A stretch of DNA of 64,000 nucleotides, from NCBI RefSeq assembly GCF_004087835.1, contig NZ_CP035120.1, forward strand, positions 124,001 to 188,000. The letters are read 5' to 3'. Source of the DNA: Halorussus pelagicus. Its GTDB lineage: Archaea; Halobacteriota; Halobacteria; Halobacteriales; Haladaptataceae. Positions 1 through 64,000 of the stretch are shown here, one piece after another. The notes under the pieces were generated by a model. The model saw nothing but the letters and a program-made list of their open reading frames with translations. It ran no database searches and was not told where the DNA came from. The position numbers and the translations under genes were made by a program. Each line of letters begins with the position of its first letter. Positions within the stretch are counted from its first letter, which is position 1.

Positions 1-27
1 GCGTCGGCGATACTGGGGTTCGCGGAG

Positions 28-723
28 TCAAATCCGCGGGGAGACTTTCCACTGCTTTTCGACCTCGTACCCGTCGGTGGCGACGCCGTCGTCAACTTTC
101 AGGTCCACGCACTCCCAGTCGAAGTCGTGGCCGTTCCGGCCTCGAAGTTCCGCACCGACGCGGTACCAGCCGTCGTTCTCGATAGCGCAGGTCTCGGTGT
201 CGTTGGGGTCCGTGACTCGACAATCCCACGGAACCGGTCCCGCGCCGGGCGCGTCGTCTTCCACCTCGAAGTCGTTCCCGAGGAAGGCCACGCCGAGCGC
301 AGCGACGCCGACGCCGTATTTCGTCACGTCGTCGTCGTGGTCGTCGTACCACGTATTGGCGTACGCGCCGCCGTGCCACCACGCGCGGCCGTGTCCGGTC
401 TTCGGCGCACTGCCGTACCCTCCGGTGGCGCGACCCGTGGCTCCGCGGCCACCGCCGCCGCCCCGGCCCTTCGCGCTGGCGCTTCCGACGGGGTTGAGAC
501 CCCCGACCTGTCCGGGGTCCGCGAGGTCGTTCAGGTCGTCGTCGTCAAGTCGGGACATGACCCACGTATTGTCTTCGATGTCAACCTGAAGCTTTCCGTT
601 TCGGGCTTCGATACTCTGAAAGACGTTCGACTTCCGGGGCGGCGGGGACTTGTTTCCGGTACAGCCAGCGATGGCGGAGGCGGCTACGAGGCCGGTACCG
701 GCGATGAATTCGCGGCGTCGCAT
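28..723 (-). CDS. Tat-exported glycine-rich lipoprotein, function unknown
   Basis: The 231-residue product begins with a twin-arginine motif (RRREFIAG, residues 2-9), a short hydrophobic stretch and the lipobox AIAGC with the lipid-anchored Cys near residue 21. It should therefore be exported folded by Tat and anchored on the outer membrane face, the usual haloarchaeal route. A Gly/Arg-rich, low-complexity segment lies around residues 84-105, followed by a short hydrophobic stretch (GVGVAALGVAFLG) and a C-terminal domain with two Cys (DCRVTD, ETCAIE) plus a third near the end (WECVD). No catalytic motif or known family was recognised. It is transcribed alone, 103 bp downstream of the aldo/keto reductase gene on the same strand. 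Confidence 0.8.
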   Translation of the reverse strand: MRRREFIAGTGLVAASAIAGCTGNKSPPPRKSNVFQSIEARNGKLQVDIEDNTWVMSRLDDDDLNDLADPGQVGGLNPVGSASAKGRGGGGGRGATGRATGGYGSAPKTGHGRAWWHGGAYANTWYDDHDDDVTKYGVGVAALGVAFLGNDFEVEDDAPGAGPVPWDCRVTDPNDTETCAIENDGWYRVGAELRGRNGHDFDWECVDLKVDDGVATDGYEVEKQWKVSPRI

Positions 724-825
724 GAGCGCAGTCTTCGTATGATACCTATAAATGCTTGTTGGAAAATAGTTTTCCGAGTAACTGAATATCGTGAGTTTCG
801 AAATTGGCGGGAAGGTCCCCGTCGC

Positions 826-1800
826 TCAGTCGTGGCCCGACACCGGCACGGGTTCGTAGGATTCTTCGAGATACGCGAGGTCGCTGGCCGAGAGGTCGAT
901 ATCGAGGGCTTCGACCGCGTCCTCCAGATGTTCGACGCTGGTGGTACCGACGATAGGCGCGTCCACCCAGTCTTTGTGCAGCAGCCACGACAGCGAAATC
1001 TGTGCCATCGTGACGCCCTTCTCGGCGGCGAGTTCCTGCACTCGCTCGTTTACCTCCTTCCCGCCGCCCTCGCGGTAGGGGTGGTCGTACATGTGGTCTT
1101 CCGTCTCGCCGCGCGTCGTCGCGTCGATTTCCTCGTACGGTCGGGTCAGGTAGCCCCGAGCGAGGGGACTCCACGGCATGACGCCGACGTTCTCTTTTTC
1201 ACAGAGGGGAAGCATCTCGCGTTCCTCTTCGCGGTAGACGAGGTTGTAGTGGTTCTGCATGGTCTGGAACCGCTCCAGTCCGAGGCGGTCGCTCGCGTGC
1301 AGGGCGTCGGCGAACTGGTGTGCCCACATCGAGGAGGCCCCGACGTGGCGGACCTTTCCGCGGCGCACCGCGTCGTCCAGCGCGCGCAGGGTCTGCTCGA
1401 TTGGTGTGTCGTCGTCCCAGCGGTGAATCTGGTAGAGGTCGATGGTGTCCATGCCGAGGCGGTCGAGGCTGTTCTCCAACTCCTGCTCTATCGCCTTGCG
1501 CGAGAGACCGCCCGAGTTGGGGTTGTCCTCGTCCATCTGGAAGTAACACTTCGTGGCGACGACGCTCTCGTCGCGTCGGCCCTCCAAGGCGTCGCCAAGC
1601 ACGCGCTCGCTCTCGCCGTTCGAGTACATGTTGGCTGTGTCGAAGAAGTTGATGCCCAACTCGACAGCGCGCTCGATTATCTCCTCGCCCTCCTCGGGGT
1701 CCAACACCCACGGTCGCCAGTCGCTGGACCCGAAACTCATACAGCCGAGACAGATTCGACTCACTTCCGTGCCGGTGTCGCCGAGCGTGGTGTACTCCAT
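826..1800 (-). CDS. aldo/keto reductase family oxidoreductase
   Basis: This is a 324-residue NADPH-dependent (beta/alpha)8-barrel reductase of the AKR superfamily, probably reducing an aldehyde or ketone; the substrate cannot be told. Visible signatures are the N-terminal MEYTTLGDTGTEVS strand typical of the YajO/Tas-type group, NFFDTANMYSNGESE (catalytic Asp and Tyr), TKCYF (catalytic Lys), and IHRWDDDTPIE (catalytic His). Late in the protein PIVGTTSVEHLEDAV is the NADP phosphate-binding segment. The start at 1800 was chosen over an upstream in-frame ATG (1863), because homologues begin at MEYTTLG and the extra 21 residues are basic and unlike the rest. Confidence 0.93.
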   Translation of the reverse strand: MEYTTLGDTGTEVSRICLGCMSFGSSDWRPWVLDPEEGEEIIERAVELGINFFDTANMYSNGESERVLGDALEGRRDESVVATKCYFQMDEDNPNSGGLSRKAIEQELENSLDRLGMDTIDLYQIHRWDDDTPIEQTLRALDDAVRRGKVRHVGASSMWAHQFADALHASDRLGLERFQTMQNHYNLVYREEEREMLPLCEKENVGVMPWSPLARGYLTRPYEEIDATTRGETEDHMYDHPYREGGGKEVNERVQELAAEKGVTMAQISLSWLLHKDWVDAPIVGTTSVEHLEDAVEALDIDLSASDLAYLEESYEPVPVSGHD

Positions 1801-1946
1801 GGGGGGTAGTCGTCGGTACGTGGTAAAAAGGTGGGCGGACGCGGAAGGGCGGGCAATTCCCAACGGCCGCAGAGTCGGACGGCGCCGCCGATTTCTTTTT
1901 GTGGTTGCGCGTGGTCGAACGGACGGTTCGTGGGTGCGTGGGACTG

Positions 1947-4055
1947 TCAGTTGTCGCTCTCGTCGTCCGAGTCGAACGTTTGCGCCGACTCGACTGCGTC
2001 GCCCGCCTCGCGCTCCGACACCGACTCCGCCGCGAACGCCGCGCGCTCGTAGGTCTCAGTCAACTGCTCTAAGTCCGCCAAGCGGTCCTCGCGCAGGCCC
2101 GCCTCCCGGCAGTCGGCGTAGAACTCCCAGTGGGTCTCCGCCGAGGCGCGACCGACCGACCCGTCGAGTCGCTTCCGGACGGCCGCGTAGGCCAACAGCG
2201 CCGCGGCGTCGTAGGCGTCGTCGGCCGCCCTGTCGGTCGCCGCGTCGAGGAGCGCGTCGGCCGACCGGCCGGTGTCGGCCGGAATCGTCGCCGAGAGGTC
2301 CGCCTCCGGCGACTCCGAGGACCCCGGCGTCGAGTCGTCGCGCAAGCGCCAGTCGTTTCCGCCGAGTCGCCGCGCGAGGACGACGCCGATGGCCGCGATA
2401 CCGAGTAGTCCCGCCACGCGCAGGACCAGCGGATAGTCGAACGGGCCGCGCTCGGTCCGCTCGAAGGTCACGATGTCGGCGGCACTGCTCGCGTTCAGGT
2501 TCTCGCCGACCGGCGAGTAGGCCGCCCGGACGCGGGCGCTCGGGCTATCGCTCACCGACGACGGCACGGGGACGACTCCGGCGTACCCGCCGGTCGCGTT
2601 CGTCGTGACGGTTCCAACCGCGGTCCCGTTGACCGCCAACTGGAGCGTCCGGTTGCCCAGCGGCGTCCCGCCGTCGGTCGTCAGGCGACCCGAGACGAGC
2701 AGGCTTCCGTTCGCCCGCCGGGCCTCGGTCGAGAGGTCGGTCGCGGTCGGTTCGACGGCCACCGAGACGGTGGCGTTCGCCGCGCGGAATCGCGGGTCGG
2801 CGAGTCGCACCCGGACCGGTCGCTCGCCGGTCGAGAGGTTCGCCGGGACCGTCGTCGTCAGCGCAAACGACCCGTTCGGTCCCGTGGTCGCCTGTCCGAT
2901 GGGGAATCCCGCGAGCGTGGCGACGACCGGCACCTCGCCCGTGGTGACGTTCCCGGCCGTGACGGTACCCTCGACCGCCAGCGAGTCGCCGAACCCGGCC
3001 GACTGCGTGTAGTTCGTGAGTTCGAATTCGGGGTTCACGCGCTCGACGCCGAACCGGACGCTCGCGTTATCGTGGAGGTACCGCGAGGCGTTCGCGGGTT
3101 GGTACCGGACCGTGCGGTTCCGGTCGCCGACCGACGTGAGCGTCGGTCGGTAGGCGACCTCGAAGTGGCCGGTCTCGTTCGTCCGCGCCTCGACGCTCCG
3201 GTTCTCGATTCGGAGCGTGACGTTCCGGTCGGAAATCGCGCTCGCGTTCGCGGCGGTCAGGAGTCGCCCGCGGAGCGTCACGCGGTCGGTGAACGACCCG
3301 TTCGGCGCGACGGTCTCGACGGAGAGATCGGTCCGGACGAGCGTCTGGTTCCGGACGGTTCGCTGGGTCGCCAGCACGTCTGTGCGGACGGTTTCGATTT
3401 GCCGGGTCGCGTTCGCGGTGGCGTTGCCCTCCGAGGAGACGTTGGCGTAGCTTCGTTGGAGCGCGACCGAGGACCGATTGACCGCCGCGAGGCGGCGTTC
3501 GAGTTCGTGGGCGAGTCGGCGCTCGCGCTCGACGGTCTCGTTTTCGCGGACGCGCTGATAGCGTCGGAGCGCCGTCCGGTAGTCCCGTACGTCCGCGAGG
3601 AACGCGCTCTGAATCGCACCCACGCCGTCGAGGTCCGAGAGGTTCCGGTCCTCGCTCGACGCCTCGCCTTTCAGTTCGGCGTACTTGTCGGCGAACTCCT
3701 CGAACTGCGAGTCGTTGCCGACGAGTCGGCGGGCGCGCTCCGAATCGCGCTCGCTCACGTCGATGCTCCGGACGAGACGCTCGACCATCCGGTCTTGAAG
3801 CCACGACTCGACGTCGCTGGCGTTGGTCTCGCCGACCCGGCCCGGATTGCGGTGTTCGACCGTCGCGTTTGTGCTGTCGTTCTCGCCGGGCGCGGCCGTC
3901 GTCGTCTCCTGAGCGGAGACGACGCCCGACCGAGAGTCGGCGTCGTCGCCCTCATGCGCACTCGCAGCGAGAGCGCCGCTCGCGGCCGCGAGCAGTAGCG
4001 CCAGCGTGACGGCGACGCTCCTCAGTCGCTCCCCATCGACCCCCTTCACGGACAA
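1947..4055 (-). CDS. large surface membrane protein with C-terminal DUF4129-like domain
   Basis: The 702-residue protein has an N-terminal signal (LRSVAVTLALLLAAASGALA), a long extracytoplasmic part rich in N-glycosylation sequons (NXS/T), a charged, probably coiled-coil stretch (about residues 75-210), and two or three Ig/CARDB-like beta-sandwich repeats (about 230-530). One transmembrane helix (VLRVAGLLGIAAIGVVLARR) near residue 545 is followed by a cytoplasmic tail. That tail carries the DUF4129 signature (ALLAYAAVRKRL, THWEFYADC, LTETYERAAFA). In many prokaryotes DUF4129 proteins sit beside DUF58, MoxR and transglutaminase genes. Here those partners lie 14 kb away at 18.2-23.4 kb, and an IS6 remnant begins close upstream of this start, so the operon has probably been split. 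Confidence 0.82.
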   Translation of the reverse strand: MSVKGVDGERLRSVAVTLALLLAAASGALAASAHEGDDADSRSGVVSAQETTTAAPGENDSTNATVEHRNPGRVGETNASDVESWLQDRMVERLVRSIDVSERDSERARRLVGNDSQFEEFADKYAELKGEASSEDRNLSDLDGVGAIQSAFLADVRDYRTALRRYQRVRENETVERERRLAHELERRLAAVNRSSVALQRSYANVSSEGNATANATRQIETVRTDVLATQRTVRNQTLVRTDLSVETVAPNGSFTDRVTLRGRLLTAANASAISDRNVTLRIENRSVEARTNETGHFEVAYRPTLTSVGDRNRTVRYQPANASRYLHDNASVRFGVERVNPEFELTNYTQSAGFGDSLAVEGTVTAGNVTTGEVPVVATLAGFPIGQATTGPNGSFALTTTVPANLSTGERPVRVRLADPRFRAANATVSVAVEPTATDLSTEARRANGSLLVSGRLTTDGGTPLGNRTLQLAVNGTAVGTVTTNATGGYAGVVPVPSSVSDSPSARVRAAYSPVGENLNASSAADIVTFERTERGPFDYPLVLRVAGLLGIAAIGVVLARRLGGNDWRLRDDSTPGSSESPEADLSATIPADTGRSADALLDAATDRAADDAYDAAALLAYAAVRKRLDGSVGRASAETHWEFYADCREAGLREDRLADLEQLTETYERAAFAAESVSEREAGDAVESAQTFDSDDESDN

Positions 4056-4135
4056 CTGCTACCGCGGCGAGCGTAATACCTCTACTGGGGACCAGTCGCC
4101 CAGATTACGGTATTTGGTAACATGGAGTCTGAAGG

Positions 4136-4490
4136 GCGCGGCTTGTAACCACGGCACAATAGTTCGTGTCGGATAGAGCTTGAGGTAGAGGAATTCGTTA
4201 GTTTTGGGATCGGCCGCGACGTACAGCCAGTAGCGCCGATCATTGAGTTGAATCACGGTTTCATCGACCGCAACGTGATTCGGGTTTTTGCCGTCAGTCG
4301 GCTGTAGATCGGCTTTCTGCACCCAATTATGGATCGTTAAATGATACCGTTCGACACCAAACCTCTCTAAGACAGAAACAGTATCCGAGAGTGATAGTCC
4401 GGTCGCTATACTCGTTGAGGCGGCTGAATTCTGGCATAGGCACCAAGAATTCCAACCGCCTCATTCTTCGAGGCTTATCTGAACAGTGCC
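4136..4490 (-). mobile_element. IS6-family transposase remnant (internally deleted)
   Basis: Read on the minus strand, the element starts with terminal sequence GGCACTGTTCAGAT at 4490 and the transposase start MPEFSRLNE. It then jumps to VSVLERFGVERY...VQKADLQPTDGK..NPNHVAVDETVIQLND, the DDE domain with its first catalytic Asp, and YWLYVAADPKTNEFLYLKLYPTRT. It next jumps again to a WLQA segment that normally lies near the C terminus. Most of the DDE core is therefore missing and the copy is dead. The N-terminal part matches the remnant at 62.6 kb. It lies just upstream of the DUF4129 gene, at the left border of the AT-richer block. Confidence 0.85.
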
Positions 4491-4633
4491 CCCTCAAAGT
4501 TAGCGAACTGTTACGTTTGCCGGATACGGACGCGCGGTCGAGGCACTGTCTACAGCTTCAGCGAAAGACCGGTTTCAGTTGGCGCGTTGAGTACAGGACG
4601 GGTACTCAGCACTGGTCGAGCCTGAGAGAACAG

Positions 4634-6817
4634 TCAACGCGAGAGTTCTATTCTGACGACGTTGCCGACTGGCGAATTCTCCTCGACGGTGATGATGCCA
4701 TCTGACCGAGTGATGATCAACTTCACGAGCCACAACCCGAGACCGCTCCCGTGGTACAGCGGTGTTTGCTCCGCTTCGTCTACCAGTAGATTCCGCTCCA
4801 TCTCCGGGATGGGTGGCCCGGTATCGGCTATTTCGACGCGAACGGTCTCGTCGGTCCGAGTCGCGGTGACAGTGACTTCGGGCGACGACGAGTCGTCGTG
4901 AACAATCGCGTTCGTGACGAGTTCTCTGATCGCCTGCTTGAATCGTGTCGTAGTCCGTACAGTCACTTCCTCGGGGCAGTCAACAGCAATTGTCGCGTCC
5001 GGGTACTCCGATCCGATAGTCGAAGCAATATGATGGAGACAGTCACGTACTTCGATCTCTCCGTACGTGGGTTCCTCCTGCAACAGTTCCGTTATCTGCT
5101 GTTCCTTTTCGGCTAGTCCAAGCAGTCGATTGCTCGTATCGATGATTCTCTCGGCGGACTCCCCAACCTCACTTGAGGTCTCGGAACGAATCCGCTCGGC
5201 CCGTCCCCGAATCACGTTCATACTATTGCGCAGATTATGGCGTAACACCCGGTCGAGGACCGTTAACTGCTTTTGGCGTAGTTTTCGCTCGGTCACATCT
5301 TGGTGAAATCCGACGTAGCTGACGACATCACCAGCATCATCCCGCACGGGCGCGAATTTGACGTGGTTCCAGAACTCCGTTCCGTCCTTGCGATAGTGGC
5401 GGATCTCGACAGAAACCGGCTCTTGAGCATCCATCGCTTCCCGGATACTGGCGACGTGGTCCGGGTCGGTGTTCTCGCCCTGAAGGAATCGACTGTTCTC
5501 CCCGAGGATGTCCTCACGCAGGTAGCCCGTCATCTCCACGAACGCATCGTTCACGTAGATTAGCGGGTTGTCCTCTCGGTCGGGATCGGAGATACTGATG
5601 CCGACTGGCGCTTCATCGATTGCCTGTTTTCGCCGCTTGAGTGTCTTCTCTCGCTCTTTGAGTTCCGTGATATCGTCCTGAACCGCCACGAACGCGTGGA
5701 TTTCGTCGCCGTCAGTTACCGGTGCAATCGTCTGCATCGCGGTGTACGTTTCGCCGTTCTTTCGGCGATTGATAATCTCCTCTTCCCACACCTCGCCCGA
5801 GCGAAGGGTACTCCAGAGGTTCTCGAAATACACGTCCGGCATTTCTCCGGAGTCCAACACGCGTGGTGTCTCACCGACGACTTCTGACCGGGCGAACCCA
5901 GTTATCTCTTCGAACGCCGGATTGACGTACTCGATGTACCCGTCCGGGTCGGTGATGAAGATTGCGTGGCCAGCTGATTCGACCGCCTGCTCGATGCGCT
6001 GGAGGTCGCGTTCGCGCTCCTTGCGTTCGGTGATGTCCTGTATCGTCCCCCGAACGCGGGTCAGTTCCCCGTCCTCGTACTGCGGTTCACCTCTCGTTCG
6101 AATCCACCGGTTATGGTCCTCCGCGTCGATGAACCGGAGTTCGAGATCGTATGGTTCGCCCTCTTCGACAGCCGTTTCGAATGCGTTTTCGATGACCGGT
6201 CGGTCCTCGGGATGGAACTGCTGGAGGCTCCGTTCCGGAGACGGCGTCGTATCTTCTGGGAGCGCGTGGATGCGATTCACCTCGTCGGTCCACCACAGCT
6301 CTTCGGCATCGATATCGTACTCCCACGCTCCGACGTTTGCAATATCCTGAGCCTTCTCGAACAGATCGACCTGCCGTTCGAGTTCCCTCTCTCGCTCCCG
6401 TAACGTGAGAGACTGCTCGCGGAGGCGAAGGAGCGCCGACAACCGCCAGTGTAGTTCGGCCTGCTGAATCGGCAGGGCGACGAGTTCGTCGATTGTTTCC
6501 GTGACCACGTTGTCGGCCAACCGGCCAGCATCCATGTCGATGATCTCCGGATTGGATTCGGGAAGCAACAGGAGATACGGGAGCAAGACGGGAGCGGTCG
6601 CCGTTTTCTTCGCCTGAAGCGCATCAAGATGCTCCTCGAAGGCTGCTTTGTCGAGGATACACACGTCGAAGGCGGTCTCGTCAATTCCTTCCGCGAGGTC
6701 CACAGTTTCGTACGAGGGGTGACCGTCAAGCCACTCTACGAGCAACTGGCGATTGCCCGAATCCGAAACGAGGGGGAGAACGCGGTTCCGAGATTCGGTT
6801 GTCCTTTCAGGAGTCAT
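4634..6817 (-). CDS. multi-PAS sensor histidine kinase (HHHK-like)
   Basis: The 727-residue soluble kinase has an N-terminal receiver-like domain (about 10-130, with FDVCILD as the Asp-bearing strand), then PAS domains at about 150-265, 275-385 and 395-512. The H-box is VLRHNLRNSMNVI (His527), and a HATPase follows with N-box RELVTNAIVHDD (631-642), ADTGPPIP and GSGLGLWLV. The third PAS carries GENSRFLQG (439-447), the LOV signature with Ser442 in place of the flavin-adduct Cys. The start overlaps the upstream kinase's end by 11 bp, and KaiC, kinase and kinase form one tightly coupled minus-strand operon. There is no membrane segment; the partner regulator is not in the window. Confidence 0.93.
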   Translation of the reverse strand: MTPERTTESRNRVLPLVSDSGNRQLLVEWLDGHPSYETVDLAEGIDETAFDVCILDKAAFEEHLDALQAKKTATAPVLLPYLLLLPESNPEIIDMDAGRLADNVVTETIDELVALPIQQAELHWRLSALLRLREQSLTLRERERELERQVDLFEKAQDIANVGAWEYDIDAEELWWTDEVNRIHALPEDTTPSPERSLQQFHPEDRPVIENAFETAVEEGEPYDLELRFIDAEDHNRWIRTRGEPQYEDGELTRVRGTIQDITERKERERDLQRIEQAVESAGHAIFITDPDGYIEYVNPAFEEITGFARSEVVGETPRVLDSGEMPDVYFENLWSTLRSGEVWEEEIINRRKNGETYTAMQTIAPVTDGDEIHAFVAVQDDITELKEREKTLKRRKQAIDEAPVGISISDPDREDNPLIYVNDAFVEMTGYLREDILGENSRFLQGENTDPDHVASIREAMDAQEPVSVEIRHYRKDGTEFWNHVKFAPVRDDAGDVVSYVGFHQDVTERKLRQKQLTVLDRVLRHNLRNSMNVIRGRAERIRSETSSEVGESAERIIDTSNRLLGLAEKEQQITELLQEEPTYGEIEVRDCLHHIASTIGSEYPDATIAVDCPEEVTVRTTTRFKQAIRELVTNAIVHDDSSSPEVTVTATRTDETVRVEIADTGPPIPEMERNLLVDEAEQTPLYHGSGLGLWLVKLIITRSDGIITVEENSPVGNVVRIELSR

Positions 6818-7952
6818 GATCCGTCTTCGTCGTTCCGGTGGTTGGCTCTTTCAGGAGTTCAATCTCGACGGCGACCCCACCCAGTTCGGCATCGCCGATA
6901 CGGAGTGTCCCGCCATACTTGGTGACGAGTGTATCGACGAGATAGAGACCGAGACCTGCGGCAGGGTGGTCGAGTCCCCGGTCAGTTCGGCCCAAGACGG
7001 CGTCTCGCTGGTCCGGCGGGATACCCGGACCATCGTCAGCAATCGTGATAGCGACCCTCTCGGGACCGTCCACTACCCCGATCTCCACGCGGGGCGTCTC
7101 GCTGTTGTTGTGCTGGACTGCATTGTTCAGCACGTTTCTGAACACCGACGCGAGGAGGTCGTTCGCACGGACATCCACTGGTGGAATCTCGCCGTCGATG
7201 ACGAAATCGGCAGCTTCGAACGTTTCGCGGCGTTTCGTGAGTTCGTCGGTCACCACGTCCGTGAGGTCAACCGCTTGCAAGTCCGGTTCACCGGCCGTTT
7301 TGAGTGTCTCGATGAATTCCCGGACCGCTTTGGTAAGACCCACGACGTGCTGACCGCTGTCCAAGACCCGCTGGCGTATCTGGTCGCCCGCGTCGTCGGT
7401 GTGGTCGGCGAGTTGCTCGGTCCAGCCGATGACGACGTTCATCTCGTTGCGGATATCGTGGCGAGTGATGCGATTCAACAACAGGAGTTGGTTGGTTTTG
7501 CGCTCTAGCGCGATTGACTGCGCTCTGATGCGAGCAAGCGAGTCGAGTCGGCTGCGCAATTCCGCAATGTCGATCGGTGTCGCCAGAATCTCATCGACGA
7601 TTTGCCGGAGCGACGGCTCTATCTCGGTCCGGTCTGGAGTATCGAGCGTATTGGCAGGGGTGTCGGAACTCACGAGGAGTACCGGGAGAACGGTCTCGGC
7701 ATCGGCCTTTCGCCCCCGAATCTCGGTGTCGTACTCACGGAGCGAGTGTTCGTCGAGAATAGCGATATCGAACTCGGCCGCTGAGAGTTCAGCGTGGTCC
7801 CCCGAGACGATTTCGTACTGCTCCTGTGTCTGCACCCAGTTGGCGAGCACCCGTTGATTGCCCGTATGCGAGAGTATCGGCAGGATTCGGACTGGTGATG
7901 ACTCTGTTCCGAGTCGGTCAGCGGGAACGGGCGTCGGTGATTCAGGCCTCAT
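6807..7952 (-). CDS. receiver-like/histidine kinase, second kinase of the KaiC operon
   Basis: This kinase of about 381 residues has an N-terminal receiver-like domain homologous in order and wording to that of the neighbouring kinase (RILPILSHTGNQ; FDIAILDE). It has no PAS. A linker helix leads to the H-box ITRHDIRNEMNVV and a HATPase domain (FRNVLNNAVQHNN, ADDGPGIPPDQRD, AAGLGLYLVD). The start is taken at 7952 (an ATG at 7958 is equally possible); both overlap the 3' end of the KaiC-like gene, implying translational coupling. The stop overlaps the next kinase's start. The shared, unusual N-domain in two adjacent kinases suggests duplication, or a shared input or partner, perhaps the KaiC-like protein (inference). 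Confidence 0.92.
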   Translation of the reverse strand: MRPESPTPVPADRLGTESSPVRILPILSHTGNQRVLANWVQTQEQYEIVSGDHAELSAAEFDIAILDEHSLREYDTEIRGRKADAETVLPVLLVSSDTPANTLDTPDRTEIEPSLRQIVDEILATPIDIAELRSRLDSLARIRAQSIALERKTNQLLLLNRITRHDIRNEMNVVIGWTEQLADHTDDAGDQIRQRVLDSGQHVVGLTKAVREFIETLKTAGEPDLQAVDLTDVVTDELTKRRETFEAADFVIDGEIPPVDVRANDLLASVFRNVLNNAVQHNNSETPRVEIGVVDGPERVAITIADDGPGIPPDQRDAVLGRTDRGLDHPAAGLGLYLVDTLVTKYGGTLRIGDAELGGVAVEIELLKEPTTGTTKTDHDS

Positions 7953-9408
7953 CGTCATCCCACGTCGGTGTTCCAGTAAGAATCCCACGGAGTTCCGGGA
8001 GCGATTCCCCGACGCGTAGCCCGTGTTCGGTGATCTCCAGTTCCCGGAGTTGGTTTTCGTAATCGCTGGTGCGCATCTTGAGAACGCCGATCACCTTCCG
8101 GAGCGAACCCTTGTACTCGACGTGGCGCAGGACGACGATACTGTCGGCGAGATAGCTCATGCCTTGGTCGGTCGCGCGAAACTCACCGGTGATCTGGTGG
8201 ACCTCGTTCGTGACGAGACCGGTCACGCCCATGTTGCGGAGATAGCGCCCGATCTTGACGAGATGCTGCATCGGGTCCGTGCCGACGCCGCGGAGCGACT
8301 GTCCGAAGCCGTTGGTCCCGTCGATCATCACGATCTCCGCGTCGTTGTCTTCGACTTCGCTTCGGATGTGGTGGGTGAATTCGTCGATGGTCAGTTCCTC
8401 CGGCCCTATCACTTCCACGGTGAGCGTCCCCCGGTCGATCATGTCGGTTACGGGGATGTTGACGGCTTCCGCACGCTCGAAGAGAGTGTTTCGGTCCTCC
8501 TCGAAGCTGTACAGGACCGAGTGTTGGCCCCGCCCCGCAGCCTCTTTCATGAACTGGAGACCAGTCGTGGTCTTGCCGACGCCTGTCGGCCCGCTCAGAA
8601 ACGTTATCGTCCCGGTGGAGATACCTCCCGACAACAGCGAGTCCAGTTCGGGGACGCCAGAGGAGAGTTTCGTCGGGGTGTGTTCGCGCTCGTGACGGTT
8701 GGGGTCGAGTCGTGACCACACTTGCATACCCTCGTCGGTGATTTGGAGCGCGTGCTGACCAGACCTGATCGACGACCCACGAAACTTCGAGACGTGGAGC
8801 GTCCGGCGACCCGGATCTTCCTCCATGTTGATGACGGCATCGACCAGAAATTGCAAGTCGTCGTCGGGCATCGATTCGGCAGCCTGCGAAGTGAGCAGGA
8901 CCGTCGCTCCCTCGCTTTTGAGGAACTCTACGAGACCCAGAATCTGTGAGCGGAACTGGTGTTCGTCTGGAGCGAGATACCGGAACTCGGTGACCGGGTC
9001 CACGACGACGCGATCTGGTTCGATCTCCTGAATCTCTGTGCGAATGTTCTCGACGAGCGAGGGTGTTTCCACTTCACTGGACTCGAATAGGGTGTACGTC
9101 TCTTCGCTCTGAAACTGGTCGCCGGAGGCGGAGAGGTTGAGGAAATGGAGCGCGTCGATATCGACGCCGAAATGCCGAGCAGTGTCCCGAATGTAATCTT
9201 CGGGTTCGCCGAGGTTGATGTACAGTCCTGTCTCGTCGGCGTCAATGCCAGCGGCGAGAAAGTGCAACGAGAAAATCGACTTGCCCGATCCGGGTGGTCC
9301 CCGGACGAGTGTGGCGGATTCGGGGAGGTATCCGCCGCCGAGAATATCGTCTACGCCCGGAACGCCGGTCAAGATTCGCTCTCGACCATCACTATCGTTT
9401 TCGCTCAT
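7942..9408 (-). CDS. double-domain KaiC-like RecA-fold ATPase
   Basis: The protein has two KaiC domains in tandem. Counting from the longest possible start (9447), Walker A motifs are GPPGSGKS (50-57) and GPTGVGKT (286-293). The second domain keeps the paired glutamates (SFEEDRN, 316-317) expected for ATPase/kinase activity, whereas the first has a single Glu (NLGEPEDY). The total length of about 490 matches the double-domain haloarchaeal KaiC family, which is linked to signalling and diurnal regulation rather than a proven clock. The start at 9408 (MSENDSD) is preferred: a TATA-like box at 9431-9440 lies about 26 bp upstream, giving a leaderless message. It heads an operon with the two kinases. 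Confidence 0.93.
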   Translation of the reverse strand: MSENDSDGRERILTGVPGVDDILGGGYLPESATLVRGPPGSGKSIFSLHFLAAGIDADETGLYINLGEPEDYIRDTARHFGVDIDALHFLNLSASGDQFQSEETYTLFESSEVETPSLVENIRTEIQEIEPDRVVVDPVTEFRYLAPDEHQFRSQILGLVEFLKSEGATVLLTSQAAESMPDDDLQFLVDAVINMEEDPGRRTLHVSKFRGSSIRSGQHALQITDEGMQVWSRLDPNRHEREHTPTKLSSGVPELDSLLSGGISTGTITFLSGPTGVGKTTTGLQFMKEAAGRGQHSVLYSFEEDRNTLFERAEAVNIPVTDMIDRGTLTVEVIGPEELTIDEFTHHIRSEVEDNDAEIVMIDGTNGFGQSLRGVGTDPMQHLVKIGRYLRNMGVTGLVTNEVHQITGEFRATDQGMSYLADSIVVLRHVEYKGSLRKVIGVLKMRTSDYENQLRELEITEHGLRVGESLPELRGILTGTPTWDDDEA

Positions 9409-9430
9409 GTATGAATCCATAGCTTGAACC

Positions 9431-9440
9431 CTTATATCTT
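9431..9440 (-). promoter_or_regulatory. TATA-type promoter of the KaiC-kinase operon
   Basis: On the minus strand the sequence reads GAAGATATAAGGG, a good archaeal TATA box, in an otherwise AT-poor setting. Its centre is about 26 bp before the ATG at 9408. This would place the transcript start at or next to that codon, the leaderless arrangement common in haloarchaea. Confidence 0.5.
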
Positions 9441-9693
9441 CCCACATTACGTCTCAGTGGTTGATAATCATACTCAGCGTTTTAGCTGAGGATTGGTATC
9501 TCGGCTTACATTTTGTTGGCGGTTTCGGAAGCTGTTCCGCAGAACGAGCGTCCGTCGTCTGAGAGTCACTCCTCGACCACTCCGCTACTATTCCGAGAAG
9601 TAACGAGTGCTCGAAACAACTCATCATCTGTCGAGAGCGTCACGAAAACAGTCACACGGAGAGGCTTTTGTCCCCACGACACGACCAACTAGT

Positions 9694-10083
9694 ATGTCCG
9701 AACGGAACGTCCTCGGCGGAGAGCTTGCCACCTGTAGTACCGACCCGACGACAGGCTACGAACGCGACGGCTGTTGTGTGACTCATCCCGACGACCGGGG
9801 GAGACACGAACTCTGTGCGGTGATGACTGAGGAGTTTCTGGCGTTCAGCAAAGCACAGGGAAACGACCTCGTGACGCCGCGTCCGGAGCTACAGTTTCCC
9901 GGACTCGAACCGGGCGACCGCTGGTGTCTCTGTCTTGGACGGTGGGTTGAGGCGCTTGAAGCCACGCGGACCGAACGCCTCCCGGAGACGACCGTCCCGC
10001 CTGTGATTCTCGAAGCGACCAACGAGGCAGTATTAGATGCTGTGGACCTGAAGACACTCGAAGATCACGCCTATGACGCGTGA
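9694..10083 (+). CDS. DUF2237 family protein
   Basis: The 129-residue protein MSERNVLGGELATCSTDPTTGYERDGCC closely fits DUF2237: GYERDGCCVTHPDDRGRHELCAVMTEEFLAFSKAQGNDL, then FPGLEPGDRWCLCLGRW and the C-terminal VPPVILEATNEAVL. Cysteines at CCVT and CLC are family-conserved and could bind a metal; the biochemical role is unknown. The ATG at 9694 was chosen over an in-frame upstream ATG (9607), because homologues begin with NVLGG. It is monocistronic, divergent from the KaiC operon across 285 bp. That spacer contains the KaiC promoter and no other recognised gene. Confidence 0.9.
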   Translation: MSERNVLGGELATCSTDPTTGYERDGCCVTHPDDRGRHELCAVMTEEFLAFSKAQGNDLVTPRPELQFPGLEPGDRWCLCLGRWVEALEATRTERLPETTVPPVILEATNEAVLDAVDLKTLEDHAYDA

Positions 10084-10084
10084 A

Positions 10085-10228
10085 TCACCGGTCTGCCGAC
10101 TGGAGTCGTCCTAGCAACTGGTCGGAGACGCCGGTCAGATAGGCCGTCCCGAAGAGAGCGACGAGCAGGCCCCCATCGTGTTGTAGAAGAGATCGAGGAC
10201 GGTGTCGTCGAGACGTGGCTCGTTGAAC
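10085..10228 (-). pseudogene. fragment of a DUF2238/VanZ-like membrane protein C terminus
   Basis: On the minus strand, FNEPRLDDTVLDLFYNTMG continues in a second frame as LLVALFGTAYLTGVSDQLLGRL and then stops. This is the last membrane helix of a small integral membrane protein whose family often reads DTxxDLxxNTxG near the C terminus. The two frames join if one G is added to the GGGGG run (plus strand CCCCC, 10170-10174). No N-terminal part is visible, so this is a truncated remnant whatever the frame change means. The family is named by motif memory only. Confidence 0.5.
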
Positions 10229-10263
10229 CGTCGGACGCCGCTGCAAAACCCCGACGGGTGAGG

Positions 10264-10761
10264 TCAGGCTTCGATTTCTCCCGCTGCGAAGGCCTCTCGG
10301 AGGTTCTGCTCGTCTTCTCTGGAGAGATTGGTCCGCACGACCTCGGGGTCGAACTGCTTCATCTCCTCGATAACGCGGTCGGCGACAACGTCTTCGACCA
10401 GCAAGAACAGCGCAGAGTCTCCGGGTTCGATGGTATCACCGACCTCCTTAATGAACTTGTCGTCGATACCGTAGTCGGAGAACTTGCCGGAGAGTGCCCC
10501 GGTAATCGTTCCGAGCGCCAGACCGAGCCACGGTGCCAAAAACAGGAGTCCAATGAGCATCCCCCAGAACGCACCGCCGAGCGCACCCGCCCCGACGAGG
10601 CTCTGGGCCTGCTTGATATCGACTCCGCCGCCCTCCTTTCGCACGACTACGGCCGCGTCTCGTAGCGTTATCAGCTGTTGTTTCTGTAGTTCTATCAACT
10701 TTTCTCGGGCCTCGAATGCCTTCTCCTTGCCGTCGAACGCCAGTACGACGAGTTCACTCAC
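10264..10761 (-). CDS. DUF1269 family membrane-associated protein
   Basis: The 165-residue protein begins MSELVVLAFDGKEKAFEAREKL and contains ITLRDAAVVVRKEGG, a pattern typical of DUF1269. A Gly/Ala-rich hydrophobic hairpin (about residues 52-93, ALGGAFWGMLIGLLFLAPWLGLALGTITGAL) is followed by a soluble C-terminal half (DSALFLLVEDVVADRVIEEMKQFD). The ferredoxin-like ends and glycine-zipper-like middle suggest a small membrane-inserting oligomer; the function is unknown. It sits among remnants of mobile DNA inside the AT-richer block. Confidence 0.88.
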   Translation of the reverse strand: MSELVVLAFDGKEKAFEAREKLIELQKQQLITLRDAAVVVRKEGGGVDIKQAQSLVGAGALGGAFWGMLIGLLFLAPWLGLALGTITGALSGKFSDYGIDDKFIKEVGDTIEPGDSALFLLVEDVVADRVIEEMKQFDPEVVRTNLSREDEQNLREAFAAGEIEA

Positions 10762-11120
10762 GGTCTTTCTCCTCCAAACGCTGTTTCAGCGGCAGCCGTC
10801 TTATACCACGCCGAGTGTTCAACTGGAAACCGGACGCTATCTCGGTGTTATTTCGGTTATCCCTGTGGAAGCTCTCGTTTAAGTGGTGGGTCAAGTACAG
10901 GTCGGCAGAGAGGGACGTTCCCGAGTAGAAACTGGGCCGCGGTTCTCCAACACGGTATCGGCGCAATAGCATCTGTATTGTTGGGCACCATAACATCCAT
11001 ACTGATAGACACCTTATTGTGGTGTCGTGAATCTGAACGGAGGTGCCTCCGTTCCGGAGTCCACTCCATCGACAGGCATGTCGGAGAGTTGGTTGCGTCA
11101 CTGGGGTCCAGCGATGGTCG
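10762..11120. other. gene-poor spacer inside the island
   Basis: These 359 bases hold no convincing gene. Reading frames here are short and lack acidic haloarchaeal composition. A segment near 11028-11047 (GAATCTGAACGGAGGTGCC) faintly resembles the IS6 terminal sequence found elsewhere in the window. The stretch probably belongs to degraded mobile DNA together with the transposase remnant that follows. Confidence 0.4.
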
Positions 11121-11340
11121 TTAAGTTTGGCATGAATTGTGGCAGACGGCGACGGCTTGTAACCACGATTCCACTGTTTCTATCTTGGCGTTGCGGAACG
11201 CATTCGAAAGCGAAGACGTTCGTCGTTTTACCTCGCAGAACACACGTTCGGCGCGATTCCGATTTCCGTGGCGAAAAGAGGGTCGGAGGAAGTCGGATTC
11301 GTGGGCCCAGTTGAAACTCAGAACAACCCACCGGTTCTGT
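11121..11340 (-). mobile_element. IS6-family transposase C-terminal remnant
   Basis: Translated on the minus strand and ending at TAA (11121-11123), the sequence reads RHGNRNRAERVFCEVKRRT, then SSLSNAFRNAKIETVESWLQ and AVAVCHNSCQT. This is the classic C terminus of haloarchaeal IS6-family transposases, including the last catalytic Glu region (ERVFCEVKRR). The N-terminal two thirds are absent. It lies just downstream of dabA, inside the island. Confidence 0.85.
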
Positions 11341-11360
11341 CCGGTGCGATTACGGATCGG

Positions 11361-13766
11361 CTAGTCGTCTGCGACAGTCCGAGTGTTCGGCATCTCCGGG
11401 GGTGCTTCGGTCTGTTCGGTCACTGGTATCCAGTCCAAAGACTCCTCGTAGTGGAAGGCGCTGTGGTCCTGAGTTGGATCGACGACCGTGAGTGATAGCC
11501 AGTTGTTGTCCAGAATCTTGGTCAGTTCCTCGTGGTCGGTCAGGATGTCGGTGACCCGCTCAATCGGCGCGTGGACGACCGTCGAGAGGCGGAGCGGTTG
11601 GTGATACGGTTCGTCGTCTGCGGTCGTCAGCGACTGGAGCGGGAGACCGGTCATCAGATCGCCGCCGTTGCCCTGATAGACGCCGATATTGCCGACCGGG
11701 TTTTGGGTCACTTTCGACCCGCTGCCGTAGACGGCGTTGTCAACCGTCGAGAAGTAGTACTGGGTGTTGATCCACTGGGTGACGACCATGGGACCAGTGA
11801 AGATTGCTTCGAGCGCGTCTCCATCGGGGTCGGTTGACCAGTCGTACGAGTGGAGGAACGTGCGCCCGTCGAGATCACAACCGCTTGTCAACTCGCGTGG
11901 GCCGATGACGAAGCCAGCGTTGCCCGCTAGCCCCCACTCGGGACGTGTCTCGGCCCAGTCGGCGGCACGACGTTCCGTCTCGCTGACGCCGGTCGAGGCG
12001 TCGGCACCCATCGCCTCGGCGCGCTCGGCAGTCGAGTTCTCACGAGCCGTTGCGAGGTCCATACGCAACTGATTGAGGTCGTCCGCGTGGCTCTCGGGCA
12101 CGTCGTCCGCGAACAGGTCCACTTCGTCGGTCGTTGTGTTGTGTTCTCCGGCAACAAAGACCGTGTCCTCGGGGATGGCGAACCCACGGTCCCGGAGTTC
12201 GGCCTTGACAGCCTCGTCGTTACAGATCTTTGCGAGGACGCGAGCACTCGGGCCGCCGGGGTTGCCCGCACAGGCACCGCAGTCTAGGCTCGAATCGTAG
12301 GGATTGTTTGCCGTCTCGCTGGCGTGGCCCGTGAAGACGACGAGGCGACTGAACGTCTTGAAACCCATCAGCTCGAAGGCAGTCGCAGCATACTCGACTT
12401 TCTCCTCGTGGGTCAGCCCCACCGGCAGGTCGCCAGAGTAGGTATGCTGGTGATGGACGAGCGGCTCACAGAACTCGCGCTCGTCGGGCACCAACTCGGC
12501 GGCAGCGTCGAACAGGTCGTGAACGCGCCCCGGAACGAGCGTCCGGGCCGCGAGTGAGAGACCGTAGCCGCTCCCGGCAGTCTCGACGAAGCCGTAGGCG
12601 CTGGCAGCGTTGGCCTCCAATATCTCGATCACTTCGTCGGCAGCCTCGCGGATGCCGGACCAGCGGTTGTAGCGTGCCTGCGTGTCGTCATCGGTCGGGA
12701 AGTCAGTGATGTGATGCTGTGGGTTGAGGATCGGAGGGCAGGCATCGACCGACACATCGGCGTCGTACCCCTGATACTCCATCGGGATGCCGAAGAAGCC
12801 AGCGTACCCGTGGGTCTCGTAGTCGCCCGTTGCCTCGATGTGACGACGGATAATCTCCGAGCGAGTGTCGATACAGAAGACCAACTGGGCGTCCGGGCGT
12901 CCCGACGTCTCGCCGTCGTCCATCGACTGGCTCTCACCTGCGATGGTTCCAACGAGGTCATTGCGGTAGGTCGCTTCCCACGCACGCAAGAACGCCTGAG
13001 CGATTTCGTCTGCCGGGTTCGCGTCGTCAAGGTCGTCGTCCGGTTCAATCGTAGCGCCGACGGCATCCAGCAGTGCCAGACGCGCCGCAAGGTACCCTTC
13101 CAGCGAAATCGGGTACTTCGACTGCCACACGCCCTCGTCCTCGGAACGCTGTTTGATGAACCCGGTCCAGCCCGAGAGTGCGGCCAGTTGCTCCTCAAAG
13201 ATGGGCACCCACTGATTTTCCGGATATGGCTCCAGAACTGCCTCGATAGCCACAATCGGCGTTTCAGGCAGGTCGGCGACGACGCCTTCGTCGGGGACGG
13301 CGCTATCGTATTCGACCATGTTCCTGAAAGCAGTGTAGAACCCCGCCTCGCGGTTCGGCATCGACCAGTGGGCACTGTCCTCGTCGAGGAAGGCAGACAG
13401 CCACTTTGTCAGCACCTGGTCCACATGGTTTGTGGCGGTGTCCGCGTCACTGTCCTCGGCGTCGGCCGCGTCGGCCATGCGGTCGAGTAGCGTTTCGGGG
13501 TCGTCCTCGTAACCTGCCTCGGCGAGTTCCGCTCCGAGGAATTCCGGGTCAATCTGGCCGCGTTCCAGCGCCGTCCTGAACGTCTCGGCGCTGGGGTAGC
13601 CACGGCCGCCCAACAGCGTAGCGGCCTGCTCGACGGCCTCCCCGAACGGCTGGTCCTCGAACCCCGAAAGGGGGTTGGCCGTCACGAACGAGTGGATGGG
13701 CCAGACGGAGCTGACGGTGGTCGCTGCTTCGTCGATGCTGTCGTGGATAGCAGATTCAGTACTCAT
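11361..13766 (-). CDS. dabA: DabA, probable inorganic carbon transporter subunit (DUF2309)
   Basis: The 801-residue protein is DabA, the cytoplasmic carbonic-anhydrase-like half of the DabAB complex, which couples ion flow to directional CO2 hydration and bicarbonate accumulation. The beta-CA-type zinc site is intact: VFCIDTRSE supplies Cys298 and Asp300, TGHASETANNP His481, and SLDCGAC Cys496. The H-to-C spacing of 15 matches the characterised bacterial enzyme. The N terminus VWPIHSFVTANPLSGFE is the family hallmark. It overlaps the dabB stop by 11 bp, so the two are translationally coupled. In a heterotroph the role is likely anaplerotic carbon supply (inference). Confidence 0.94.
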   Translation of the reverse strand: MSTESAIHDSIDEAATTVSSVWPIHSFVTANPLSGFEDQPFGEAVEQAATLLGGRGYPSAETFRTALERGQIDPEFLGAELAEAGYEDDPETLLDRMADAADAEDSDADTATNHVDQVLTKWLSAFLDEDSAHWSMPNREAGFYTAFRNMVEYDSAVPDEGVVADLPETPIVAIEAVLEPYPENQWVPIFEEQLAALSGWTGFIKQRSEDEGVWQSKYPISLEGYLAARLALLDAVGATIEPDDDLDDANPADEIAQAFLRAWEATYRNDLVGTIAGESQSMDDGETSGRPDAQLVFCIDTRSEIIRRHIEATGDYETHGYAGFFGIPMEYQGYDADVSVDACPPILNPQHHITDFPTDDDTQARYNRWSGIREAADEVIEILEANAASAYGFVETAGSGYGLSLAARTLVPGRVHDLFDAAAELVPDEREFCEPLVHHQHTYSGDLPVGLTHEEKVEYAATAFELMGFKTFSRLVVFTGHASETANNPYDSSLDCGACAGNPGGPSARVLAKICNDEAVKAELRDRGFAIPEDTVFVAGEHNTTTDEVDLFADDVPESHADDLNQLRMDLATARENSTAERAEAMGADASTGVSETERRAADWAETRPEWGLAGNAGFVIGPRELTSGCDLDGRTFLHSYDWSTDPDGDALEAIFTGPMVVTQWINTQYYFSTVDNAVYGSGSKVTQNPVGNIGVYQGNGGDLMTGLPLQSLTTADDEPYHQPLRLSTVVHAPIERVTDILTDHEELTKILDNNWLSLTVVDPTQDHSAFHYEESLDWIPVTEQTEAPPEMPNTRTVADD

Positions 13767-15243
13767 TGTAGTCCTCCGGGGAATTCAATAGGGTGTTCGA
13801 TGACGGTTGGGTGACGTTCAGCAGTGCCACGTAGAGACGCTGGCTGTGTTCGTGGATTCCGGTCTCGATGGCGACGTAGACGCCGACGAAGCTGACGGCG
13901 ATAATGCCGTGGAGTAGGGTCAGCTCGGTCGTCGCCGTGCTGACCGCAAGGAGATCCGAGACGCCTTCGTAGACAACGGCATAGATAATGATGGCCGGGA
14001 AGAACACAAGCGGGACGGCCACATAGCGGACAAGTGTCGGAAGTGAAGTGTGCTGGACCGCACTGCGGGCCGCGTGGAGCGTGGTGAAGACGACGAAAAA
14101 GGTCAACAGGAGACCACTATCGACGTGTGCTCCCTTCCCCGTCAGCACCGTGAACACCACGCCACCGGCGAGGCCGGTCAGCAACGCCACGACAAAACCG
14201 ACGGCACTCGTCATATCGCCGATCGTGTGCTCGGTGGTCTCGCTCGGACTCTTGTGTTCGATCTGCTCGCCCGAACTGAGGAACTGATAGGCCTTGTAGA
14301 ATCCATGCAGGATGAGGTGGGTAATCGCGGCCCCGAAGAAGCCGAGTCCAGCCTGCATGATCATAAAGCCCATCTGGCCGACCGTCGAGCAGCCGAGTTT
14401 GCCTTTGATGTCCGTTTGGACCGATTTCAAGAGCTTTCCGCCGCACGCACTCGCCGCGCCGACGGCGACGACTGCGAGCATGAGCGTAGAGTTGACCGTG
14501 ATGACCTGGGCGAAGCGGACCAGCAGGATGCCGCCCGCATTGACGAATCCGGCGTGCATCAACGCAGACGCCGGGGTCGGTGCGGTCATCGAAGTGAGCA
14601 GCCACGTGTGGAACGGGATTAGCGCGGACTGGATCATCGCCGCGAGCACGAGAATACCGGCAGCGAGCAGCCACACCGGACCACCAAGCGTGTCGGTGGC
14701 CGCGCTTATTCCGGAGATCGTCGTCGCACCGGTCGTCCACCACAGCGCCGTCAGCGCAACACCCAGCAAGACGCTACTAGCGAGAAAATACTTGCGAGCG
14801 ACTGTCTTCGCCGCCTGTGCCTGTTTCCAGCCCTCGATCACACCGATGAGTTCCGCCATCACCAGGCCCATCGCCATCCACAGGAACCCGAACAGTGCGA
14901 CGTGGTCGGCCGCGACGAGCGCCATCACAGTTACGGTGAAACCGAACACAGCGATGAAGAACCGCGTTTTGTGAGTGCTACCAGCCATGTAGCGGCGGGA
15001 GTAGCTGTGAACAATACCGCTAAAGAAGGTGACCACCACCCACATGAGGACGGTCAGGCCGTCTATGGCAACCAAGCCGGGAATTTCCCACACACCATCA
15101 AACCTGACTCTGGCGATGAGGACGGCGACACTCGCGGTGAACAGCGACCACACGAGCCACGTTAGTACAACGGGCACGAACGGTGATTCCACCGTCGTGT
15201 CCGGGAGCGCTCCGACCGTCGGTTTCGAACTCTGTCCTGACAT
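13756..15243 (-). CDS. dabB: DabB, NuoL-like membrane subunit of the inorganic carbon transporter
   Basis: The 495-residue polytopic protein is homologous to proton-conducting NuoL/Mrp antiporter subunits, with about 13 hydrophobic helices. Diagnostic segments are SGIVHSYSRRYMAG, IPFHTWLLTSMTAPTPASALMHAGFVNAGG (quinone-oxidoreductase family core) and GCSTVGQMGFMIMQAGLG. DabB provides the cation channel that energises DabA. It is the first gene of the dabB-dabA pair, and its own stop lies inside the dabA start region. Nothing resembling the other Nuo or Mrp subunits is nearby, which supports the Dab assignment over complex I or an Mrp antiporter. Confidence 0.93.
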   Translation of the reverse strand: MSGQSSKPTVGALPDTTVESPFVPVVLTWLVWSLFTASVAVLIARVRFDGVWEIPGLVAIDGLTVLMWVVVTFFSGIVHSYSRRYMAGSTHKTRFFIAVFGFTVTVMALVAADHVALFGFLWMAMGLVMAELIGVIEGWKQAQAAKTVARKYFLASSVLLGVALTALWWTTGATTISGISAATDTLGGPVWLLAAGILVLAAMIQSALIPFHTWLLTSMTAPTPASALMHAGFVNAGGILLVRFAQVITVNSTLMLAVVAVGAASACGGKLLKSVQTDIKGKLGCSTVGQMGFMIMQAGLGFFGAAITHLILHGFYKAYQFLSSGEQIEHKSPSETTEHTIGDMTSAVGFVVALLTGLAGGVVFTVLTGKGAHVDSGLLLTFFVVFTTLHAARSAVQHTSLPTLVRYVAVPLVFFPAIIIYAVVYEGVSDLLAVSTATTELTLLHGIIAVSFVGVYVAIETGIHEHSQRLYVALLNVTQPSSNTLLNSPEDYNEY

Positions 15244-15432
15244 CGTTCAGCCCATCGTACGACCCATTGCGCCACCGGAGACAATCGCTTGTGGGACGCT
15301 TCTGGTCGCAGTTACTACTCTAAATGAACAGAGTGGTTGTTAAATCCATCTATTTTCACATTCTGTTCGCTTTTCCGCCAGCATAGAACCTAATAGTTCG
15401 CCCAGCAATGCGGGGGAACAGACAGTCGCGGG

Positions 15433-16116
15433 TCAGGTCAGGAGGCTTGCGACCCGTACCGACGCGTCTTCGGGGAGACGATCTCGGACTGTGGTCGGGT
15501 CTGTCGCACCGTCGAACGCGACCAGATATCGCTTGTCGGGGAACGAACTGTACGCTCCATCTTGATCGTAAACGTAGCCAGCGACCGTGACCGACGAGGG
15601 GAGTGCCTGGTGGAGAAACTGGACCTGTCGGCGAACGTTGTACTCGACGAGTCGATACTGCAACGAGTTAAGCGGCAACGACTCCGCCACAACTCCCTCT
15701 TCGAACCCATCTCCGACGATCGAACGGAGTGGATCCAACCGTGCTTCGATCCCGTCAGGTGACTCTGAATCGGGTGCAACCCACCGCTCGTAGGCGTCTT
15801 CGAGAACCTCACACTTCGTGTGTCCCACAACGAGGACTACTGTGATATCGTACTGCTGTCTGGGGTGTTCGATGTTGCTGTCTACAATCGTTTTTTCCTC
15901 GTATCGTTCCTGTGTCTGATTCCCGAGAGTCTGAACTCCAACGACGTTCCAGGTAGCATCGACTGGCCAGAGCGGTCCCCGAAGTTTGCAACTGCTCATC
16001 GAGCACGAGACGACGAGTGCCGTTTGCGTATCCGATTCGTGTCCACGGTCGCTCCGGTCTGGGACTGACTCGATGACAGATTCAAGATCGTTCCCGGTCA
16101 TTCTATTGTATGCCAC
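15433..16116 (-). CDS. divergent beta-carbonic-anhydrase-like protein
   Basis: The product of about 227 residues resembles beta-carbonic anhydrases: VVSCSMSSC (Cys38), VVLVVGHTKCEVL (His99, Cys102) supply the three zinc ligands, and SLQYRLVEYNVRRQVQFLHQ followed by VAGYVYDQDGAYSSF matches the helix and strand after the site. The catalytic Asp-Arg dyad of CxDxR is absent: Met40 and Ser42 occupy those positions. It lies 189 bp upstream of dabB on the same strand, so a role in bicarbonate supply or sensing is plausible, but normal CA chemistry is doubtful. The start may instead be the ATG at 16101. Confidence 0.7.
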   Translation of the reverse strand: MAYNRMTGNDLESVIESVPDRSDRGHESDTQTALVVSCSMSSCKLRGPLWPVDATWNVVGVQTLGNQTQERYEEKTIVDSNIEHPRQQYDITVVLVVGHTKCEVLEDAYERWVAPDSESPDGIEARLDPLRSIVGDGFEEGVVAESLPLNSLQYRLVEYNVRRQVQFLHQALPSSVTVAGYVYDQDGAYSSFPDKRYLVAFDGATDPTTVRDRLPEDASVRVASLLT

Positions 16117-16248
16117 CTCCGCTCGGATCCACTACTGTCTCCATCGGCTTCCTTCGACCGATTTAGTATTGAACCGGTATTACGTTACCGAAACCGTTCG
16201 ATATTCGTATACAGAAAACCATATCGTTATCTGTTCCGGAGTACCGAT

Positions 16249-17265
16249 ATGGAAACACTCTCAGGGACCGTTCTTACCGGCCGGTCGTTCGAGCCGATTC
16301 GTGGTCGTGTCGTCGTCGAAGACGGGCAGATCCAGAGTATTGAGGAGGCAGAAACGACATCAACCGATATTATACTGCCAGCTTTCGTCAACGCTCATAC
16401 GCATCTGGGTGACTCCGTCGCAAAGGAAGCGGCTGTCGGACTGTCACTGGACGAGGCAGTAGCACCGCCGGACAGTCTCAAACACCGACGATTGGCAGGT
16501 GCTACCCGTTCGGACCTCCTGTCGGCGATGCGCCGGTCGCTCCGGTTTATGCAACGAACCGGCACGGCCGCTTGTCTGGATTTCCGGGAGTCCGGAACCG
16601 CCGGGGCACGCGCACTTCGGGAGGCAGCACAATCAGTCGATGCCGACCCCTTCATTTTCGGGAGCGGCGAGCGATCAGTTCTTGATGTCGCCGACGGATA
16701 CGGGGCTTCCGGTGCGAGCGACGATGATTTCGCTGAAGAGCGTACTGCCTGCCGGAAACGCGACGTCCCGTTTGCCATCCACGCTGGCGAACCGGACCCA
16801 ACGGACATTCATCCCGCACTCGATCTGGAGCCGGATCTCCTCGTCCACATGGTACATGCAGGACAGGAACACCTTGAACGAGTTGCAGACCAGTCAGTTC
16901 CGATTGCGATCTGCCCGCGAGCGAACACCGTTCTCGACGCCGGAACCCCGCCAGTACGGGAATTACTGGACCACACGACAGTCGCTCTCGGGACCGACAA
17001 CGTCATGTTGAACCCCCCGTCGATGTTCCGAGAGATGGCGTACACGGCGAAACAGTTCGACGTGACTGCCCGAGAGGTATTACGGATGGCGACGACGGCT
17101 GGTGCCGAGATCGTTGGACTCAACTGTGGTATCATCGCTCCCGACCGACGGGCAGCACTTCTCGTCCTCGACGGTGATTCTGACAATCTGACGGGGTCAG
17201 TTGACCCAGTACAGGCCGTCGTTCGTCGCGCGACCGAGTTGGACGTTAAACGTGTCCTCGTCTAG
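16249..17265 (+). CDS. amidohydrolase-superfamily protein (deaminase-like)
   Basis: The 338-residue metal-dependent hydrolase belongs to the amidohydrolase superfamily. It shows an N-terminal beta-sandwich (GRVVVEDGQIQSI), the HxH metal motif in NAHTHLGDS, FAIHAGEP (third metal His), LLVHMVHAGQ (fourth) and LGTDNVM (metal Asp). The layout fits cytosine/chlorohydrolase-type deaminases or related guanine/SAH deaminases; the substrate is uncertain. GGAG at 16235-16238 could serve as Shine-Dalgarno. It overlaps the convergent Lrp gene by 4 bp, an arrangement suggesting mutual transcript interference or local regulation. Confidence 0.88.
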   Translation: METLSGTVLTGRSFEPIRGRVVVEDGQIQSIEEAETTSTDIILPAFVNAHTHLGDSVAKEAAVGLSLDEAVAPPDSLKHRRLAGATRSDLLSAMRRSLRFMQRTGTAACLDFRESGTAGARALREAAQSVDADPFIFGSGERSVLDVADGYGASGASDDDFAEERTACRKRDVPFAIHAGEPDPTDIHPALDLEPDLLVHMVHAGQEHLERVADQSVPIAICPRANTVLDAGTPPVRELLDHTTVALGTDNVMLNPPSMFREMAYTAKQFDVTAREVLRMATTAGAEIVGLNCGIIAPDRRAALLVLDGDSDNLTGSVDPVQAVVRRATELDVKRVLV

Positions 17266-17747
17266 GAATCGTCTTCTGTATGGGTCTCAGAATTGAACTT
17301 GTGGAAGGGTGTCGTCTCGTGGCTCCGAACGAGGACTTCGTCGGCAACGGTAAGTCCCATATCGAGAAGTTCCTGTGCGACCGGTGTGATGTCGCTGTCC
17401 GTCTCGCCCACTGCAGTGACAAGGAGGTTCTGTTCACCAGTGACCAACTCCTGGACTGACACCACCCCATCGATGTTCAGAATCTCGGGAACGATATCAC
17501 CACGTTCGGGAATCGAAGCGGTACAGTAAAGCAGCATTCGGAGCGGATAGCCTGATTTCTGATAGTCGATGCTGCCGCTGTATCCTTTGATTACGCCGTC
17601 GGATTCGAGACGCTGAATGCGCTTGCGGACAGTACTGTCGGAGGTACCGGTCCGCTCCGCGATGTCTCCGGACGACATGTTTCGAGCGTCCTCTTGGAGT
17701 GCATGCAGAATCGCTTTGTCAACATCGTCGATCTCCACGTCAGTCAT
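17262..17747 (-). CDS. Lrp/AsnC family transcriptional regulator
   Basis: The 161-residue regulator has an N-terminal winged helix-turn-helix (DKAILHALQEDARNMSSGDIAERTG followed by STVRKRIQRLESDGVIKGY) and a C-terminal RAM/AsnC ligand-binding domain (MLLYCTASIPERGDIV through VRSHETTPFHKF). Such proteins act as octamers that sense amino acids or related metabolites. It is convergent with the amidohydrolase gene, overlapping its end by 4 bp. The acidic C-terminal tail is typical of halophiles. Confidence 0.93.
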   Translation of the reverse strand: MTDVEIDDVDKAILHALQEDARNMSSGDIAERTGTSDSTVRKRIQRLESDGVIKGYSGSIDYQKSGYPLRMLLYCTASIPERGDIVPEILNIDGVVSVQELVTGEQNLLVTAVGETDSDITPVAQELLDMGLTVADEVLVRSHETTPFHKFNSETHTEDDS

Positions 17748-17834
17748 ATCAGCATGTTCGCGTCAAAGGCACTTTACCTTTGTACGTTGCTCGGTCACTC
17801 CACAGTGTTCTCTACTTTTTCATCCAATACGCGC

Positions 17835-18003
17835 TGTCTAGTTGAGACAGTCTGAGAAACGAGCAGGTCGTGGAATTTCTGGTCTAAAGATGCTCGCAGA
17901 TCTACTCAAACAGGACTTAGAAACAGATTTAGAAGAAGCTTGGGAGGATGAGCGGACGGCGACGCCCGTCAGGGCGTTCGACGTCCGCTGGCACTGTCTA
18001 GTT
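17835..18003 (+). mobile_element. probable IS remnant: transposase N terminus of an IS6-like element
   Basis: An ATG at 17890 starts MLADLLKQDLETDLEEAWED followed by RTATPVRAFDVRWH. This matches the N-terminal layout I recall for a second haloarchaeal IS6-like transposase lineage (LEEAW..ERTATPVRAFxVRLH), after which the frame degrades. A 10-bp motif CTGTCTAGTT occurs in the same orientation at 17835-17844 and 17994-18003 and may be the element's terminal sequence. It marks the right edge of the AT-richer block. Identification rests on motif memory and is less certain than the other IS6 remnants. Confidence 0.5.
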
Positions 18004-18119
18004 ACGCAGTTCTCGAATAGACTAGCGATACAGCGTCTCTTTGGCCGGTATCGAACGGTACGGATGCCTGCAGCTTTGTCGAGGTGTTGAGTAAGACGGG
18101 CGAATTCACGCCGTTCATC

Positions 18120-18180
18120 GTACCACCGTCTGCCGGTTTCGCGTAACTACGTACCACCGTCTGCCGGTTTCGCGTAACTA
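18120..18180. repeat. 31-bp tandem direct repeat, two copies
   Basis: GTACCACCGTCTGCCGGTTT plus CGCGTAACTA and a joining C is repeated head to tail (18120-18150 and 18151-18180), the second copy lacking only the last base. It lies between the IS-like remnant and the DUF58 gene start, about 55 bp upstream of that ATG, so it may also alter that gene's promoter spacing. No larger array is present. Confidence 0.85.
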
Positions 18181-18235
18181 GACCGTATCAGCACCACCAA
18201 TAGCTTGAACTACGGATGCGTCGTGCGTGGTTTCG

Positions 18236-19696
18236 ATGGGGGTTACTCGCGGCTACTGGGGAGAGTTCGGACTCGTCGTCGCCACGACCGGAGCGGCCGC
18301 GCTGTTCGCGGAACCGCTCTTGCTGGTCGGGGCGGCGGGTGTCGGCGGCTGGCTCGTCGCGCGCCAGTACGCCTTCGTCCGGGCCGTCACCGAGGCGGCC
18401 GCCTCGCTCGACATGACCCAATCGCCCAAGCGCGACCGACTCGGCGAGGACGATTCGGTAGAGGTCGCGCTCGACGCGACACTGCCCGACCCCGCGCCCT
18501 TCGGACTCGACATCGAGGCGGACGTTCCCGTCGGCGTCGAGACCGACGACGCGAACGCGACGGCGACGCTTCCGGCGGGCGAGCGCGAGGCGACGGCGAC
18601 GTTCGAGGCGCGCTGTCCGCTTGCCGGAGAGTTTCGCTTCGGCCGACCGACCGTTCGGGCGACCGACGACTCCGAGCGGTTCACCGCACGCTTCGCGGCG
18701 GGCGAGACGGCGACCGTGACGGTGGACGCGCGCGGGCCTCGGGACCTCCACGTCGGGTCCGGCGGCGACGTCATCGACACGCCCTACGGCGACCTCGACA
18801 CCGGCGAGCGCGGCGTCGGTCTCGACTTCGCGGAACTCCGGTCGTACGTCCCCGGCGACGCGGTGCGCAACATCGACTGGAAGGCGACCGCACGTTCCGA
18901 CGGGGCCTACGTCCGTACCTACGAGACCACCGCCGAGCGCCGCACGGTCCTGCTACTCGACTGCCGGAGCGCGATGGCGACCGGGCCTGCGGGCGCGAAG
19001 ACGTTCGACTACCTCCGGCGGTTCGCGCTCGGCGTGGTGGAGTACGCCCGCCAGCGGAGCGAACCGCTCGGTCTCTACGCGGTCGGCGACGAGGGACTGG
19101 TGGCGAATCGCGTGCCCGCCGCCAACGAGGAGACGTACGCCGAAATCGAGGACCGACTCCGCGAATTTGCACCGGGGGACGGGGACGACTTCGGCGAGCG
19201 CGCCTGTTCGGAGCGCGCGCCAGCGGGCACCTCGCCCGCCGTCGCACGCCAGCGCGCCCGACTGCTCCGGGGCGACGACTCGGCCTACGCCGAGCGACTG
19301 GAACCGTTCTTCTCGGCGGCCGACCCCTACGTCGCGCGCATCGAGGGCGACCCGCTCTACGGCGCGGTCCGGACCGCCCTCTCTCGACTATCGGGGAGCG
19401 TGACCACCGTCGTCCTGACCGACGATTCGAACCACGCCCGGACCCGCGCGGCGGTGCGGACCGCGGCCCGCGGCGACGGCACCGTCCTCGCCTTTCTGAC
19501 GCCGACCGTCCTCTTCGAGCGCGAGAGCGCCGACCCGGAAGCGACCTACGAGCGATACGCCGACTTCGAGCGATTCCGGCGCGAACTCGCCAACGAGCGG
19601 GGCGTCGCGGCGTTCGAAGTCGCGCCCGGCGACCAACTGTCCCGACTGCTGGCGGACCACCGCGCGCGCCGCCGGTCCGCGGAGGCGAGCGAGTGA
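18236..19696 (+). CDS. DUF58 domain protein
   Basis: The protein of about 486 residues has two N-terminal hydrophobic segments (LVVATTGAAALFAEPLLLVGAAGVGG), a beta-rich middle, and a DUF58 core with the signature DFAELRSYVPGDAVRNIDWK ATARS (about 200-225). A vWA-like segment follows (TVLLLDCRSAM). DUF58 proteins act with MoxR ATPases, probably as chaperone/adaptor pairs for membrane or envelope protein maturation. The ATG at 18236 is preferred to the GTG at 18227. The next gene starts within the stop (TGATG). This starts the plus-strand half of the DUF58-MoxR group. Confidence 0.92.
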   Translation: MGVTRGYWGEFGLVVATTGAAALFAEPLLLVGAAGVGGWLVARQYAFVRAVTEAAASLDMTQSPKRDRLGEDDSVEVALDATLPDPAPFGLDIEADVPVGVETDDANATATLPAGEREATATFEARCPLAGEFRFGRPTVRATDDSERFTARFAAGETATVTVDARGPRDLHVGSGGDVIDTPYGDLDTGERGVGLDFAELRSYVPGDAVRNIDWKATARSDGAYVRTYETTAERRTVLLLDCRSAMATGPAGAKTFDYLRRFALGVVEYARQRSEPLGLYAVGDEGLVANRVPAANEETYAEIEDRLREFAPGDGDDFGERACSERAPAGTSPAVARQRARLLRGDDSAYAERLEPFFSAADPYVARIEGDPLYGAVRTALSRLSGSVTTVVLTDDSNHARTRAAVRTAARGDGTVLAFLTPTVLFERESADPEATYERYADFERFRRELANERGVAAFEVAPGDQLSRLLADHRARRRSAEASE

Positions 19697-20202
19697 TGGC
19701 CGGAGTCGCCGATTCGACGCCGGACCGAAATCGCCTCACCGACCGGAGCGACCTCGCGGAGCGAAGTCGCCTCGGCGGGGCCAGCGTCCTCCTCGCCGCT
19801 GGCGCGTTCGTCCTGTTCGCTGGCGCGCCCGGCATCGCGGCGGCCGCGGCACTGCTGGCGGTCTGGGTCGCGCTCCCGGCGACCTACGCCTTCGCGCTCG
19901 GCAACGTCGCGCTCGCGGCGCTCGTCGGAAGTGGGAGCCTCGTCGAACTCGCGGTCGTGGAAGCCTGCCTGCTCGGAGTCCTGCTCGCTCCGGCGGGCCG
20001 CCTCGCCGCGCCGGGTCGTCCGGTGGTCGTCGCGGCGGGCGGCGCGGCCGCGGGCGCGGCGCTCGCGTGGGCGACCAGTCAGGGGGCGCTCGGTCTCGGA
20101 ACGGCCGGACTCGCAGTGGTCGCGGCGACCGGACTCGGCGGCTACGGCCTGCACAGGTACCAACTCGTGACGCTCGACTCGGCGGGTGGTGGCGATGAGT
20201 AA
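19696..20202 (+). CDS. small polytopic membrane protein of the DUF58-MoxR cluster
   Basis: The 168-residue, Ala/Leu/Gly-rich protein has four or five predicted membrane helices (LGGASVLLAAGAFVLFAGAP, AAALLAVWVALPATYAFALG, VEACLLGVLLAPAGRL, VVVAAGGAAAGAALAW, GLAVVAATGLGGYGLH). The ATG overlaps the stop of the DUF58 gene. In haloarchaeal DUF58 clusters a gene of this size and topology is regularly present (possibly the DUF7519 family, from memory). No catalytic residues are visible; it may form the membrane anchor for the complex. Confidence 0.85.
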   Translation: MAGVADSTPDRNRLTDRSDLAERSRLGGASVLLAAGAFVLFAGAPGIAAAAALLAVWVALPATYAFALGNVALAALVGSGSLVELAVVEACLLGVLLAPAGRLAAPGRPVVVAAGGAAAGAALAWATSQGALGLGTAGLAVVAATGLGGYGLHRYQLVTLDSAGGGDE

Positions 20203-21202
20203 CGACGGGCGACTCGACCGGAACGACCCGCTCGGGTGGAACGGAGACGGCCAAGAGGACGGGAATGAGTCCGCAGGCGCGGACCCCGAGGAGCGCGTCG
20301 AAGACCTCGCGGCGCAGGTGGAACTGCTAACCGAGGAGAACGCGCGCCTCCGCGAGGAGTACCTCCGCGCCCGGCGGAGCGATTACCGCCAGACTGCGGC
20401 GGGGCTTCTCGGGGTCGGACTAGTCGCAGTCCTCGGGGCGGTGGCGTTCCCGAGCGCCCGAGAGGTCCTGTTCGCGCTCGGCGGGACCGGGATGTTCGGC
20501 GCACTCTTGACCTACTACCTGACGCCCGCGCAGTTCGTCGCGGCCGAGACCGGCGAGCGCGTCTACCGGGCCGTCGCGGCGACCGGCGCGGAGTTGGTCG
20601 GCGAACTCGGCCTGCGGGACGAGCGCGTCTACGCGCCCGCACCGGCGACGGGCGAAGAGTTCTCGAACGTGCGACTCTTCGTGCCCCAGCGCCGCAACTA
20701 CGCGGTTCCGGACCCCGAAGCCCTCGACTCGCTGTTCGTGGTCACGGACGACGAGCGCGAACGCGGCGTCTCGATGGTGCCGACCGGCGGGTCGCTCCAC
20801 CGCGAGTTCGAGTCGGCGATGGCCGACGAACTCGCCGCGACTCCGGCCGGGGTCGCCTCGCAACTGACCGACGCGCTGGTCGAGAGTCTGGAACTGGTCG
20901 AGAGCGCGACCGCCGAGACCGACGCGGAGCGCGGCAGGGTCGCCGTCGAACTCTCCGGGAGCGTCTACGGCGCGCTCGACCGCTTCGACAACCCGGCCGT
21001 CTCGTTCCTCGCGGTCGGACTGGCCGACGCGCTCGACGCGCCCGTGACCGTCGAGGTGACACCCGCGGAGGGCCGGGCCGACTTCGTCGTGACCTGCGAG
21101 TGGGACCCCGAGAGCGTGCGGGCGGACAGGGCGGAAGTGGAGTCAGAAGCGGAAGCGCAAGAAGAAGTGGAAAGGAAAGAGGACGAAGAAGCGGAGGCGT
21201 GA
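20195..21202 (+). CDS. membrane-anchored haloarchaeal protein of the DUF58-MoxR cluster
   Basis: This protein of about 335 residues has an acidic N terminus, a coiled coil (EERVEDLAAQVELLTEENARLREEYL, in two stretches), two adjacent membrane helices (LLGVGLVAVLGAVAFP, VLFALGGTGMFGALLTYYLTP), a globular domain to about residue 310 and a charged tail. The start MSNDGR at 20195 overlaps the preceding gene by 8 bp. The function is unknown (possibly the DUF7502-type partner, from memory). It converges on moxR, with only 8 bp between the stops. Confidence 0.85.
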   Translation: MSNDGRLDRNDPLGWNGDGQEDGNESAGADPEERVEDLAAQVELLTEENARLREEYLRARRSDYRQTAAGLLGVGLVAVLGAVAFPSAREVLFALGGTGMFGALLTYYLTPAQFVAAETGERVYRAVAATGAELVGELGLRDERVYAPAPATGEEFSNVRLFVPQRRNYAVPDPEALDSLFVVTDDERERGVSMVPTGGSLHREFESAMADELAATPAGVASQLTDALVESLELVESATAETDAERGRVAVELSGSVYGALDRFDNPAVSFLAVGLADALDAPVTVEVTPAEGRADFVVTCEWDPESVRADRAEVESEAEAQEEVERKEDEEAEA

Positions 21203-21210
21203 AACGCGCG

Positions 21211-22215
21211 CTACGACTCGCCAGCACTCGTCTCCGGTTCGCCCGCCGCGTCCGAGTCGGGCGTCTCGTCGGGACCGCCCGGCGGTTCGACGGCGGCCAC
21301 CACGTCGGCGACCACGTCGGCGACGGACACGTCGCTCAGTTCCGCCTCGGCGCTCAGGGTCAGGCGGTGGGCGAGCACGGGGTCGGCCAGCGCCTTCGCG
21401 TCGTCGGGAATCACGTAGTCGCGCCCGCGAATCGCGGCGCGGGCCTTCGTCGCGTGGAGAAACGAGAGCGCGGTCCGGGGCGACGCGCCGTATTCGAGGT
21501 CCGGACTCTCGCGGGTCGCGCCGATCAAATCGAGCAGGTACTCCTTGACGGCGCGCTCGACATGTACGTCCGCGACGGTCTCGCGGGCATCAAGAATCTC
21601 CGCGGTCGAGACGACCGGCGACACGTCGTCGGGACCGAGGTCCGGCGACTCGTCGAACCGGTCGAGCAGGGCCATCTCCTCCTCGGCGTCGGGCATCCCC
21701 ACGGTGAACTTGAACTGGAAGCGGTCGCGCTGGGCGATGGGGAGTTCGTAGGTCCCCTCCATCTCGATGGGGTTCTGGGTGGCGACGACAAAGAACGGTT
21801 CGGGGAGCGATAGCGTCTCTCCCTCGATGGTGACCGCGCCCTCCTGCATCGCTTCGAGCAGGGCCGACTGGGTCTTGGGCGTCGCGCGATTTATCTCGTC
21901 GGCGACGACGAGGTTGGCGAACACCGGGCCGCGCTGGAGGTCGAACTCGCCGGTCGCTTCCCGGTAGACGTTCGTCCCCGTGATGTCCGCCGGGAGGATG
22001 TCGGGCGTCATCTGGATGCGGTTGGCGTCCATCCCGGTCGCCTCGGCGAACAGGAGCGCGATGGTCGTCTTGGCGACTCCAGGCACGCCCTCCAGCAGGA
22101 CGTGGCCCCGCGTCAGCAGCGAGATGGTGAGTCCTTCCACGACGGTCTCGTTGCCGACCAACACGGTCCCCGTGCGGTCTCGCAGGTCCTCGTAGATAGC
22201 GGCCGGTTCGGTCAT
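21211..22215 (-). CDS. MoxR-family AAA+ ATPase
   Basis: The 334-residue ATPase has Walker A GVPGVAKT (43-50), Walker B LVVADEINR (102-110), sensor 1 VVATQNPIEMEG and the MoxR-specific inserts. The lid region reads SPRTALSFLHATKARAAIRGRDYVIPDD. MoxR hexamers remodel or load partners that carry vWA/DUF58 domains, and the DUF58 gene lies 1.5 kb away on the opposite strand. It is 76 bp downstream of the DUF4350 gene on the same strand, likely co-transcribed. Confidence 0.95.
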   Translation of the reverse strand: MTEPAAIYEDLRDRTGTVLVGNETVVEGLTISLLTRGHVLLEGVPGVAKTTIALLFAEATGMDANRIQMTPDILPADITGTNVYREATGEFDLQRGPVFANLVVADEINRATPKTQSALLEAMQEGAVTIEGETLSLPEPFFVVATQNPIEMEGTYELPIAQRDRFQFKFTVGMPDAEEEMALLDRFDESPDLGPDDVSPVVSTAEILDARETVADVHVERAVKEYLLDLIGATRESPDLEYGASPRTALSFLHATKARAAIRGRDYVIPDDAKALADPVLAHRLTLSAEAELSDVSVADVVADVVAAVEPPGGPDETPDSDAAGEPETSAGES

Positions 22216-22291
22216 CGTCCACCCTCACCACGCGGAGTCGGATAACTCGCGGGGTTACTCCCGGATACTGGGCGCGTTCCTCCGAGACACC

Positions 22292-23449
22292 CTACCGGTC
22301 GCGGCGTCGGTGGAGCGCCGCCGCGACTCGCTCGACGCGCTCGGGGTCCCAGTCGGGATGCCTGCGTTCGAGGTGCGCGACCAACTGGTCTCGCGTCGGG
22401 CGGATGCCGACCGCCGGACCCTCGCTCCTCTCACCGATTTCACCGTTGAATCCACCGACGATTCCGCCGCCGGACGCGCGCTGCCACTGCCGGGAGAGCG
22501 TCGCCGTCGCCGCCGAGAGCAGGTCCGGGCGTCTCGACCAGACCCCCAAAATCCCGACGACCGCGACGCCCGCCGCCAGCGTGAGCCACGCCGACTCGCG
22601 GACGACCAGCAGGGCGACCACCAGCGGCGGCAGGCCCGCGGCGTGCGAGTAGTCCAACAGCACTCGGTCGTGGCCGGACAGGAGCGCGGCGACGAACGCC
22701 CGATTGCGACCCTCCTCGACCATCGCGTCGATGAACGCCGACGAGTCCGAGACGACGACGACCCGGCCCGCGCCCAGTCGCTCGGCGGTCACGACCGGCG
22801 CGGAGGTCAGATTCTCGCTCGGGCCGAGTCGCCCGTTCCGGTCGGCGTCGAGGTAAGCGTAGCCAGAGGTGTTGTAGACGACCGTCGCGCCGTTCGGTTC
22901 GACCGCGGTACCGTGGTTCAGTGTCACCGAGTCCGCAGCGTCACTGGCTCCGGTCCGGAGTCCCGCGAAACTACCGGCCCGGAGCGAGGCGTTCGGAACG
23001 CGCGAGGCCACCGGCATCGCCGGAGTGCGGTAGTTTGACCGCGGGTCCCGGAGCGGGCGGCCGTCGAGGCGCGCGCTCGCGCCCAGCACGCCGAGCAGTT
23101 CGTTCGCGTGTGAGTCCGAATCGCTCGCCACGACCAGCGTGCCGCCGTTTCTGACGAACCTGCTCACGCCCACGAGTTCCGACGAGGCGTACCCCGAGTC
23201 GGGCGACAGCACGAACGCCACGGTCCCGTCCGCGGCCCCCGAGTCGTACGCGCCGGTCTCGTGCGCGAGGACGACCTCACCCCGCTCGCTCGCCAGCGCC
23301 CGGAAGTCGCTCGCGCCGTCCCAGTCGTCGTTGTACGGACTGAGCGCGGCCGACGACGAACTTCCGGCCAGCACCGCGACGACGAGGACCGACGCCGCGA
23401 GGGCCGCGAGGACTATCTGCGGAATCGAGAGGTCGAAGTCAGTCGGCAC
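22292..23449 (-). CDS. DUF4350 domain membrane protein
   Basis: The 385-residue protein has an N-terminal membrane helix (IVLAALAASVLVVAVLAGSS) and a glutamine-amidotransferase-like DUF4350 domain (GTVAFVLSPDSGYASSE; VSRFVRNGGTLVVASDSD; GAGRVVVVSDSSAFIDAM). Two more helices follow (LPPLVVALLVVRESAWLTLAAGVAVVGILGVW), then a cytoplasmic basic tail. DUF4350 proteins accompany DUF4129, DUF58 and MoxR in many genomes. Here the partner DUF4129 gene sits at 1.9-4.1 kb. Transcribed toward moxR. Confidence 0.88.
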   Translation of the reverse strand: MPTDFDLSIPQIVLAALAASVLVVAVLAGSSSSAALSPYNDDWDGASDFRALASERGEVVLAHETGAYDSGAADGTVAFVLSPDSGYASSELVGVSRFVRNGGTLVVASDSDSHANELLGVLGASARLDGRPLRDPRSNYRTPAMPVASRVPNASLRAGSFAGLRTGASDAADSVTLNHGTAVEPNGATVVYNTSGYAYLDADRNGRLGPSENLTSAPVVTAERLGAGRVVVVSDSSAFIDAMVEEGRNRAFVAALLSGHDRVLLDYSHAAGLPPLVVALLVVRESAWLTLAAGVAVVGILGVWSRRPDLLSAATATLSRQWQRASGGGIVGGFNGEIGERSEGPAVGIRPTRDQLVAHLERRHPDWDPERVERVAAALHRRRDR

Positions 23450-23524
23450 GGGGTCGCCTCCCGGAGGACGGCGTGGGACTCCACCTCGCGGATAGCGCGA
23501 CGGCGGTCGAAGAGTCCGCAGTCG

Positions 23525-23548
23525 GCGCGACCGCTTCTGCGGTCGCGC
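23525..23548 (-). terminator. GC-rich hairpin between sulfatase-like and DUF4350 genes
   Basis: A perfect 10-bp stem GCGCGACCGC pairs with GCGGTCGCGC across a 4-base TTCT loop. It lies in the 226-bp spacer downstream of the sulfatase-fold gene stop (23676) and upstream of the DUF4350 start (23449), both on the minus strand. There is no strong T-tract, so termination, attenuation or RNA stability are all possible. Confidence 0.4.
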
Positions 23549-23675
23549 GGACCGCGCCGCGACTGTGTGGCGATTCGGGGGCGTCCATCGTGACGCCGAG
23601 GCTACGCGGTCGCCCGTGGAAAATATCTCGGCGTAATCGCCGCGTAACCGTCTCGCTCGGACTCATCGGGACCAC

Positions 23676-25142
23676 TCAGAGATAGCCCAACTCCTCCAAC
23701 TGCCGTTTGGTTCCCGCCTCGATGTCGGTCTCGCCGCCCGCTCGGTAGTCGAGCGGACCGAGTTCCTCGCGGGCACGCTCGCGGAGTCGGTCGGCGATGT
23801 CGGGGCGCTCGGCCGCGAGATTCCGGGACTCCGCGGGGTCGGCGGTCAGGTCGTACAGTTCCTCGGTGCGGTCGGTCCCCTCGATGAACTTCCAAGCGGG
23901 CGTCCTGACGGCTCTGAGCGCCCGGTCGAACGTCGAGATGTCGTTGGGCACCTCGTCGTAGCGGTCCCGAACCGCGTCGATTTCGGGTTGGGGGTGCAGG
24001 TACTCGCTGACCGCGAACTCCCGGTCGGAACCGACGTCCTCGCCGTCGGCGAGGACGTTCCGCGAGGTGGGCGCGTCGAGCGCGGCCGGGTCGATCCCGG
24101 CGAGCGAGAGGACGGTCGGGTAGAGGTCACGGAGTTCCACGGCGTCCTCGCAGGTGACTCGTCGGTCCTCGCTGGGGAGACTGACAATTAGCGGGACGTG
24201 GACCAGCGTGTCGTAGAGACAATACTGATGGTCCATCAGGCCGTGGTCGCCGACGTTCTCGCCGTGGTCGCCGACGACGACGACGGCGGTGTCGTCGAGT
24301 TCCCCCGACTCGTCGAGGAAGTCGAACAATTGCCCGAGTCGGTGGTCGAGATAGCGGATTTCGGCCTTATAAATCCCGGTCAGAATCTCGAACTCCGCGT
24401 CGGTCCGCTCGTCCGCGCCGGTGATGTGCGCCCACGCGTCCTGATTTATCGTCTCGGCGCGGGCTATCTGGTCGTCGGTCAGGAACTCGCGCTGGAACCG
24501 CTCGGGCGGGTCGTAGGCCAAATGGGGTTCCATGAAGTTAGCAAACGCGAAGAACGGCCGGTCGCCCTCGCGCGACCGGAACCACGTCTTCATTCGGCGA
24601 ACAGTCCGGCGCGCCCCCGAGTCGTACGTCTCCCGAAGAAACTGCATGTAGAGCGCGTTTGCGACCGTCTTCGGGGCGCTCGGCGACAGCAGTTCCGAGG
24701 CGAGTTCCCGGAGTTGGTCGGACCGCGCCTCGATTTTGGCGATGGACGCGAGGTCCGCGCCCTCCAAGAACAGTTTCCAGCAGGGCGAGAACTCCTCGAA
24801 GCCCTCAAAGCCGAAACTCGGCGAAATCCACGGATTGTTCGAGAACGCCGCGGTCCGATACCCCATCCGGCCGAGTCTGGCGGGGAGCGAGTGGTCTCCG
24901 GCGTCGTAGTCCTTGCGCCCGGCGTGGGCGACGTGGTCCGAGGGTCGCCAACCGGTGAACATCGAGGCGTGGGAGGGGAGCGTCCACGGCGCGTTCGCCG
25001 TCGCGTTCGTGAACCTGATTCCCGAGTCGGCGAACTCGGCCAGTCGCGGCGCTACCGCCTCGGCGTCGTCGCCGAACACCGTCGCGGCTCTGGCGGTGTC
25101 TAACACGACGAACAGCACGTTTGGGCGACGCATCGTAGCCAT
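23676..25142 (-). CDS. sulfatase-fold enzyme with Thr in the nucleophile position
   Basis: The 488-residue alkaline-phosphatase-superfamily protein has metal-binding NVLFVVLDTARA at the N terminus, VVVGDHGENVGDHGLMDHQ (second metal site) and a C-terminal sulfatase-like subdomain (WKFIEGTDRTEELYDLTADP). Where sulfatases carry Cys or Ser for formylglycine (C/S-x-P-x-R), this reads TLPSH with Thr54. It is therefore probably a phospho- or phosphoglycerol-transferase-like or phosphodiesterase enzyme rather than a true sulfatase (inference from LtaS/EptA-type Thr nucleophiles). It begins the glycan locus on the minus strand, divergent from the DUF1616 gene; ATG at 25133 is an alternative start. Confidence 0.88.
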   Translation of the reverse strand: MATMRRPNVLFVVLDTARAATVFGDDAEAVAPRLAEFADSGIRFTNATANAPWTLPSHASMFTGWRPSDHVAHAGRKDYDAGDHSLPARLGRMGYRTAAFSNNPWISPSFGFEGFEEFSPCWKLFLEGADLASIAKIEARSDQLRELASELLSPSAPKTVANALYMQFLRETYDSGARRTVRRMKTWFRSREGDRPFFAFANFMEPHLAYDPPERFQREFLTDDQIARAETINQDAWAHITGADERTDAEFEILTGIYKAEIRYLDHRLGQLFDFLDESGELDDTAVVVVGDHGENVGDHGLMDHQYCLYDTLVHVPLIVSLPSEDRRVTCEDAVELRDLYPTVLSLAGIDPAALDAPTSRNVLADGEDVGSDREFAVSEYLHPQPEIDAVRDRYDEVPNDISTFDRALRAVRTPAWKFIEGTDRTEELYDLTADPAESRNLAAERPDIADRLRERAREELGPLDYRAGGETDIEAGTKRQLEELGYL

Positions 25143-25249
25143 TGTCGGCGGTTCTCACCATATCTCTAACGGTCACACGGGGGAGAATTGGGCGATTTCT
25201 CGGCGTTACGGCCTGACCACTTTTGTGGGAGAACGTCGAACCCACGCCG

Positions 25250-26389
25250 ATGAGTGGACGACCGCATCTGCCCCGGCGAGTCGGACGGCTACCGGCCGAC
25301 CTCGCGGCGGTCGCGGCGCTCGACGCGCTGGCGGTGCTGGCGCTGTTCGTCCCGGCCGTCCGAGCGACCCCGGTTCGCGCGGTGCTGGGTCTGCCGTTCC
25401 TGCTGGTTCTGCCGGGGTACGCGCTCGTTTCAGCGCTCTTTCCCGAAAATCAGGTCGCGCTCTCGGCCGGGCAGTTTGGGCGGTCGGAGCAGTCGGAGGG
25501 AACCCCCTCGGACGACCCCGAGGAGGACGCGCAGAGCGACCCCGGCGTGTTCCTGCGCCACGAGTTAGACGGCGTGGAGCGACTGGGGCTTTCGGTCGGA
25601 GCGAGCATCGTCGTCGTCGCGGCCGTCGCGCTCGCGCTGGACCGCTCGGCGGGCGGTCTCGGAACGTCTTCGCTGGTCGCCTCGGTCGGCGCGTTCACGC
25701 TCGGTCACGCGCTCGTTGCCGTCCGGCGGCGCGAGCAGTTGCCCGAGGGCGAGCGGTTCGCGGGCACGCTCGGCGCGAGCGTCACGGCCGCTCGCGCCGA
25801 GCTGTTCGGTCCGGAGACGAAGGTGGACGCCGCGCTCAACGTCCTCGTGGTCGTGAGCCTCGTCCTCGCGGCCGGGGGCACCGCCTACGCCGTCACTACC
25901 GAGTCCGGCGACGCGGGCGACACCGAACTCTACCTCCTCGCGGAGAACGACGACGGCGCGCTCGTCGCCGACAACTACCCCGACACGCTCTCGGAGGCGC
26001 GACGGAATCCGCTGGTCGTCGGCGTCGAAAACGGCGAGGGCGACCCGGCGGAGTACACCGTAGTCGCCCAACTCCAGCGGGTGACGGGACCGCCGAGCGC
26101 GACGACGGTCGTCGCGGAGCGCGAACTCGCCCGGTACGGAGTCCGCGTGGTCCCCGGCGAGTCGTGGGAGACGCGCCACGTCCCGCGAGCGCGGATGCGC
26201 GGCGACAGGTTGCGACTCGCCTACCTGCTCTACCGCGGGGAGCCACCGGCCGACCCGAGCGTCGAGAACGCGGAGCGCGAGGTCCACCTCTGGCTGAACG
26301 GGACGCAGGGCGGAGCGGAGGCGAGCGGTCAAGCGGGAACGACCGCGCCGGAGACGGACGCTCCCCAAACGCTCGGGAGGTGGTCGTGA
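25250..26389 (+). CDS. DUF1616 domain membrane protein
   Basis: The protein of about 379 residues has DUF1616 features: paired N-terminal helices (LAAVAALDALAVLALFVP; GLPFLLVLPGYALVSALFPE), further helices at about 115-135 and 145-160, then one before an extracytoplasmic beta-rich domain (ELYLLAENDDGALVADNYPDTL; LVVGVENGEG). DUF1616 proteins often accompany archaeal surface-glycan loci. The stop is directly followed by the flippase GTG, so these are co-transcribed. Confidence 0.9.
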   Translation: MSGRPHLPRRVGRLPADLAAVAALDALAVLALFVPAVRATPVRAVLGLPFLLVLPGYALVSALFPENQVALSAGQFGRSEQSEGTPSDDPEEDAQSDPGVFLRHELDGVERLGLSVGASIVVVAAVALALDRSAGGLGTSSLVASVGAFTLGHALVAVRRREQLPEGERFAGTLGASVTAARAELFGPETKVDAALNVLVVVSLVLAAGGTAYAVTTESGDAGDTELYLLAENDDGALVADNYPDTLSEARRNPLVVGVENGEGDPAEYTVVAQLQRVTGPPSATTVVAERELARYGVRVVPGESWETRHVPRARMRGDRLRLAYLLYRGEPPADPSVENAEREVHLWLNGTQGGAEASGQAGTTAPETDAPQTLGRWS

Positions 26390-27820
26390 GTGGACATCGC
26401 TCGCTCGACGGCGAAACTCTACCTCGCGCAACTCGGCGGGTCGGCGCTCGTGGCCAGCGGTCTCGTCTTCTTCTCCAGAGAGTTGGGGGCCGCGACGATG
26501 GGGGTGTTCTTCCTCTTTCAGGCAGTGTTGGAGATGCTGATGGTCCCCGCTGACTTCGGTCTCAGAGGGGCCGTCGAGAAGCGCATCAGCGAGGGCGAGC
26601 GTCCGCCGGACATCCTCACCACCGGTCTGGTGCTGAAGGTCGGTCTCGCGCTGGCCGCCGTCGCGGGCATCTTCGCGTTCCGAGGGCAGTTGAACGAGTA
26701 CATCGGCGCAGAGTTGGCGCTGTACCTCGCGGTCGGGGTCGTCCTCCGGGAGTTCTCGTGGCTGATGATGCGCGTGCTAAAGGGCGAACTCCGGGTCGAG
26801 GAGACCGCGACCCTGAAGTTCGCCCAGAAGGCGGTCTGGATACTCGGCGGGGGCGCGCTGGTGTACCTCGACTGGGAAGTCGAAGGGCTTGTCTACGGCC
26901 TGCTGGGCGGGTTCGCGGTCGTTCTCGTCTGGGGGACGTGGAAGGTCTCGACGCCGCTCGGCCGACCCTCCGCCGAGCGCGCGCGCTCGCTGGTGGACTA
27001 CTCGAAGTACAACGCCGTCACCTCGGTGCAGGGCTACGTCGGCAACTGGCTCGACATCGTGTTCATCGGCTTCTTCCTCAGTCAGACCCACGTCGGGGCC
27101 TACGAGGTGTCGTGGCGGGTGACGACGTTCGTCCTGCTGTTCAGCAAGGTCATCGCCCAGAGCATCTTCCCCCAAATCAGCGAGTGGAGCGGCGAGGACG
27201 CCCACGGGCGCATCGAGAGCCTGCTCACCTCGGTCATCACGCCGTCGGTGTTCTTCCTGATTCCGGCGTTCGTCGGCACCGCCCTGCTCGCCGAACCCAT
27301 CCTCGAACTCGTATTCGGGACCGAGTTCGGCATCGCCCGCGTCGCGTTCGTCGTACTGATGGGGTTCACGCTGGTCAGGGGCGTCGGCGTCGTCTTCGGC
27401 CGGGCGCTCGGCGCGATAGACCAGCCGCGACTCGCGGCCATCTCGGGAGTTTCGGCGACCGTGACGAACGTCGTCCTGAACGCGGTGCTGGTCTTCCAGT
27501 TCGGGCTACTCGGCGCGGCGACGGCGACGCTGGTCTCGGCGTTCGTCGGCACCGCGCTCGACGTGCGATTCCTCTCGCGGCACGTCGCGGTGCGGTTCCC
27601 GGTCACGGAGCTGAAATACTGCGTCGTCTCCGCTGGCGTGATGGGTGGGGTCGTGTTCGTCGCGCGCTCGGGCATCGGCGTCGGAACACTGTGGGAACTG
27701 CTCGCGGTCATCGCGCTCGGCGCGGCGACCTACGGAGGACTGATACTGCTGTTCCGTCCACTCCGGACGCGCGTCCTCGGGACGCTCCCCACGGGGCGCT
27801 TGGAGAGGTGGTCGCCGTGA
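26390..27820 (+). CDS. lipid-linked oligosaccharide flippase (Wzx/MATE-like)
   Basis: The 476-residue protein has about 14 hydrophobic segments of the polysaccharide-export MVF superfamily, starting ARSTAKLYLAQLGGSALVASG with the family's N-terminal SxxxLYLAQ pattern. Internal GFFLSQTHVGAYEVSWRVTT and LVRGVGVVFGRALGAIDQPR resemble the RfbX repeat. It would flip lipid-linked sugars across the membrane for S-layer N-glycosylation. GTG at 26390 is the likely start, as it abuts the previous stop with no room for another. The next gene's GTG overlaps its TGA. Confidence 0.92.
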   Translation: MDIARSTAKLYLAQLGGSALVASGLVFFSRELGAATMGVFFLFQAVLEMLMVPADFGLRGAVEKRISEGERPPDILTTGLVLKVGLALAAVAGIFAFRGQLNEYIGAELALYLAVGVVLREFSWLMMRVLKGELRVEETATLKFAQKAVWILGGGALVYLDWEVEGLVYGLLGGFAVVLVWGTWKVSTPLGRPSAERARSLVDYSKYNAVTSVQGYVGNWLDIVFIGFFLSQTHVGAYEVSWRVTTFVLLFSKVIAQSIFPQISEWSGEDAHGRIESLLTSVITPSVFFLIPAFVGTALLAEPILELVFGTEFGIARVAFVVLMGFTLVRGVGVVFGRALGAIDQPRLAAISGVSATVTNVVLNAVLVFQFGLLGAATATLVSAFVGTALDVRFLSRHVAVRFPVTELKYCVVSAGVMGGVVFVARSGIGVGTLWELLAVIALGAATYGGLILLFRPLRTRVLGTLPTGRLERWSP

Positions 27821-29640
27821 GTTGGCTCCCGTCAAGTTGGACGACCCGAACCGGCGCGCGGACCGAGACCGGACGGGTCGCAACTCGTGCGAACGCGGTC
27901 AAGATACTGCTGATACTCGGGTCGGTCGCCGTGCTGAACGCGGTGTACCTCTGGTCGTACCGTGGCGCGCTCTCGGGGTTCACCTTCGCGCGCCTCGGCG
28001 TCCTCAGCACCCACGTCCGCAACGACCTCTTCCTGATGGAGGCGACGGCGTCGTTCCCCTTCGGCGCGTACTACCTGCGGTCGCTTCAGGCCGTCCTCGG
28101 CGGGAGTCTGGTGGACGCGCTCTATCTCCCGGTCATCCCGCTGGTGAGTCCGCTGTTCATCTACCCCTTCGTCCGCCTGTTCTTCGACAACCGGAGGGTG
28201 GCCGCGCTGGCGACGGTGCCGATGTTCCTGCTGGTGTTCGCCGACACCTACCACTTCCGGGCCTACGAGATGGGAAAGCTGTTTTTCCTTCTGTTCGTGT
28301 TCGCCACCGCGCTCTTCCTCAACGACTTCGAGAAGTACCGATACCGGTTCGGCCTGCTCTCGATGCTGTTCTACCTCGGGGTGAAACTGTTCGCGCCGCC
28401 GATGGAGGTCTGGGCCGTGACGTGGGTCGGCTTCCTCGTCCTCTTGGCGCTGTTCCGGCGACTGTACCGCGGCGACCTGACCATCACCCGGCGGACCGTC
28501 GCGCGACTGGTCGCCCTCGAACTCACCTTCGTCGTCCTGCTGTTCGCGTACAACAACAAGTTCTACAACCAGTTGCTCGTGGACTTCCCGCTGACCGGCG
28601 AGAACATCCTCTACTCGGTGTTCGCGCTCGCGTCCGTGCTGGCGTCGGACCCCGTCACCGTCGAGAGCCAGTACGTCGCCGTCTCGGAAGCGCCGCGCCT
28701 CCTGCAACTGGGCAACGTCCTCACGTTCGTCGTGATAGCCATACCGTGCGCGCTGGTCCCGCTCTCGCGGCTGATTCGCTCCGGGCCGTCGTTCGTGTTC
28801 CGGAACGCCCGCGAACTGCTCGCCGTGTCGCTGTTGGCGACCTACTCCGAGGACCTACTGTTGTACTCGCTGGTCGGGTCGGGCATCCAGCTTCGGTACG
28901 TCGAACTGGTCTTCCCGGCGGTAGCGCTGTACTACTACGCCGACGCGTCGCTGGGCGACCTCGTTCCCGCGGCGTCGCTCCGCAAGGCGATGCCCGCCGC
29001 GCTCGCGGTCCTCCTACTGACGAGTTCGTTCGCGGTGGGCTACGAGTACGCCAACGAGACCCAGCGCCAGTACGTGAACGAGGACGCCGCGAACGCGCTG
29101 ACGGCGTGGCTCTACGACTACCGAACCGGCGAGGAGATAACGACCGACTTCCACACGTTCGGCACCGTCGTCGCCCACTCGGGCATCCAGTTCGGCGAAC
29201 CCTACGTCACGAACTTACAGCGAATCGAACCGGAGACCTACGAGAAACTGGATAACGCCGAGACCGACGACAGCTACCGGATGAACTACTTCGTCGTCAA
29301 CCGCCGAACCATCGACCAACCAGTCATGCGTGGGCCACCGACGTGGACGAACTTCGAGCCGCTGGAGGGCTACACCGACGCGATGAACGCCGAGCGGTCG
29401 CTCGGCAAGGTGTACGCCAGCGACACGTTCCACGTTTATAAGGCGGGCGCGATGGGTGGAGGGGACGGAGCGGACGGAGCGGTAAACGAGTCGGCGAATG
29501 AATCGAGGAATGGGTCTGCAAGCGCGGTGGCCGAGCGCGCGCTGGCCAGCGCGCGCTCGGCCGCCCTGCTGGAGAAGCCGGTTACAGCACTTCTTCGGCC
29601 AGATACGTCTCGAAGTTCTCGACGTATCGCTCCTGACTGA
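27817..29640 (+). CDS. large polytopic membrane protein of the glycan locus
   Basis: The protein of about 607 residues has 10-12 membrane helices, starting VKILLILGSVAVLNAVYLW, and a C-terminal extracytoplasmic domain of about 190 residues (YEYANETQRQYVNEDAANAL onward). The overall plan resembles GT-C type integral-membrane glycosyltransferases or polymerases such as AglR/AglB-related proteins, but no WWDYG or DxD pattern is obvious, so the function stays open. GTG at 27817 overlaps the flippase stop (GTGA). The last 59 bp overlap the convergent glycosyltransferase and contain a long palindrome, so the C terminus may be recently extended. Confidence 0.82.
   Translation: MSWLPSSWTTRTGARTETGRVATRANAVKILLILGSVAVLNAVYLWSYRGALSGFTFARLGVLSTHVRNDLFLMEATASFPFGAYYLRSLQAVLGGSLVDALYLPVIPLVSPLFIYPFVRLFFDNRRVAALATVPMFLLVFADTYHFRAYEMGKLFFLLFVFATALFLNDFEKYRYRFGLLSMLFYLGVKLFAPPMEVWAVTWVGFLVLLALFRRLYRGDLTITRRTVARLVALELTFVVLLFAYNNKFYNQLLVDFPLTGENILYSVFALASVLASDPVTVESQYVAVSEAPRLLQLGNVLTFVVIAIPCALVPLSRLIRSGPSFVFRNARELLAVSLLATYSEDLLLYSLVGSGIQLRYVELVFPAVALYYYADASLGDLVPAASLRKAMPAALAVLLLTSSFAVGYEYANETQRQYVNEDAANALTAWLYDYRTGEEITTDFHTFGTVVAHSGIQFGEPYVTNLQRIEPETYEKLDNAETDDSYRMNYFVVNRRTIDQPVMRGPPTWTNFEPLEGYTDAMNAERSLGKVYASDTFHVYKAGAMGGGDGADGAVNESANESRNGSASAVAERALASARSAALLEKPVTALLRPDTSRSSRRIAPD
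29529..29562. terminator. 34-bp perfect palindrome at a convergent gene junction
   Basis: Bases 29529-29545 (GGCCGAGCGCGCGCTGG) are the exact reverse complement of 29546-29562. The palindrome lies inside the 3' end of the plus-strand membrane-protein gene, 20 bp from the stop of the minus-strand glycosyltransferase. In RNA it would fold into a very stable hairpin on either strand, consistent with a bidirectional terminator or RNA end protection. Confidence 0.6.
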
Positions 29641-30742
29641 ACCACTGGACGACCGTCTCGCGGGCGTTGCGACCCATCCGCTCGCGCAGGTCGGGTTCAC
29701 TCCCGAGTCGGGCGAGGGCCGCCGCGAGGTCGTCGGCCGACCCCTTCGGGACGACGAGACCGTTCTCGCCGTGCGCGACGAGTTCGCGGGTGCCGCCCGC
29801 TGGCGTCGCCACGACGGGGACCCCCAGCGCGAACGCCTCCAAGATGCTCCGGGGAAGCCCCTCGTTGTACGACGGCAGAACGAAGATGTCGATTGCCGCG
29901 AGCAGGGAGGGCACGTCGTCGCACCACCCGAGGACAGTGGTTCGGTCGGCGATGCCTGCGTCCGCGACGCGCCGACGGATGGTCTCGCCGTAGTCGCTCC
30001 CGTGCTTGTACGCCTCGTCGGAGGCCTCGCCCGCGAAGACCAACTCGAAGTCGTCCAGCGAGTCGGCGACGCTCCCCACCGCGTCAACGAGGTGGTGCTG
30101 GCCCTTCCGGGGTTGAATCGTGGCGACTTCGGCGATGACCGGCCCGTCGCGGTCGGCGAAGGGGAATCCAGACGGGTCGGCGTTGGCGGGCGAGAACTCG
30201 TCCAAATCGACGCCGGTGTAGATGGTCGTCGCCTTCCCGTCGCGGGTCAGCGCCCCGTCGAATCGAGTCTTGGTCCCCTCCGAGATGGTGATAACGTGGT
30301 CGGCGAGCGCGTGCGCGAGTGCGTCGAGGACCGAAATCGGGGTGTCGATGCGGACGTACCAGAGAATCGGTATCCCGAGGAGCTTCGCCGCCGGGCCGAA
30401 GAGGACGACAGCCTTCAGGCTGTTGCAGTAGACGGCGTCGTAGTCGCGTTCGCGGAGGTAGCGCAGGATTCGGCGCTGATACGTCGTCACGCCGGTGGCG
30501 GTGTCGAGAACCGACGCCGGGTGCGCGTCGAGCAGTTCGTCGCCCGGCCGGTCGAGTTTCGAGGGGAGACCAACCACGTCCACCGAAACGCCGCGCTCGC
30601 GGGCCTCGGCCGCGAGCGCGCCCTCGCTCGGGACGACCAGCGTCGCGTCGAACGAGTCGGTGTCGGTGAGCAACGGGAGCATCGACTGCTGTGCGCCCGT
30701 CACGCTCTCGTAGTACGGTTCCACGAAGGCGATACGCGTCAC
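29582..30742 (-). CDS. glycosyltransferase family 4 protein
   Basis: The 386-residue GT-B fold enzyme has N-terminal Rossmann MTRIAFVEPYYESVTGAQQS (acceptor side, GG-like loop replaced by TGA), TIYTGVDLDEFSP at the hinge, VATIQPRKGQHHLVDAV, and the donor-binding E-x7-E in PSYNEGLPRSILEAFALGVPVVA. Motif EGLPRSILE is typical of GT4 retaining transferases using NDP-sugars. It lies alone on the minus strand between plus-strand glycan genes and overlaps its convergent neighbour by 59 bp. Confidence 0.93.
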   Translation of the reverse strand: MTRIAFVEPYYESVTGAQQSMLPLLTDTDSFDATLVVPSEGALAAEARERGVSVDVVGLPSKLDRPGDELLDAHPASVLDTATGVTTYQRRILRYLRERDYDAVYCNSLKAVVLFGPAAKLLGIPILWYVRIDTPISVLDALAHALADHVITISEGTKTRFDGALTRDGKATTIYTGVDLDEFSPANADPSGFPFADRDGPVIAEVATIQPRKGQHHLVDAVGSVADSLDDFELVFAGEASDEAYKHGSDYGETIRRRVADAGIADRTTVLGWCDDVPSLLAAIDIFVLPSYNEGLPRSILEAFALGVPVVATPAGGTRELVAHGENGLVVPKGSADDLAAALARLGSEPDLRERMGRNARETVVQWFSQERYVENFETYLAEEVL

Positions 30743-31008
30743 GGAGACACAGAGGCGAGAGCGCCACTTAGTAATGGCCCGCCTATCGGCGGCGTCGCCG
30801 ACCGAGTGTCACGACTCGAAGCGGAAACGCGAGATGAACGACTCCGGAGCGAAGGCAGCCCCCGATTTCGGGCACTACATTGATAGTGATGCTCGTCGAA
30901 CTCCTGTCCGAACCGTACCGTTCGCACCCGAGACCGCGGTCTGGGGGTTTCGAAGGCGAAGCCGAATCGGGGCGAGCGCGACGACGACCTATCGCCGAAC
31001 TGAACTCC

Positions 31009-31893
31009 ATGTACGACTTACAGAGTTTGCGCACTGGGCTACGGTACCCCTCGAAGATAATCTCGGAACTGAACCGACTGTACGCCCAGCGACGCTTCGG
31101 GGTCCGGTACAACCCGCAGGGAATCGACATCTTCGAGGAGGACTGGGACAACCTCGTCGTCCTCGACGCCTGTCGCTACGACGAGTTCGAGCGCCGGACC
31201 GACCTGCCGGGAACGCTCGAAACCCGAACGTCGCGGGCCAGCACGACCCACCAGTTCATCCGGGGGAACTTCGCGGGGCGGACGCTCGACGACGTGGTGT
31301 ACGTGTCGGCGAACGGCTGGTTCGCCAGCCTCAAAGAGGAAATCGACGCGGAGGTCCACGAGTTCATCCACGTCGAGCGCGACGCGGTGGACGGCCTGAC
31401 GAGTCGGCCCGAGACGGTCACGGAGACCGCGCTCGACGCCACCGAGCAGTACCCGAACAAGCGTCTCCTCGTCCACTACATGCAACCCCACCAGCCGTAT
31501 CTCGGGCCGACCGGCCAGCGGTTGGACCACGACGGCGCGCTCTACCAGACCATCGAGAACAACGACGTGAGCCGCGAGGAAATCGTTCGCGCGTACCGCG
31601 AAAATCTCGACCTCGTCGCCGAGGAGGTCGAACGATTGCTGACCGAGTTGCAGGGCAAGAACGTCGTCACCGCCGACCACGGCGAACTGCTGGGCGAGCG
31701 GACCGAGCCGATTCCAATCAGCTACTACGGCCACCCCGACGGCGTGTACGTGGACGAACTCGTGACGGTCCCGTGGCAGGTCCACCAGAACGGCGAGCGC
31801 AAGGAAATCGTCGGCGAAGCGGCGTCGGCCCGCGACGACTACGACACCGAGGCCGTGGACGAGCAACTGCGGTCGCTCGGGTACAAGCTCTGA
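31009..31893 (+). CDS. small alkaline-phosphatase-superfamily enzyme (paralogue 1)
   Basis: The protein of about 294 residues has a compact sulfatase/phosphatase fold: NLVVLDACRYDEFERR (metal Asp strand), TSRASTTHQFIRGNF (candidate Thr/Ser nucleophile), LVHYMQPHQPYLGP (metal His) and VTADHGELLGERTEPIP (second metal site). It is much shorter than true sulfatases (450-550) and is a paralogue of 38026-38955, sharing the order and wording of all motifs. It probably adds or removes phospho- or sulfo-groups on glycans (inference). The ATG at 31009 was chosen because MYDLQSLRTGLRYPSK aligns with the paralogue's N terminus. Confidence 0.85.
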   Translation: MYDLQSLRTGLRYPSKIISELNRLYAQRRFGVRYNPQGIDIFEEDWDNLVVLDACRYDEFERRTDLPGTLETRTSRASTTHQFIRGNFAGRTLDDVVYVSANGWFASLKEEIDAEVHEFIHVERDAVDGLTSRPETVTETALDATEQYPNKRLLVHYMQPHQPYLGPTGQRLDHDGALYQTIENNDVSREEIVRAYRENLDLVAEEVERLLTELQGKNVVTADHGELLGERTEPIPISYYGHPDGVYVDELVTVPWQVHQNGERKEIVGEAASARDDYDTEAVDEQLRSLGYKL

Positions 31894-31895
31894 CC

Positions 31896-33095
31896 GTGGC
31901 GGGGACACCCTCGCGCGGACGAACTCCCGGCGGAACGTCCAACAGTCGCGCCGAGGGCGACGCTGAGGCGGGCGAACTCCGCGTCTGTCACGTCGTCCCC
32001 GCGCTCGGCGACGGCGGCGTGCAGAATCTGCTTCTGAACATGGTAGAGCATGCTGAGAGCAATGTGAAGCATGCCGTAAGCTACGTCAAGGAGTTGGAAA
32101 CGTCGCTCGAACCGGCGTTCGAGGCGAAGGGCGTCCCGACGGCGAAGGTCGGCCGAGCGCGGACCTTCGACCCGCGGGCGGCCGCCACGTTAGCCCGGTA
32201 CGTCCGCGCCAACGACGTGGACGTGCTTCACGCGCACCTGCCGTGGCAACAGGTCGTCGCCAGACTGGCCGGTCTCGCCACCGACGCGGCGGTCGTCAGT
32301 ACGCACCACAACCTGGGCGACAACAGCCACCCGGCCGTCCTCGCGGCCGAGCGCGCGACCAGACTCCTCGACGCGGCGACGGTGGCCGTCTCGGAGGCCG
32401 TCGCGGAACGCTACGCCGGGCGGTGGCCGCCGGGCGGCGACCGGTGGCGCGTCGTCCACAACGGCATCGACGTGCGCGAGTTCCGCGAGGCGGTCCGGTC
32501 GCGCGACCCCGACGAGAAGACGAGCAAAACGACGTACCTCCACGTCGGCCGGTACATCCCCGGCAAGGCCCAGCGCGACCTCCTCGGAGCGATGGCGAGC
32601 GTCGTCGAGCGACACCCCGACTCGCACCTCTACCTCGTCGGGTGGGGCGACCTCGAAGAGACCCTGCGAGAGACCGCCGACCGCCTCGGCATCGCGGCGA
32701 ACGTCTCAGTGACAGGCTACCAGAGCGACGTGGAGGACTACTACGCGAGGGCCGACGCCTTCGTGTCGAGTTCGCTCTCGGAGGGGTTCCCGATAACGTA
32801 CATCGAGTCGATGGCCGCCGAACTCCCAATCGTCTCGACGGCGTTCGGCGGGGCCGCCGACATCGTGGCCGACGGCGAGACGGGGTTCGTCGTGCCGACC
32901 CGCGACAGGGCGGCCCTCGCCGAGGCGATGACGACGCTACAGGACGCCGAGACGCGCCACCAGATGGGTCGGGCGGGCTACGAGCGCGCGGAGGAACTGT
33001 TCGACGTGGCGCGCACCGAAGCGGCGTACGGCGAGATATACCGGGAGAGCGTCGGTGGCGCGACCGGAGGATTCACCGCAACGAGTCGGGACTGA
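31896..33095 (+). CDS. glycosyltransferase family 4 protein
   Basis: The GT-B enzyme of about 399 residues reads LRVCHVVPALGDGGVQNLLLNM (nucleotide-binding acceptor loop, GGVQ), then VHNGIDVREFREA, YLHVGRYIPGKAQRDLLGAM, VTGYQSDVEDYYARADAFVS and the E-x7-E segment SLSEGFPITYIESMAAELPIV. The start is the GTG at 31896, only 2 bp after the previous stop, so the pair is co-translated. The first 25 residues are low complexity and may be dispensable. It overlaps the convergent beta-propeller gene by 23 bp. Confidence 0.92.
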   Translation: MAGTPSRGRTPGGTSNSRAEGDAEAGELRVCHVVPALGDGGVQNLLLNMVEHAESNVKHAVSYVKELETSLEPAFEAKGVPTAKVGRARTFDPRAAATLARYVRANDVDVLHAHLPWQQVVARLAGLATDAAVVSTHHNLGDNSHPAVLAAERATRLLDAATVAVSEAVAERYAGRWPPGGDRWRVVHNGIDVREFREAVRSRDPDEKTSKTTYLHVGRYIPGKAQRDLLGAMASVVERHPDSHLYLVGWGDLEETLRETADRLGIAANVSVTGYQSDVEDYYARADAFVSSSLSEGFPITYIESMAAELPIVSTAFGGAADIVADGETGFVVPTRDRAALAEAMTTLQDAETRHQMGRAGYERAEELFDVARTEAAYGEIYRESVGGATGGFTATSRD

Positions 33096-34311
33096 GCCGA
33101 TTCGTTTCCTCGCGCGACTCTGGGGACTGCGGGACCGACGCCGCGCTCTCGTACATTCCGATAGACCAGTTGTGGCCGAAGACACTCCGGCCGAGACCGA
33201 TGTTGCCGTCCACGGCGCACCGCCACCGCTCGCCGTCGAACCACGGATCGACGTGGTGCATCTTCCCGGAGTTCCACCCGACCGACGAGTCGTCGGCCCG
33301 AACCGTCGGCGACGAGTCGAGTTCCGCGTCAGCGTAGCGTTCCGGCGAGAGGGCCGTAATCTCGAAGGCCCGGACCTGCTCGCCGTAGCCCGAGATGCAC
33401 TCCTGAACGAAGAGGACGATGCGGTCCTCGCAGACGATTGGCCGACCGCCGGGCCGGGCCGCGCGCGGTCGGTCCCGAACGACCGGGTTCCCGGCGTGAG
33501 GTTCCCAGTCGTCGGCCCGGAGCGTCGGCGAGTGGAACGCGTAGAGGTCGCGCTCGTCGCCCGCGACGGCCCACCAGCGGTCGTCCCACCGGAAGACCAC
33601 GGTGTCGCTCACGGCGTCGTCGAGCGACAGTATCGTCGCCGCCTCGGTCCAGTCGTAGGGGAACTCGCGGGCCTCGTAGAGCCGAATATCGGCGGTTCCT
33701 GACCCCTTGTCCCACGGGTCGGGAACGAGGTAGTGGGTGCCGTCCCACTTGAACACGTAGGGAAAGGAGAGGTGTACGTCGGTCCCCAACACGACCCGGT
33801 CGTACTCCCACGCGGACCCGCCGTCGGGACTGGTCGCGTGCCCGATGACGGCGGTCGGGTCGGCGTCCCGGTTGAAGACCTCGAAGAACATGTGCCACTC
33901 GCCAGCGGACGTAACGAAGAGGAACGGGTCGGCCACGCCGCCCGCCCGCCCGAAATCGGTCACGTCGCGGGCCGTCAGGATTGGGTTGGCGACGCCCGGC
34001 GACGGCCGGAGCGCGAGCGGGTCGAACGGAGCGTCGCGGTAGGGGTACGTCGGAATCGTCTCGCCGGTGTGCCACGGGGTTGCGGGCGAGGCCGTCCACC
34101 CGGCGTCGGCGGCCGACGACTGCCCGAGCTGCCCAAGCGGCGACTGCCCGGACCGCCCAGACTGCGACTGGCCGAGCATCCGCGGGGCGGTGTGGTGGAG
34201 CGTCCCGCCGACCCGCCAACTCAACTGCCGGAACGCCCGGACGTTGCCGAGTCGCGCCCGGAGAAACTGGACGACGCCGTCTCGGAGTTCTGCGGGTGAG
34301 TTCCAACTCAT
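33073..34311 (-). CDS. five-bladed beta-propeller (glycoside-hydrolase-43/68-like) protein
   Basis: The 412-residue protein has a Ser/Gln/Gly-rich linker (GQSQSGRSGQSPLGQLGQS, about 50-70) and then propeller blades: GVADPFLFVTSAGEWHMFFEVF, VIGHATSPDGGSAWEYDRVV, HLSFPYVFKWDGTHYLVPD, TVVFRWDDRWWAVAGDER and PIVCEDRIVLFVQEC. This fold occurs in GH32/43/68 enzymes and as the N-terminal domain of glycan-transfer enzymes. The start ATG at 34311 overlaps the ATP-grasp stop (ATGA), an operon of two genes. Substrate unknown. Confidence 0.85.
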   Translation of the reverse strand: MSWNSPAELRDGVVQFLRARLGNVRAFRQLSWRVGGTLHHTAPRMLGQSQSGRSGQSPLGQLGQSSAADAGWTASPATPWHTGETIPTYPYRDAPFDPLALRPSPGVANPILTARDVTDFGRAGGVADPFLFVTSAGEWHMFFEVFNRDADPTAVIGHATSPDGGSAWEYDRVVLGTDVHLSFPYVFKWDGTHYLVPDPWDKGSGTADIRLYEAREFPYDWTEAATILSLDDAVSDTVVFRWDDRWWAVAGDERDLYAFHSPTLRADDWEPHAGNPVVRDRPRAARPGGRPIVCEDRIVLFVQECISGYGEQVRAFEITALSPERYADAELDSSPTVRADDSSVGWNSGKMHHVDPWFDGERWRCAVDGNIGLGRSVFGHNWSIGMYESAASVPQSPESREETNRLSPDSLR

Positions 34312-35627
34312 CGCTCGAAGTCGGGGTCGTTTACCTCCAGTCGGGAACATTGGGGCGGGTCGCCCGCCACCGGGGGCGAGTCTGCCTCCACGTCGGGACC
34401 GAGGAGTCGGGTCGCCAGTCCCGCGATGCGGTTGCCCGCGTACCGGGCGAACGGCGCGGGGTCGGTCAGGTCGAGGTAGTCGAAGCGCGGATGGCGAACC
34501 AGCGAAGTCGCCACCTCCGCCGCCGTCGCCGCGAACGACGGACGCTCGACCAGCGGAACGTCGTCGCGGAGGATGCTCAACAGGTGGCTCGCTTCCCCGC
34601 TCAGGAGGTGGCCCGCCGCACCGACCTCGTACTCGCAGTCGATGCGCTCGCGCTCGCCGTTCGCCAGCAACCACGCGTAGTACGGGAAATCCGCGCCCGC
34701 CTGCACGGTGAACGGGAGCGACGACCAGAACCGCGGGTTGACCTCCATGAGTTCGAAGTCGCCGGTCTCGGGGTTGCGCAGGAACTCGACCATCGCCACA
34801 CCGTGCCAGTCGAGGTGGTCGAGCAGTCGCGTCCCGAGTCGCTCCAGTTCCGGAATCGAGACCGCCTGCCGGAACGCGCTCGCGCCGCCGCTGTAGTGGA
34901 CCCCCCGAATCTGGCGGTGCTGGAACGTTGCGACGGCCTCACCCTCGTCGTAGAGCGCGAAGAAGCCGTACTCGTCGGTCGAACCCAGATACTCCTGCAC
35001 GATTGGAACGTGGTGCATGTCCGCTACCGTCCGGTCCACGTCCGGGTGCTCGCCCACCGAGAGATACCGCGTCGTCGGCGGTCGGGCGAGTCCGTAGGAC
35101 TCGCCCTCGGGAGTCGTCGCCCCCTGCTCGCCGCGGTCGGTCGGCAGGACCGAGTACCGGCCCTTCAGAATCCACGGGCGCGACCAGTCCGCACAGTCGG
35201 TCAGCAGGTGCGTCTCGGGCGTCGGGACGCCGACCTCACAGGCGGCGTCGTAGAGTCGAATCCGGTCTTGGACCGCCCGGAGCGTGTCGAACTCCGGCCA
35301 CGGCGTGCCGACGTGGTCGGCGAACTCCTCGCGGTACTTCGAGAGGACGTACACGTCCTTCTCGCGGACCGGCAGGACGGTCCGAACGTCCTCGCGGCGC
35401 GAGACGGCCAACAGCGCCTCCGTGTACGCGACGGCGTTCCGAGACGGCGACGGCACGACGCGCGACTCGTCGCAGTACCGCGACCGGAACGCCTCGGTGG
35501 ACTCGTCCTCGGAGACGAGGACGGACCGGAGTCCCCGGCGACTCAGCGACCGCGCGCATGCGAGCGAACTCGGGTGGGAAATCGCGGGGACTACCGCTCC
35601 GGCCACCGACCCCTCGTGTAAAGACAT
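34308..35627 (-). CDS. ATP-grasp domain carboxylate ligase
   Basis: The 439-residue protein has the preATP-grasp start (AGAVVPAISHPSSLACARSLSRRG), ATP-binding ILKGRYSVLP and VQEYLGSTDEYGFF, and Mg-binding FELMEVNPRFWSSLPF (Glu and Asn ligands). ATP-grasp ligases of this type join a carboxylate to an amine or other nucleophile. In haloarchaeal glycan loci such enzymes probably tailor sugars or lipids. First gene of the minus-strand pair with the beta-propeller protein. Confidence 0.9.
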   Translation of the reverse strand: MSLHEGSVAGAVVPAISHPSSLACARSLSRRGLRSVLVSEDESTEAFRSRYCDESRVVPSPSRNAVAYTEALLAVSRREDVRTVLPVREKDVYVLSKYREEFADHVGTPWPEFDTLRAVQDRIRLYDAACEVGVPTPETHLLTDCADWSRPWILKGRYSVLPTDRGEQGATTPEGESYGLARPPTTRYLSVGEHPDVDRTVADMHHVPIVQEYLGSTDEYGFFALYDEGEAVATFQHRQIRGVHYSGGASAFRQAVSIPELERLGTRLLDHLDWHGVAMVEFLRNPETGDFELMEVNPRFWSSLPFTVQAGADFPYYAWLLANGERERIDCEYEVGAAGHLLSGEASHLLSILRDDVPLVERPSFAATAAEVATSLVRHPRFDYLDLTDPAPFARYAGNRIAGLATRLLGPDVEADSPPVAGDPPQCSRLEVNDPDFER

Positions 35628-35830
35628 ATCGCTAGTATAACCGCCACGACTGGTCTCGTTATAGAAGTTGCACCCCGTTGATAGCCGACGCGAGCGTTAT
35701 TCGCTCCATAAATAGACGGGTTTCTTATACACGCTCCGGGCGCGCCGCGTCCGTCGCTGGGTCGGCTATCCGCTTCATCGGGGTGGGCCGCCCGCTTATT
35801 GTCGTCGGTCACGTACCCGGTTTAGGACAC

Positions 35831-36306
35831 ATGCCATCGCTCGACCGCCGCGCGTATCTCGGCGTCGCCGCGGTGCTGACGGCGTCACCGCGGTGCTGAC
35901 GGCGTCGCCGCGGTGCTGACGGCGTCGCTGGCCGGATGCTCGCGGAACGACGCCGACGAACCCACCGACCGGGAACCGCCCCCGGAGACCCAGAACCCCG
36001 ACTCCGAGAGCGAGCGTGACCCCGATTCGCGGGGCGGAGAGAGGACGCTTTCGGCGGGCGCGCCCCCGCGACGCCGGAGTCGAGGCCACCGCCGCCCTCG
36101 TCCGCGTCTCGACGCCCGAGGGGTCGCGTCTCACGGCGATTCGGGGCGGAAACAGGGGTGCGGCGGTGACGCTGGTCGCCGACCGACCGCTCCGAATCGT
36201 GAGCGGCGAGGGGAACCTCCGACTCGACGGCGGGCGAGAAAGACGACTTCGGGCCGACGACACCGTCACGTTCGTCCACGGCGGCGACCGATGGCTGGAG
36301 CGGTGA
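35831..36306 (+). pseudogene. Tat lipoprotein gene interrupted by a 20-bp triplication and a frame change
   Basis: The start MPSLDRRAYLGVAAVLTAS is a twin-arginine signal. With a single repeat copy it would run into SLAGCSRNDADEPT, a clean lipobox, then a Pro/Asp/Glu linker. Instead, 3.4 copies of a 20-bp unit (35861-35928) add 40 bases and bring a TGA into frame. A second break lies at CCCCC (36063-36067): removing one C joins TLSAGAP to RDAGVEATAALVRVSTPEGS and a C-terminal beta domain ending DDTVTFVHGGDRWLER. Either dead, or an off-state of a slippage switch. Confidence 0.75.
35861..35928. repeat. 20-bp tandem repeat, 3.4 copies, inside a signal-peptide sequence
   Basis: Unit GGCGTCGCCGCGGTGCTGAC occurs at 35861-35880, 35881-35900 (one G to A change at 35887) and 35901-35920, followed by 8 matching bases. 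Since 20 is not a multiple of 3 and the unit contains TGA in another frame, only the one-copy state gives a complete lipoprotein signal peptide. Confidence 0.92.
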
Positions 36307-36320
36307 CCATTTCTTGCGAG

Positions 36321-36605
36321 TCACAGTTTCCCCGCGACGCGGTGGAAGACGGCGTATCCGAACGCGACGACGACGAGCAACACGAACCACTTCAGGCGGC
36401 GTCGCCACTCGGGCGAGCGAGTCGCGGGTGCCGTGAGCGCCACCAGCGCCAGAAAGCCGACGAACGTAACGAACGCGAACGCTTGTAGGGACATGAGACC
36501 GAAGAGCGCGAGTCCCACCACGCCGAGGAGCATCCACGACACCTGAGCGAGCAGGAACTCGTGGCGTCGGAGCATCGACGACCGCGGTACGCCCCGCGAT
36601 TGCAT
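36321..36605 (-). CDS. small membrane protein
   Basis: The 94-residue protein has three hydrophobic stretches (VSWMLLGVVGLALFGLMSLQ, FAFVTFVGFLALVALTAP, WFVLLVVVAFGYAVFHRV) and basic ends. It resembles small haloarchaeal DUF-type membrane proteins with no assigned role. It is convergent with the broken lipoprotein gene, 14 bp away, and appears monocistronic. Confidence 0.75.
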   Translation of the reverse strand: MQSRGVPRSSMLRRHEFLLAQVSWMLLGVVGLALFGLMSLQAFAFVTFVGFLALVALTAPATRSPEWRRRLKWFVLLVVVAFGYAVFHRVAGKL

Positions 36606-36669
36606 GTAAGTACCGGCCGAGAGGCGGTGGGACCGAGTAGGATACTAATCATAGCTTTTAACAGCCTAT

Positions 36670-36684
36670 TTCCTACGATAGGAA
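36670..36684. promoter_or_regulatory. inverted repeat in AT-rich promoter region
   Basis: TTCCTA-CGA-TAGGAA forms a perfect 6-bp dyad within the most AT-rich stretch between the small membrane protein and the beta-helix gene (about 36640-36725). Its position, roughly 190 bp before the beta-helix ATG, would suit an operator, but no regulator is known. Confidence 0.3.
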
Positions 36685-36871
36685 TTTATTACTCCTAGAT
36701 ACCTAAATATCCGAATATTGTTACGGAAGATTGATGAAGAGGTGTTGCAAACCGAGTTCCCGTAACCCCGTCGCAGACTGCTCGGGTACGACGCCCTCCA
36801 TGTGGGAGTGCGGTCGGGGCGAGTGGGAGAGCGCCCGGCAGTCCAGCGGCGGGTCGAACGAGTTGGCATCT

Positions 36872-37972
36872 ATGACAGAGAATCATAAATATCAGACTCC
36901 CTCGAAGGGAGCGAACGATTGGCACATCCCCATCAACGAGAACTTCGCGGCGCTCGACTCCGACGTCGAAATCCGCGACGCCGCCCAGAACCGCTCGGAG
37001 TACGAACCCAAGCAGGGCGCGAAGTTCCTCGCCACCGACTCCGGCGAGCGCTTCATCGGCGACGGAAGCCAGTGGACGAGCCTCCCGTACCCCGGTTCCA
37101 GCGACAGCACCGCCACAAGTTCGCCGGAGAACTACGACGGGAGTCGTCCGCTCGTCAGCACCGGAAGCATCAGCGTCAGCGTCGGGAGCGGCGGCGACTA
37201 CGACAGCATCCAGGCCGCCATCGAGAACGAGTTCCCGTGGCTCATCCGCCACAAGGTCAATATCAACGTCAGCGACGGGTCGTACGACGAACACGTCGTC
37301 GTCCCGCCCTACGTCGCAAACTGGACGGAGTCGCCCACGCAGAGTAGCAAGGGCGAGCGCGTCCCGATAACCATCGAGGGCAATCAGTCCTCGCCGAGCA
37401 ACTGCCAAATCGGGTCGTTCACCGTGTCGGGTGGCGTCGGAACCATGCAACTGCGCGGGTTCGAGTTCACCAGCAACACCGAGGCAGGCGGTCTCGACAA
37501 CGAGAGCGCACACGTCGCCAACTACCACACCGACAAACTCGGACTGGTCAACTGCCAGTCCGGCGGGAGCGCGAAGCGATTCATCATCGCGTACAACGGC
37601 CGCGTGGCGACTCGCCAGACCATCGACGCGGGCGACGGCAACGTCGAGGAGTACGTGAAAGTCAAGAACAACGGTCACTACCAGACCGGCGGCGGGAGTA
37701 GCGTCTCGGGGACCGCCACCTCAAACGCCTACGTGGTGGACAACGGTATCGTCCACTTCAACAGCCACGACGATTCGACGCTCACCGGGAACAACGGACT
37801 CGTCCGCCAGTTCGAGGGTCCACAGAACGACGGCGGGTTCGCCTACGACGAAGGAAACGGCCGGATGTGGCTCGCCGGAGAGGCCCGCGGGATAGTGGTC
37901 AAGGACACCAGCACCGGCGCTGAGAGTGAAATCGTCGTCACGGACGGAAACGTCACCGCCAACCAGATATAG
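36872..37972 (+). CDS. right-handed beta-helix (pectate-lyase-like) protein
   Basis: The 366-residue protein has an N-terminal motif seen in tail-fibre or particle-attachment proteins (TPSKGANDWHIPINENFAAL) followed by a pectin-lyase-like solenoid: SISVSVGSGGDYDSIQAAIEN, INVSDGSYDEHVVVPPYV, VPITIEGNQSSPSN, IGSFTVSGGVGTMQLRGFEF. No signal peptide is visible. Similar architectures bind or cleave polysaccharides and occur in viral tail spikes and glycan loci. ATG at 36872 is preferred over the upstream frame, whose first 47 residues are Cys/Arg-rich and unlike the rest. Confidence 0.85.
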   Translation: MTENHKYQTPSKGANDWHIPINENFAALDSDVEIRDAAQNRSEYEPKQGAKFLATDSGERFIGDGSQWTSLPYPGSSDSTATSSPENYDGSRPLVSTGSISVSVGSGGDYDSIQAAIENEFPWLIRHKVNINVSDGSYDEHVVVPPYVANWTESPTQSSKGERVPITIEGNQSSPSNCQIGSFTVSGGVGTMQLRGFEFTSNTEAGGLDNESAHVANYHTDKLGLVNCQSGGSAKRFIIAYNGRVATRQTIDAGDGNVEEYVKVKNNGHYQTGGGSSVSGTATSNAYVVDNGIVHFNSHDDSTLTGNNGLVRQFEGPQNDGGFAYDEGNGRMWLAGEARGIVVKDTSTGAESEIVVTDGNVTANQI

Positions 37973-38025
37973 CGCGCTCACCGCGTCTGGGGCGGGTCTG
38001 ACGTACGGTCGGCCCGCGCCCGGAT

Positions 38026-38955
38026 TCACATCTCGACGTAACCGAGGTCGGCGAGTCGGTCCGAGACGGTTTCGTCGTCGATGCCGTCGGCATCGGCGTT
38101 CGCGCGGGACTCGCCGCTGACGATTTCTCTGCGCTCGTCGGCCTGTTGAACTAGCCACGGCACCCGGACCAGCGAGTCGGTGTAGAGTTTCGGCGGATGA
38201 CCGTAGAACGAGTGGGGAATCGGGCGAGCGCGCTCGCCGAACATGTTTCCGTGGTCGGCGGTCACGACGGTCCGGTCGTCGAGTTCGCCGACCAACTCCT
38301 CGACGTGCGGGAGAGCGCGTTCGAGATTCTCCTCGAAGAGGTCCCAGAGTCGGCGACGCGAAATGTCGAGTCGGCCGTGGTTGAGTTCGTGCCAGAAGCT
38401 CTTCTGGTTCTCGGCGTCGTCGTGGAGATGCTTCTTGTCGAACTCGGTGTCCGACTCGATGAAGGGGTAGTGCGGTTGGATGTAGTGGACGAGGAGGCGC
38501 TTGTTCGGATACTGCTGGGCGGCGTCGAGCGCGTACCGAGTGGTCGTCTCGGGCAGGACCGTCTTCGCGTCATCGTGCCACCCCGCCTCATTCCAGACGT
38601 TGACGACTTCGTGGAACTCGGCGTCGATGTCGTCGCGGTGGTAGTAGTAAATCGGACTCGCCGTGACGTAGACGGTGTCCGAGAGGTCTCGGCCGTCGCA
38701 GTTGGCCTTCAGAAACTCAGAGGTGTTCGACCCCCGCGAAATCTTGGTCTCGATGTCGCCCGAGAGCGTGTTCGCCGCGCGGAACTGGTCGTCCCGACAG
38801 GCGTCGAGGACGACGAGGCTGTCCCAGTCCTCCGCGAAGACGTTCGTCCCTTGCGTGTTGTACTCGCGGCGGTCCATGCGCGTGAAGTAGAGGCTGTTCA
38901 GTTTCTTGATGATTAAACTCGGGGGGTACGGGAGCACCTCGGCGAGCGTCTGCAT
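38026..38955 (-). CDS. small alkaline-phosphatase-superfamily enzyme (paralogue 2)
   Basis: The protein of about 309 residues shares with 31009-31893 the segments QGTNVFAEDWDSLVVLDACR, ISRGSNTSEFLKAN (nucleophile Thr candidate), QQYPNKRLLVHYIQPHYPF, VVTADHGNMFGERARPIPHSFYGHP and the end VSDRLADLGYVEM. It is slightly longer, with a YYHRDD insertion. It is the second member of a duplicated family in the glycan locus, transcribed on the minus strand toward the beta-helix gene. The start MQTLAEVLPYPPS at 38955 aligns better with its paralogue than the earlier ATG at 38979. Confidence 0.85.
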   Translation of the reverse strand: MQTLAEVLPYPPSLIIKKLNSLYFTRMDRREYNTQGTNVFAEDWDSLVVLDACRDDQFRAANTLSGDIETKISRGSNTSEFLKANCDGRDLSDTVYVTASPIYYYHRDDIDAEFHEVVNVWNEAGWHDDAKTVLPETTTRYALDAAQQYPNKRLLVHYIQPHYPFIESDTEFDKKHLHDDAENQKSFWHELNHGRLDISRRRLWDLFEENLERALPHVEELVGELDDRTVVTADHGNMFGERARPIPHSFYGHPPKLYTDSLVRVPWLVQQADERREIVSGESRANADADGIDDETVSDRLADLGYVEM

Positions 38956-38979
38956 AGAGAGCCTACACACCGTCATCAC

Positions 38980-39290
38980 GTTTATGCGTGGTGCCTAGCG
39001 AGGGCGGTCGCTCGTTCGCCCCCGAAGCGTCGCTCGTCGGCCGGGAAACGACGACCGAGAAAACGAGCCATTACCTCCCGAAAGGGTCCGGTTGGGAGCG
39101 AGCGCGGCGGTTCGTGACGCCAGCGTCCCCGGACGACGACCGCCACCGGAACGAGTCGAGAAACGACGGAATACTCGATGGAAACGCGAAATTCCGACCC
39201 GTATCGCGGATTGTAGCTCTCGGCCGGGGACGATAGTGGCCAGATAACAAAGGACGCGAGAATCCACGGTTCACGCGAGGAGATGGGGAA
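38980..39290. other. spacer without recognised gene
   Basis: About 310 bp separate the divergent phosphatase-like and glycosyltransferase genes. The short frames here have arginine-rich, non-haloarchaeal composition. The stretch should hold both promoters; AGATAACAAAGG at 39241-39252 is the most AT-rich candidate upstream of the glycosyltransferase. Confidence 0.4.
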
Positions 39291-40535
39291 ATGGGGGTAC
39301 TATCGTCGGACCCGGAGTCGGTCGAGCGCGACCGCCGCGATTCGCGCCCGGCTATCGGTCTGATAGCGACTGAGTCGAACGGCGAATCGGTCGAGCGTGC
39401 GGTCCGGCGAGCCAGTGACCTCGGGTACGAGGTCTTCGTCGCGCCCGACCGCGAGGAGACGGCCGAGTTCCTCCGGGACGAAGACGGAACCGTCGTCCGT
39501 CCTGACAACGGAAACGACGACGACCTGCGCGTCGCGCTGGCCGCGGCCGCTCGCAGTAACGACTACCCCGGACTCGTCCTCTCGGAGGGCGTAGACGGCC
39601 GAATCGACTACACGCGAAGCCTCTCGACGTTTCGTGCGCGAGATTCCTATGTGGTCCCCGCAGTCAAGAGAGACAACGTCCGCGCACAGGGGACCGACCC
39701 CATCGTCGCGGGCATCCCCGCGTACAACGAGGCCGAGACCATCGCCCAAATCGTCGAGGTGGCGACCGAGTACGTCGATGAGGTGGTCGTCGTGGACGAC
39801 GGGAGCGCCGACCGGACCGCGGAACTGGCGCGGCGAGCGGGCGCACTCGTTGTTCGACACTCCACCAACAGGGGGAAAGGGGCCGCCCTGAAGAGCGTCT
39901 TCGACTACGCTGAGCGCCGGTCGTGTTCTGCGCTCGTCCTGCTCGACGGCGACGGACAGCACCTTCCCCGAGACATCCCCGCCGTCGCCCAACCGGTCCT
40001 CGACGGCGGTGCCGACGTGGTCATCGGAAGCCGATACCTCCGGCGAGGGATGGGTTCCGAGACGCCGTTCTACCGGCGGGTCGGCCAGCGAGTCCTCGAC
40101 CGGAGCATCGCGTTTCTGTTCGGCGTCTCGGTCACGGACACCCAGAGCGGGTTCCGGGCGCTGTCGCTCGACGCCGTCGAGGACATCACCGTCCGGACGA
40201 ACGGGATGGCCGTCGAAACCGAGATGCTAGACGCCGCGAACCGCAACGACCTGACCATCGCCGAGCGCCCGATACGCGTCCAGTACGACGTTCACAACGG
40301 CCAGACGTACAACCCGGTCCGCCACGGCGCGGCGGTCCTCGGGCGAATCGTCCAGTTGGTCGCCAGACGACTGCTGGAACGGTCGTCGCGCGGCCGGGCC
40401 GACCGTCGAGCGAGCGACGCCGACCGAACGACCGAGGGCGAGCGCGTGGCGCGTCGGCGCGAACGCGCCGCCGCGCCGACCGACACGACCGGAGACGACC
40501 GGAGCGCCAACAAGAGAGAGCAGTCACAACGATGA
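39291..40535 (+). CDS. glycosyltransferase family 2 (dolichol-phosphate sugar synthase-like)
   Basis: The 414-residue enzyme has an N-terminal extension of about 130 residues (a Rossmann-like segment, AIGLIATESNGESVERAVRR) before the GT-A core: VAGIPAYNEAETIAQIVEVA, VVVDDGSADRTAELA, LVLLDGDGQHLPRD (DxD metal site), ADVVIGSRYLR and GVSVTDTQSGFRALSLDA. Such enzymes charge a dolichyl-phosphate carrier with a sugar. The unusually long N-terminal domain is retained in frame. Its stop overlaps the next start (ATGA). Confidence 0.92.
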   Translation: MGVLSSDPESVERDRRDSRPAIGLIATESNGESVERAVRRASDLGYEVFVAPDREETAEFLRDEDGTVVRPDNGNDDDLRVALAAAARSNDYPGLVLSEGVDGRIDYTRSLSTFRARDSYVVPAVKRDNVRAQGTDPIVAGIPAYNEAETIAQIVEVATEYVDEVVVVDDGSADRTAELARRAGALVVRHSTNRGKGAALKSVFDYAERRSCSALVLLDGDGQHLPRDIPAVAQPVLDGGADVVIGSRYLRRGMGSETPFYRRVGQRVLDRSIAFLFGVSVTDTQSGFRALSLDAVEDITVRTNGMAVETEMLDAANRNDLTIAERPIRVQYDVHNGQTYNPVRHGAAVLGRIVQLVARRLLERSSRGRADRRASDADRTTEGERVARRRERAAAPTDTTGDDRSANKREQSQR

Positions 40536-41779
40536 CCGACAGGCGAGACCCGACACCGAGACGCGACGCATCAAGGAACCGAGAGCGACCCCTGCGGATT
40601 CTCCGGGTGACCAGCGACATCCACCCGGAGGTCCCCGGCGGACTCGGACTGCACGTCCACAGTCTCTCGAAGAAGCAGGCCGAGATGGGCCACGACGTGA
40701 CGGTCCTCACGTCCGACCACGGCGACCGGTCGCTCCCGCGGACGGCGGTCCGCGACGGCTACGCGCTGAAGCGCCACCGCGAGGTGGCCAGTCCCGTGGA
40801 CAACAGCATCGTCCCCGGACTCGCCAAGTCGCTGTGGGACCTCGCCGACGAGTACGACGTGGTTCACGCCCACTCCCACCTATTCTTCTCGTCAAACGTG
40901 GCCGCGCTCGTCGCCTCGCTGACCGACGCGGCGCTGGTCGTCACCAACCACGGCCTGTTCTCCCAGACCGCGAACCGGTGGGTTCAGGAGGTCCACCTCC
41001 GCACCGTCGGCCGGAAAACGTTCGACGCCGCCGAACGCGTGTTCTGCTACTCGGAGACCGACCGCGACCGCTTGCAGTCCTACGGCGTTCAGACGCCGGT
41101 CGCGGTCGTTCGGAACGGCATCGACTGCACGACGTTCCGGCCGGTAGAGAGCGACGAGAGCGAACGGGCCGGGGAGAGAAATGACAACGGCGACACACTA
41201 CTGTTCGTCGGGCGACTGAAACCCGGCAAGGGCGTCGGGGTCCTACTGGAAGCGATGGCCGAGTTGCGCGAGCAGTTTCCCGACCTGACGCTCCGGGTGG
41301 TCGGCGACGGCCCGCTCCGGGCGTCGTTAGAGGAGTACGCCGCCGACTGCGGCGTGGCCGACCGCGTAACCTTCGCGGGGTGGCGCTCCCAGGAGGACCT
41401 TCCGGCGGAGTACGGCGCGGCCAGCGTCTTCGTCCTGCCGAGTCTGAGCGAGGGGTTCCCGCGGACCGTCCTCGAATCGCTGGCCTGCGAGACGCCAGTC
41501 GTGACCACCGACCTGCCGCAGCTCGAATCGGTCCTCGACGGCGTGGGCCTGACCGTACCACCGGAGTCGCCGGGGATGCTGGCGTCGGCGGTCGGCGAAC
41601 TGCTGGCCGACGACGAGCGCCGCGAGCGGATGGGTGCGGCGGGTCGCTCGCTCGTCACCGACCGCTACTCGTGGGACCGGACCGTCGAGCGAACGACCGC
41701 GGCGTACTACGACGTGCTGGACGCCGAACCGCCAGCGGAAGCGAGTCCAGTCGCCGAGGGGAGGACGCCCGAGAGATGA
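40532..41779 (+). CDS. glycosyltransferase family 4 protein
   Basis: The 415-residue GT-B enzyme reads LRILRVTSDIHPEVPGGLGLHVHSLSKKQ (glycogen-synthase-like GGLG loop), DVVHAHSHLFF, VVRNGIDCTTF, LLFVGRLKPGKGVGVLLEAM, VTFAGWRSQEDLPAEYGAAS and the E-x7-E in LSEGFPRTVLESLACETPVV. Second gene of a coupled trio (GT2, GT4, chimeric remnant), each joined by ATGA overlaps. Confidence 0.93.
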   Translation: MTDRRDPTPRRDASRNRERPLRILRVTSDIHPEVPGGLGLHVHSLSKKQAEMGHDVTVLTSDHGDRSLPRTAVRDGYALKRHREVASPVDNSIVPGLAKSLWDLADEYDVVHAHSHLFFSSNVAALVASLTDAALVVTNHGLFSQTANRWVQEVHLRTVGRKTFDAAERVFCYSETDRDRLQSYGVQTPVAVVRNGIDCTTFRPVESDESERAGERNDNGDTLLFVGRLKPGKGVGVLLEAMAELREQFPDLTLRVVGDGPLRASLEEYAADCGVADRVTFAGWRSQEDLPAEYGAASVFVLPSLSEGFPRTVLESLACETPVVTTDLPQLESVLDGVGLTVPPESPGMLASAVGELLADDERRERMGAAGRSLVTDRYSWDRTVERTTAAYYDVLDAEPPAEASPVAEGRTPER

Positions 41780-42177
41780 CGGTCCGCGTCGAGACGACGA
41801 CCGACGCCGAGGCGTGGGACTCCTTCGTGGACCAGTCGCCACAGACCGGCTTATTCCACCAGTACGACGCGCTCGCGGTGCTGGCCGACCGCTTCGACGC
41901 GACGCTCCTCGAAGCGACCGTCGCCGACTCCCGCCTCACTGACGAGGCCACGGGGCGAGCGTGGCAGTCCGAGATTCCGGCCGACCGGACGGCCATCTGC
42001 GAGTCGGTCCGCTTCGGCGTCGAGCGGTCGAAACCGGGCGAACAGTTCCGGGCGATTCCGGACCACGAGCGCGAGGAACTGCTCGGGAGTCTGCCCGACG
42101 ACTGGGAGGAGTTCGACGCGACCCAATCCGTCAGCCCCGCGGTCGAGCGACAACTGGAAACGCTCGGGTACCGCTGA
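41776..42177 (+). CDS. chimeric remnant: FemAB-like N terminus fused to a sulfatase-like C terminus
   Basis: The 133-residue frame opens MTVRVETTTDAEAWDSFVDQ then SPQTGLFHQYDALAVLADRF, the start of FemAB/GNAT-type acyltransferases. It then changes to a tail (HEREELLGSLPDDWEEFDAT, SVSPAVERQLETLGYR) typical of sulfatase-family C termini. Both parent domains are missing their catalytic cores, so a deletion between two former neighbours probably fused them in frame. The intact start is ATGA-coupled to the glycosyltransferase, so it is still likely translated. Confidence 0.6.
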   Translation: MTVRVETTTDAEAWDSFVDQSPQTGLFHQYDALAVLADRFDATLLEATVADSRLTDEATGRAWQSEIPADRTAICESVRFGVERSKPGEQFRAIPDHEREELLGSLPDDWEEFDATQSVSPAVERQLETLGYR

Positions 42178-42245
42178 GACCCGCTGGCGGTCTCGACCTC
42201 GAAAAGCCAGCAAAGCTTTCCCCGCCCGTGCCCTCACTCACACGC

Positions 42246-42635
42246 ATGGAACCCGAATCCCAAGAACACGGCGCGAAAATAGAGGTATCGGTCGAGAAGG
42301 AACCGCCGGGGATGGAGCGCGTTCGGATCATCGCCGACCTGCTGGACGAGGCCGTCGAACTCCCCGTTATCAACTACAAAATCGGGCTGGACCCCATTCT
42401 GGGCATCCTGCCGGTGGGCGGTGACACCCTCTCGGCGGCCATCTCGCTGTACATCGTCGCCGAGGGCGCGCAGATGGGCGCGTCCCGCGACACCGTGCTG
42501 AAGATGCTGCTCAACGTCGGCGTGGACGCCGCTACCGGGTCGATTCCGGTCCTCGGAACGCTCATCGACGCGGTGTGGAAAGCCAACAAGCGCAACGTCG
42601 CGCTGTTGGAAGACGAGTTCGGGAAGGGGTACTGA
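42246..42635 (+). CDS. DUF4112 family protein
   Basis: The 129-residue protein matches DUF4112: RVRIIADLLDEAVELPVINYKIGLDPILGILPVGGDTLSAAISLYI and DAATGSIPVLGTLIDAVWKANKRN. Two hydrophobic hairpins with conserved Gly/Pro (GLDPILGILPVGGD; GSIPVLGTLIDA) suggest a membrane-associated protein of unknown role. It is transcribed alone, 68 bp after the glycan cluster. Confidence 0.92.
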   Translation: MEPESQEHGAKIEVSVEKEPPGMERVRIIADLLDEAVELPVINYKIGLDPILGILPVGGDTLSAAISLYIVAEGAQMGASRDTVLKMLLNVGVDAATGSIPVLGTLIDAVWKANKRNVALLEDEFGKGY

Positions 42636-42762
42636 GTCGGTGGAGTGAGGCGGCGCGTCCCGATTCTGTCGGTCCCTCACAGGGTTTCTGAGACCGATTT
42701 CTGCGAACGGAGCAGTTGACAGACGACACAACTTTATTGAGAGCTTCGAAAGATGTCGAAAT

Positions 42763-43140
42763 ATGGTACGTAGACGAACGATAGCTGTCGTGGAGTTCGT
42801 CGGGGCCGGAGTCATGCTCTTGGCTCTGTTTCCGCTGTGGCGACGAGCCTCTGAGGACGACGAAGCACTCAGCGTCTCGCCGTCCGACATCGCCGCCGGT
42901 GGCGTCGGCCAGTTCGTTCGGTACTGGGCGCGAGACCGCGACGTGGCCGGAATACGAAGCCGACGCAGTCGGTGGTTCCTCGCGCACCTCGCGTGGAGCG
43001 GGTGGGGTTTCGCCGTGCGACGGCGGTCCGACGACTCCGAGAACGCTTCGAAGAACTTCCACGTCGGCGCGCTCGCCGCGACGACGGCGTACCGACTCTG
43101 GTACGGCGTACTCAACCCGCTTCCCGACGACACCGAGTGA
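42763..43140 (+). CDS. haloarchaeal protein of unknown function
   Basis: The 125-residue protein has one N-terminal membrane helix (IAVVEFVGAGVMLLALFPLW), an acidic linker and a C-terminal part rich in Trp and Tyr (RWFLAHLAWSGWGFAV; AATTAYRLWYGVLNPLP). No family was recognised. The preceding spacer contains an AT-rich GACACAACTTTATTGAG (42724-42740) that could be its promoter. Confidence 0.6.
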   Translation: MVRRRTIAVVEFVGAGVMLLALFPLWRRASEDDEALSVSPSDIAAGGVGQFVRYWARDRDVAGIRSRRSRWFLAHLAWSGWGFAVRRRSDDSENASKNFHVGALAATTAYRLWYGVLNPLPDDTE

Positions 43141-43163
43141 CGTTTTCTGCGGAAACCTGTCCG

Positions 43164-43367
43164 CTACACCCCGCTCTCGACCCGCACCCCGCAGAATCCG
43201 TCCCGACCTAACTCGAAGCGCCACGAGCCACTTCCATCTTCGTCTGTCCAGATAGTCGAGTCGGTCAGTCAGTCCACGCCGTCGCCCTCGGCGTCGGCGA
43301 ACGTCTCGACATTGATGGCGTAGAGCGTCGCGTTCTCGTACCAGCGGTCTTTCGTTCCTATGAACAC
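43164..43367 (-). pseudogene. alpha-amylase-family remnant (both ends, middle deleted)
   Basis: On the minus strand the sequence reads DRWYENATLYAINVETFADAEGDGVD and then a TGA. That is the unmistakable N-terminal strand of GH13 enzymes such as trehalose synthase or maltogenic amylase. In the same frame after the stop, STIWTDEDGSGSWRFELGRD and GFCGVRVESGV close the frame, plausibly the C-terminal beta domain of the same gene. The catalytic barrel is gone, so this is a deletion relic. The intact N-terminal part begins at a possible GTG near 43367. Confidence 0.6.
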
Positions 43368-43517
43368 CCGCGAGGGCCGATGACGATTTCGACCGGCAAA
43401 ACTGGTGGGCGAGGGCGACACGCTCGCTCCGGGTTGATTTAACCGCTTCGCGGGACAGAGGGCCTGAAATGATAAGTGCGTCGGCGTGTTCTTCACGTCC
43501 GTTCTGGTGGGGGATTG

Positions 43518-44273
43518 ATGGACGCGAGTACACGTACAGCGACGGAGGAATCGGAACGGAGCGAAGCGGTCGTCGAGTGCGACCGCGTGACCCGCAGATA
43601 CGAACGCGGCGGTGGTGGCGGGTGGTTCTCGTTCGGCGACGACGCCGAGGAGCGCCCGACGGTGACGGCGCTCAAAGACATGTCGCTGACCATCGAGCGC
43701 GGCGAGTTCGTCGGCCTGTCGGGACCGAGCGGGAGCGGCAAGTCCACGCTCATTCACCTGCTGTCAGGACTGGACGCGCCGACCGAGGGGACGGTCACGC
43801 TCGCGGGCGAGGACGTGTCGTCGCTCACCCAGAAGCAACTGACGCGACTGCGACTGGAGCAGGTGGGCATCGTCTTCCAGCGGTTTCACCTCATGCCGTC
43901 GCTGTCCGCGCGGGCGAACGTCGCGCTCCCGCTGGTCGAGCGCGGTCTCGGCAAGTCCGAGCGCCGCGAGCAGGCCGCCGACCTGCTGGAGAAGGTCGGT
44001 CTCGGCGACCGCCAGAGCCACCGCCCCGGCGAGCTGTCCGGCGGCGAGCAACAGCGCGTCGCCGTCGCGCGGGCGCTCGCTGGCGACCCCCTCGTCGTCT
44101 TCGCCGACGAACCGACCGGCGAACTCGACACCGACACCGGCGCGGTCATCCTCGACCTGCTCGGGGACCTCGCCGAGGAGCGTGCCGTGGTCATCGCGTC
44201 GCACGACGAACGGGCGCTCGCCCGGACCGACCGCGTGGTCCGTCTGCGCGACGGGCAGGTGCAGGATGCGTGA
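43518..44273 (+). CDS. ABC transporter ATP-binding protein (MacB/LolD type)
   Basis: The 251-residue ATPase has Walker A GPSGSGKS (69-76), Q-loop Gln121, signature LSGGEQ (173-178), Walker B VVFADE (193-198) and D-loop TGELDT, the MacB/LolD-subfamily pattern. A Gly-rich insert (ERGGGGGWF, 29-37) precedes the first strand. It starts an operon with two MacB-like permeases, for extrusion or lipoprotein/antibiotic-type transport. The start at 43518 was chosen because the earlier frame has an Arg-rich N terminus. Confidence 0.94.
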
Positions 44274-44297
44274 GAGGATGCGCGAGGAGGTGCGTCG

Positions 44298-45539
44298 ATG
44301 TCCGCAGTGAGGCGATGGCTCGGTCTCGTTGGGGTCGCGCTCCGCCGGACCGCCACGAAGGCGACACGGACCGCGCCGCGCCAGACCGCGGTGAGCGTCC
44401 TCGGCGTCGCCATCGCCGTCGCGCTCATGCTCGTCGTGACCGCGACCGGTCTCGGTCTCGTGCAGGGGACCACGGTCCGGGGCGACGCGGTGGACTACTG
44501 GGTCGTGCCCGAGTCCGGCGGCGCGTCCACGATGGTCGTCTCGACCGACTCGGCCAAACTCGGCGACGTTCACGCCAAGGGCGACGCGCTGAACGCCGAC
44601 AACCGCATCGAGTACGCGACTCCGGTCGGGATTTCGGTCCTGAAAGTGGAGACCGACGGCGGGGGAAGCGAGTACGTTCTCGGCGTCGGCGTCGTCGGGT
44701 CGCCGAAACTCGACGGAGTGGCCGGACTCCCGACCGCGCCGCTCGCTCCGGGAGACCCCTACTACGCCAACGGGAGTTACGACGGCGAGTGGACCGGCGA
44801 GGCCGTCCTCTCGTCCGGCGCGGCCCAGCGACTCGGCGTCAACGAGAGCGCCAACATCTCGGCCAGCGGCGCAATCGCCGGGTCGGGCGACCGACAGTGG
44901 CAGGTCACGGCCGCCGAGCAGGCCGCCGTCGAGTCGGGTCTCTCGGGGATGCCCGTGATGCTAGTCCACCTGAGCGAGCTACAGGCCATCACCGGCGCGC
45001 AGTCGGGCGACCAAGCCGACCAGATTCTTGTCCAGTCGAACGTCGGCGGTCTCGAATCCTCGCTCGAAGAGCGGTTCGCGGGCGCGAGCGCGGTGACGCG
45101 CTCGGGATTCACCGCACAGAACTCGGTCGATTCGGACCTGCCGCTGGCGATGGGGCTGGCGGCCCTGCTCATCGCCGTCGTCGTCGGCACGCTGTTCGTC
45201 GCCACCACGCAGGGGTTGCAGGTCGAGGCCGACAGCGAGCAGTTGGCGACCCTGACGGCCATCGGGTTCTCGCGGCGCGCACGCGCGGTCCTGCTCGTCG
45301 TGCAGGCGCTCGCGCTCACGCTCGTCGGGGGCGCGCTCGGCATCGTCCTCGCGTACGGGACGACCGCGATTACCAACTACGCCGCCACGCGGGCCATCGC
45401 GCCCGTCCCAATCGCAACCTTCCACCCCCTGCTGGTGGTCTACGGACTCGGCGTCTCGGCGTTCATCGGGATTCTCGTCGCGCCGTACTTGCTGGCGATG
45501 GAGGGCCGCACCGAGGGCGTCACGGAGGTGATTCGGTGA
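44298..45539 (+). CDS. MacB/FtsX-type ABC permease
   Basis: The 413-residue permease has an N-terminal membrane helix ([20 protein letters not shown]), a periplasmic-type MacB core domain (about 60-265) and three C-terminal helices ([63 protein letters not shown]), the FtsX topology. It is 24 bp after the ATPase gene. Its stop overlaps the first of three tandem mini-genes (GTGA). Confidence 0.93.
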
Positions 45540-45607
45540 GCAAGCTTCTCCGAACCCGACTCATCGCGGCGGCCCGAAAGCGGGCCACCGTGGAGGTAAA
45601 CCGATGA
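45536..45607 (+). CDS. 23-residue mini-gene, copy 1
   Basis: Encodes [16 protein letters not shown] plus ATVEVNR, a basic amphipathic peptide. GTG start overlaps the upstream permease stop; the stop overlaps copy 2 (ATGA). It resembles the cytoplasmic N terminus of ABC permeases (MSxLLRTRL), so it may have arisen by duplication of a gene start. Too short for standard gene calls; translation is likely because of the coupling and Shine-Dalgarno. Confidence 0.55.
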   Translation: MSKLLRTRLIAAARKRATVEVNR

Positions 45608-45675
45608 GCGAACTTCTCCGAACCCGACTCATCGCGGCGGCCCGAAAGCGGGCCGCCGTGGAGGTAAACCGATGA
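45604..45675 (+). CDS. 23-residue mini-gene, copy 2
   Basis: Encodes MSELLRTRLIAAARKR plus AAVEVNR, preceded by GGAGGT six bases upstream and coupled by ATGA overlaps to copies 1 and 3. Identical at the peptide level to copy 3. Confidence 0.55.
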   Translation: MSELLRTRLIAAARKRAAVEVNR

Positions 45676-45743
45676 GCGAACTTCTCCGAACCCGACTCAT
45701 CGCGGCGGCCCGAAAGCGGGCCGCCGTGGAGGTAAACCGATGA
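45672..45743 (+). CDS. 23-residue mini-gene, copy 3
   Basis: Same peptide as copy 2. Its stop overlaps the start of the second permease (ATGA at 45740), so ribosomes could pass from the first permease through three peptides to the second. Confidence 0.55.
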   Translation: MSELLRTRLIAAARKRAAVEVNR

Positions 45744-46954
45744 GTCGGCTTCGGGTCGCCGCCTCGGTCGCGGCCGCCCAACTCCGCCACGACCGCGCAC
45801 GGACCGTCCTCGCGGTGGTCGGCATCGCGGTGGCGGTCCTCTCGACCACCCTGCTGGCGAGCCTCGGCTACGGCGTCTTCGAGACCGGCCAGCAGAAGTT
45901 CGACGCCTCAGGCCGGGACCTCTGGGTCACGGGCGGGTCGCTCTCGGACGGTCCCGGCGGGTTCGGCACGTCCATCACCGACGCCCACGAGACGGCGGGC
46001 GACATCGAATCGCTCGACGCGGTCCAGTCGTCGGTTCCGATGGCGTTTCAGGCGGTCTACGTGGGGAACGGCTCCGGGAATATGCAGACGCTCGTCGGGG
46101 TCGGCGTCCCCGGCGGCGGCGGTGCCGTCGAAATCAGCGAGGGCGAAGGGTTCCACACGTACGACCAGCACTACGCGGGCGGCGACTACGACGGGAACAT
46201 GACCTACTCGGTCATCATCGACACCCGCACCGCGGAGATGTACGACGTGGGTGTGGGCGACACGCTCCAGATAGGCGGGTCCGTCGAGAGTGCAAAAAAC
46301 CACGAGTTTACCGTCGTCGGCATCTCGCCGACGTTCTCCAGCTTTCTAGGCGCGCCGACAACGACGATGCATCTGGGCGAACTCCAGCGAATCACGGGCA
46401 CCACCGGCACCGACAAAGCGACGTTCATCACGGTCAACGTGAACGACGGCGCGGACGTGAGCACGGTCGAACAGCGCCTCCAGCGGGAGTACCCCGACTA
46501 CACGATTCGGACGAACGACGAGCAGATGCGCGCGGTCCTCCAGCACAACGCGGTCGTCATCGCGGTCGGGGGCGCGCTGGTCGTCCTCTCGGTGGTCGCG
46601 GGGTTCGCGCTCACGCTCAACGTTCTCTCCATCGTCGTCTTCCAGCAGAAGGAGGAACTTGCGGCCCTGACCGCGCTCGGGGTCTCCTCGAAGACGCTCG
46701 TGGCGATGGTCGCCGGACAGGGCGTCCTGCTGGGCGCTCTCGGCGGGGTTCTCGGGGTCGCGGTCACGCCGCCGTTCGTGGTCGGCTTGAACTTCGTCGC
46801 GGCCGAAATCGTCGGCTTCGAGGGACTGGTGCAGGCGCCGGGGTCGGTGCTGGCGCTCGGCGGAGCCATCGCGCTGGTCATCGGCACGCTGGCGGCCGCG
46901 GTCGCTGGCTGGCGGACGCTTCGGACCGTCGGCATCGACCAACTGGCGCGGTGA
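45740..46954 (+). CDS. MacB/FtsX-type ABC permease
   Basis: The 404-residue permease has the same plan as its upstream partner: N-terminal helix (TVLAVVGIAVAVLSTTLLAS), core domain with SSFLGAPTTTMHLGELQRIT, then three helices (VVIAVGGALVVLSVVAGFALTL; GQGVLLGALGGVLGVAVTPPF; ALGGAIALVIGTLAAAVAGW). Paired, non-identical permeases with one ATPase suggest a heteromeric ABC exporter. Its ATG overlaps the last mini-gene. Confidence 0.93.
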   Translation: MSRLRVAASVAAAQLRHDRARTVLAVVGIAVAVLSTTLLASLGYGVFETGQQKFDASGRDLWVTGGSLSDGPGGFGTSITDAHETAGDIESLDAVQSSVPMAFQAVYVGNGSGNMQTLVGVGVPGGGGAVEISEGEGFHTYDQHYAGGDYDGNMTYSVIIDTRTAEMYDVGVGDTLQIGGSVESAKNHEFTVVGISPTFSSFLGAPTTTMHLGELQRITGTTGTDKATFITVNVNDGADVSTVEQRLQREYPDYTIRTNDEQMRAVLQHNAVVIAVGGALVVLSVVAGFALTLNVLSIVVFQQKEELAALTALGVSSKTLVAMVAGQGVLLGALGGVLGVAVTPPFVVGLNFVAAEIVGFEGLVQAPGSVLALGGAIALVIGTLAAAVAGWRTLRTVGIDQLAR

Positions 46955-47032
46955 CGGCGGTCCGGTGAGTCGCTTTCTGACGACCTCTTTCGGAACCAAC
47001 CGTTTTGTGACTCAGCGTTGGGAGTCGTCTCG

Positions 47033-47285
47033 ATGGGAGAAATCGACACCGACGCCAATACCGACACCGACGCGTGCGCTCGATGCGGGGGACTGCTCGA
47101 CCCGGAGCGACCACCACGTCGCGCTGTCGCGGACCTCGGTGAACCCCCGAGTCGCGTCGAAGGAGACCGACGAACGGCTGTTCTGCCCCGACTACCGCCT
47201 CGTACGTCGAGACCGATTCGCCGAGGAATCCCGACCCCGCCGAGCGGAGCGACCGAGGCTCGTAGCTTATAGCGTAATCGACTGA
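47033..47285 (+). pseudogene. small zinc-binding protein gene with a frame change
   Basis: Frame one opens MGEIDTDANTDTDACARCGG; frame two carries DHHVALSRTSVNPRVASKET, then ERLFCPDYRLV. Haloarchaeal small zinc proteins pair CxxC with CPDC, so these are halves of one gene. Removing one G from GGGGG (47087-47091) joins them. The second knuckle reads CPDY, so one zinc ligand is lost even after repair. Likely decayed, or an assembly error plus divergence. Confidence 0.5.
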
Positions 47286-47752
47286 GACTCCTTGACCACC
47301 CTGTCGCCCTCGTCTTTGGCTCGGAGCGTCACGTCGAGCGTGCTACCGACCGGGAACTGGAAGAGGTCCCATCCGGACCCGCGCTGACCGCTCACGTCGG
47401 TGACCGAGAAGTTCACGTCGGCCGCGCCCTCGTGGACGACGACCTCCACCACGTCGAGGTCGCCGTCGGAATCGGCGACGGCCCACCGGACTGAAAACAT
47501 GCGGTCGTCGCCCAGTTGCTCGCTCTTCGACACGTCGAATCTGTCAACGGTCGGCGCGGACGCCGCGGCACCGCCACCGAACGACATCTGGCCGTACCCG
47601 CCTTCGCCGAAGCCGACCGGTTCGGCCGCGGAAGCACCCCCGGACCCCGCGGCGACCGCCGCCGCGGCGGACCCGGCGAGTTTCAGATAGGACCGTCTGT
47701 CGAGTAGCGATGTCTCTGCCTCGTCGTCTGCTTGTAGTCGCTCGCGTGCCAT
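47267..47752 (-). CDS. Tat-exported small secreted protein
   Basis: The 161-residue protein has a twin-arginine signal (LLDRRSYLKLAGSAAAAVAAGSGGASA) with an AxA cleavage site near residue 42. A Gly-rich linker (FGEGGYGQMSFGGGAAA) precedes a beta-sandwich-like domain (WAVADSDGDLDVVEVVVHEG), an Ig/PKD-like fold. No lipobox; therefore probably released or wall-bound. Divergent from the next gene's stop by 160 bp. Confidence 0.85.
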   Translation of the reverse strand: MARERLQADDEAETSLLDRRSYLKLAGSAAAAVAAGSGGASAAEPVGFGEGGYGQMSFGGGAAASAPTVDRFDVSKSEQLGDDRMFSVRWAVADSDGDLDVVEVVVHEGAADVNFSVTDVSGQRGSGWDLFQFPVGSTLDVTLRAKDEGDRVVKESQSITL

Positions 47753-47911
47753 GCGCAGTCGAAAGGCTTCGACCGCGGATTATCAACGTTTCGATGTCCT
47801 TGTAAAACAAAGAAATTCTTTGAATTTCTAGGCGGTCCGAGACGAATCAGGGCGACCCCCGTGGTCGCCCGGTCGGTCCCGATTCAGTCCGTCCGCTCGG
47901 GGTGCGGTGGC

Positions 47912-49759
47912 TCAGTTCGAGTCCTCGTCATCGTCGTCACCGTTCTCCGGCGGCGCGTCCTGCACCGTCACCTGAATCGACTTGCCGAAGTCGCTGGTCA
48001 GCACGTCGAGGAAGGTCTCGCCGGAGTCAAGTCCGAGGTCGGACTCGTCCAGTCGGTACTGGACCTGCGCGGACTCGCCGGGGTCAACCTCCACTCGCTG
48101 TTCCTCGATGACGGTCCCGTCGATGCGAAGCTGTACGGTGTCCGTGAGGATTTGCTCGCTCGGGTTGCGAACCTGCGCGTTCACGACGAGTTCGCCCTCT
48201 TCCAGCACTATCGTTTCGGGCGCGGCAATCGAGACCACGCGAAGCGACGGTTCGGCCGCGGGTTCCGCCGTGGTCGTCGTTTCGGTCGGCGTCTCTTCCG
48301 CCGTCGTCGTCTCAGTCGTAGTCGTCTCTTCCGGCGGTTCCTCAGTAGTCGTTTCCGTCGTTGTCGTCTCAGTAGTCGTTTCCTCGGTCGTCGTTTCCGT
48401 CGTGGTCGTGTCGGGCATCATCTCGTCGGGCAGGTCGAACTCTGCATCCTCGGGCGCGGTCACGACGAACTCGACGTTTTGCACCGAGACGTTCCGGAAG
48501 ACGAACCGGACGTTCTGGCGGTCCGAGCGAGCGACCTGTCGGTCCTCGCTCGCGGCCTCGCCGACGCTCTCCTCGACGGAGGCCCCCCTCAGAATCTTCG
48601 TGAGGTCCACGCGGAGCGTCTGGTCGCTGACCAAGCGGTCCTCGACGACCACCGTACGGTCCACGTCGTCGGCGTCACCGACGACGAACGAGAACTCGTT
48701 GACCCGCACGTTGTCGATGCGGAACCGAATCGTCTGCTCGGGCACGGACGGTTCGGCCGCTTCGGTTGTCGTGGTGGCCTTGGTCGGCGTTTCCGTCGTT
48801 GTGGTTTCGGCCGGTTTTTCGGTTGTCGTCGTCTCGGTCGGCGTCTCGGTCGGCGTCTCAGTCGTGGTCGTCTCTGTGGTGGTCGTTTCGGTTGGCGTCT
48901 CGGTTGTCGTAGTCGTCTCTGTGGTGGTCGTTTCGGTCGGCGTCTCAGTTGTCGTAGTCGTCTCTGTGCTAGTCGTTTCGGTCGGCGTCTCGGTCGGCGT
49001 TTCCGTCGTGGTAGTTTCGGTCAGTGTTTCCGTCGTGGTAGTTTCGGTCGGCGTCTCGGTTGTCGTGGTCGTCTCCGTCGGCGTCTCAGCCGTAGTCGTT
49101 TCAGTCGGCGTCTCGGTCGGCGGTTCCGTCTCCGGCGGTTCTTCGGTCGTAGTAGTTTCAGTCGGCGTTTCCGTTTCGGGCGGTTCCTCCGTCGTAGTCG
49201 GCGTCTCCGTCGGTGTTTCCGTCTCCGGTGGCACCTCCGTCGGCGTCCCGTCAGTCCCTTCGACCGTCACCGCGGCCTCGTCCGCGACGACCTGATTGTC
49301 CACGGTGTAGGCACCGTCCTCAGCGCCCTGCGAGTCCACGAAGTCGAAGGTCTGGTTGTCGTTCGTGTCCTGATACGCCAGCGCGAGCAGGGTCCGGGAC
49401 TCCTCGATGGGTTCGTCGAGCGTCACCTCGACGTTCTCGTGAGTTCCCGCTTCGAGGTACTCCGAGACCCCGCGGACGCTACCGAGGACCGACCCGTTGA
49501 GCAGTTCCTCGTCGTGGACGACGACGAAACCGCCGTCGGCCAGCGTTACCTGCGAAATCGTGACGACGGTCCCGTCAGATGTCTGATTATCGAATGTGAC
49601 CGTCGTGTTTGCTTCCGTCTGATTCTGCGCCATCAGCTCGTTGGGCGGCGACTGGTCGGCCGCCGTCTCGGGACCCGTCGCCCCGAGAGTGGTGACCGCT
49701 CCCCCGAACACCGTTCCGAAAACGAGCATGATAGCTACGGCTACGTGCTTGCGGCTCAC
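47912..49759 (-). CDS. surface protein with DUF7282-like, Thr/Glu-repeat and CARDB-like domains
   Basis: The 615-residue protein has a signal peptide (VAVAIMLVFGTVFGGAVTTL), a DUF7282-like domain (QTSDGTVVTISQVTLADGGFVVVHDEE; LALAYQDTNDNQTFDF), then a long low-complexity region of ET-P-T-E-TTT repeats (about 173-340), a second beta domain (TIRFRIDNVRVNEFSF), a second Thr/Glu spacer and a CARDB-like end (VVNAQVRNPSEQILTDTVQL). The Thr-rich spacers are likely O-glycosylated stalks. The DNA repeats (ACGCCGAC...-type) may vary in number. Confidence 0.88.
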   Translation of the reverse strand: MSRKHVAVAIMLVFGTVFGGAVTTLGATGPETAADQSPPNELMAQNQTEANTTVTFDNQTSDGTVVTISQVTLADGGFVVVHDEELLNGSVLGSVRGVSEYLEAGTHENVEVTLDEPIEESRTLLALAYQDTNDNQTFDFVDSQGAEDGAYTVDNQVVADEAAVTVEGTDGTPTEVPPETETPTETPTTTEEPPETETPTETTTTEEPPETEPPTETPTETTTAETPTETTTTTETPTETTTTETLTETTTTETPTETPTETTSTETTTTTETPTETTTTETTTTTETPTETTTTETTTTETPTETPTETTTTEKPAETTTTETPTKATTTTEAAEPSVPEQTIRFRIDNVRVNEFSFVVGDADDVDRTVVVEDRLVSDQTLRVDLTKILRGASVEESVGEAASEDRQVARSDRQNVRFVFRNVSVQNVEFVVTAPEDAEFDLPDEMMPDTTTTETTTEETTTETTTTETTTEEPPEETTTTETTTAEETPTETTTTAEPAAEPSLRVVSIAAPETIVLEEGELVVNAQVRNPSEQILTDTVQLRIDGTVIEEQRVEVDPGESAQVQYRLDESDLGLDSGETFLDVLTSDFGKSIQVTVQDAPPENGDDDDEDSN

Positions 49760-49836
49760 TGTTTTTCTCCCCCAACGGGTACTCTACGACGAATGGCATA
49801 AATCCGCTGGCGGCCGATACACCGGCTCTCAGCCGG

Positions 49837-50394
49837 TCAGACCGACAGACGGCGACCGACCCACTGGGGAATCGCCGCGACGACGCGGAGTCCGGGTGCA
49901 CCGTCGTAGAGCCAGAGAACGACCATCAGGAGCGCGAACAGGCCCTCGTCGCTGACGAGTGCCGCCGGAGAGAGTTCCTGTAGGTGCGCCACGAAGCTCT
50001 GTTCGGTCTCGTACTGTATCGGCGCGACCAGCGGCCACGCGAGAAATCCCAGCGAGTAGAAATCGCCCGCGAGAAGTGGGTCGAGCGCGTCGCCGAACAG
50101 GTGCGAAAAGTAGCCGACGGCGAACGCCGTCGCCATGGTCCCGCGGTCGAGTCGCCGGAACAGAACGACGAGTAGCGCGAGCAAAACGAGCGCGAGTACC
50201 AGCGAGTGGGCCAGCGACCGCCCGTTCGGAAGGACGCCGAACGTCCACGCGAGCGGTTTGTCCACGAGGTCCGGAAACTGGGTCCCGAGCGCGAGCGCGA
50301 CGGTCGCGTACCCGTCAGGTGCGCGCCGGGCGCTCGCGTGGACGAAAAACGAGTACAACAGATAGCCGACCGCGAGGTGCCCCCAAGGCCACAT
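49837..50394 (-). CDS. membrane-bound metal-dependent hydrolase-like protein (DUF457/YdjM)
   Basis: The 185-residue protein starts MWPWGHLAVGYLLYSFFV and contains ALALGTQFPDLVDKPLAW, RSLAHSLVLALVLL and YFSHLFGDALDPL, the His/Asp motifs of the DUF457 family. About four helices. Encoded alone between the surface protein and aglF (divergent), with the aglF promoter in the spacer. Confidence 0.92.
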   Translation of the reverse strand: MWPWGHLAVGYLLYSFFVHASARRAPDGYATVALALGTQFPDLVDKPLAWTFGVLPNGRSLAHSLVLALVLLALLVVLFRRLDRGTMATAFAVGYFSHLFGDALDPLLAGDFYSLGFLAWPLVAPIQYETEQSFVAHLQELSPAALVSDEGLFALLMVVLWLYDGAPGLRVVAAIPQWVGRRLSV

Positions 50395-50510
50395 GCAGGT
50401 TGGTTAGGAATATGACGGCTTAGTCCTTCGGGCGACGCCCGAGTTAGGTATTTACAACCATGATTTTGCCGTTCGTTAGGGCATTCAAATTGGCCAAGGA
50501 TTTTTTCTAA

Positions 50511-50520
50511 TACCGAGTGG
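50511..50520 (+). promoter_or_regulatory. candidate TATA promoter of aglF
   Basis: TTTTTTCTAATACC, preceded by a purine-rich stretch (CCAAGGA), lies about 28 bp before the ATG at 50544. This spacing suits a leaderless or short-leader haloarchaeal transcript. Confidence 0.4.
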
Positions 50521-50543
50521 ACGTGTCCGTGGGGGATGGGAAC

Positions 50544-51341
50544 ATGAAAGCCGTTATTTTAGCCGCCGGAAAGGGCACTCGCCTCCGGCCGCTGACCGAC
50601 GACAAGCCCAAGGGAATGGTCGAAATCGACGGGAAGCCAATCCTCACCCATTGCTTCGAGCAGTTGGCCGAATTGGGGGCCGACGAGTTCGTGGTCGTGG
50701 TGGGTTACCGCAAGCAGGACATCATCGAACACTACGACGACGAGTTCGAGGGCGTGCCCATCACGTACTCTCACCAGCGCGAGCAGAAAGGTCTCGCACA
50801 CGCCTTGCTCACCGTTGAGGAACACATCGAGGACGACTTCATGCTGATGCTCGGTGACAACGTTTTCGACGCGAATCTCGGCGACGTGAAGAAGCGACAA
50901 CAGGAAGACCGGGCGGACGCGGCGTTCCTGACCGAGGAGGTGCCCTACGAGGAGGCCGACCGCTACGGGGTCTGTGACACGAACGACTACGGCGAGATTA
51001 CCGATGTGGTGGAAAAGCCCGAGGACCCGCCGAGCAATCTCGTGATGACGGGCTTTTACACGTTCACGCCCGCCATCTTCCACGCGTGTCATCTCGTCCA
51101 ACCGTCGAATCGCGGCGAGTACGAAATCAGCGAGGCCATCGACCTGCTCATCCAGAGCGGCCGCACCATCGACGCCATCCGGATGGACGGTTGGCGCGTT
51201 GACGTGGGCTATCCCGAGGACCGCGACCGGGCCGAGCGACTGCTTCGGGGCGAGGACCCCGAATCGAACGCCGACTCCGCGGACTCCGCCGACTCGGAGT
51301 CCGAACCGGCCACGAGTTCGGCCGAAGCCTCGTCGGACTAA
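50544..51341 (+). CDS. aglF: glucose-1-phosphate uridylyltransferase, AglF-like
   Basis: The 265-residue sugar nucleotidyltransferase reads MKAVILAAGKGTRLRPLTDDKPKGMVEIDG (nucleotide-binding GxGTRLRPLT..KP), VVVVGYRKQDIIEHY, LMLGDNVFDANLGD (Asp metal site), VEKPEDPPSNLVMTGFY and VDVGYPEDRDRAERLL. It matches my recollection of Haloferax AglF through most of its length. It supplies UDP-glucose or a related sugar for N-glycosylation. An acidic Ser-rich tail follows residue 240. Located 8 kb beyond the glycan cluster. Confidence 0.88.
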   Translation: MKAVILAAGKGTRLRPLTDDKPKGMVEIDGKPILTHCFEQLAELGADEFVVVVGYRKQDIIEHYDDEFEGVPITYSHQREQKGLAHALLTVEEHIEDDFMLMLGDNVFDANLGDVKKRQQEDRADAAFLTEEVPYEEADRYGVCDTNDYGEITDVVEKPEDPPSNLVMTGFYTFTPAIFHACHLVQPSNRGEYEISEAIDLLIQSGRTIDAIRMDGWRVDVGYPEDRDRAERLLRGEDPESNADSADSADSESEPATSSAEASSD

Positions 51342-51440
51342 TCGCTCAGTATTCGTCCCGGAACGGCTACAGATACCGTAGCTGACCTGTACTATCCCGG
51401 TTACGCCGGGTTTATGCACGCCGATTAGGGTCGTCTACCC

Positions 51441-52148
51441 ATGGGTCGCTGGGGCGAACTCGCCGCGCAGGTACACGGTGACGAAACCGACGAGCGACCG
51501 CCGTCGATAGAGGAGTTTCTGGAGTCGAACCACCAACTGTTCACTGTCATCGGCATCTTCGGCGCGCTCTCGGTGTACCTCATCAGGTTCCAGCAGGCCG
51601 CGGCCGAGACCGGAGCGACGACCGGGTCGGTCGGCGCGATACTGCTCCTCTTTCTGCTCACGTCGTCAGTGGCGGTCCGGAACTCCTACCGGTGTACCGA
51701 GCGAGCGCGACGCCACGGCGCGTACCTGTTGGTGTTTGGCTACGCCGTCTTCATGTACTCGTTCGTCACGCTGGTCGTCTCCGTCGTCCTCGTCATCGTC
51801 GGCCAGTACGCGCAGGGCGCCGAGAGCGTCCTCGGGTCGAGTTTCGTCTACGCCCTCGTCTTCCTCTACGTGCCCTTCATCTTCCGGGCTGACGCCTTCC
51901 GGGAGTTCGAGGGGTCGAGCGTGGCCACGGCGGGCGTTCGACACGCCCCGCACCTCGGCGCGGGCGCGCTCACGGCGTGGTATGCGTTGCAGTGGCACTG
52001 GGGGACCCTCCCGACGCTGGAACTGGACAGCGCGGCCTACTCTATCGGCATCGTGACGAGTCTGGTCGGCAATCACTTCGCGCTGACCGCCATCGCGTTC
52101 GGCGCGCTGTGGGTCGGGGACAGGGTGGTGGCGAGGGTTCGGGGATGA
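51441..52148 (+). CDS. polytopic membrane protein of unknown function
   Basis: The 235-residue protein has an acidic cytoplasmic N terminus and six or seven membrane helices (FTVIGIFGALSVYLIRF, SVGAILLLFLLTSSVAV, YLLVFGYAVFMYSFVTLVVSVVLVIVGQY, SFVYALVFLYVPFIF, IGIVTSLVGNHFALTAIAFGALWVG). No motif of a known transporter is visible. Confidence 0.8.
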   Translation: MGRWGELAAQVHGDETDERPPSIEEFLESNHQLFTVIGIFGALSVYLIRFQQAAAETGATTGSVGAILLLFLLTSSVAVRNSYRCTERARRHGAYLLVFGYAVFMYSFVTLVVSVVLVIVGQYAQGAESVLGSSFVYALVFLYVPFIFRADAFREFEGSSVATAGVRHAPHLGAGALTAWYALQWHWGTLPTLELDSAAYSIGIVTSLVGNHFALTAIAFGALWVGDRVVARVRG

Positions 52149-52158
52149 GTCGAGAAAG

Positions 52159-52400
52159 TCAGCAACTCCCTGCCATCCGGTCGATTTTCGGGCCGGGGAA
52201 CAGGACGAGTTCCTTCGCGCAGTGGCGGTCGTCGTTGACGTAGACGACGATTTCGGTCCCCCGACCGCTTCGAGGTCGGCGAGACCATACTCTACGACTT
52301 CCATCCTGTCACGCTCGTCGTCTATAAGGACGATGCCCGCGTCCGCAAGCAGTTCCGCGGCGCGCTCGCGGGCCTGCGCTCGCTCGACTTCGTCGGTCAT
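52159..52400 (-). pseudogene. truncated, frame-changed D-lyxose-isomerase-like gene
   Basis: MTDEVERAQARERAAELLAD then GLADLEAVGG continues in another frame as TEIVVYVNDDRHCAKELVLF followed by PGPKIDRMAGSC and a stop. The order matches the N-terminal third of D-lyxose ketol-isomerase-like cupins (AKELVLFPGQ). One extra G in GGGGG (plus strand CCCCC, 52258-52262) would restore the frame. The rest of the enzyme, including the metal-binding histidines, is missing, so the gene is dead either way. Confidence 0.6.
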
Positions 52401-52504
52401 GGAAACCGGGTCGCGTCCCGGAGCAAAAAACGGTCGGCGACGGGGAAGTCGTCTCGCGGTTCGCCGACAACCATTTGCCCGACGGCGTTGCCAATATATC
52501 GGCG

Positions 52505-52675
52505 ATGTTCAAAGCACAGATCACCGACGGCGAACAGATAGAGTGCGAGGACTACGAGGAAGGCGACTACGGCGTCGAACTCTTCGACGAGAGCGGCGAG
52601 TTCATCGCGTTCGTGCCGTACGCCCACCTGCTCTACGTCGGGACCGTGACCGATGACGGACAGATGGTCTGGTAG
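52505..52675 (+). CDS. small acidic haloarchaeal protein
   Basis: The 56-residue protein MFKAQITDGEQIECEDYEEG ends DESGEFIAFVPYAHLLYVGT plus VTDDGQMVW. Strongly acidic, no membrane segment, a single Cys; a conserved small haloarchaeal family of unknown function. The ATG at 52505 is preferred over an earlier in-frame ATG because homologues begin MFKAQ. Confidence 0.65.
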   Translation: MFKAQITDGEQIECEDYEEGDYGVELFDESGEFIAFVPYAHLLYVGTVTDDGQMVW

Positions 52676-53059
52676 TTCGGCGTCGGAACTCTCCGACGAG
52701 TGCGGGGCGATTCAGGTCATCGCCGACGAAATACGCGAACGGTGGCGTCGCCGCGGCGCAAATGACACGTATTTTTAGGTGTGGGACATAATATCGCGGT
52801 ACAGAGACCGCGACATGGGTTGGATTAACTGGGCAGTGGCCGGAAGGATACGAACCGCTCCGCCGCGGGGTGTTCCCGCTGGCATCGACGCATGTTGGAC
52901 GACCGACGCGGAGTCGGGCGAGTGGGAGTCCCGACGAACCTACAGCCAGCGGCATGGGGAAACTTATTTTGACCGCAGTAGACGAGTAATCAGACGAATG
53001 CGAACGGAGGGCGGACCGGAGCGCGGGCGAGAAGGTCCGGCAGAGACCCAAAAACGAGC
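52676..53059. other. spacer with promoter of the downstream kinase
   Basis: These 384 bp hold no supported gene. A frame of 94 residues starting at 52779 is arginine-rich and unlike haloarchaeal proteins. CTTATTTTGACC (52963-52974) is a plausible TATA element for the kinase. A 7-bp inverted repeat TCGCGGT/ACCGCGA spans 52794-52813. Confidence 0.4.
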
Positions 53060-54649
53060 ATGACCGAACAGTTACGAGAAGAGAAACGGAAGATAGAGGA
53101 GTTGCACGAGATTGCCTCCGAAATGGAGACCTGTACCAGCGAGGCGGAGGTCTACCGCCTCGGCGTGGACGCCGCAGAGGGGATTTTGGAGTTCGATATC
53201 TGCGGTATCGACGTAGTGGAGGAGGGGTATCTCGTTCCGAAAGCGACCTCGACCGAGATGCCAAACGACGGCTACGACGCGCTGGAGGCCGACAAGGGAC
53301 TCGCCGGGCGGACGTTCCAGAACGGCGAATCGTTTCTGATTCAGGACGTTCGGACGATGAACGAGGCCGACCCGGTCCAAGAGCAGTACCGGTCCATCCT
53401 CAGCGTGCCTCTCGGCGACTACGGCGTCTTTCAGGCCGGGTCCCGCGAGGCGATGGCCTTCGACGAGGACGACCTCGAACTCGCCGAGGTGCTGATGAGT
53501 CACGTCACGGCGGTCATCTCGCGCATCGACTCCCAGTCGGCGCTCCGCGAGAGCGAGGAGAAATACCGGACGCTGGTAGAGGGAAGCCACGACGCCATCT
53601 TCATCCACAGTGGCAAGCAGTTCCGGTTCGTCAACGACCGCGTCTCGGAGATGACGGGGTACAGCGAAGAGGAGCTGCTCGGAATGCCCATCTGGAACGT
53701 CGTCCACGAGGACGACCGCGACCGCGTTCGGGAACTCATCAAGCGCCGCGAGTCCGAGGGAGACTCGCCCCACTACCAGTTGCGCATCCGGTCCCAGGAG
53801 GGTAAGATACGCTACGTCGAGTTGAGCGTGCAGGCAATCTCTTACGACGGCCGGAAGGCCCACCTCGGGTCGGCGCGCGACGTAACCGAGCGTCGAAAGC
53901 GCAAGCAGAAGGTCGAGCGCCAGAACGAGCGTCTCAAGGAGTTCGCCAGTGTCGTCAGCCACGACCTGCGGAATCCGCTCAACGTCGCGCAGGGCCACCT
54001 CGACCTCGCCCGCGAGACCGGCGACGAGAAACATTTCGAGAAGACCGTGTCGGCGCTCGAACGGATGGAGTCGCTCATCGAGGACCTGCTGAAACTCGCC
54101 CGGCAGGGCCAAGACGTGAGCGAGACCGAGACGCTGGACCTCGAAACCATCGTCAGACACTCGTGGGGCACGGTCTCGACCGGCGGTGCGACCATCGACG
54201 TGGGCGACGGTCTCGGCGAAATCGAGGCCGACGAGGGGCGCTTGAAGGAACTGTTCGAGAACCTGTTTCGAAACGCCGTGGAGCACGGCTCCACGAGCAG
54301 TCGTCCTGCGGACGACGACGCGGTCGAACACGCGGGCGACGACGTGACCGTCTCAGTCGGCCGGTTGGGCGACGGCGTCACGCCCTGCGAGGAGTCAATT
54401 CCGGACCCCAGTTCCGAGGAGTCACACACCGCGTTCGATAGCTCGAACGGGTTCTACGTCGCCGACGACGGGCCGGGCATCCCCGCCGAAGAGCGCGAGA
54501 AGGTCTTCGAACACGGCCACACGACCGCCGAGGACGGGTCGGGACTGGGTCTCTCTATCGTCAGTAGCATCGTGGACGCCCACGAGTGGAACGTCCGCGT
54601 CTGCGAGAGCGAGACGGGCGGCGCCCGCTTCGAGATTTCGACGACGTAA
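53060..54649 (+). CDS. GAF-PAS sensor histidine kinase
   Basis: The 529-residue soluble kinase has an N-terminal helix, GAF domain (about 15-150, AEGILEFDICGIDVV), PAS domain (165-280, VNDRVSEMTGYSEEELLG), H-box SHDLRNPLNVAQG (His301) and a HATPase domain (FENLFRNAVEHGS, VADDGPGIPAEER, GSGLGLSIVSSIVDAH). A 55-residue insert splits the HATPase between the N-box and the G1-box, common in haloarchaeal kinases. No partner regulator adjacent. Confidence 0.93.
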   Translation: MTEQLREEKRKIEELHEIASEMETCTSEAEVYRLGVDAAEGILEFDICGIDVVEEGYLVPKATSTEMPNDGYDALEADKGLAGRTFQNGESFLIQDVRTMNEADPVQEQYRSILSVPLGDYGVFQAGSREAMAFDEDDLELAEVLMSHVTAVISRIDSQSALRESEEKYRTLVEGSHDAIFIHSGKQFRFVNDRVSEMTGYSEEELLGMPIWNVVHEDDRDRVRELIKRRESEGDSPHYQLRIRSQEGKIRYVELSVQAISYDGRKAHLGSARDVTERRKRKQKVERQNERLKEFASVVSHDLRNPLNVAQGHLDLARETGDEKHFEKTVSALERMESLIEDLLKLARQGQDVSETETLDLETIVRHSWGTVSTGGATIDVGDGLGEIEADEGRLKELFENLFRNAVEHGSTSSRPADDDAVEHAGDDVTVSVGRLGDGVTPCEESIPDPSSEESHTAFDSSNGFYVADDGPGIPAEEREKVFEHGHTTAEDGSGLGLSIVSSIVDAHEWNVRVCESETGGARFEISTT

Positions 54650-54693
54650 AAAGAGGGCCGAGCCACAGGAGAGAATCGGGAGCGACCGGCCAG

Positions 54694-55720
54694 TCACCTG
54701 AATCCGCGAACGTCCCCGATAGCGAGAGGACTCGGCGGCAGATTCTCGGGTGCTTCGGAGTCGTTGTACGCGGTCGGAGCCACGTCGTTTGGCCAGTCAG
54801 GGTAGAACAGCGACGCGAGCAAATGGAGGTGGCGACGCCCCGCGTCGAGTTCGAACTGGCCGCCGCCATACATCTGAATCCCGTTCGCTTCGCAGAACTC
54901 GATAGTGTCGAGCAACGACTCGACCGACCCGAACCGCGAGGGCTTGATGTTCAGCCAATCGGGGTCGATGGGCAGGTCGCGGACGCTCCCGACGCCAGTT
55001 ATCGGGTAGTCCCACGAGACGGGATTGCGGGCGTCGGCGAGGGCTTCGGCCGTCTCGTCGGTCCACGCGGGGTCCTCCAGAATCGCGTCGGGGAACGCCT
55101 CGGCGACTCGCCGATAGAGGTCGGCATCCGCGCTCCCCCGCGACCTCGCTATCCTCGTAGTAGGCCTTGAAGTCCACCACGCGGACGCCCTCGCCCGAGA
55201 GGTCTGCGAGCAGGTCGTCGGTCCACCCCTCGTCGGCGTCGAGTTTGAACTCCAAGTCGGGGTCCCGGTCGTGCCACGCGCGGATTCGGTCGGCGCTCGG
55301 CGGGTCGCCGAGGACGGGACTGACGACGAACCGCACGGGGTCGTACTCGCGGCCGACCAACGCGCCGAGGTCGGTGTCGGCCTGCCGGAGCGCGAGGTCG
55401 AGCGCCGCGCTCTCGACGGCCCACCGCCGGTAGTGCCGGAAGTGGTCGTCAACATCGCGCTCGTCGGGAAAGAGGTCGAGACGCCCGATTTCAGTCGAAA
55501 ACGAGTCGAGAGTGTACTCGCCAGCGAGGTCGAACTCATCGGGGATGGGATGCAGTTCGGCGTCGTAAGTCACGTCCTCGCCCGTCCCGACCTCGCCATC
55601 GCCCGACAGCGAGACGAGTGTGGTCGCGCGGGTGAACTTGGTCGTCTCGCGCTCGCGGCGCTCGTACGCGACGCCCTCGACGGTCAAAGGCAGGTCCGCG
55701 ACCCGCTCGTAGAGGCTCAT
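54694..55720 (-). pseudogene. enolase-superfamily (mandelate racemase/MLE-like) gene with a frame change
   Basis: The N-terminal half (MSLYERVADLPLTVEGVAYE through VVDFKAYYEDSEVAG) and the C-terminal half (ADADLYRRVAEAFPDAILEDP through PLAIGDVRGFR) are in different frames. Removing one G from GGGGG (plus strand CCCCC, 55135-55139) gives a continuous protein of about 341 residues. Superfamily landmarks are FKLDADEGW (Lys), VVDFKAYYED and ILEDPAW (metal acids) and NIKPSRFGS (Lys). If the frame change is an assembly error the enzyme is intact; otherwise it is inactive. Confidence 0.7.
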
Positions 55721-55967
55721 GACCGGCTATTCGGGGGCTGTGGGGAAAGTCGTTGGCCTCCGAGCAAGTGGGGCGTTCGGTGGGTAGCGGTCGATTTTGC
55801 GGACTTCTCGGCGCGTGGGGAGGACGTAGCCGTCGTGGGCGGTGCTGTGCGTTATGAGTTGCTCACGCCTGAAGCTAGCTCCGACGACTCGCCACTTCCG
55901 CTACCGAGTCCACAGACGCGGCTCGGCACGACTATACCCAGAAAGAACACAAAGCCAAACCCCGACT

Positions 55968-56414
55968 CTACTCCGTCACGACCGTCACCGGGCCACCGAA
56001 GTTGAGGATAATCGACTGGGTCAGGTCGCCGAACAGCGCCTTGCCGGTGGGCGAGCGCTTCTCGCCCGCGATAAACAGGTGGTCGCAGTCGCGTTCCTCG
56101 GCGGCGTCGAGGATTTCGCTCTGCTCGTCGCCGAGCGCGCCGACCGCGTCCCACTCGACATCGATGCCCTCCAGCACCTCGCGGCCCACGTCGGCCGCGA
56201 AGTTCTCGGCTCCTTCGCGGGCCTTCTCGGCGGAGTAGCCGGTTGCGTCGGTCGGAATCGACTCCATCGTTTGGCGGGTCTTCTCGTACTCGTCGTTGGT
56301 CGTGACGTGGAGCAATACCAGTTCGGCGTCCACGGCGGCGGCGATTTCCCCCGCCTCGCGGACCAACGCCTTCGTGGACTCCTCGGCATCAACGACGGCG
56401 AGTGCGCGTTCCAT
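55968..56414 (-). CDS. universal stress protein family protein
   Basis: The 148-residue UspA-fold protein reads ALAVVDAEESTKALVREAGE, VLLHVTTNDEYE, then DHLFIAGEKRSPTGKALFGD and the C-terminal strand GGPVTVVTE. The final ATP-binding motif GxxxSPTGKALFG is present. ATG at 56414 chosen; the earlier one (56441) adds an atypical nine residues. It is read toward an empty 247-bp spacer (55721-55967) before the enolase-like gene. Confidence 0.9.
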   Translation of the reverse strand: MERALAVVDAEESTKALVREAGEIAAAVDAELVLLHVTTNDEYEKTRQTMESIPTDATGYSAEKAREGAENFAADVGREVLEGIDVEWDAVGALGDEQSEILDAAEERDCDHLFIAGEKRSPTGKALFGDLTQSIILNFGGPVTVVTE

Positions 56415-56493
56415 ATAAGGGCCATGAGGGGACCAGTACATAAATAATACGGTTAGGTGATAATAATTAACACATCCGGAGCGGAGGGTAGGT

Positions 56494-58326
56494 GTGCTAG
56501 CCCGCAGCTATATGCGCGCCGATAGCGTGGAAACGTGCGTGTCAGAGCGACAGAGGACGCGGCGCGACGTGTTGAAAGCGGCGAGCGCGGCCACGCTCGG
56601 GACCACGCTGTCGGCGCTCGCTGCGGCCGACGCCACGGTCCCGCGACTCGTTCCGGACTCGCTCGACGGAACCGACGGCTTCGAAATCAACCGCGAGCAG
56701 GCGCGGTCGGTCTTTCCCCACTCGGTCGCCAGCGGTGGGCCGACACCAAGCGGCGTCCTGCTCTGGACGCGACTCGACCCCGACGCGTACTCGGAGGAGA
56801 CGAGACTCGGCGTCGAAGTCGCCGAGAGCGAGGCGTTCGAAAACGCCGTCTACCGCGGCGAAGTCCCGGCCGAGCGGGTCGGCCCGGACCGCGATTACAC
56901 CGCGACGGTGGACGTGGACGGCGAGTTGAGCGCGGACAGGCGCTACGCCTACCGATTCGTCTACGACGGCGCGGCCAGCGAAGTCGGGTGGTGTCGGACG
57001 CTCCCGAAACCGGGCGCGAGTCCCGACTCGCTCAGTCTCGCGGTGGCCTCGTGCAACCACTACCTCCACGGCTACTTCGGCGCGTTCGCCCGCATCGCCG
57101 ACGAGGACGTTGACTTTCTGGTCCACCTCGGAGACTTCATTTATGAGGAGGGCGGCGACGGCGTCGGCGACCGGTCGCTCGACCTCCCGACCGGAAACGA
57201 GAAGGCCCACGGACTCGCCGACTTCCGGTATCTCTACCGGCGGTATCGCTCAGACCAACTGCTCCGGCGCGCGCTCCGCAATCACACCCTAATTCACACC
57301 TGGGACGACCACGAAATCGTCGGCGACAGGTGGTGGGACTACGACGCCGACGCGCCAGCGACCGAGAAACACCCGCGCGGCGACGACCCGGAGTTCATGC
57401 GCCAGTTGTACGTCAGCGGGATTCGGGCCTACACCGAGTACGTCCCGGTCCGAGCACGATACGAACCGTCCGGCGAAGAACTCGCTCCCGACGCCATCCG
57501 GGAGAACTTCCGGCTCTATCGGTCGTTCGAGTTCGGCGACCTCGCGGACCTGTTCGTGACCGACGAGCGACTGTACCGCTCGAACCCGCCGGGCGCGGAC
57601 GAGAAGACCGTCGCCGTGCCGGTCGAAACCGCCGTCGAGGACCCCGGCCGGACGATGCTCGGCGAGGACCAGTGGCGGTGGCTCACGGAGGGCGTGACCG
57701 ACTCGAACGCCCGGTGGAAACTCTGGGGCAACGAGGTGCTGGCGACCGCGTTCCGGTTTCTTGAGGACGGGCGCATCACGGTCAACGCCGACGCGTGGGA
57801 CGGCTATCGAACCGAGCGCGAGCGCGTCCTGTCGAGTCTCGCGGACGCCGACGCCGAGAACGTCGTCGCGCTGACCGGCGACATGCACAGCTATCTCGCG
57901 GGCTATCTGCTGACTAGCTACGAGTTGACTGCGGAGGGGAGCGGCAGGGGCGACGGAGAGGGAGACCGCGGCGAGCGCGTCGGCGTCGAGTTCATGGCTC
58001 CCGCAGTCAGTAGCGACAACCTCGTGGCGAGCGGGCAGTTGCCCGACACGGGAACCGACACGCTCGTCAGCGCGCTCCGGGCGGAGAACCCGCACGTCGA
58101 GTGGTTCGACAGCAGTCACTGGGGCTACGCCGTCGTGGACGTGACCCGAGAGGAACTGACGTACTCGGCCTACGCCGTTGACCGAAGCGTGGACGCCGCC
58201 GACGCGTCCAAGCGACTCCTCCGGCGATATCGCGTGCCCGCGGGGTCGGTCGAGATGGAGCGAGTAGATGATGGAGACGGCGAGGATGATCGGGACGGCG
58301 CAGTCGGCGAGAGCGACGACGGGTAA
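56494..58326 (+). CDS. Tat-exported PhoD-like alkaline phosphatase
   Basis: The 610-residue protein has a twin-arginine signal (TRRDVLKAASAATLGTTLSA) and the PhoD fold: FPHSVASGGPTPSGVLLWTRL (N-terminal beta domain), VDFLVHLGDFIYE and TWDDHEIVGDRWW (metal Asp/His), VVALTGDMHSYLAG and VEFMAPAVSS. It hydrolyses phosphomono- or diesters outside the cell, for phosphate scavenging. An acidic Asp/Gly-rich tail (about 590-610) ends the protein. Start could be Met1 or Met7 (56512). Confidence 0.92.
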   Translation: MLARSYMRADSVETCVSERQRTRRDVLKAASAATLGTTLSALAAADATVPRLVPDSLDGTDGFEINREQARSVFPHSVASGGPTPSGVLLWTRLDPDAYSEETRLGVEVAESEAFENAVYRGEVPAERVGPDRDYTATVDVDGELSADRRYAYRFVYDGAASEVGWCRTLPKPGASPDSLSLAVASCNHYLHGYFGAFARIADEDVDFLVHLGDFIYEEGGDGVGDRSLDLPTGNEKAHGLADFRYLYRRYRSDQLLRRALRNHTLIHTWDDHEIVGDRWWDYDADAPATEKHPRGDDPEFMRQLYVSGIRAYTEYVPVRARYEPSGEELAPDAIRENFRLYRSFEFGDLADLFVTDERLYRSNPPGADEKTVAVPVETAVEDPGRTMLGEDQWRWLTEGVTDSNARWKLWGNEVLATAFRFLEDGRITVNADAWDGYRTERERVLSSLADADAENVVALTGDMHSYLAGYLLTSYELTAEGSGRGDGEGDRGERVGVEFMAPAVSSDNLVASGQLPDTGTDTLVSALRAENPHVEWFDSSHWGYAVVDVTREELTYSAYAVDRSVDAADASKRLLRRYRVPAGSVEMERVDDGDGEDDRDGAVGESDDG

Positions 58327-58353
58327 GCGAGTTGGGTCGTCCGACGGGTCGTG

Positions 58354-58420
58354 TTAAGATTGGGATGAACTGTGCCTTGCGGAAGGCATCCGAAAACGAA
58401 GGCCTTCGCCGTTTACCGAC
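58354..58420 (-). mobile_element. IS6-family transposase C-terminal scrap
   Basis: On the minus strand VKRR...SFSDAFRKA is followed by CACAGTTCATCCCAATCT and TAA, matching the IS6 ending HNSCQT-stop at 11.12 kb after a deletion of about 25 codons. It sits directly after the PhoD gene, at the left edge of the lower-GC restriction region. Confidence 0.7.
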
Positions 58421-58451
58421 CCCGGTGGCGACGTAATTATCGTTGACATTC

Positions 58452-59140
58452 TTAGCCGCCCGAATCGTCTGCAGGGTCTTCGTCTGGAGCAACAATCGTG
58501 TGTTCTATTCCGTTGCTATCCCAGCCTTCTCCAGCCATCTCAATTTTATTTTTGATCGTGAACGTGATCTCCTCGCCGGGTTGCATTCGCGTTATGCTGA
58601 AGTTCAAGAAGGAGGAGTACATGGGTGTTCCCGAAAAATTGTTACTGGGATTCTTGTCTCTTCCGCTCGCACTCCTCGCAGGCGTACGGTGGGACCACAC
58701 TTCCATAGGCTGCTCGGCATAGGTAATCGCGCCACAGTTGTCATGGGTGCACTGGAAGGCCGCAACCTCGGCGAACGGCAACACGGGGTCGGTGCCGACA
58801 ACCTTCCCTCGGACGGCGAGTAGTTGGTCGAGGTGTTGCTGGCGGTTCTTCCCGGACAGTACACCCGCGGGAGGTTCCACCCGCCATGCCCAGCGGTCCG
58901 ATACGCGTAGACCGTGACGCAATGACCGTTGTACGAGTCTCGGCCGAACCAACAACACGTCCCCCTCGCTCCGGCAGGCCCGTGAGAACCTGCTCGACGT
59001 ACACGGTCTCGGCGTCGGAGTCGTAGTAGCGGACCTCGATGTCGTCCTTGCTGACCGCGGTGGAGTGGACCGGGCCCTCGGGCGTGGTCGTCGAGACATC
59101 GAGCGACGGGGTACAGCCAGCCGCCCTCTATCAATCTATT
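58452..59140 (-). pseudogene. degenerate gene region with a cysteine-rich, MCM-zinc-finger-like segment
   Basis: On the minus strand there are three readable pieces: AGCTPSLDVSTTTPEGPVHS then KDDIEVRYYDSDAETVYVEQ (no start codon, stop just upstream); QLLAVRGKVVGTDPVLPFAE then FQCTHDNCGAITYAEQ, resembling the OB-fold/zinc knuckle of archaeal MCM; and a lower-GC tail QPGEEITFTIKNKIEMAGEG ending HTIVAPDEDPADDSGG. A frame change lies at CCCCC (58961-58965). Also EEC near PYACEECERK in another frame. Family unresolved; decayed or chimeric. Confidence 0.4.
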
Positions 59141-59283
59141 TCATAGCTGTATCGATGGAAACCTTTTCTAGCCTTGAAAACATACGGTGTCTCTAGAATA
59201 TGGAGTTTGCTCAGCACACTCAGCACACAAACGATGGACAAGATACATTGTGGGCCTCAGTCGAACTAGTCCCCAACGGACCA

Positions 59284-59424
59284 ATGCCGGACTACAAAAA
59301 CATCAAAATATACGAAGAAACCCACGAGCGCCTCAAATCTCACGGGAATATGGACGAGTCTTTCGATGACCTCATTAATCGTATTCTCGACGACTGGGAA
59401 GAAGACAAGACGACTGACGAATGA
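59284..59424 (+). CDS. small VapB-like antitoxin/regulator family protein
   Basis: The 46-residue protein MPDYKNIKIYEETHERLKSH ends DESFDDLINRILDDWEEDKT. It has a ribbon-helix-helix-like pattern of haloarchaeal VapB-type antitoxins (KNIKIYEETHERLK..DESFDDLINRIL). No VapC toxin follows; instead the stop overlaps the start of the methyltransferase (ATGA). It may act as controller of the restriction-modification pair (inference). Start 59284 preferred to 59200 by homologue length. Confidence 0.65.
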   Translation: MPDYKNIKIYEETHERLKSHGNMDESFDDLINRILDDWEEDKTTDE

Positions 59425-61574
59425 GTACCCCCGTCACCCTCGAAACGACTATCGAGGCTGCTGCCAAGAAGATCTACCAGCAACTCGATGAAGGGGTCCC
59501 TCCGGAAATCCACAGCGAGGTAGATGAGTGGTGCGAGCTACAAGGGCTTGACCGTCTTGACGAGCCGCTAGTGGTCGTCGCTCGTCAAGCAGCGTTCAAC
59601 GTGCTGCTGAAGGCTACTATATACGAACAGTACCACCAGTGTGATCGCCTCCCCGAATTAGATTCGAACCTCAGAGAGGCGTTCCAAACTGCGGAAGAAA
59701 CGACGGATGACCCGGCGTTCGGCGAGTACGTTCTAGACGAAGTCGCTTGGACTGTAGAGCGCACTGAACTTGCCGACTTGGTCGAGGCTCGATACCGGCT
59801 AATAGCCGTCGATGAACCTGCAGAGGAAATTGGCGGCCTCTTCGAATCGCTAACTCCGCAGGAGTCCCGAAGGAAGTTAGGCCAATTTCGGACGCCGACG
59901 GCGATTGCGGACCTGATGGCAGCGTGGATTACACCGACAGGTGATGAACAGGTACTTGATCCAGGGATGGGTGCCGGAGCACTATCTACAGCGACCTACC
60001 GACAAAAGCGAAGCAAATCCGATTCGGTGACGCTTGACGAAATTCATGGCGCGGACCTGAACGAACTGGCGCTCGTAATGGGTGCCACCTCGCTACACCT
60101 ACTTGATCCAGGTGGCCCTCATAATCTCCGTGCTGGCGACTTTCTGAATCTTACACCGGACGATTTGGACCGAGAAGTCGACGGCGTCATTTCAAATCCA
60201 CCGTACACGCGTCATCACGAACTATCTGGCGAGTACAAGACCCAAATCAACTCACAGGTCGAAGCGGAACTCGGGCGAGATGTGAGTGCGTTGTCGACGA
60301 TGTACGCGTACTTCTACTACCACGCAGCCAAGTTCCTGAAACCGGATGGTCGTGCCTCGTTTATCACTCCGAGCGAATTTCTGGAAACGGGGTACGGAGA
60401 GTCGCTGAAACAGTATTTAATAGACGAGTACGACATCAAAGCACTCGTTCTGTTCGACCGAGACGAGAGTTCGGTATTCGATGAAGCGATGACGACGAGT
60501 CTCGTGAGTTTCCTCGAACGGGAGAGCGATGGAGGGTCCGACGAATTGACGCGGTTCATCCGCGTCGATGACTACCCCGGAAAAGAGGTATTGTCGAACG
60601 CGATTACAGATAGCATTGAAGGCAAAACTGAGTGGGGGTTCGTGAATGTCGTACAGCAAGACCAATTGGAGGCTGAGGACAAGTGGACTGAGTTATTTGA
60701 TCCGCTAGATATCGAAACGGGCCAGTTGACACCGTTGACGGAACTCGCAACGGTGAATCGTGGGATTGCCACGGGAGCGAACTCCTACTTCTGCTTGACT
60801 CAGGAAGATGTTGAGGAATGGGAACTCGAAGAAGAGTATCTGTCACCACTAATCCGGAACTCCCGGAGCGTTCCGTATTTAGACTACCAGGAAGAAGACT
60901 GGAACCGCCAACGCAAGGAGGGTGATGAAGTCTGGTTGTTGTACCATCTCGAAGATCTCGATTGGGATTGGACAGAGTATCAGAAACAGCGAGAGACAGA
61001 GGGAAACGCTCGTCTAAGCGAATACACGGGCGATACCTCGGTAGAAGAGAATCCGAACCCGCACTCGAACCCGAACGTCGTCGAGTATCTAAAGTACGGG
61101 GTAAGCGACGACGTGCAGGCTGACGACAGCTACTTAGCGCAAAACCGTAATCCGTGGTATGTCGTTGACCGTCGTGATCCAGCACCGATTCTCGTGACGT
61201 ATATGTCTCGTGGCGGATGCCGATTTATCCTGAACGAAACCTGTGCAAGAAGCCTGAATAACTTACATGCAATCTACGAAGATGTGAATCTGGAAGATTC
61301 TGAGTTGAAGGCGTTGTTAGCGTACTTGAATAGTGGATTTGCCGACGAGGTCGTGCGACGGAGCGGTCGAACCTACAGTACGGGGATGGATAAAATCGAA
61401 CCAAATGAACTCGAAACCGTTCCGGTGCTTGACCCTCGTGAACTAGACCCTGAAACAGTTACAGACCTCGCTCAGTTATTTGATCATCTTCGAGAATCTG
61501 CTCGAAGTGGCGAGTCCGACCCCGAATCGGTAGTTGCTGAGATTGACGCCTACTTAGAGCAGATTCTCCGATAG
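59421..61574 (+). CDS. type II-like N6-adenine DNA methyltransferase (Eco57I-type)
   Basis: The 717-residue enzyme has an N-terminal helical region, QFRTPTAIADLMAAWI, SAM-binding motif I VLDPGMGAGAL (DPGMGAG 180-186), catalytic motif IV SNPPYTRHH (259-262), FYYHAAKFLKPDGRASFITPSEFL and a C-terminal target-recognition region (TELATVNRGIATGANSYFCL; NETCARSLNNLHAIYEDVN). The order gives a gamma-class adenine methyltransferase. Codon and base use are AT-richer than the flanks. It faces the restriction enzyme gene tail to tail, 14 bp apart. Confidence 0.92.
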   Translation: MSTPVTLETTIEAAAKKIYQQLDEGVPPEIHSEVDEWCELQGLDRLDEPLVVVARQAAFNVLLKATIYEQYHQCDRLPELDSNLREAFQTAEETTDDPAFGEYVLDEVAWTVERTELADLVEARYRLIAVDEPAEEIGGLFESLTPQESRRKLGQFRTPTAIADLMAAWITPTGDEQVLDPGMGAGALSTATYRQKRSKSDSVTLDEIHGADLNELALVMGATSLHLLDPGGPHNLRAGDFLNLTPDDLDREVDGVISNPPYTRHHELSGEYKTQINSQVEAELGRDVSALSTMYAYFYYHAAKFLKPDGRASFITPSEFLETGYGESLKQYLIDEYDIKALVLFDRDESSVFDEAMTTSLVSFLERESDGGSDELTRFIRVDDYPGKEVLSNAITDSIEGKTEWGFVNVVQQDQLEAEDKWTELFDPLDIETGQLTPLTELATVNRGIATGANSYFCLTQEDVEEWELEEEYLSPLIRNSRSVPYLDYQEEDWNRQRKEGDEVWLLYHLEDLDWDWTEYQKQRETEGNARLSEYTGDTSVEENPNPHSNPNVVEYLKYGVSDDVQADDSYLAQNRNPWYVVDRRDPAPILVTYMSRGGCRFILNETCARSLNNLHAIYEDVNLEDSELKALLAYLNSGFADEVVRRSGRTYSTGMDKIEPNELETVPVLDPRELDPETVTDLAQLFDHLRESARSGESDPESVVAEIDAYLEQILR

Positions 61575-61588
61575 TTCTTCGTTTGATT

Positions 61589-62503
61589 CTATGTGGTCTG
61601 TTCCACGAAATTGACGAGTGAATCTAGATTATGCTCCCAGAAGATGAGGATATCTCGGTCGTTTTGGGCTTCCTTCAGGTGTTTTCGGTCGTAAACACCT
61701 GAAAGTACAGCAGCTGGGACGACATTATCGCCGAATTCTTCTCTCCAATTACTCGCTTTGTCACCAACTTCGTGAATCAATCTCTTGATGCTATTCAGGC
61801 TACTGTTAGACACTTTCCCTTCGATTGCTAGAAGACGTCCGTCCTGTAGCCTCACCGTGATATCTGCCTCTGAACTCCGTACATAGACTTGGTGTGCAAC
61901 ACACCCTGCCGGAAGTTGATCCAGTTCCTCTCGTGACTGAATTCGCGTAATGCTTTTCTCTCGTAGCCCAGCGGATTTCAACGTCTCCAAGATGTGCTCT
62001 TCCTGTTCTTGTGCGGGGTCATTTCTACGATTCGTCTGCGTTCGTTTAACTGCCCAAATGCCAGCAGTTGCTTTGATTGCAATCTCCCGTTCTTCGTCTG
62101 TCGGGGGTCTCTCGTCTTCGATCCAGGGGAACCGTTCAGGGTCAATCAGTTGTTCAATGACCCATACTCCCTCATCAGCCGCGTCGCGTGGGATGGTCTT
62201 TCGCTTTGAAATATTTTCACCAACGATAGTATCAAGGTCGTCTTGACTAATCGGTGGTGCAGTAACGTGACGAGCAGGCGTAGTGAAGTCCGGGTTCCGA
62301 ACGAAGAGGTCACCGGATAAGTTCCGTAGATCGTCCGTTCGCTCGAAGAACTTACGCACAGCAGATTCTTTTTGATGATAGACCTCAAGATAGTCTTCTA
62401 CACCCTGTTCCATTCGCTGTTCGATGAAATTATTTTCAGCAATCTGACGATGCTTATCTAGTTCAGCGTCTGTCCATCGTACTTCTTCAACAGGATCCGT
62501 CAT
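61589..62503 (-). CDS. XamI-like type II restriction endonuclease
   Basis: The 304-residue protein resembles the XamI restriction family that usually accompanies Eco57I-like methyltransferases in haloarchaea. A PD-(D/E)xK core is visible: DITVRLQDGRLLAIEGKVSN with Asp214, Glu228 and Lys230, after TRIQSREELDQLPAGCVAHQ. If it keeps XamI specificity it would cut GTCGAC (isoschizomer of SalI), protected by the methyltransferase; specificity is inferred from the family name. Clear lower GC than surrounding core genes suggests horizontal transfer. Confidence 0.8.
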   Translation of the reverse strand: MTDPVEEVRWTDAELDKHRQIAENNFIEQRMEQGVEDYLEVYHQKESAVRKFFERTDDLRNLSGDLFVRNPDFTTPARHVTAPPISQDDLDTIVGENISKRKTIPRDAADEGVWVIEQLIDPERFPWIEDERPPTDEEREIAIKATAGIWAVKRTQTNRRNDPAQEQEEHILETLKSAGLREKSITRIQSREELDQLPAGCVAHQVYVRSSEADITVRLQDGRLLAIEGKVSNSSLNSIKRLIHEVGDKASNWREEFGDNVVPAAVLSGVYDRKHLKEAQNDRDILIFWEHNLDSLVNFVEQTT

Positions 62504-62595
62504 GGAAGGAGAAGATAGACGGCAGGCATATATGTTAATTGAATAATATTAGTGCAGAGCACACTTTGGATAAAATGCAAATGAAATACCGTATT

Positions 62596-62846
62596 GGAAC
62601 TGTTCAGATATGGATTGAAGGATGAGGCGGTTGGAATTCTTGGCTCCTATGCCAGAATTCAGCCGCCTCAACGAGTGTAGCGACTGGATCGAGTTCGATT
62701 TTGTGGAGCGAGAGGCGACACCGGAACCGCTGATGAAGCTCAGTATCCACCTGCATGCGGCTGAATTATCACTCTCATATACTGTTTCCATCTTGGAGAA
62801 ATTCGGTGTCGAACGGTGTCGCTCAACTATCAATCTGAACAATGCC
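62596..62846 (+). mobile_element. MITE-like internal-deletion derivative of an IS6 element
   Basis: The element begins GGAACTGTTCAGAT and ends ATCTGAACAATGCC, near-inverted ends matching the remnant at 4.1-4.5 kb. Between them only the transposase start survives: MPEFSRLNECSDWIEFDFVE then ATPEPLMKLSIHLHAAELSL and ILEKFGVERCRSTI (ATG 62649). About 251 bp long with both ends kept, so it could have been mobilised in trans. It borders the right side of the restriction region. Confidence 0.75.
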
Positions 62847-62914
62847 CCTCGACGCGACCGAGGGTTTTTACCGGGTCACCGATATGAAACGGACAGTTCA
62901 GGAGGCCGCACCTA

Positions 62915-64000
62915 ATGTCTATGCACCCGACGTTCAGTCCGCTGTCCGACGAGACTGGTCTCGATATCGTCGATCCCATCGAGACCCGGCACTTCTCGGT
63001 GCTGACCGACTCGGCGGTGAACCCGACCGACGCCGACCCCGACGAGTTCGCCTTCCCGGTCTCGACGGCGTGCCGGATTCGCGCCGGGCGACTCCGCTTT
63101 CCCTACATGGTTCCGACGGAGGTTCGGACGCCCGATGGCGACCATCGGGCGTCCATCGACCTGCCGACCACGCGGAAGTTCCCCGACGACGAGTACCTGC
63201 TCGAATTCCACTCACCTCTCAAAGTCTACCTGCGGACGACCGGCGAGATAACCATCGACGCGAGCGACGATAGCGTCGAAATCGAGTTCGACGAGGAGAC
63301 CGCCGTCACGGTCGGCGCGCGGTCGTACCACAGTTCCCCCGCGGCGACGATTACGGTCCCTGACGACCCCGAGGCGATGATGCAAGCGGTGTCCGCGTTC
63401 TCCTCGGCGCTGAAGACGACCAGTCCAGAGCGAGCGTGGCCCACTCTTCGAGGCCACCCGCCGCGAATCGAGCGTGGCGAGGAGTTGTCGATTCCCGACG
63501 CGCTGGAGACTCCCGACACCGGCATCGAAATCTCGGTCCCCGCGGAGTACGGTCACGTCTACACCGTCGCGCCGCTGGCCTACTACCTCGGCGCGGCGGT
63601 CGTCCCCGGCGAGAGCGCTCGTCTGACGACCGACTCGGGCATCGACCGATTCCTCGGCGACGACGTGACCGCCGTCGGCGAGTCCGTCGAAAAGATTCTC
63701 AAGCGCGTCTTTCTGCTCGACTGCGTGACCAGAACCGAGGGACTCTACCCGGACGAACTCCACGAGCGCGCGGCGCTGGAGTCCGTCGCGGAGTTCGACT
63801 TCAAGGCGCTGTACGAGGCCTCGCCCGCCGACAGACTCGCGGCGTACCTCGCGGTGCCCGACGAGACCTACGAGACCATCGAGACGCCGTGGCACCGGGT
63901 CACGCACGTCGAGACCGCCCCCGGTCCCGACGCCGCGCGATTCCTGCCCTACGTCGTCAACGACCTCTCGCTGGTGCAGGTCAAGCCCGAACCCGAGGAG
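62915..64000 (+). CDS. conserved haloarchaeal protein, C terminus beyond window
   Basis: The first 362 residues are in the window with no stop. MSMHPTFSPLSDETGLDIVD then ETRHFSVLTDS open the protein; TVGARSYHSSPAATITVPDD, SALKTTSPERAWPTLRGHPP, YTVAPLAYYLGAAVVPGESA and KRVFLLDCVTRTEGLYPDEL follow. This reads as a family I recall as widespread in haloarchaea, perhaps with a C-terminal CHAT-like protease domain that lies outside the window (not verified). GGAGG at 62901-62905 supports the ATG at 62915. Confidence 0.75.
   Translation, partial: MSMHPTFSPLSDETGLDIVDPIETRHFSVLTDSAVNPTDADPDEFAFPVSTACRIRAGRLRFPYMVPTEVRTPDGDHRASIDLPTTRKFPDDEYLLEFHSPLKVYLRTTGEITIDASDDSVEIEFDEETAVTVGARSYHSSPAATITVPDDPEAMMQAVSAFSSALKTTSPERAWPTLRGHPPRIERGEELSIPDALETPDTGIEISVPAEYGHVYTVAPLAYYLGAAVVPGESARLTTDSGIDRFLGDDVTAVGESVEKILKRVFLLDCVTRTEGLYPDELHERAALESVAEFDFKALYEASPADRLAAYLAVPDETYETIETPWHRVTHVETAPGPDAARFLPYVVNDLSLVQVKPEPEE

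Follow-up and report, generated by a model that had tools for sequence, protein, structure and literature searches.

Three tandem, overlapping mini-ORFs between two permease genes of Halorussus pelagicus: probable relay ORFs for termination-reinitiation

Translational coupling between overlapping genes is known from haloarchaea, where the ATGA-overlapping gene pairs of Haloferax volcanii are among the closest described systems to the locus presented here (Huber 2019, 2023). In these pairs coupling is strict and translation of the downstream gene depends on that of the upstream gene, ribosomes do not initiate de novo at the SD motif of the tested pairs, and coupling is lost across a gap of 22-23 nt (PMC6728339, PMC10666635). 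In E. coli constructs, the last 15 nt of the upstream gene are sufficient for coupling. A second related system is the mycobacterial MIRUs, short repeats whose insertion at a start codon brings in an ORF with -4 nt coupling; the 2025 review that describes them also raises the idea that some short ORFs may serve only for ribosome delivery (PMC12548453). In Salmonella, an intergenic small ORF precedes a transporter gene (Mg2+) and promotes its translation, as it would here, but that ORF is described as translation-aborting and is tied to RNA structure at the RBS (PMC8092293). Synthetic bicistronic designs share with our locus a dispensable short cistron that bears an SD motif and whose stop overlaps the next start; the design sits at a 5' end, whereas the array described below is natural, serial and operon-internal. 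Tandem copies of MIRUs also occur, as in the case of senX3-regX3, and we know of no tandem overlap chain at the Salmonella Mg2+ transporter small ORF. In a limited literature search, no archaeal example of relay ORFs in series came to light.

In Halorussus pelagicus, three tandem copies of a 68-bp unit lie at 45536-45739 of the window (the whole 64,000-nt stretch of DNA analyzed, part of the 303-kb contig C2), between two FtsX/MacB-type permease genes. The host is an FtsX/MacB-type ABC transporter operon on the + strand, recognizable by its ATPase (43521..44273; PF00005 ABC_tran, E=1.5e-35) and its two FtsX-domain permeases. Permease 1 (P1, 44298..45539; FtsX family, PF02687, E=1.8e-9) has the C-terminus ...TEVIR*, and its stop context, CGGTGA, provides the start codon of the first mini-ORF. 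Permease 2 (P2, 45740..46954; MacB_PCD, PF12704, E=2.9e-21, plus FtsX, PF02687) starts with ATG, and the two are probably transporter partners. Tandem Repeats Finder reports the array at 45537-45744 with period 68, 3.1 copies, 97% matches, no indels and a score of 395. The layout given in the initial annotation, three 68-bp units each with its own GGAGGT and start codon and with overlapping stops, is therefore exact by both repeat finder and sequence.

Bounded by their start codons, the units run from 45536 to 45603 (GTG), 45604 to 45671 (ATG) and 45672 to 45739 (ATG). Each is a single ORF of 23 codons plus stop (72 nt) that overlaps both of its neighbors by 4 nt, through GTGA at 45536 and ATGA at 45604, 45672 and 45740, so that a stop/start overlap of the kind that marks a termination-reinitiation chain (4 nt, or 1 nt) is present at every junction. 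Mini-ORF 1 (45536..45607, +) overlaps the P1 stop; mini-ORF 2 (45604..45675, +) encodes the peptide MSELLRTRLIAAARKRAAVEVNR* with ATGA overlaps at both ends; and mini-ORF 3 (45672..45743, +), a copy of mini-ORF 2, overlaps the P2 start with its stop. All four starts, those of the mini-ORFs and of P2, have a GGAGGT 6 nt upstream on the + strand, at 45524..45529 (within the 3' end of P1), 45592..45597, 45660..45665 and 45728..45733 (before P2). Copies 2 and 3 are identical, as the initial annotation had reported, and copy 1 differs from them at 4 of 68 positions (GTG start, AAG for GAA, ACC for GCC), with none of the four differences between copies 1 and 2 synonymous. No TATA-like, AT-rich, T-rich or T-run stretch was seen inside the array, which speaks against an internal promoter for P2 and against a terminator.

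The array resembles the Haloferax volcanii pairs in its 4-nt RTGA overlaps, internal GGAGG, co-directional operon genes and haloarchaeal host. However, those pairs join two real genes, whereas Halorussus junctions have one to four serial, tiny, non-conserved ORFs in between. Like a MIRU, the unit is a short repeat located where two genes meet, and its ORF shows -4 nt coupling on either side; MIRUs, compared here by description, are dispersed and apparently mobile, whereas the Halorussus unit occupies one junction only. A whole-genome search found no second site in H. pelagicus, and elsewhere in the genus Halorussus the unit was found only at the same permease junction, which rules out a mobile or dispersed repeat. 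Relays at other Halorussus junctions (see below) have unrelated sequences, again unlike dispersed MIRUs. Origin from another gene of the same genome was also rejected, as the sole other match to the peptide, at C1:2576518 (E=1.46), is an unrelated reading frame.

Other repeats are present in the window. A signal-sequence-like start, MPSLDRRAYLGVAAVLTAS, contains a direct repeat of 20 bp at 35820-35960 (3.5 copies, 95%); its current copy number sends the frame into a stop, a lipobox-like ...LTASLAGC lies in another frame, and the frame downstream looks degraded, so the region may be a slipped-strand lipoprotein pseudogene. On the - strand, 47912-49759 holds a protein gene with long Thr/Glu/Pro-rich repeat tracts (TETPTETTTT...) and tandem repeats whose units measure 12 to 57 bp; its product is probably a surface protein. 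A perfect 31-bp direct duplication is found at 18119-18180, immediately 5' of a predicted ORF.

We consider it probable (roughly 0.75), judging from sequence, that the three mini-ORFs are relay ORFs that keep termination-reinitiation intact and whose peptide is dispensable. Ribosomes ending P1 at GTGA would re-initiate on mini-ORF 1, stop 23 codons further on at the next ATGA and re-initiate again, reaching the start of P2 in three such steps; we infer both the translation of the units and the relay of ribosomes across the array. Because a gap of a few tens of nucleotides abolishes reinitiation in haloarchaea, P2 should be silent behind a spacer of 55 to 200 nt if nothing took ribosomes over it, as a chain of overlapping mini-ORFs would. 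Coupled genes would tolerate a spacer when it can be read as ORFs whose stops overlap the next starts, and selection would then act on spacer length modulo 3, the RTGA overlaps and the GGAGG motif rather than on the peptide. Since the unit is bounded by RTGA at both ends, tandem duplication leaves the chain unbroken however many copies there are. The unit would have been amplified to three copies here with phase automatically preserved, and some sisters would have lost it cleanly. The expectation in the initial annotation that coupling is kept at any repeat number is thus borne out by the architecture, the mini-genes being coupled at both ends.

Comparison of the permease junction in 13 Halorussus genomes with an orthologous P1/P2 pair reveals zero, one, two or three mini-ORFs. 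P1 and P2 overlap directly through ATGA in 4 of the 13 and are separated by a spacer in the other 9, of which 7 have complete in-phase mini-ORF chains: 3 x 68 nt in H. pelagicus, 44+68 nt in H. salinisoli, 44+59 nt in both H. aquaticus and the genome G014, 59 nt in G003, 62 nt in G001 and 23 nt in H. halophilus. H. limi and H. caseinilyticus each have a single unit of 67 nt in which the loss of one nucleotide has destroyed the phase, in one species in the hairpin loop and in the other in GGAGG, so that coupling is dispensable or otherwise achieved in these two species, or the sequences contain errors. Copy number also varies among close relatives: a tree built from both permease genes places H. 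pelagicus (three units) as sister to G007 (none) plus H. limi (one, out of phase) with full support, so that unit number has shifted between 0 and 3 inside one close clade. The likeliest course is that G007 lost the unit cleanly, since the 67/68-nt family is also present in H. caseinilyticus and H. salinisoli, outside this clade. In more distant orthologues beyond the genus the junction is direct or nearly so, and the mini-ORFs therefore look derived within Halorussus.

The origin of the unit can be approached through its resemblance to the start of P2. Aligned in start-codon register, the H. limi and H. caseinilyticus units match the opening 48 nt of P2 better than do controls with shuffled codons (within-species pairs in these two species, p about 0.002 to 0.003), and the resemblance is weaker for the units of H. 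pelagicus and H. salinisoli. This resemblance suggests, with moderate support, that the 68-bp unit arose when part of the P1/P2 junction was duplicated in tandem. The units of G003, G001, H. aquaticus and G014 have no similarity to the P2 start, which limits such an origin to the 67/68-nt family. The three-copy array itself is best explained as local amplification of one relay.

The variation in copy number bears on the proposal that copy number sets permease stoichiometry, with ribosomes lost at each reinitiation, so that three units would yield a lower P2:P1 ratio than a direct overlap does, and one that slippage could adjust. Such tuning is compatible with a relay and the two are not mutually exclusive. 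It would fit the presence of 3, 1 and 0 copies inside one clade, the extra reinitiation step that each unit adds, and the dependence on gene pair seen in Haloferax volcanii (PMC6728339). However, the genomes give no sign of a conserved number or of within-strain variation, the permeases are probable partners, and direct overlap suffices in sisters; we regard tuning as rather unlikely.

If spacers are relays, phase should be kept elsewhere, and two further junctions were traced in all 18 genomes of the genus. Both were chosen because H. pelagicus has a relay there, so its own genome is not to be counted as evidence. At the first, flanked by genes that we take to be Hel308-like and Cgi121-like, all 14 gapped spacers are a single in-phase mini-ORF and the remaining 4 of 18 genomes have a direct overlap. 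The mini-ORFs come in 7 lengths with little sequence conservation, and were phase no constraint on length, six additional in-phase lengths would have a probability of about (1/3)^6. At the second junction, between two genes that are presumably both CheC-like, 11 of 12 gapped spacers are in-phase mini-ORF chains; the chain of G011 has two serial mini-ORFs, and two species use a start of the TAATG type. Together with the permease junction, then, phase is kept in relatives despite changes in length at all three junctions (7/9, 14/14 and 11/12 when gapped). G016 (locus L191) carries four serial coupled mini-ORFs at the CheC-like junction (MTPGNRTTE, MNGQTE, MTGDTE and MNAAGSTEP), built on a repeated ACCGAATGA motif, and so contains a second putative relay array whose sequence is unrelated to the 68-bp unit. 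SBDS and KH control junctions, a noisy set in which the upstream gene was taken as the longest nearby ORF, gave one weak relay case and otherwise none.

Spacer phase can also be assessed genome-wide. A home-made, codon-usage gene caller with a 60-codon minimum was applied to one genome, yielding 2,196 genes in 2.4 Mb of the H. pelagicus chromosome, and spacers were collected wherever an RTGA-ended gene was followed 5 to 250 nt downstream by an RTGA-starting gene. In this one genome the coupling phase was found 37 times versus 16 and 13 for the other phases (chi-square p=4e-4), and where the upstream gene was not RTGA-ended the phases showed no bias (76/77/79). Given the 60-codon minimum, genuine small genes may contribute to the phase excess when gaps are long. 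They are unlikely in gaps of up to 60 nt, for which the phases are 14/5/2. ORFs that begin at the overlapping RTG end exactly at the next start in 25 cases, versus 6 and 12 in the other frames. At these 25 junctions, on contig C1, mini-ORFs of 4 to 58 residues run from the RTGA of one gene to the RTGA of the next and are further relay candidates.

These data weigh on the idea that the array is neutral slippage debris, an amplified spacer with in-phase ORFs by chance and P2 translated independently. While the out-of-phase units in two species would be expected of debris, and a strong hairpin together with tandem copies would promote slippage, chance does not readily produce complete in-phase chains at this junction in 7 of the 9 species that have a gap, the same outcome for 25 of 26 gapped spacers from the two other junctions, or a genome-wide phase bias confined to RTGA-ended genes. 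Independent translation of P2 also fits poorly with SD motifs that lack de novo initiation in tested haloarchaeal pairs (PMC6728339), and we find debris an improbable explanation.

A feature that the initial annotation did not mention is a hairpin in every unit, GGCGGCCC-GAAAGC-GGGCCGCC, directly upstream of GGAGGT. On the + strand it lies at 45568..45589 in unit 1 (one stem mismatch, z=-1.7), at 45636..45657 in unit 2 (GGCGGCCCGAAAGCGGGCCGCC, z=-3.0) and, in the same form, at 45704..45725 in unit 3 (z=-3.0). The hairpin could be a functional element in its own right, for instance a signal between cistrons for mRNA processing, mRNA stability or pausing, given that the stem arms are invariant amid diverged flanks and that z reaches -2.8 to -4.9 in copies 2 and 3, H. 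limi and H. caseinilyticus. Yet the stem is weak or missing in H. salinisoli, H. aquaticus and G003, and an Rfam search returned no family above the gathering score and only two spurious microRNA matches, making such a role very doubtful. The relay model does not need the hairpin of the 68-nt family.

The peptides themselves are not conserved. Substitutions per codon position in homologous 67/68-nt units number 18/17/18, a pattern without the mark of purifying selection on the peptide, compared with 7/7/23 in the first codons of P2 from the same four species. In other species the mini-ORF peptides are unrelated, with 8 to 23 residues, or absent. The missing third-position excess and the unrelated peptides elsewhere both argue against a peptide function, and the recurrent C-terminal Glu-Val follows from reading the SD motif GAGGTG in the frame that the overlap imposes. 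The suggestion in the initial annotation of a basic amphipathic peptide acting on the transporter, of which three copies would give a higher dose, is thus hardly tenable, for although Arg-rich peptides occur here and in several species and H. salinisoli has a 23-residue homologue (65% identity over 20 residues), it is contradicted by these substitution and peptide comparisons and by the wholly non-synonymous changes between copies 1 and 2.

With the relay reading preferred, we lean towards a broader conclusion: that relay ORFs are a widespread class in haloarchaeal genomes which annotation has missed, with spacers between coupled genes maintained as chains of tiny overlapping ORFs. Selection would act on their length modulo 3 and their overlaps while leaving the sequence free, and the chains could lengthen by tandem duplication. 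The relay reading offers a specific purpose for translating some very short ORFs that lack conservation, namely to hand ribosomes on, and it predicts that some of the short ORFs in archaeal ribosome profiling are relays without peptide function. It would also account for operon spacers that lengthen or shrink without loss of coupling. The array is a ready-made test system for coupling through several serial termination-reinitiation steps.
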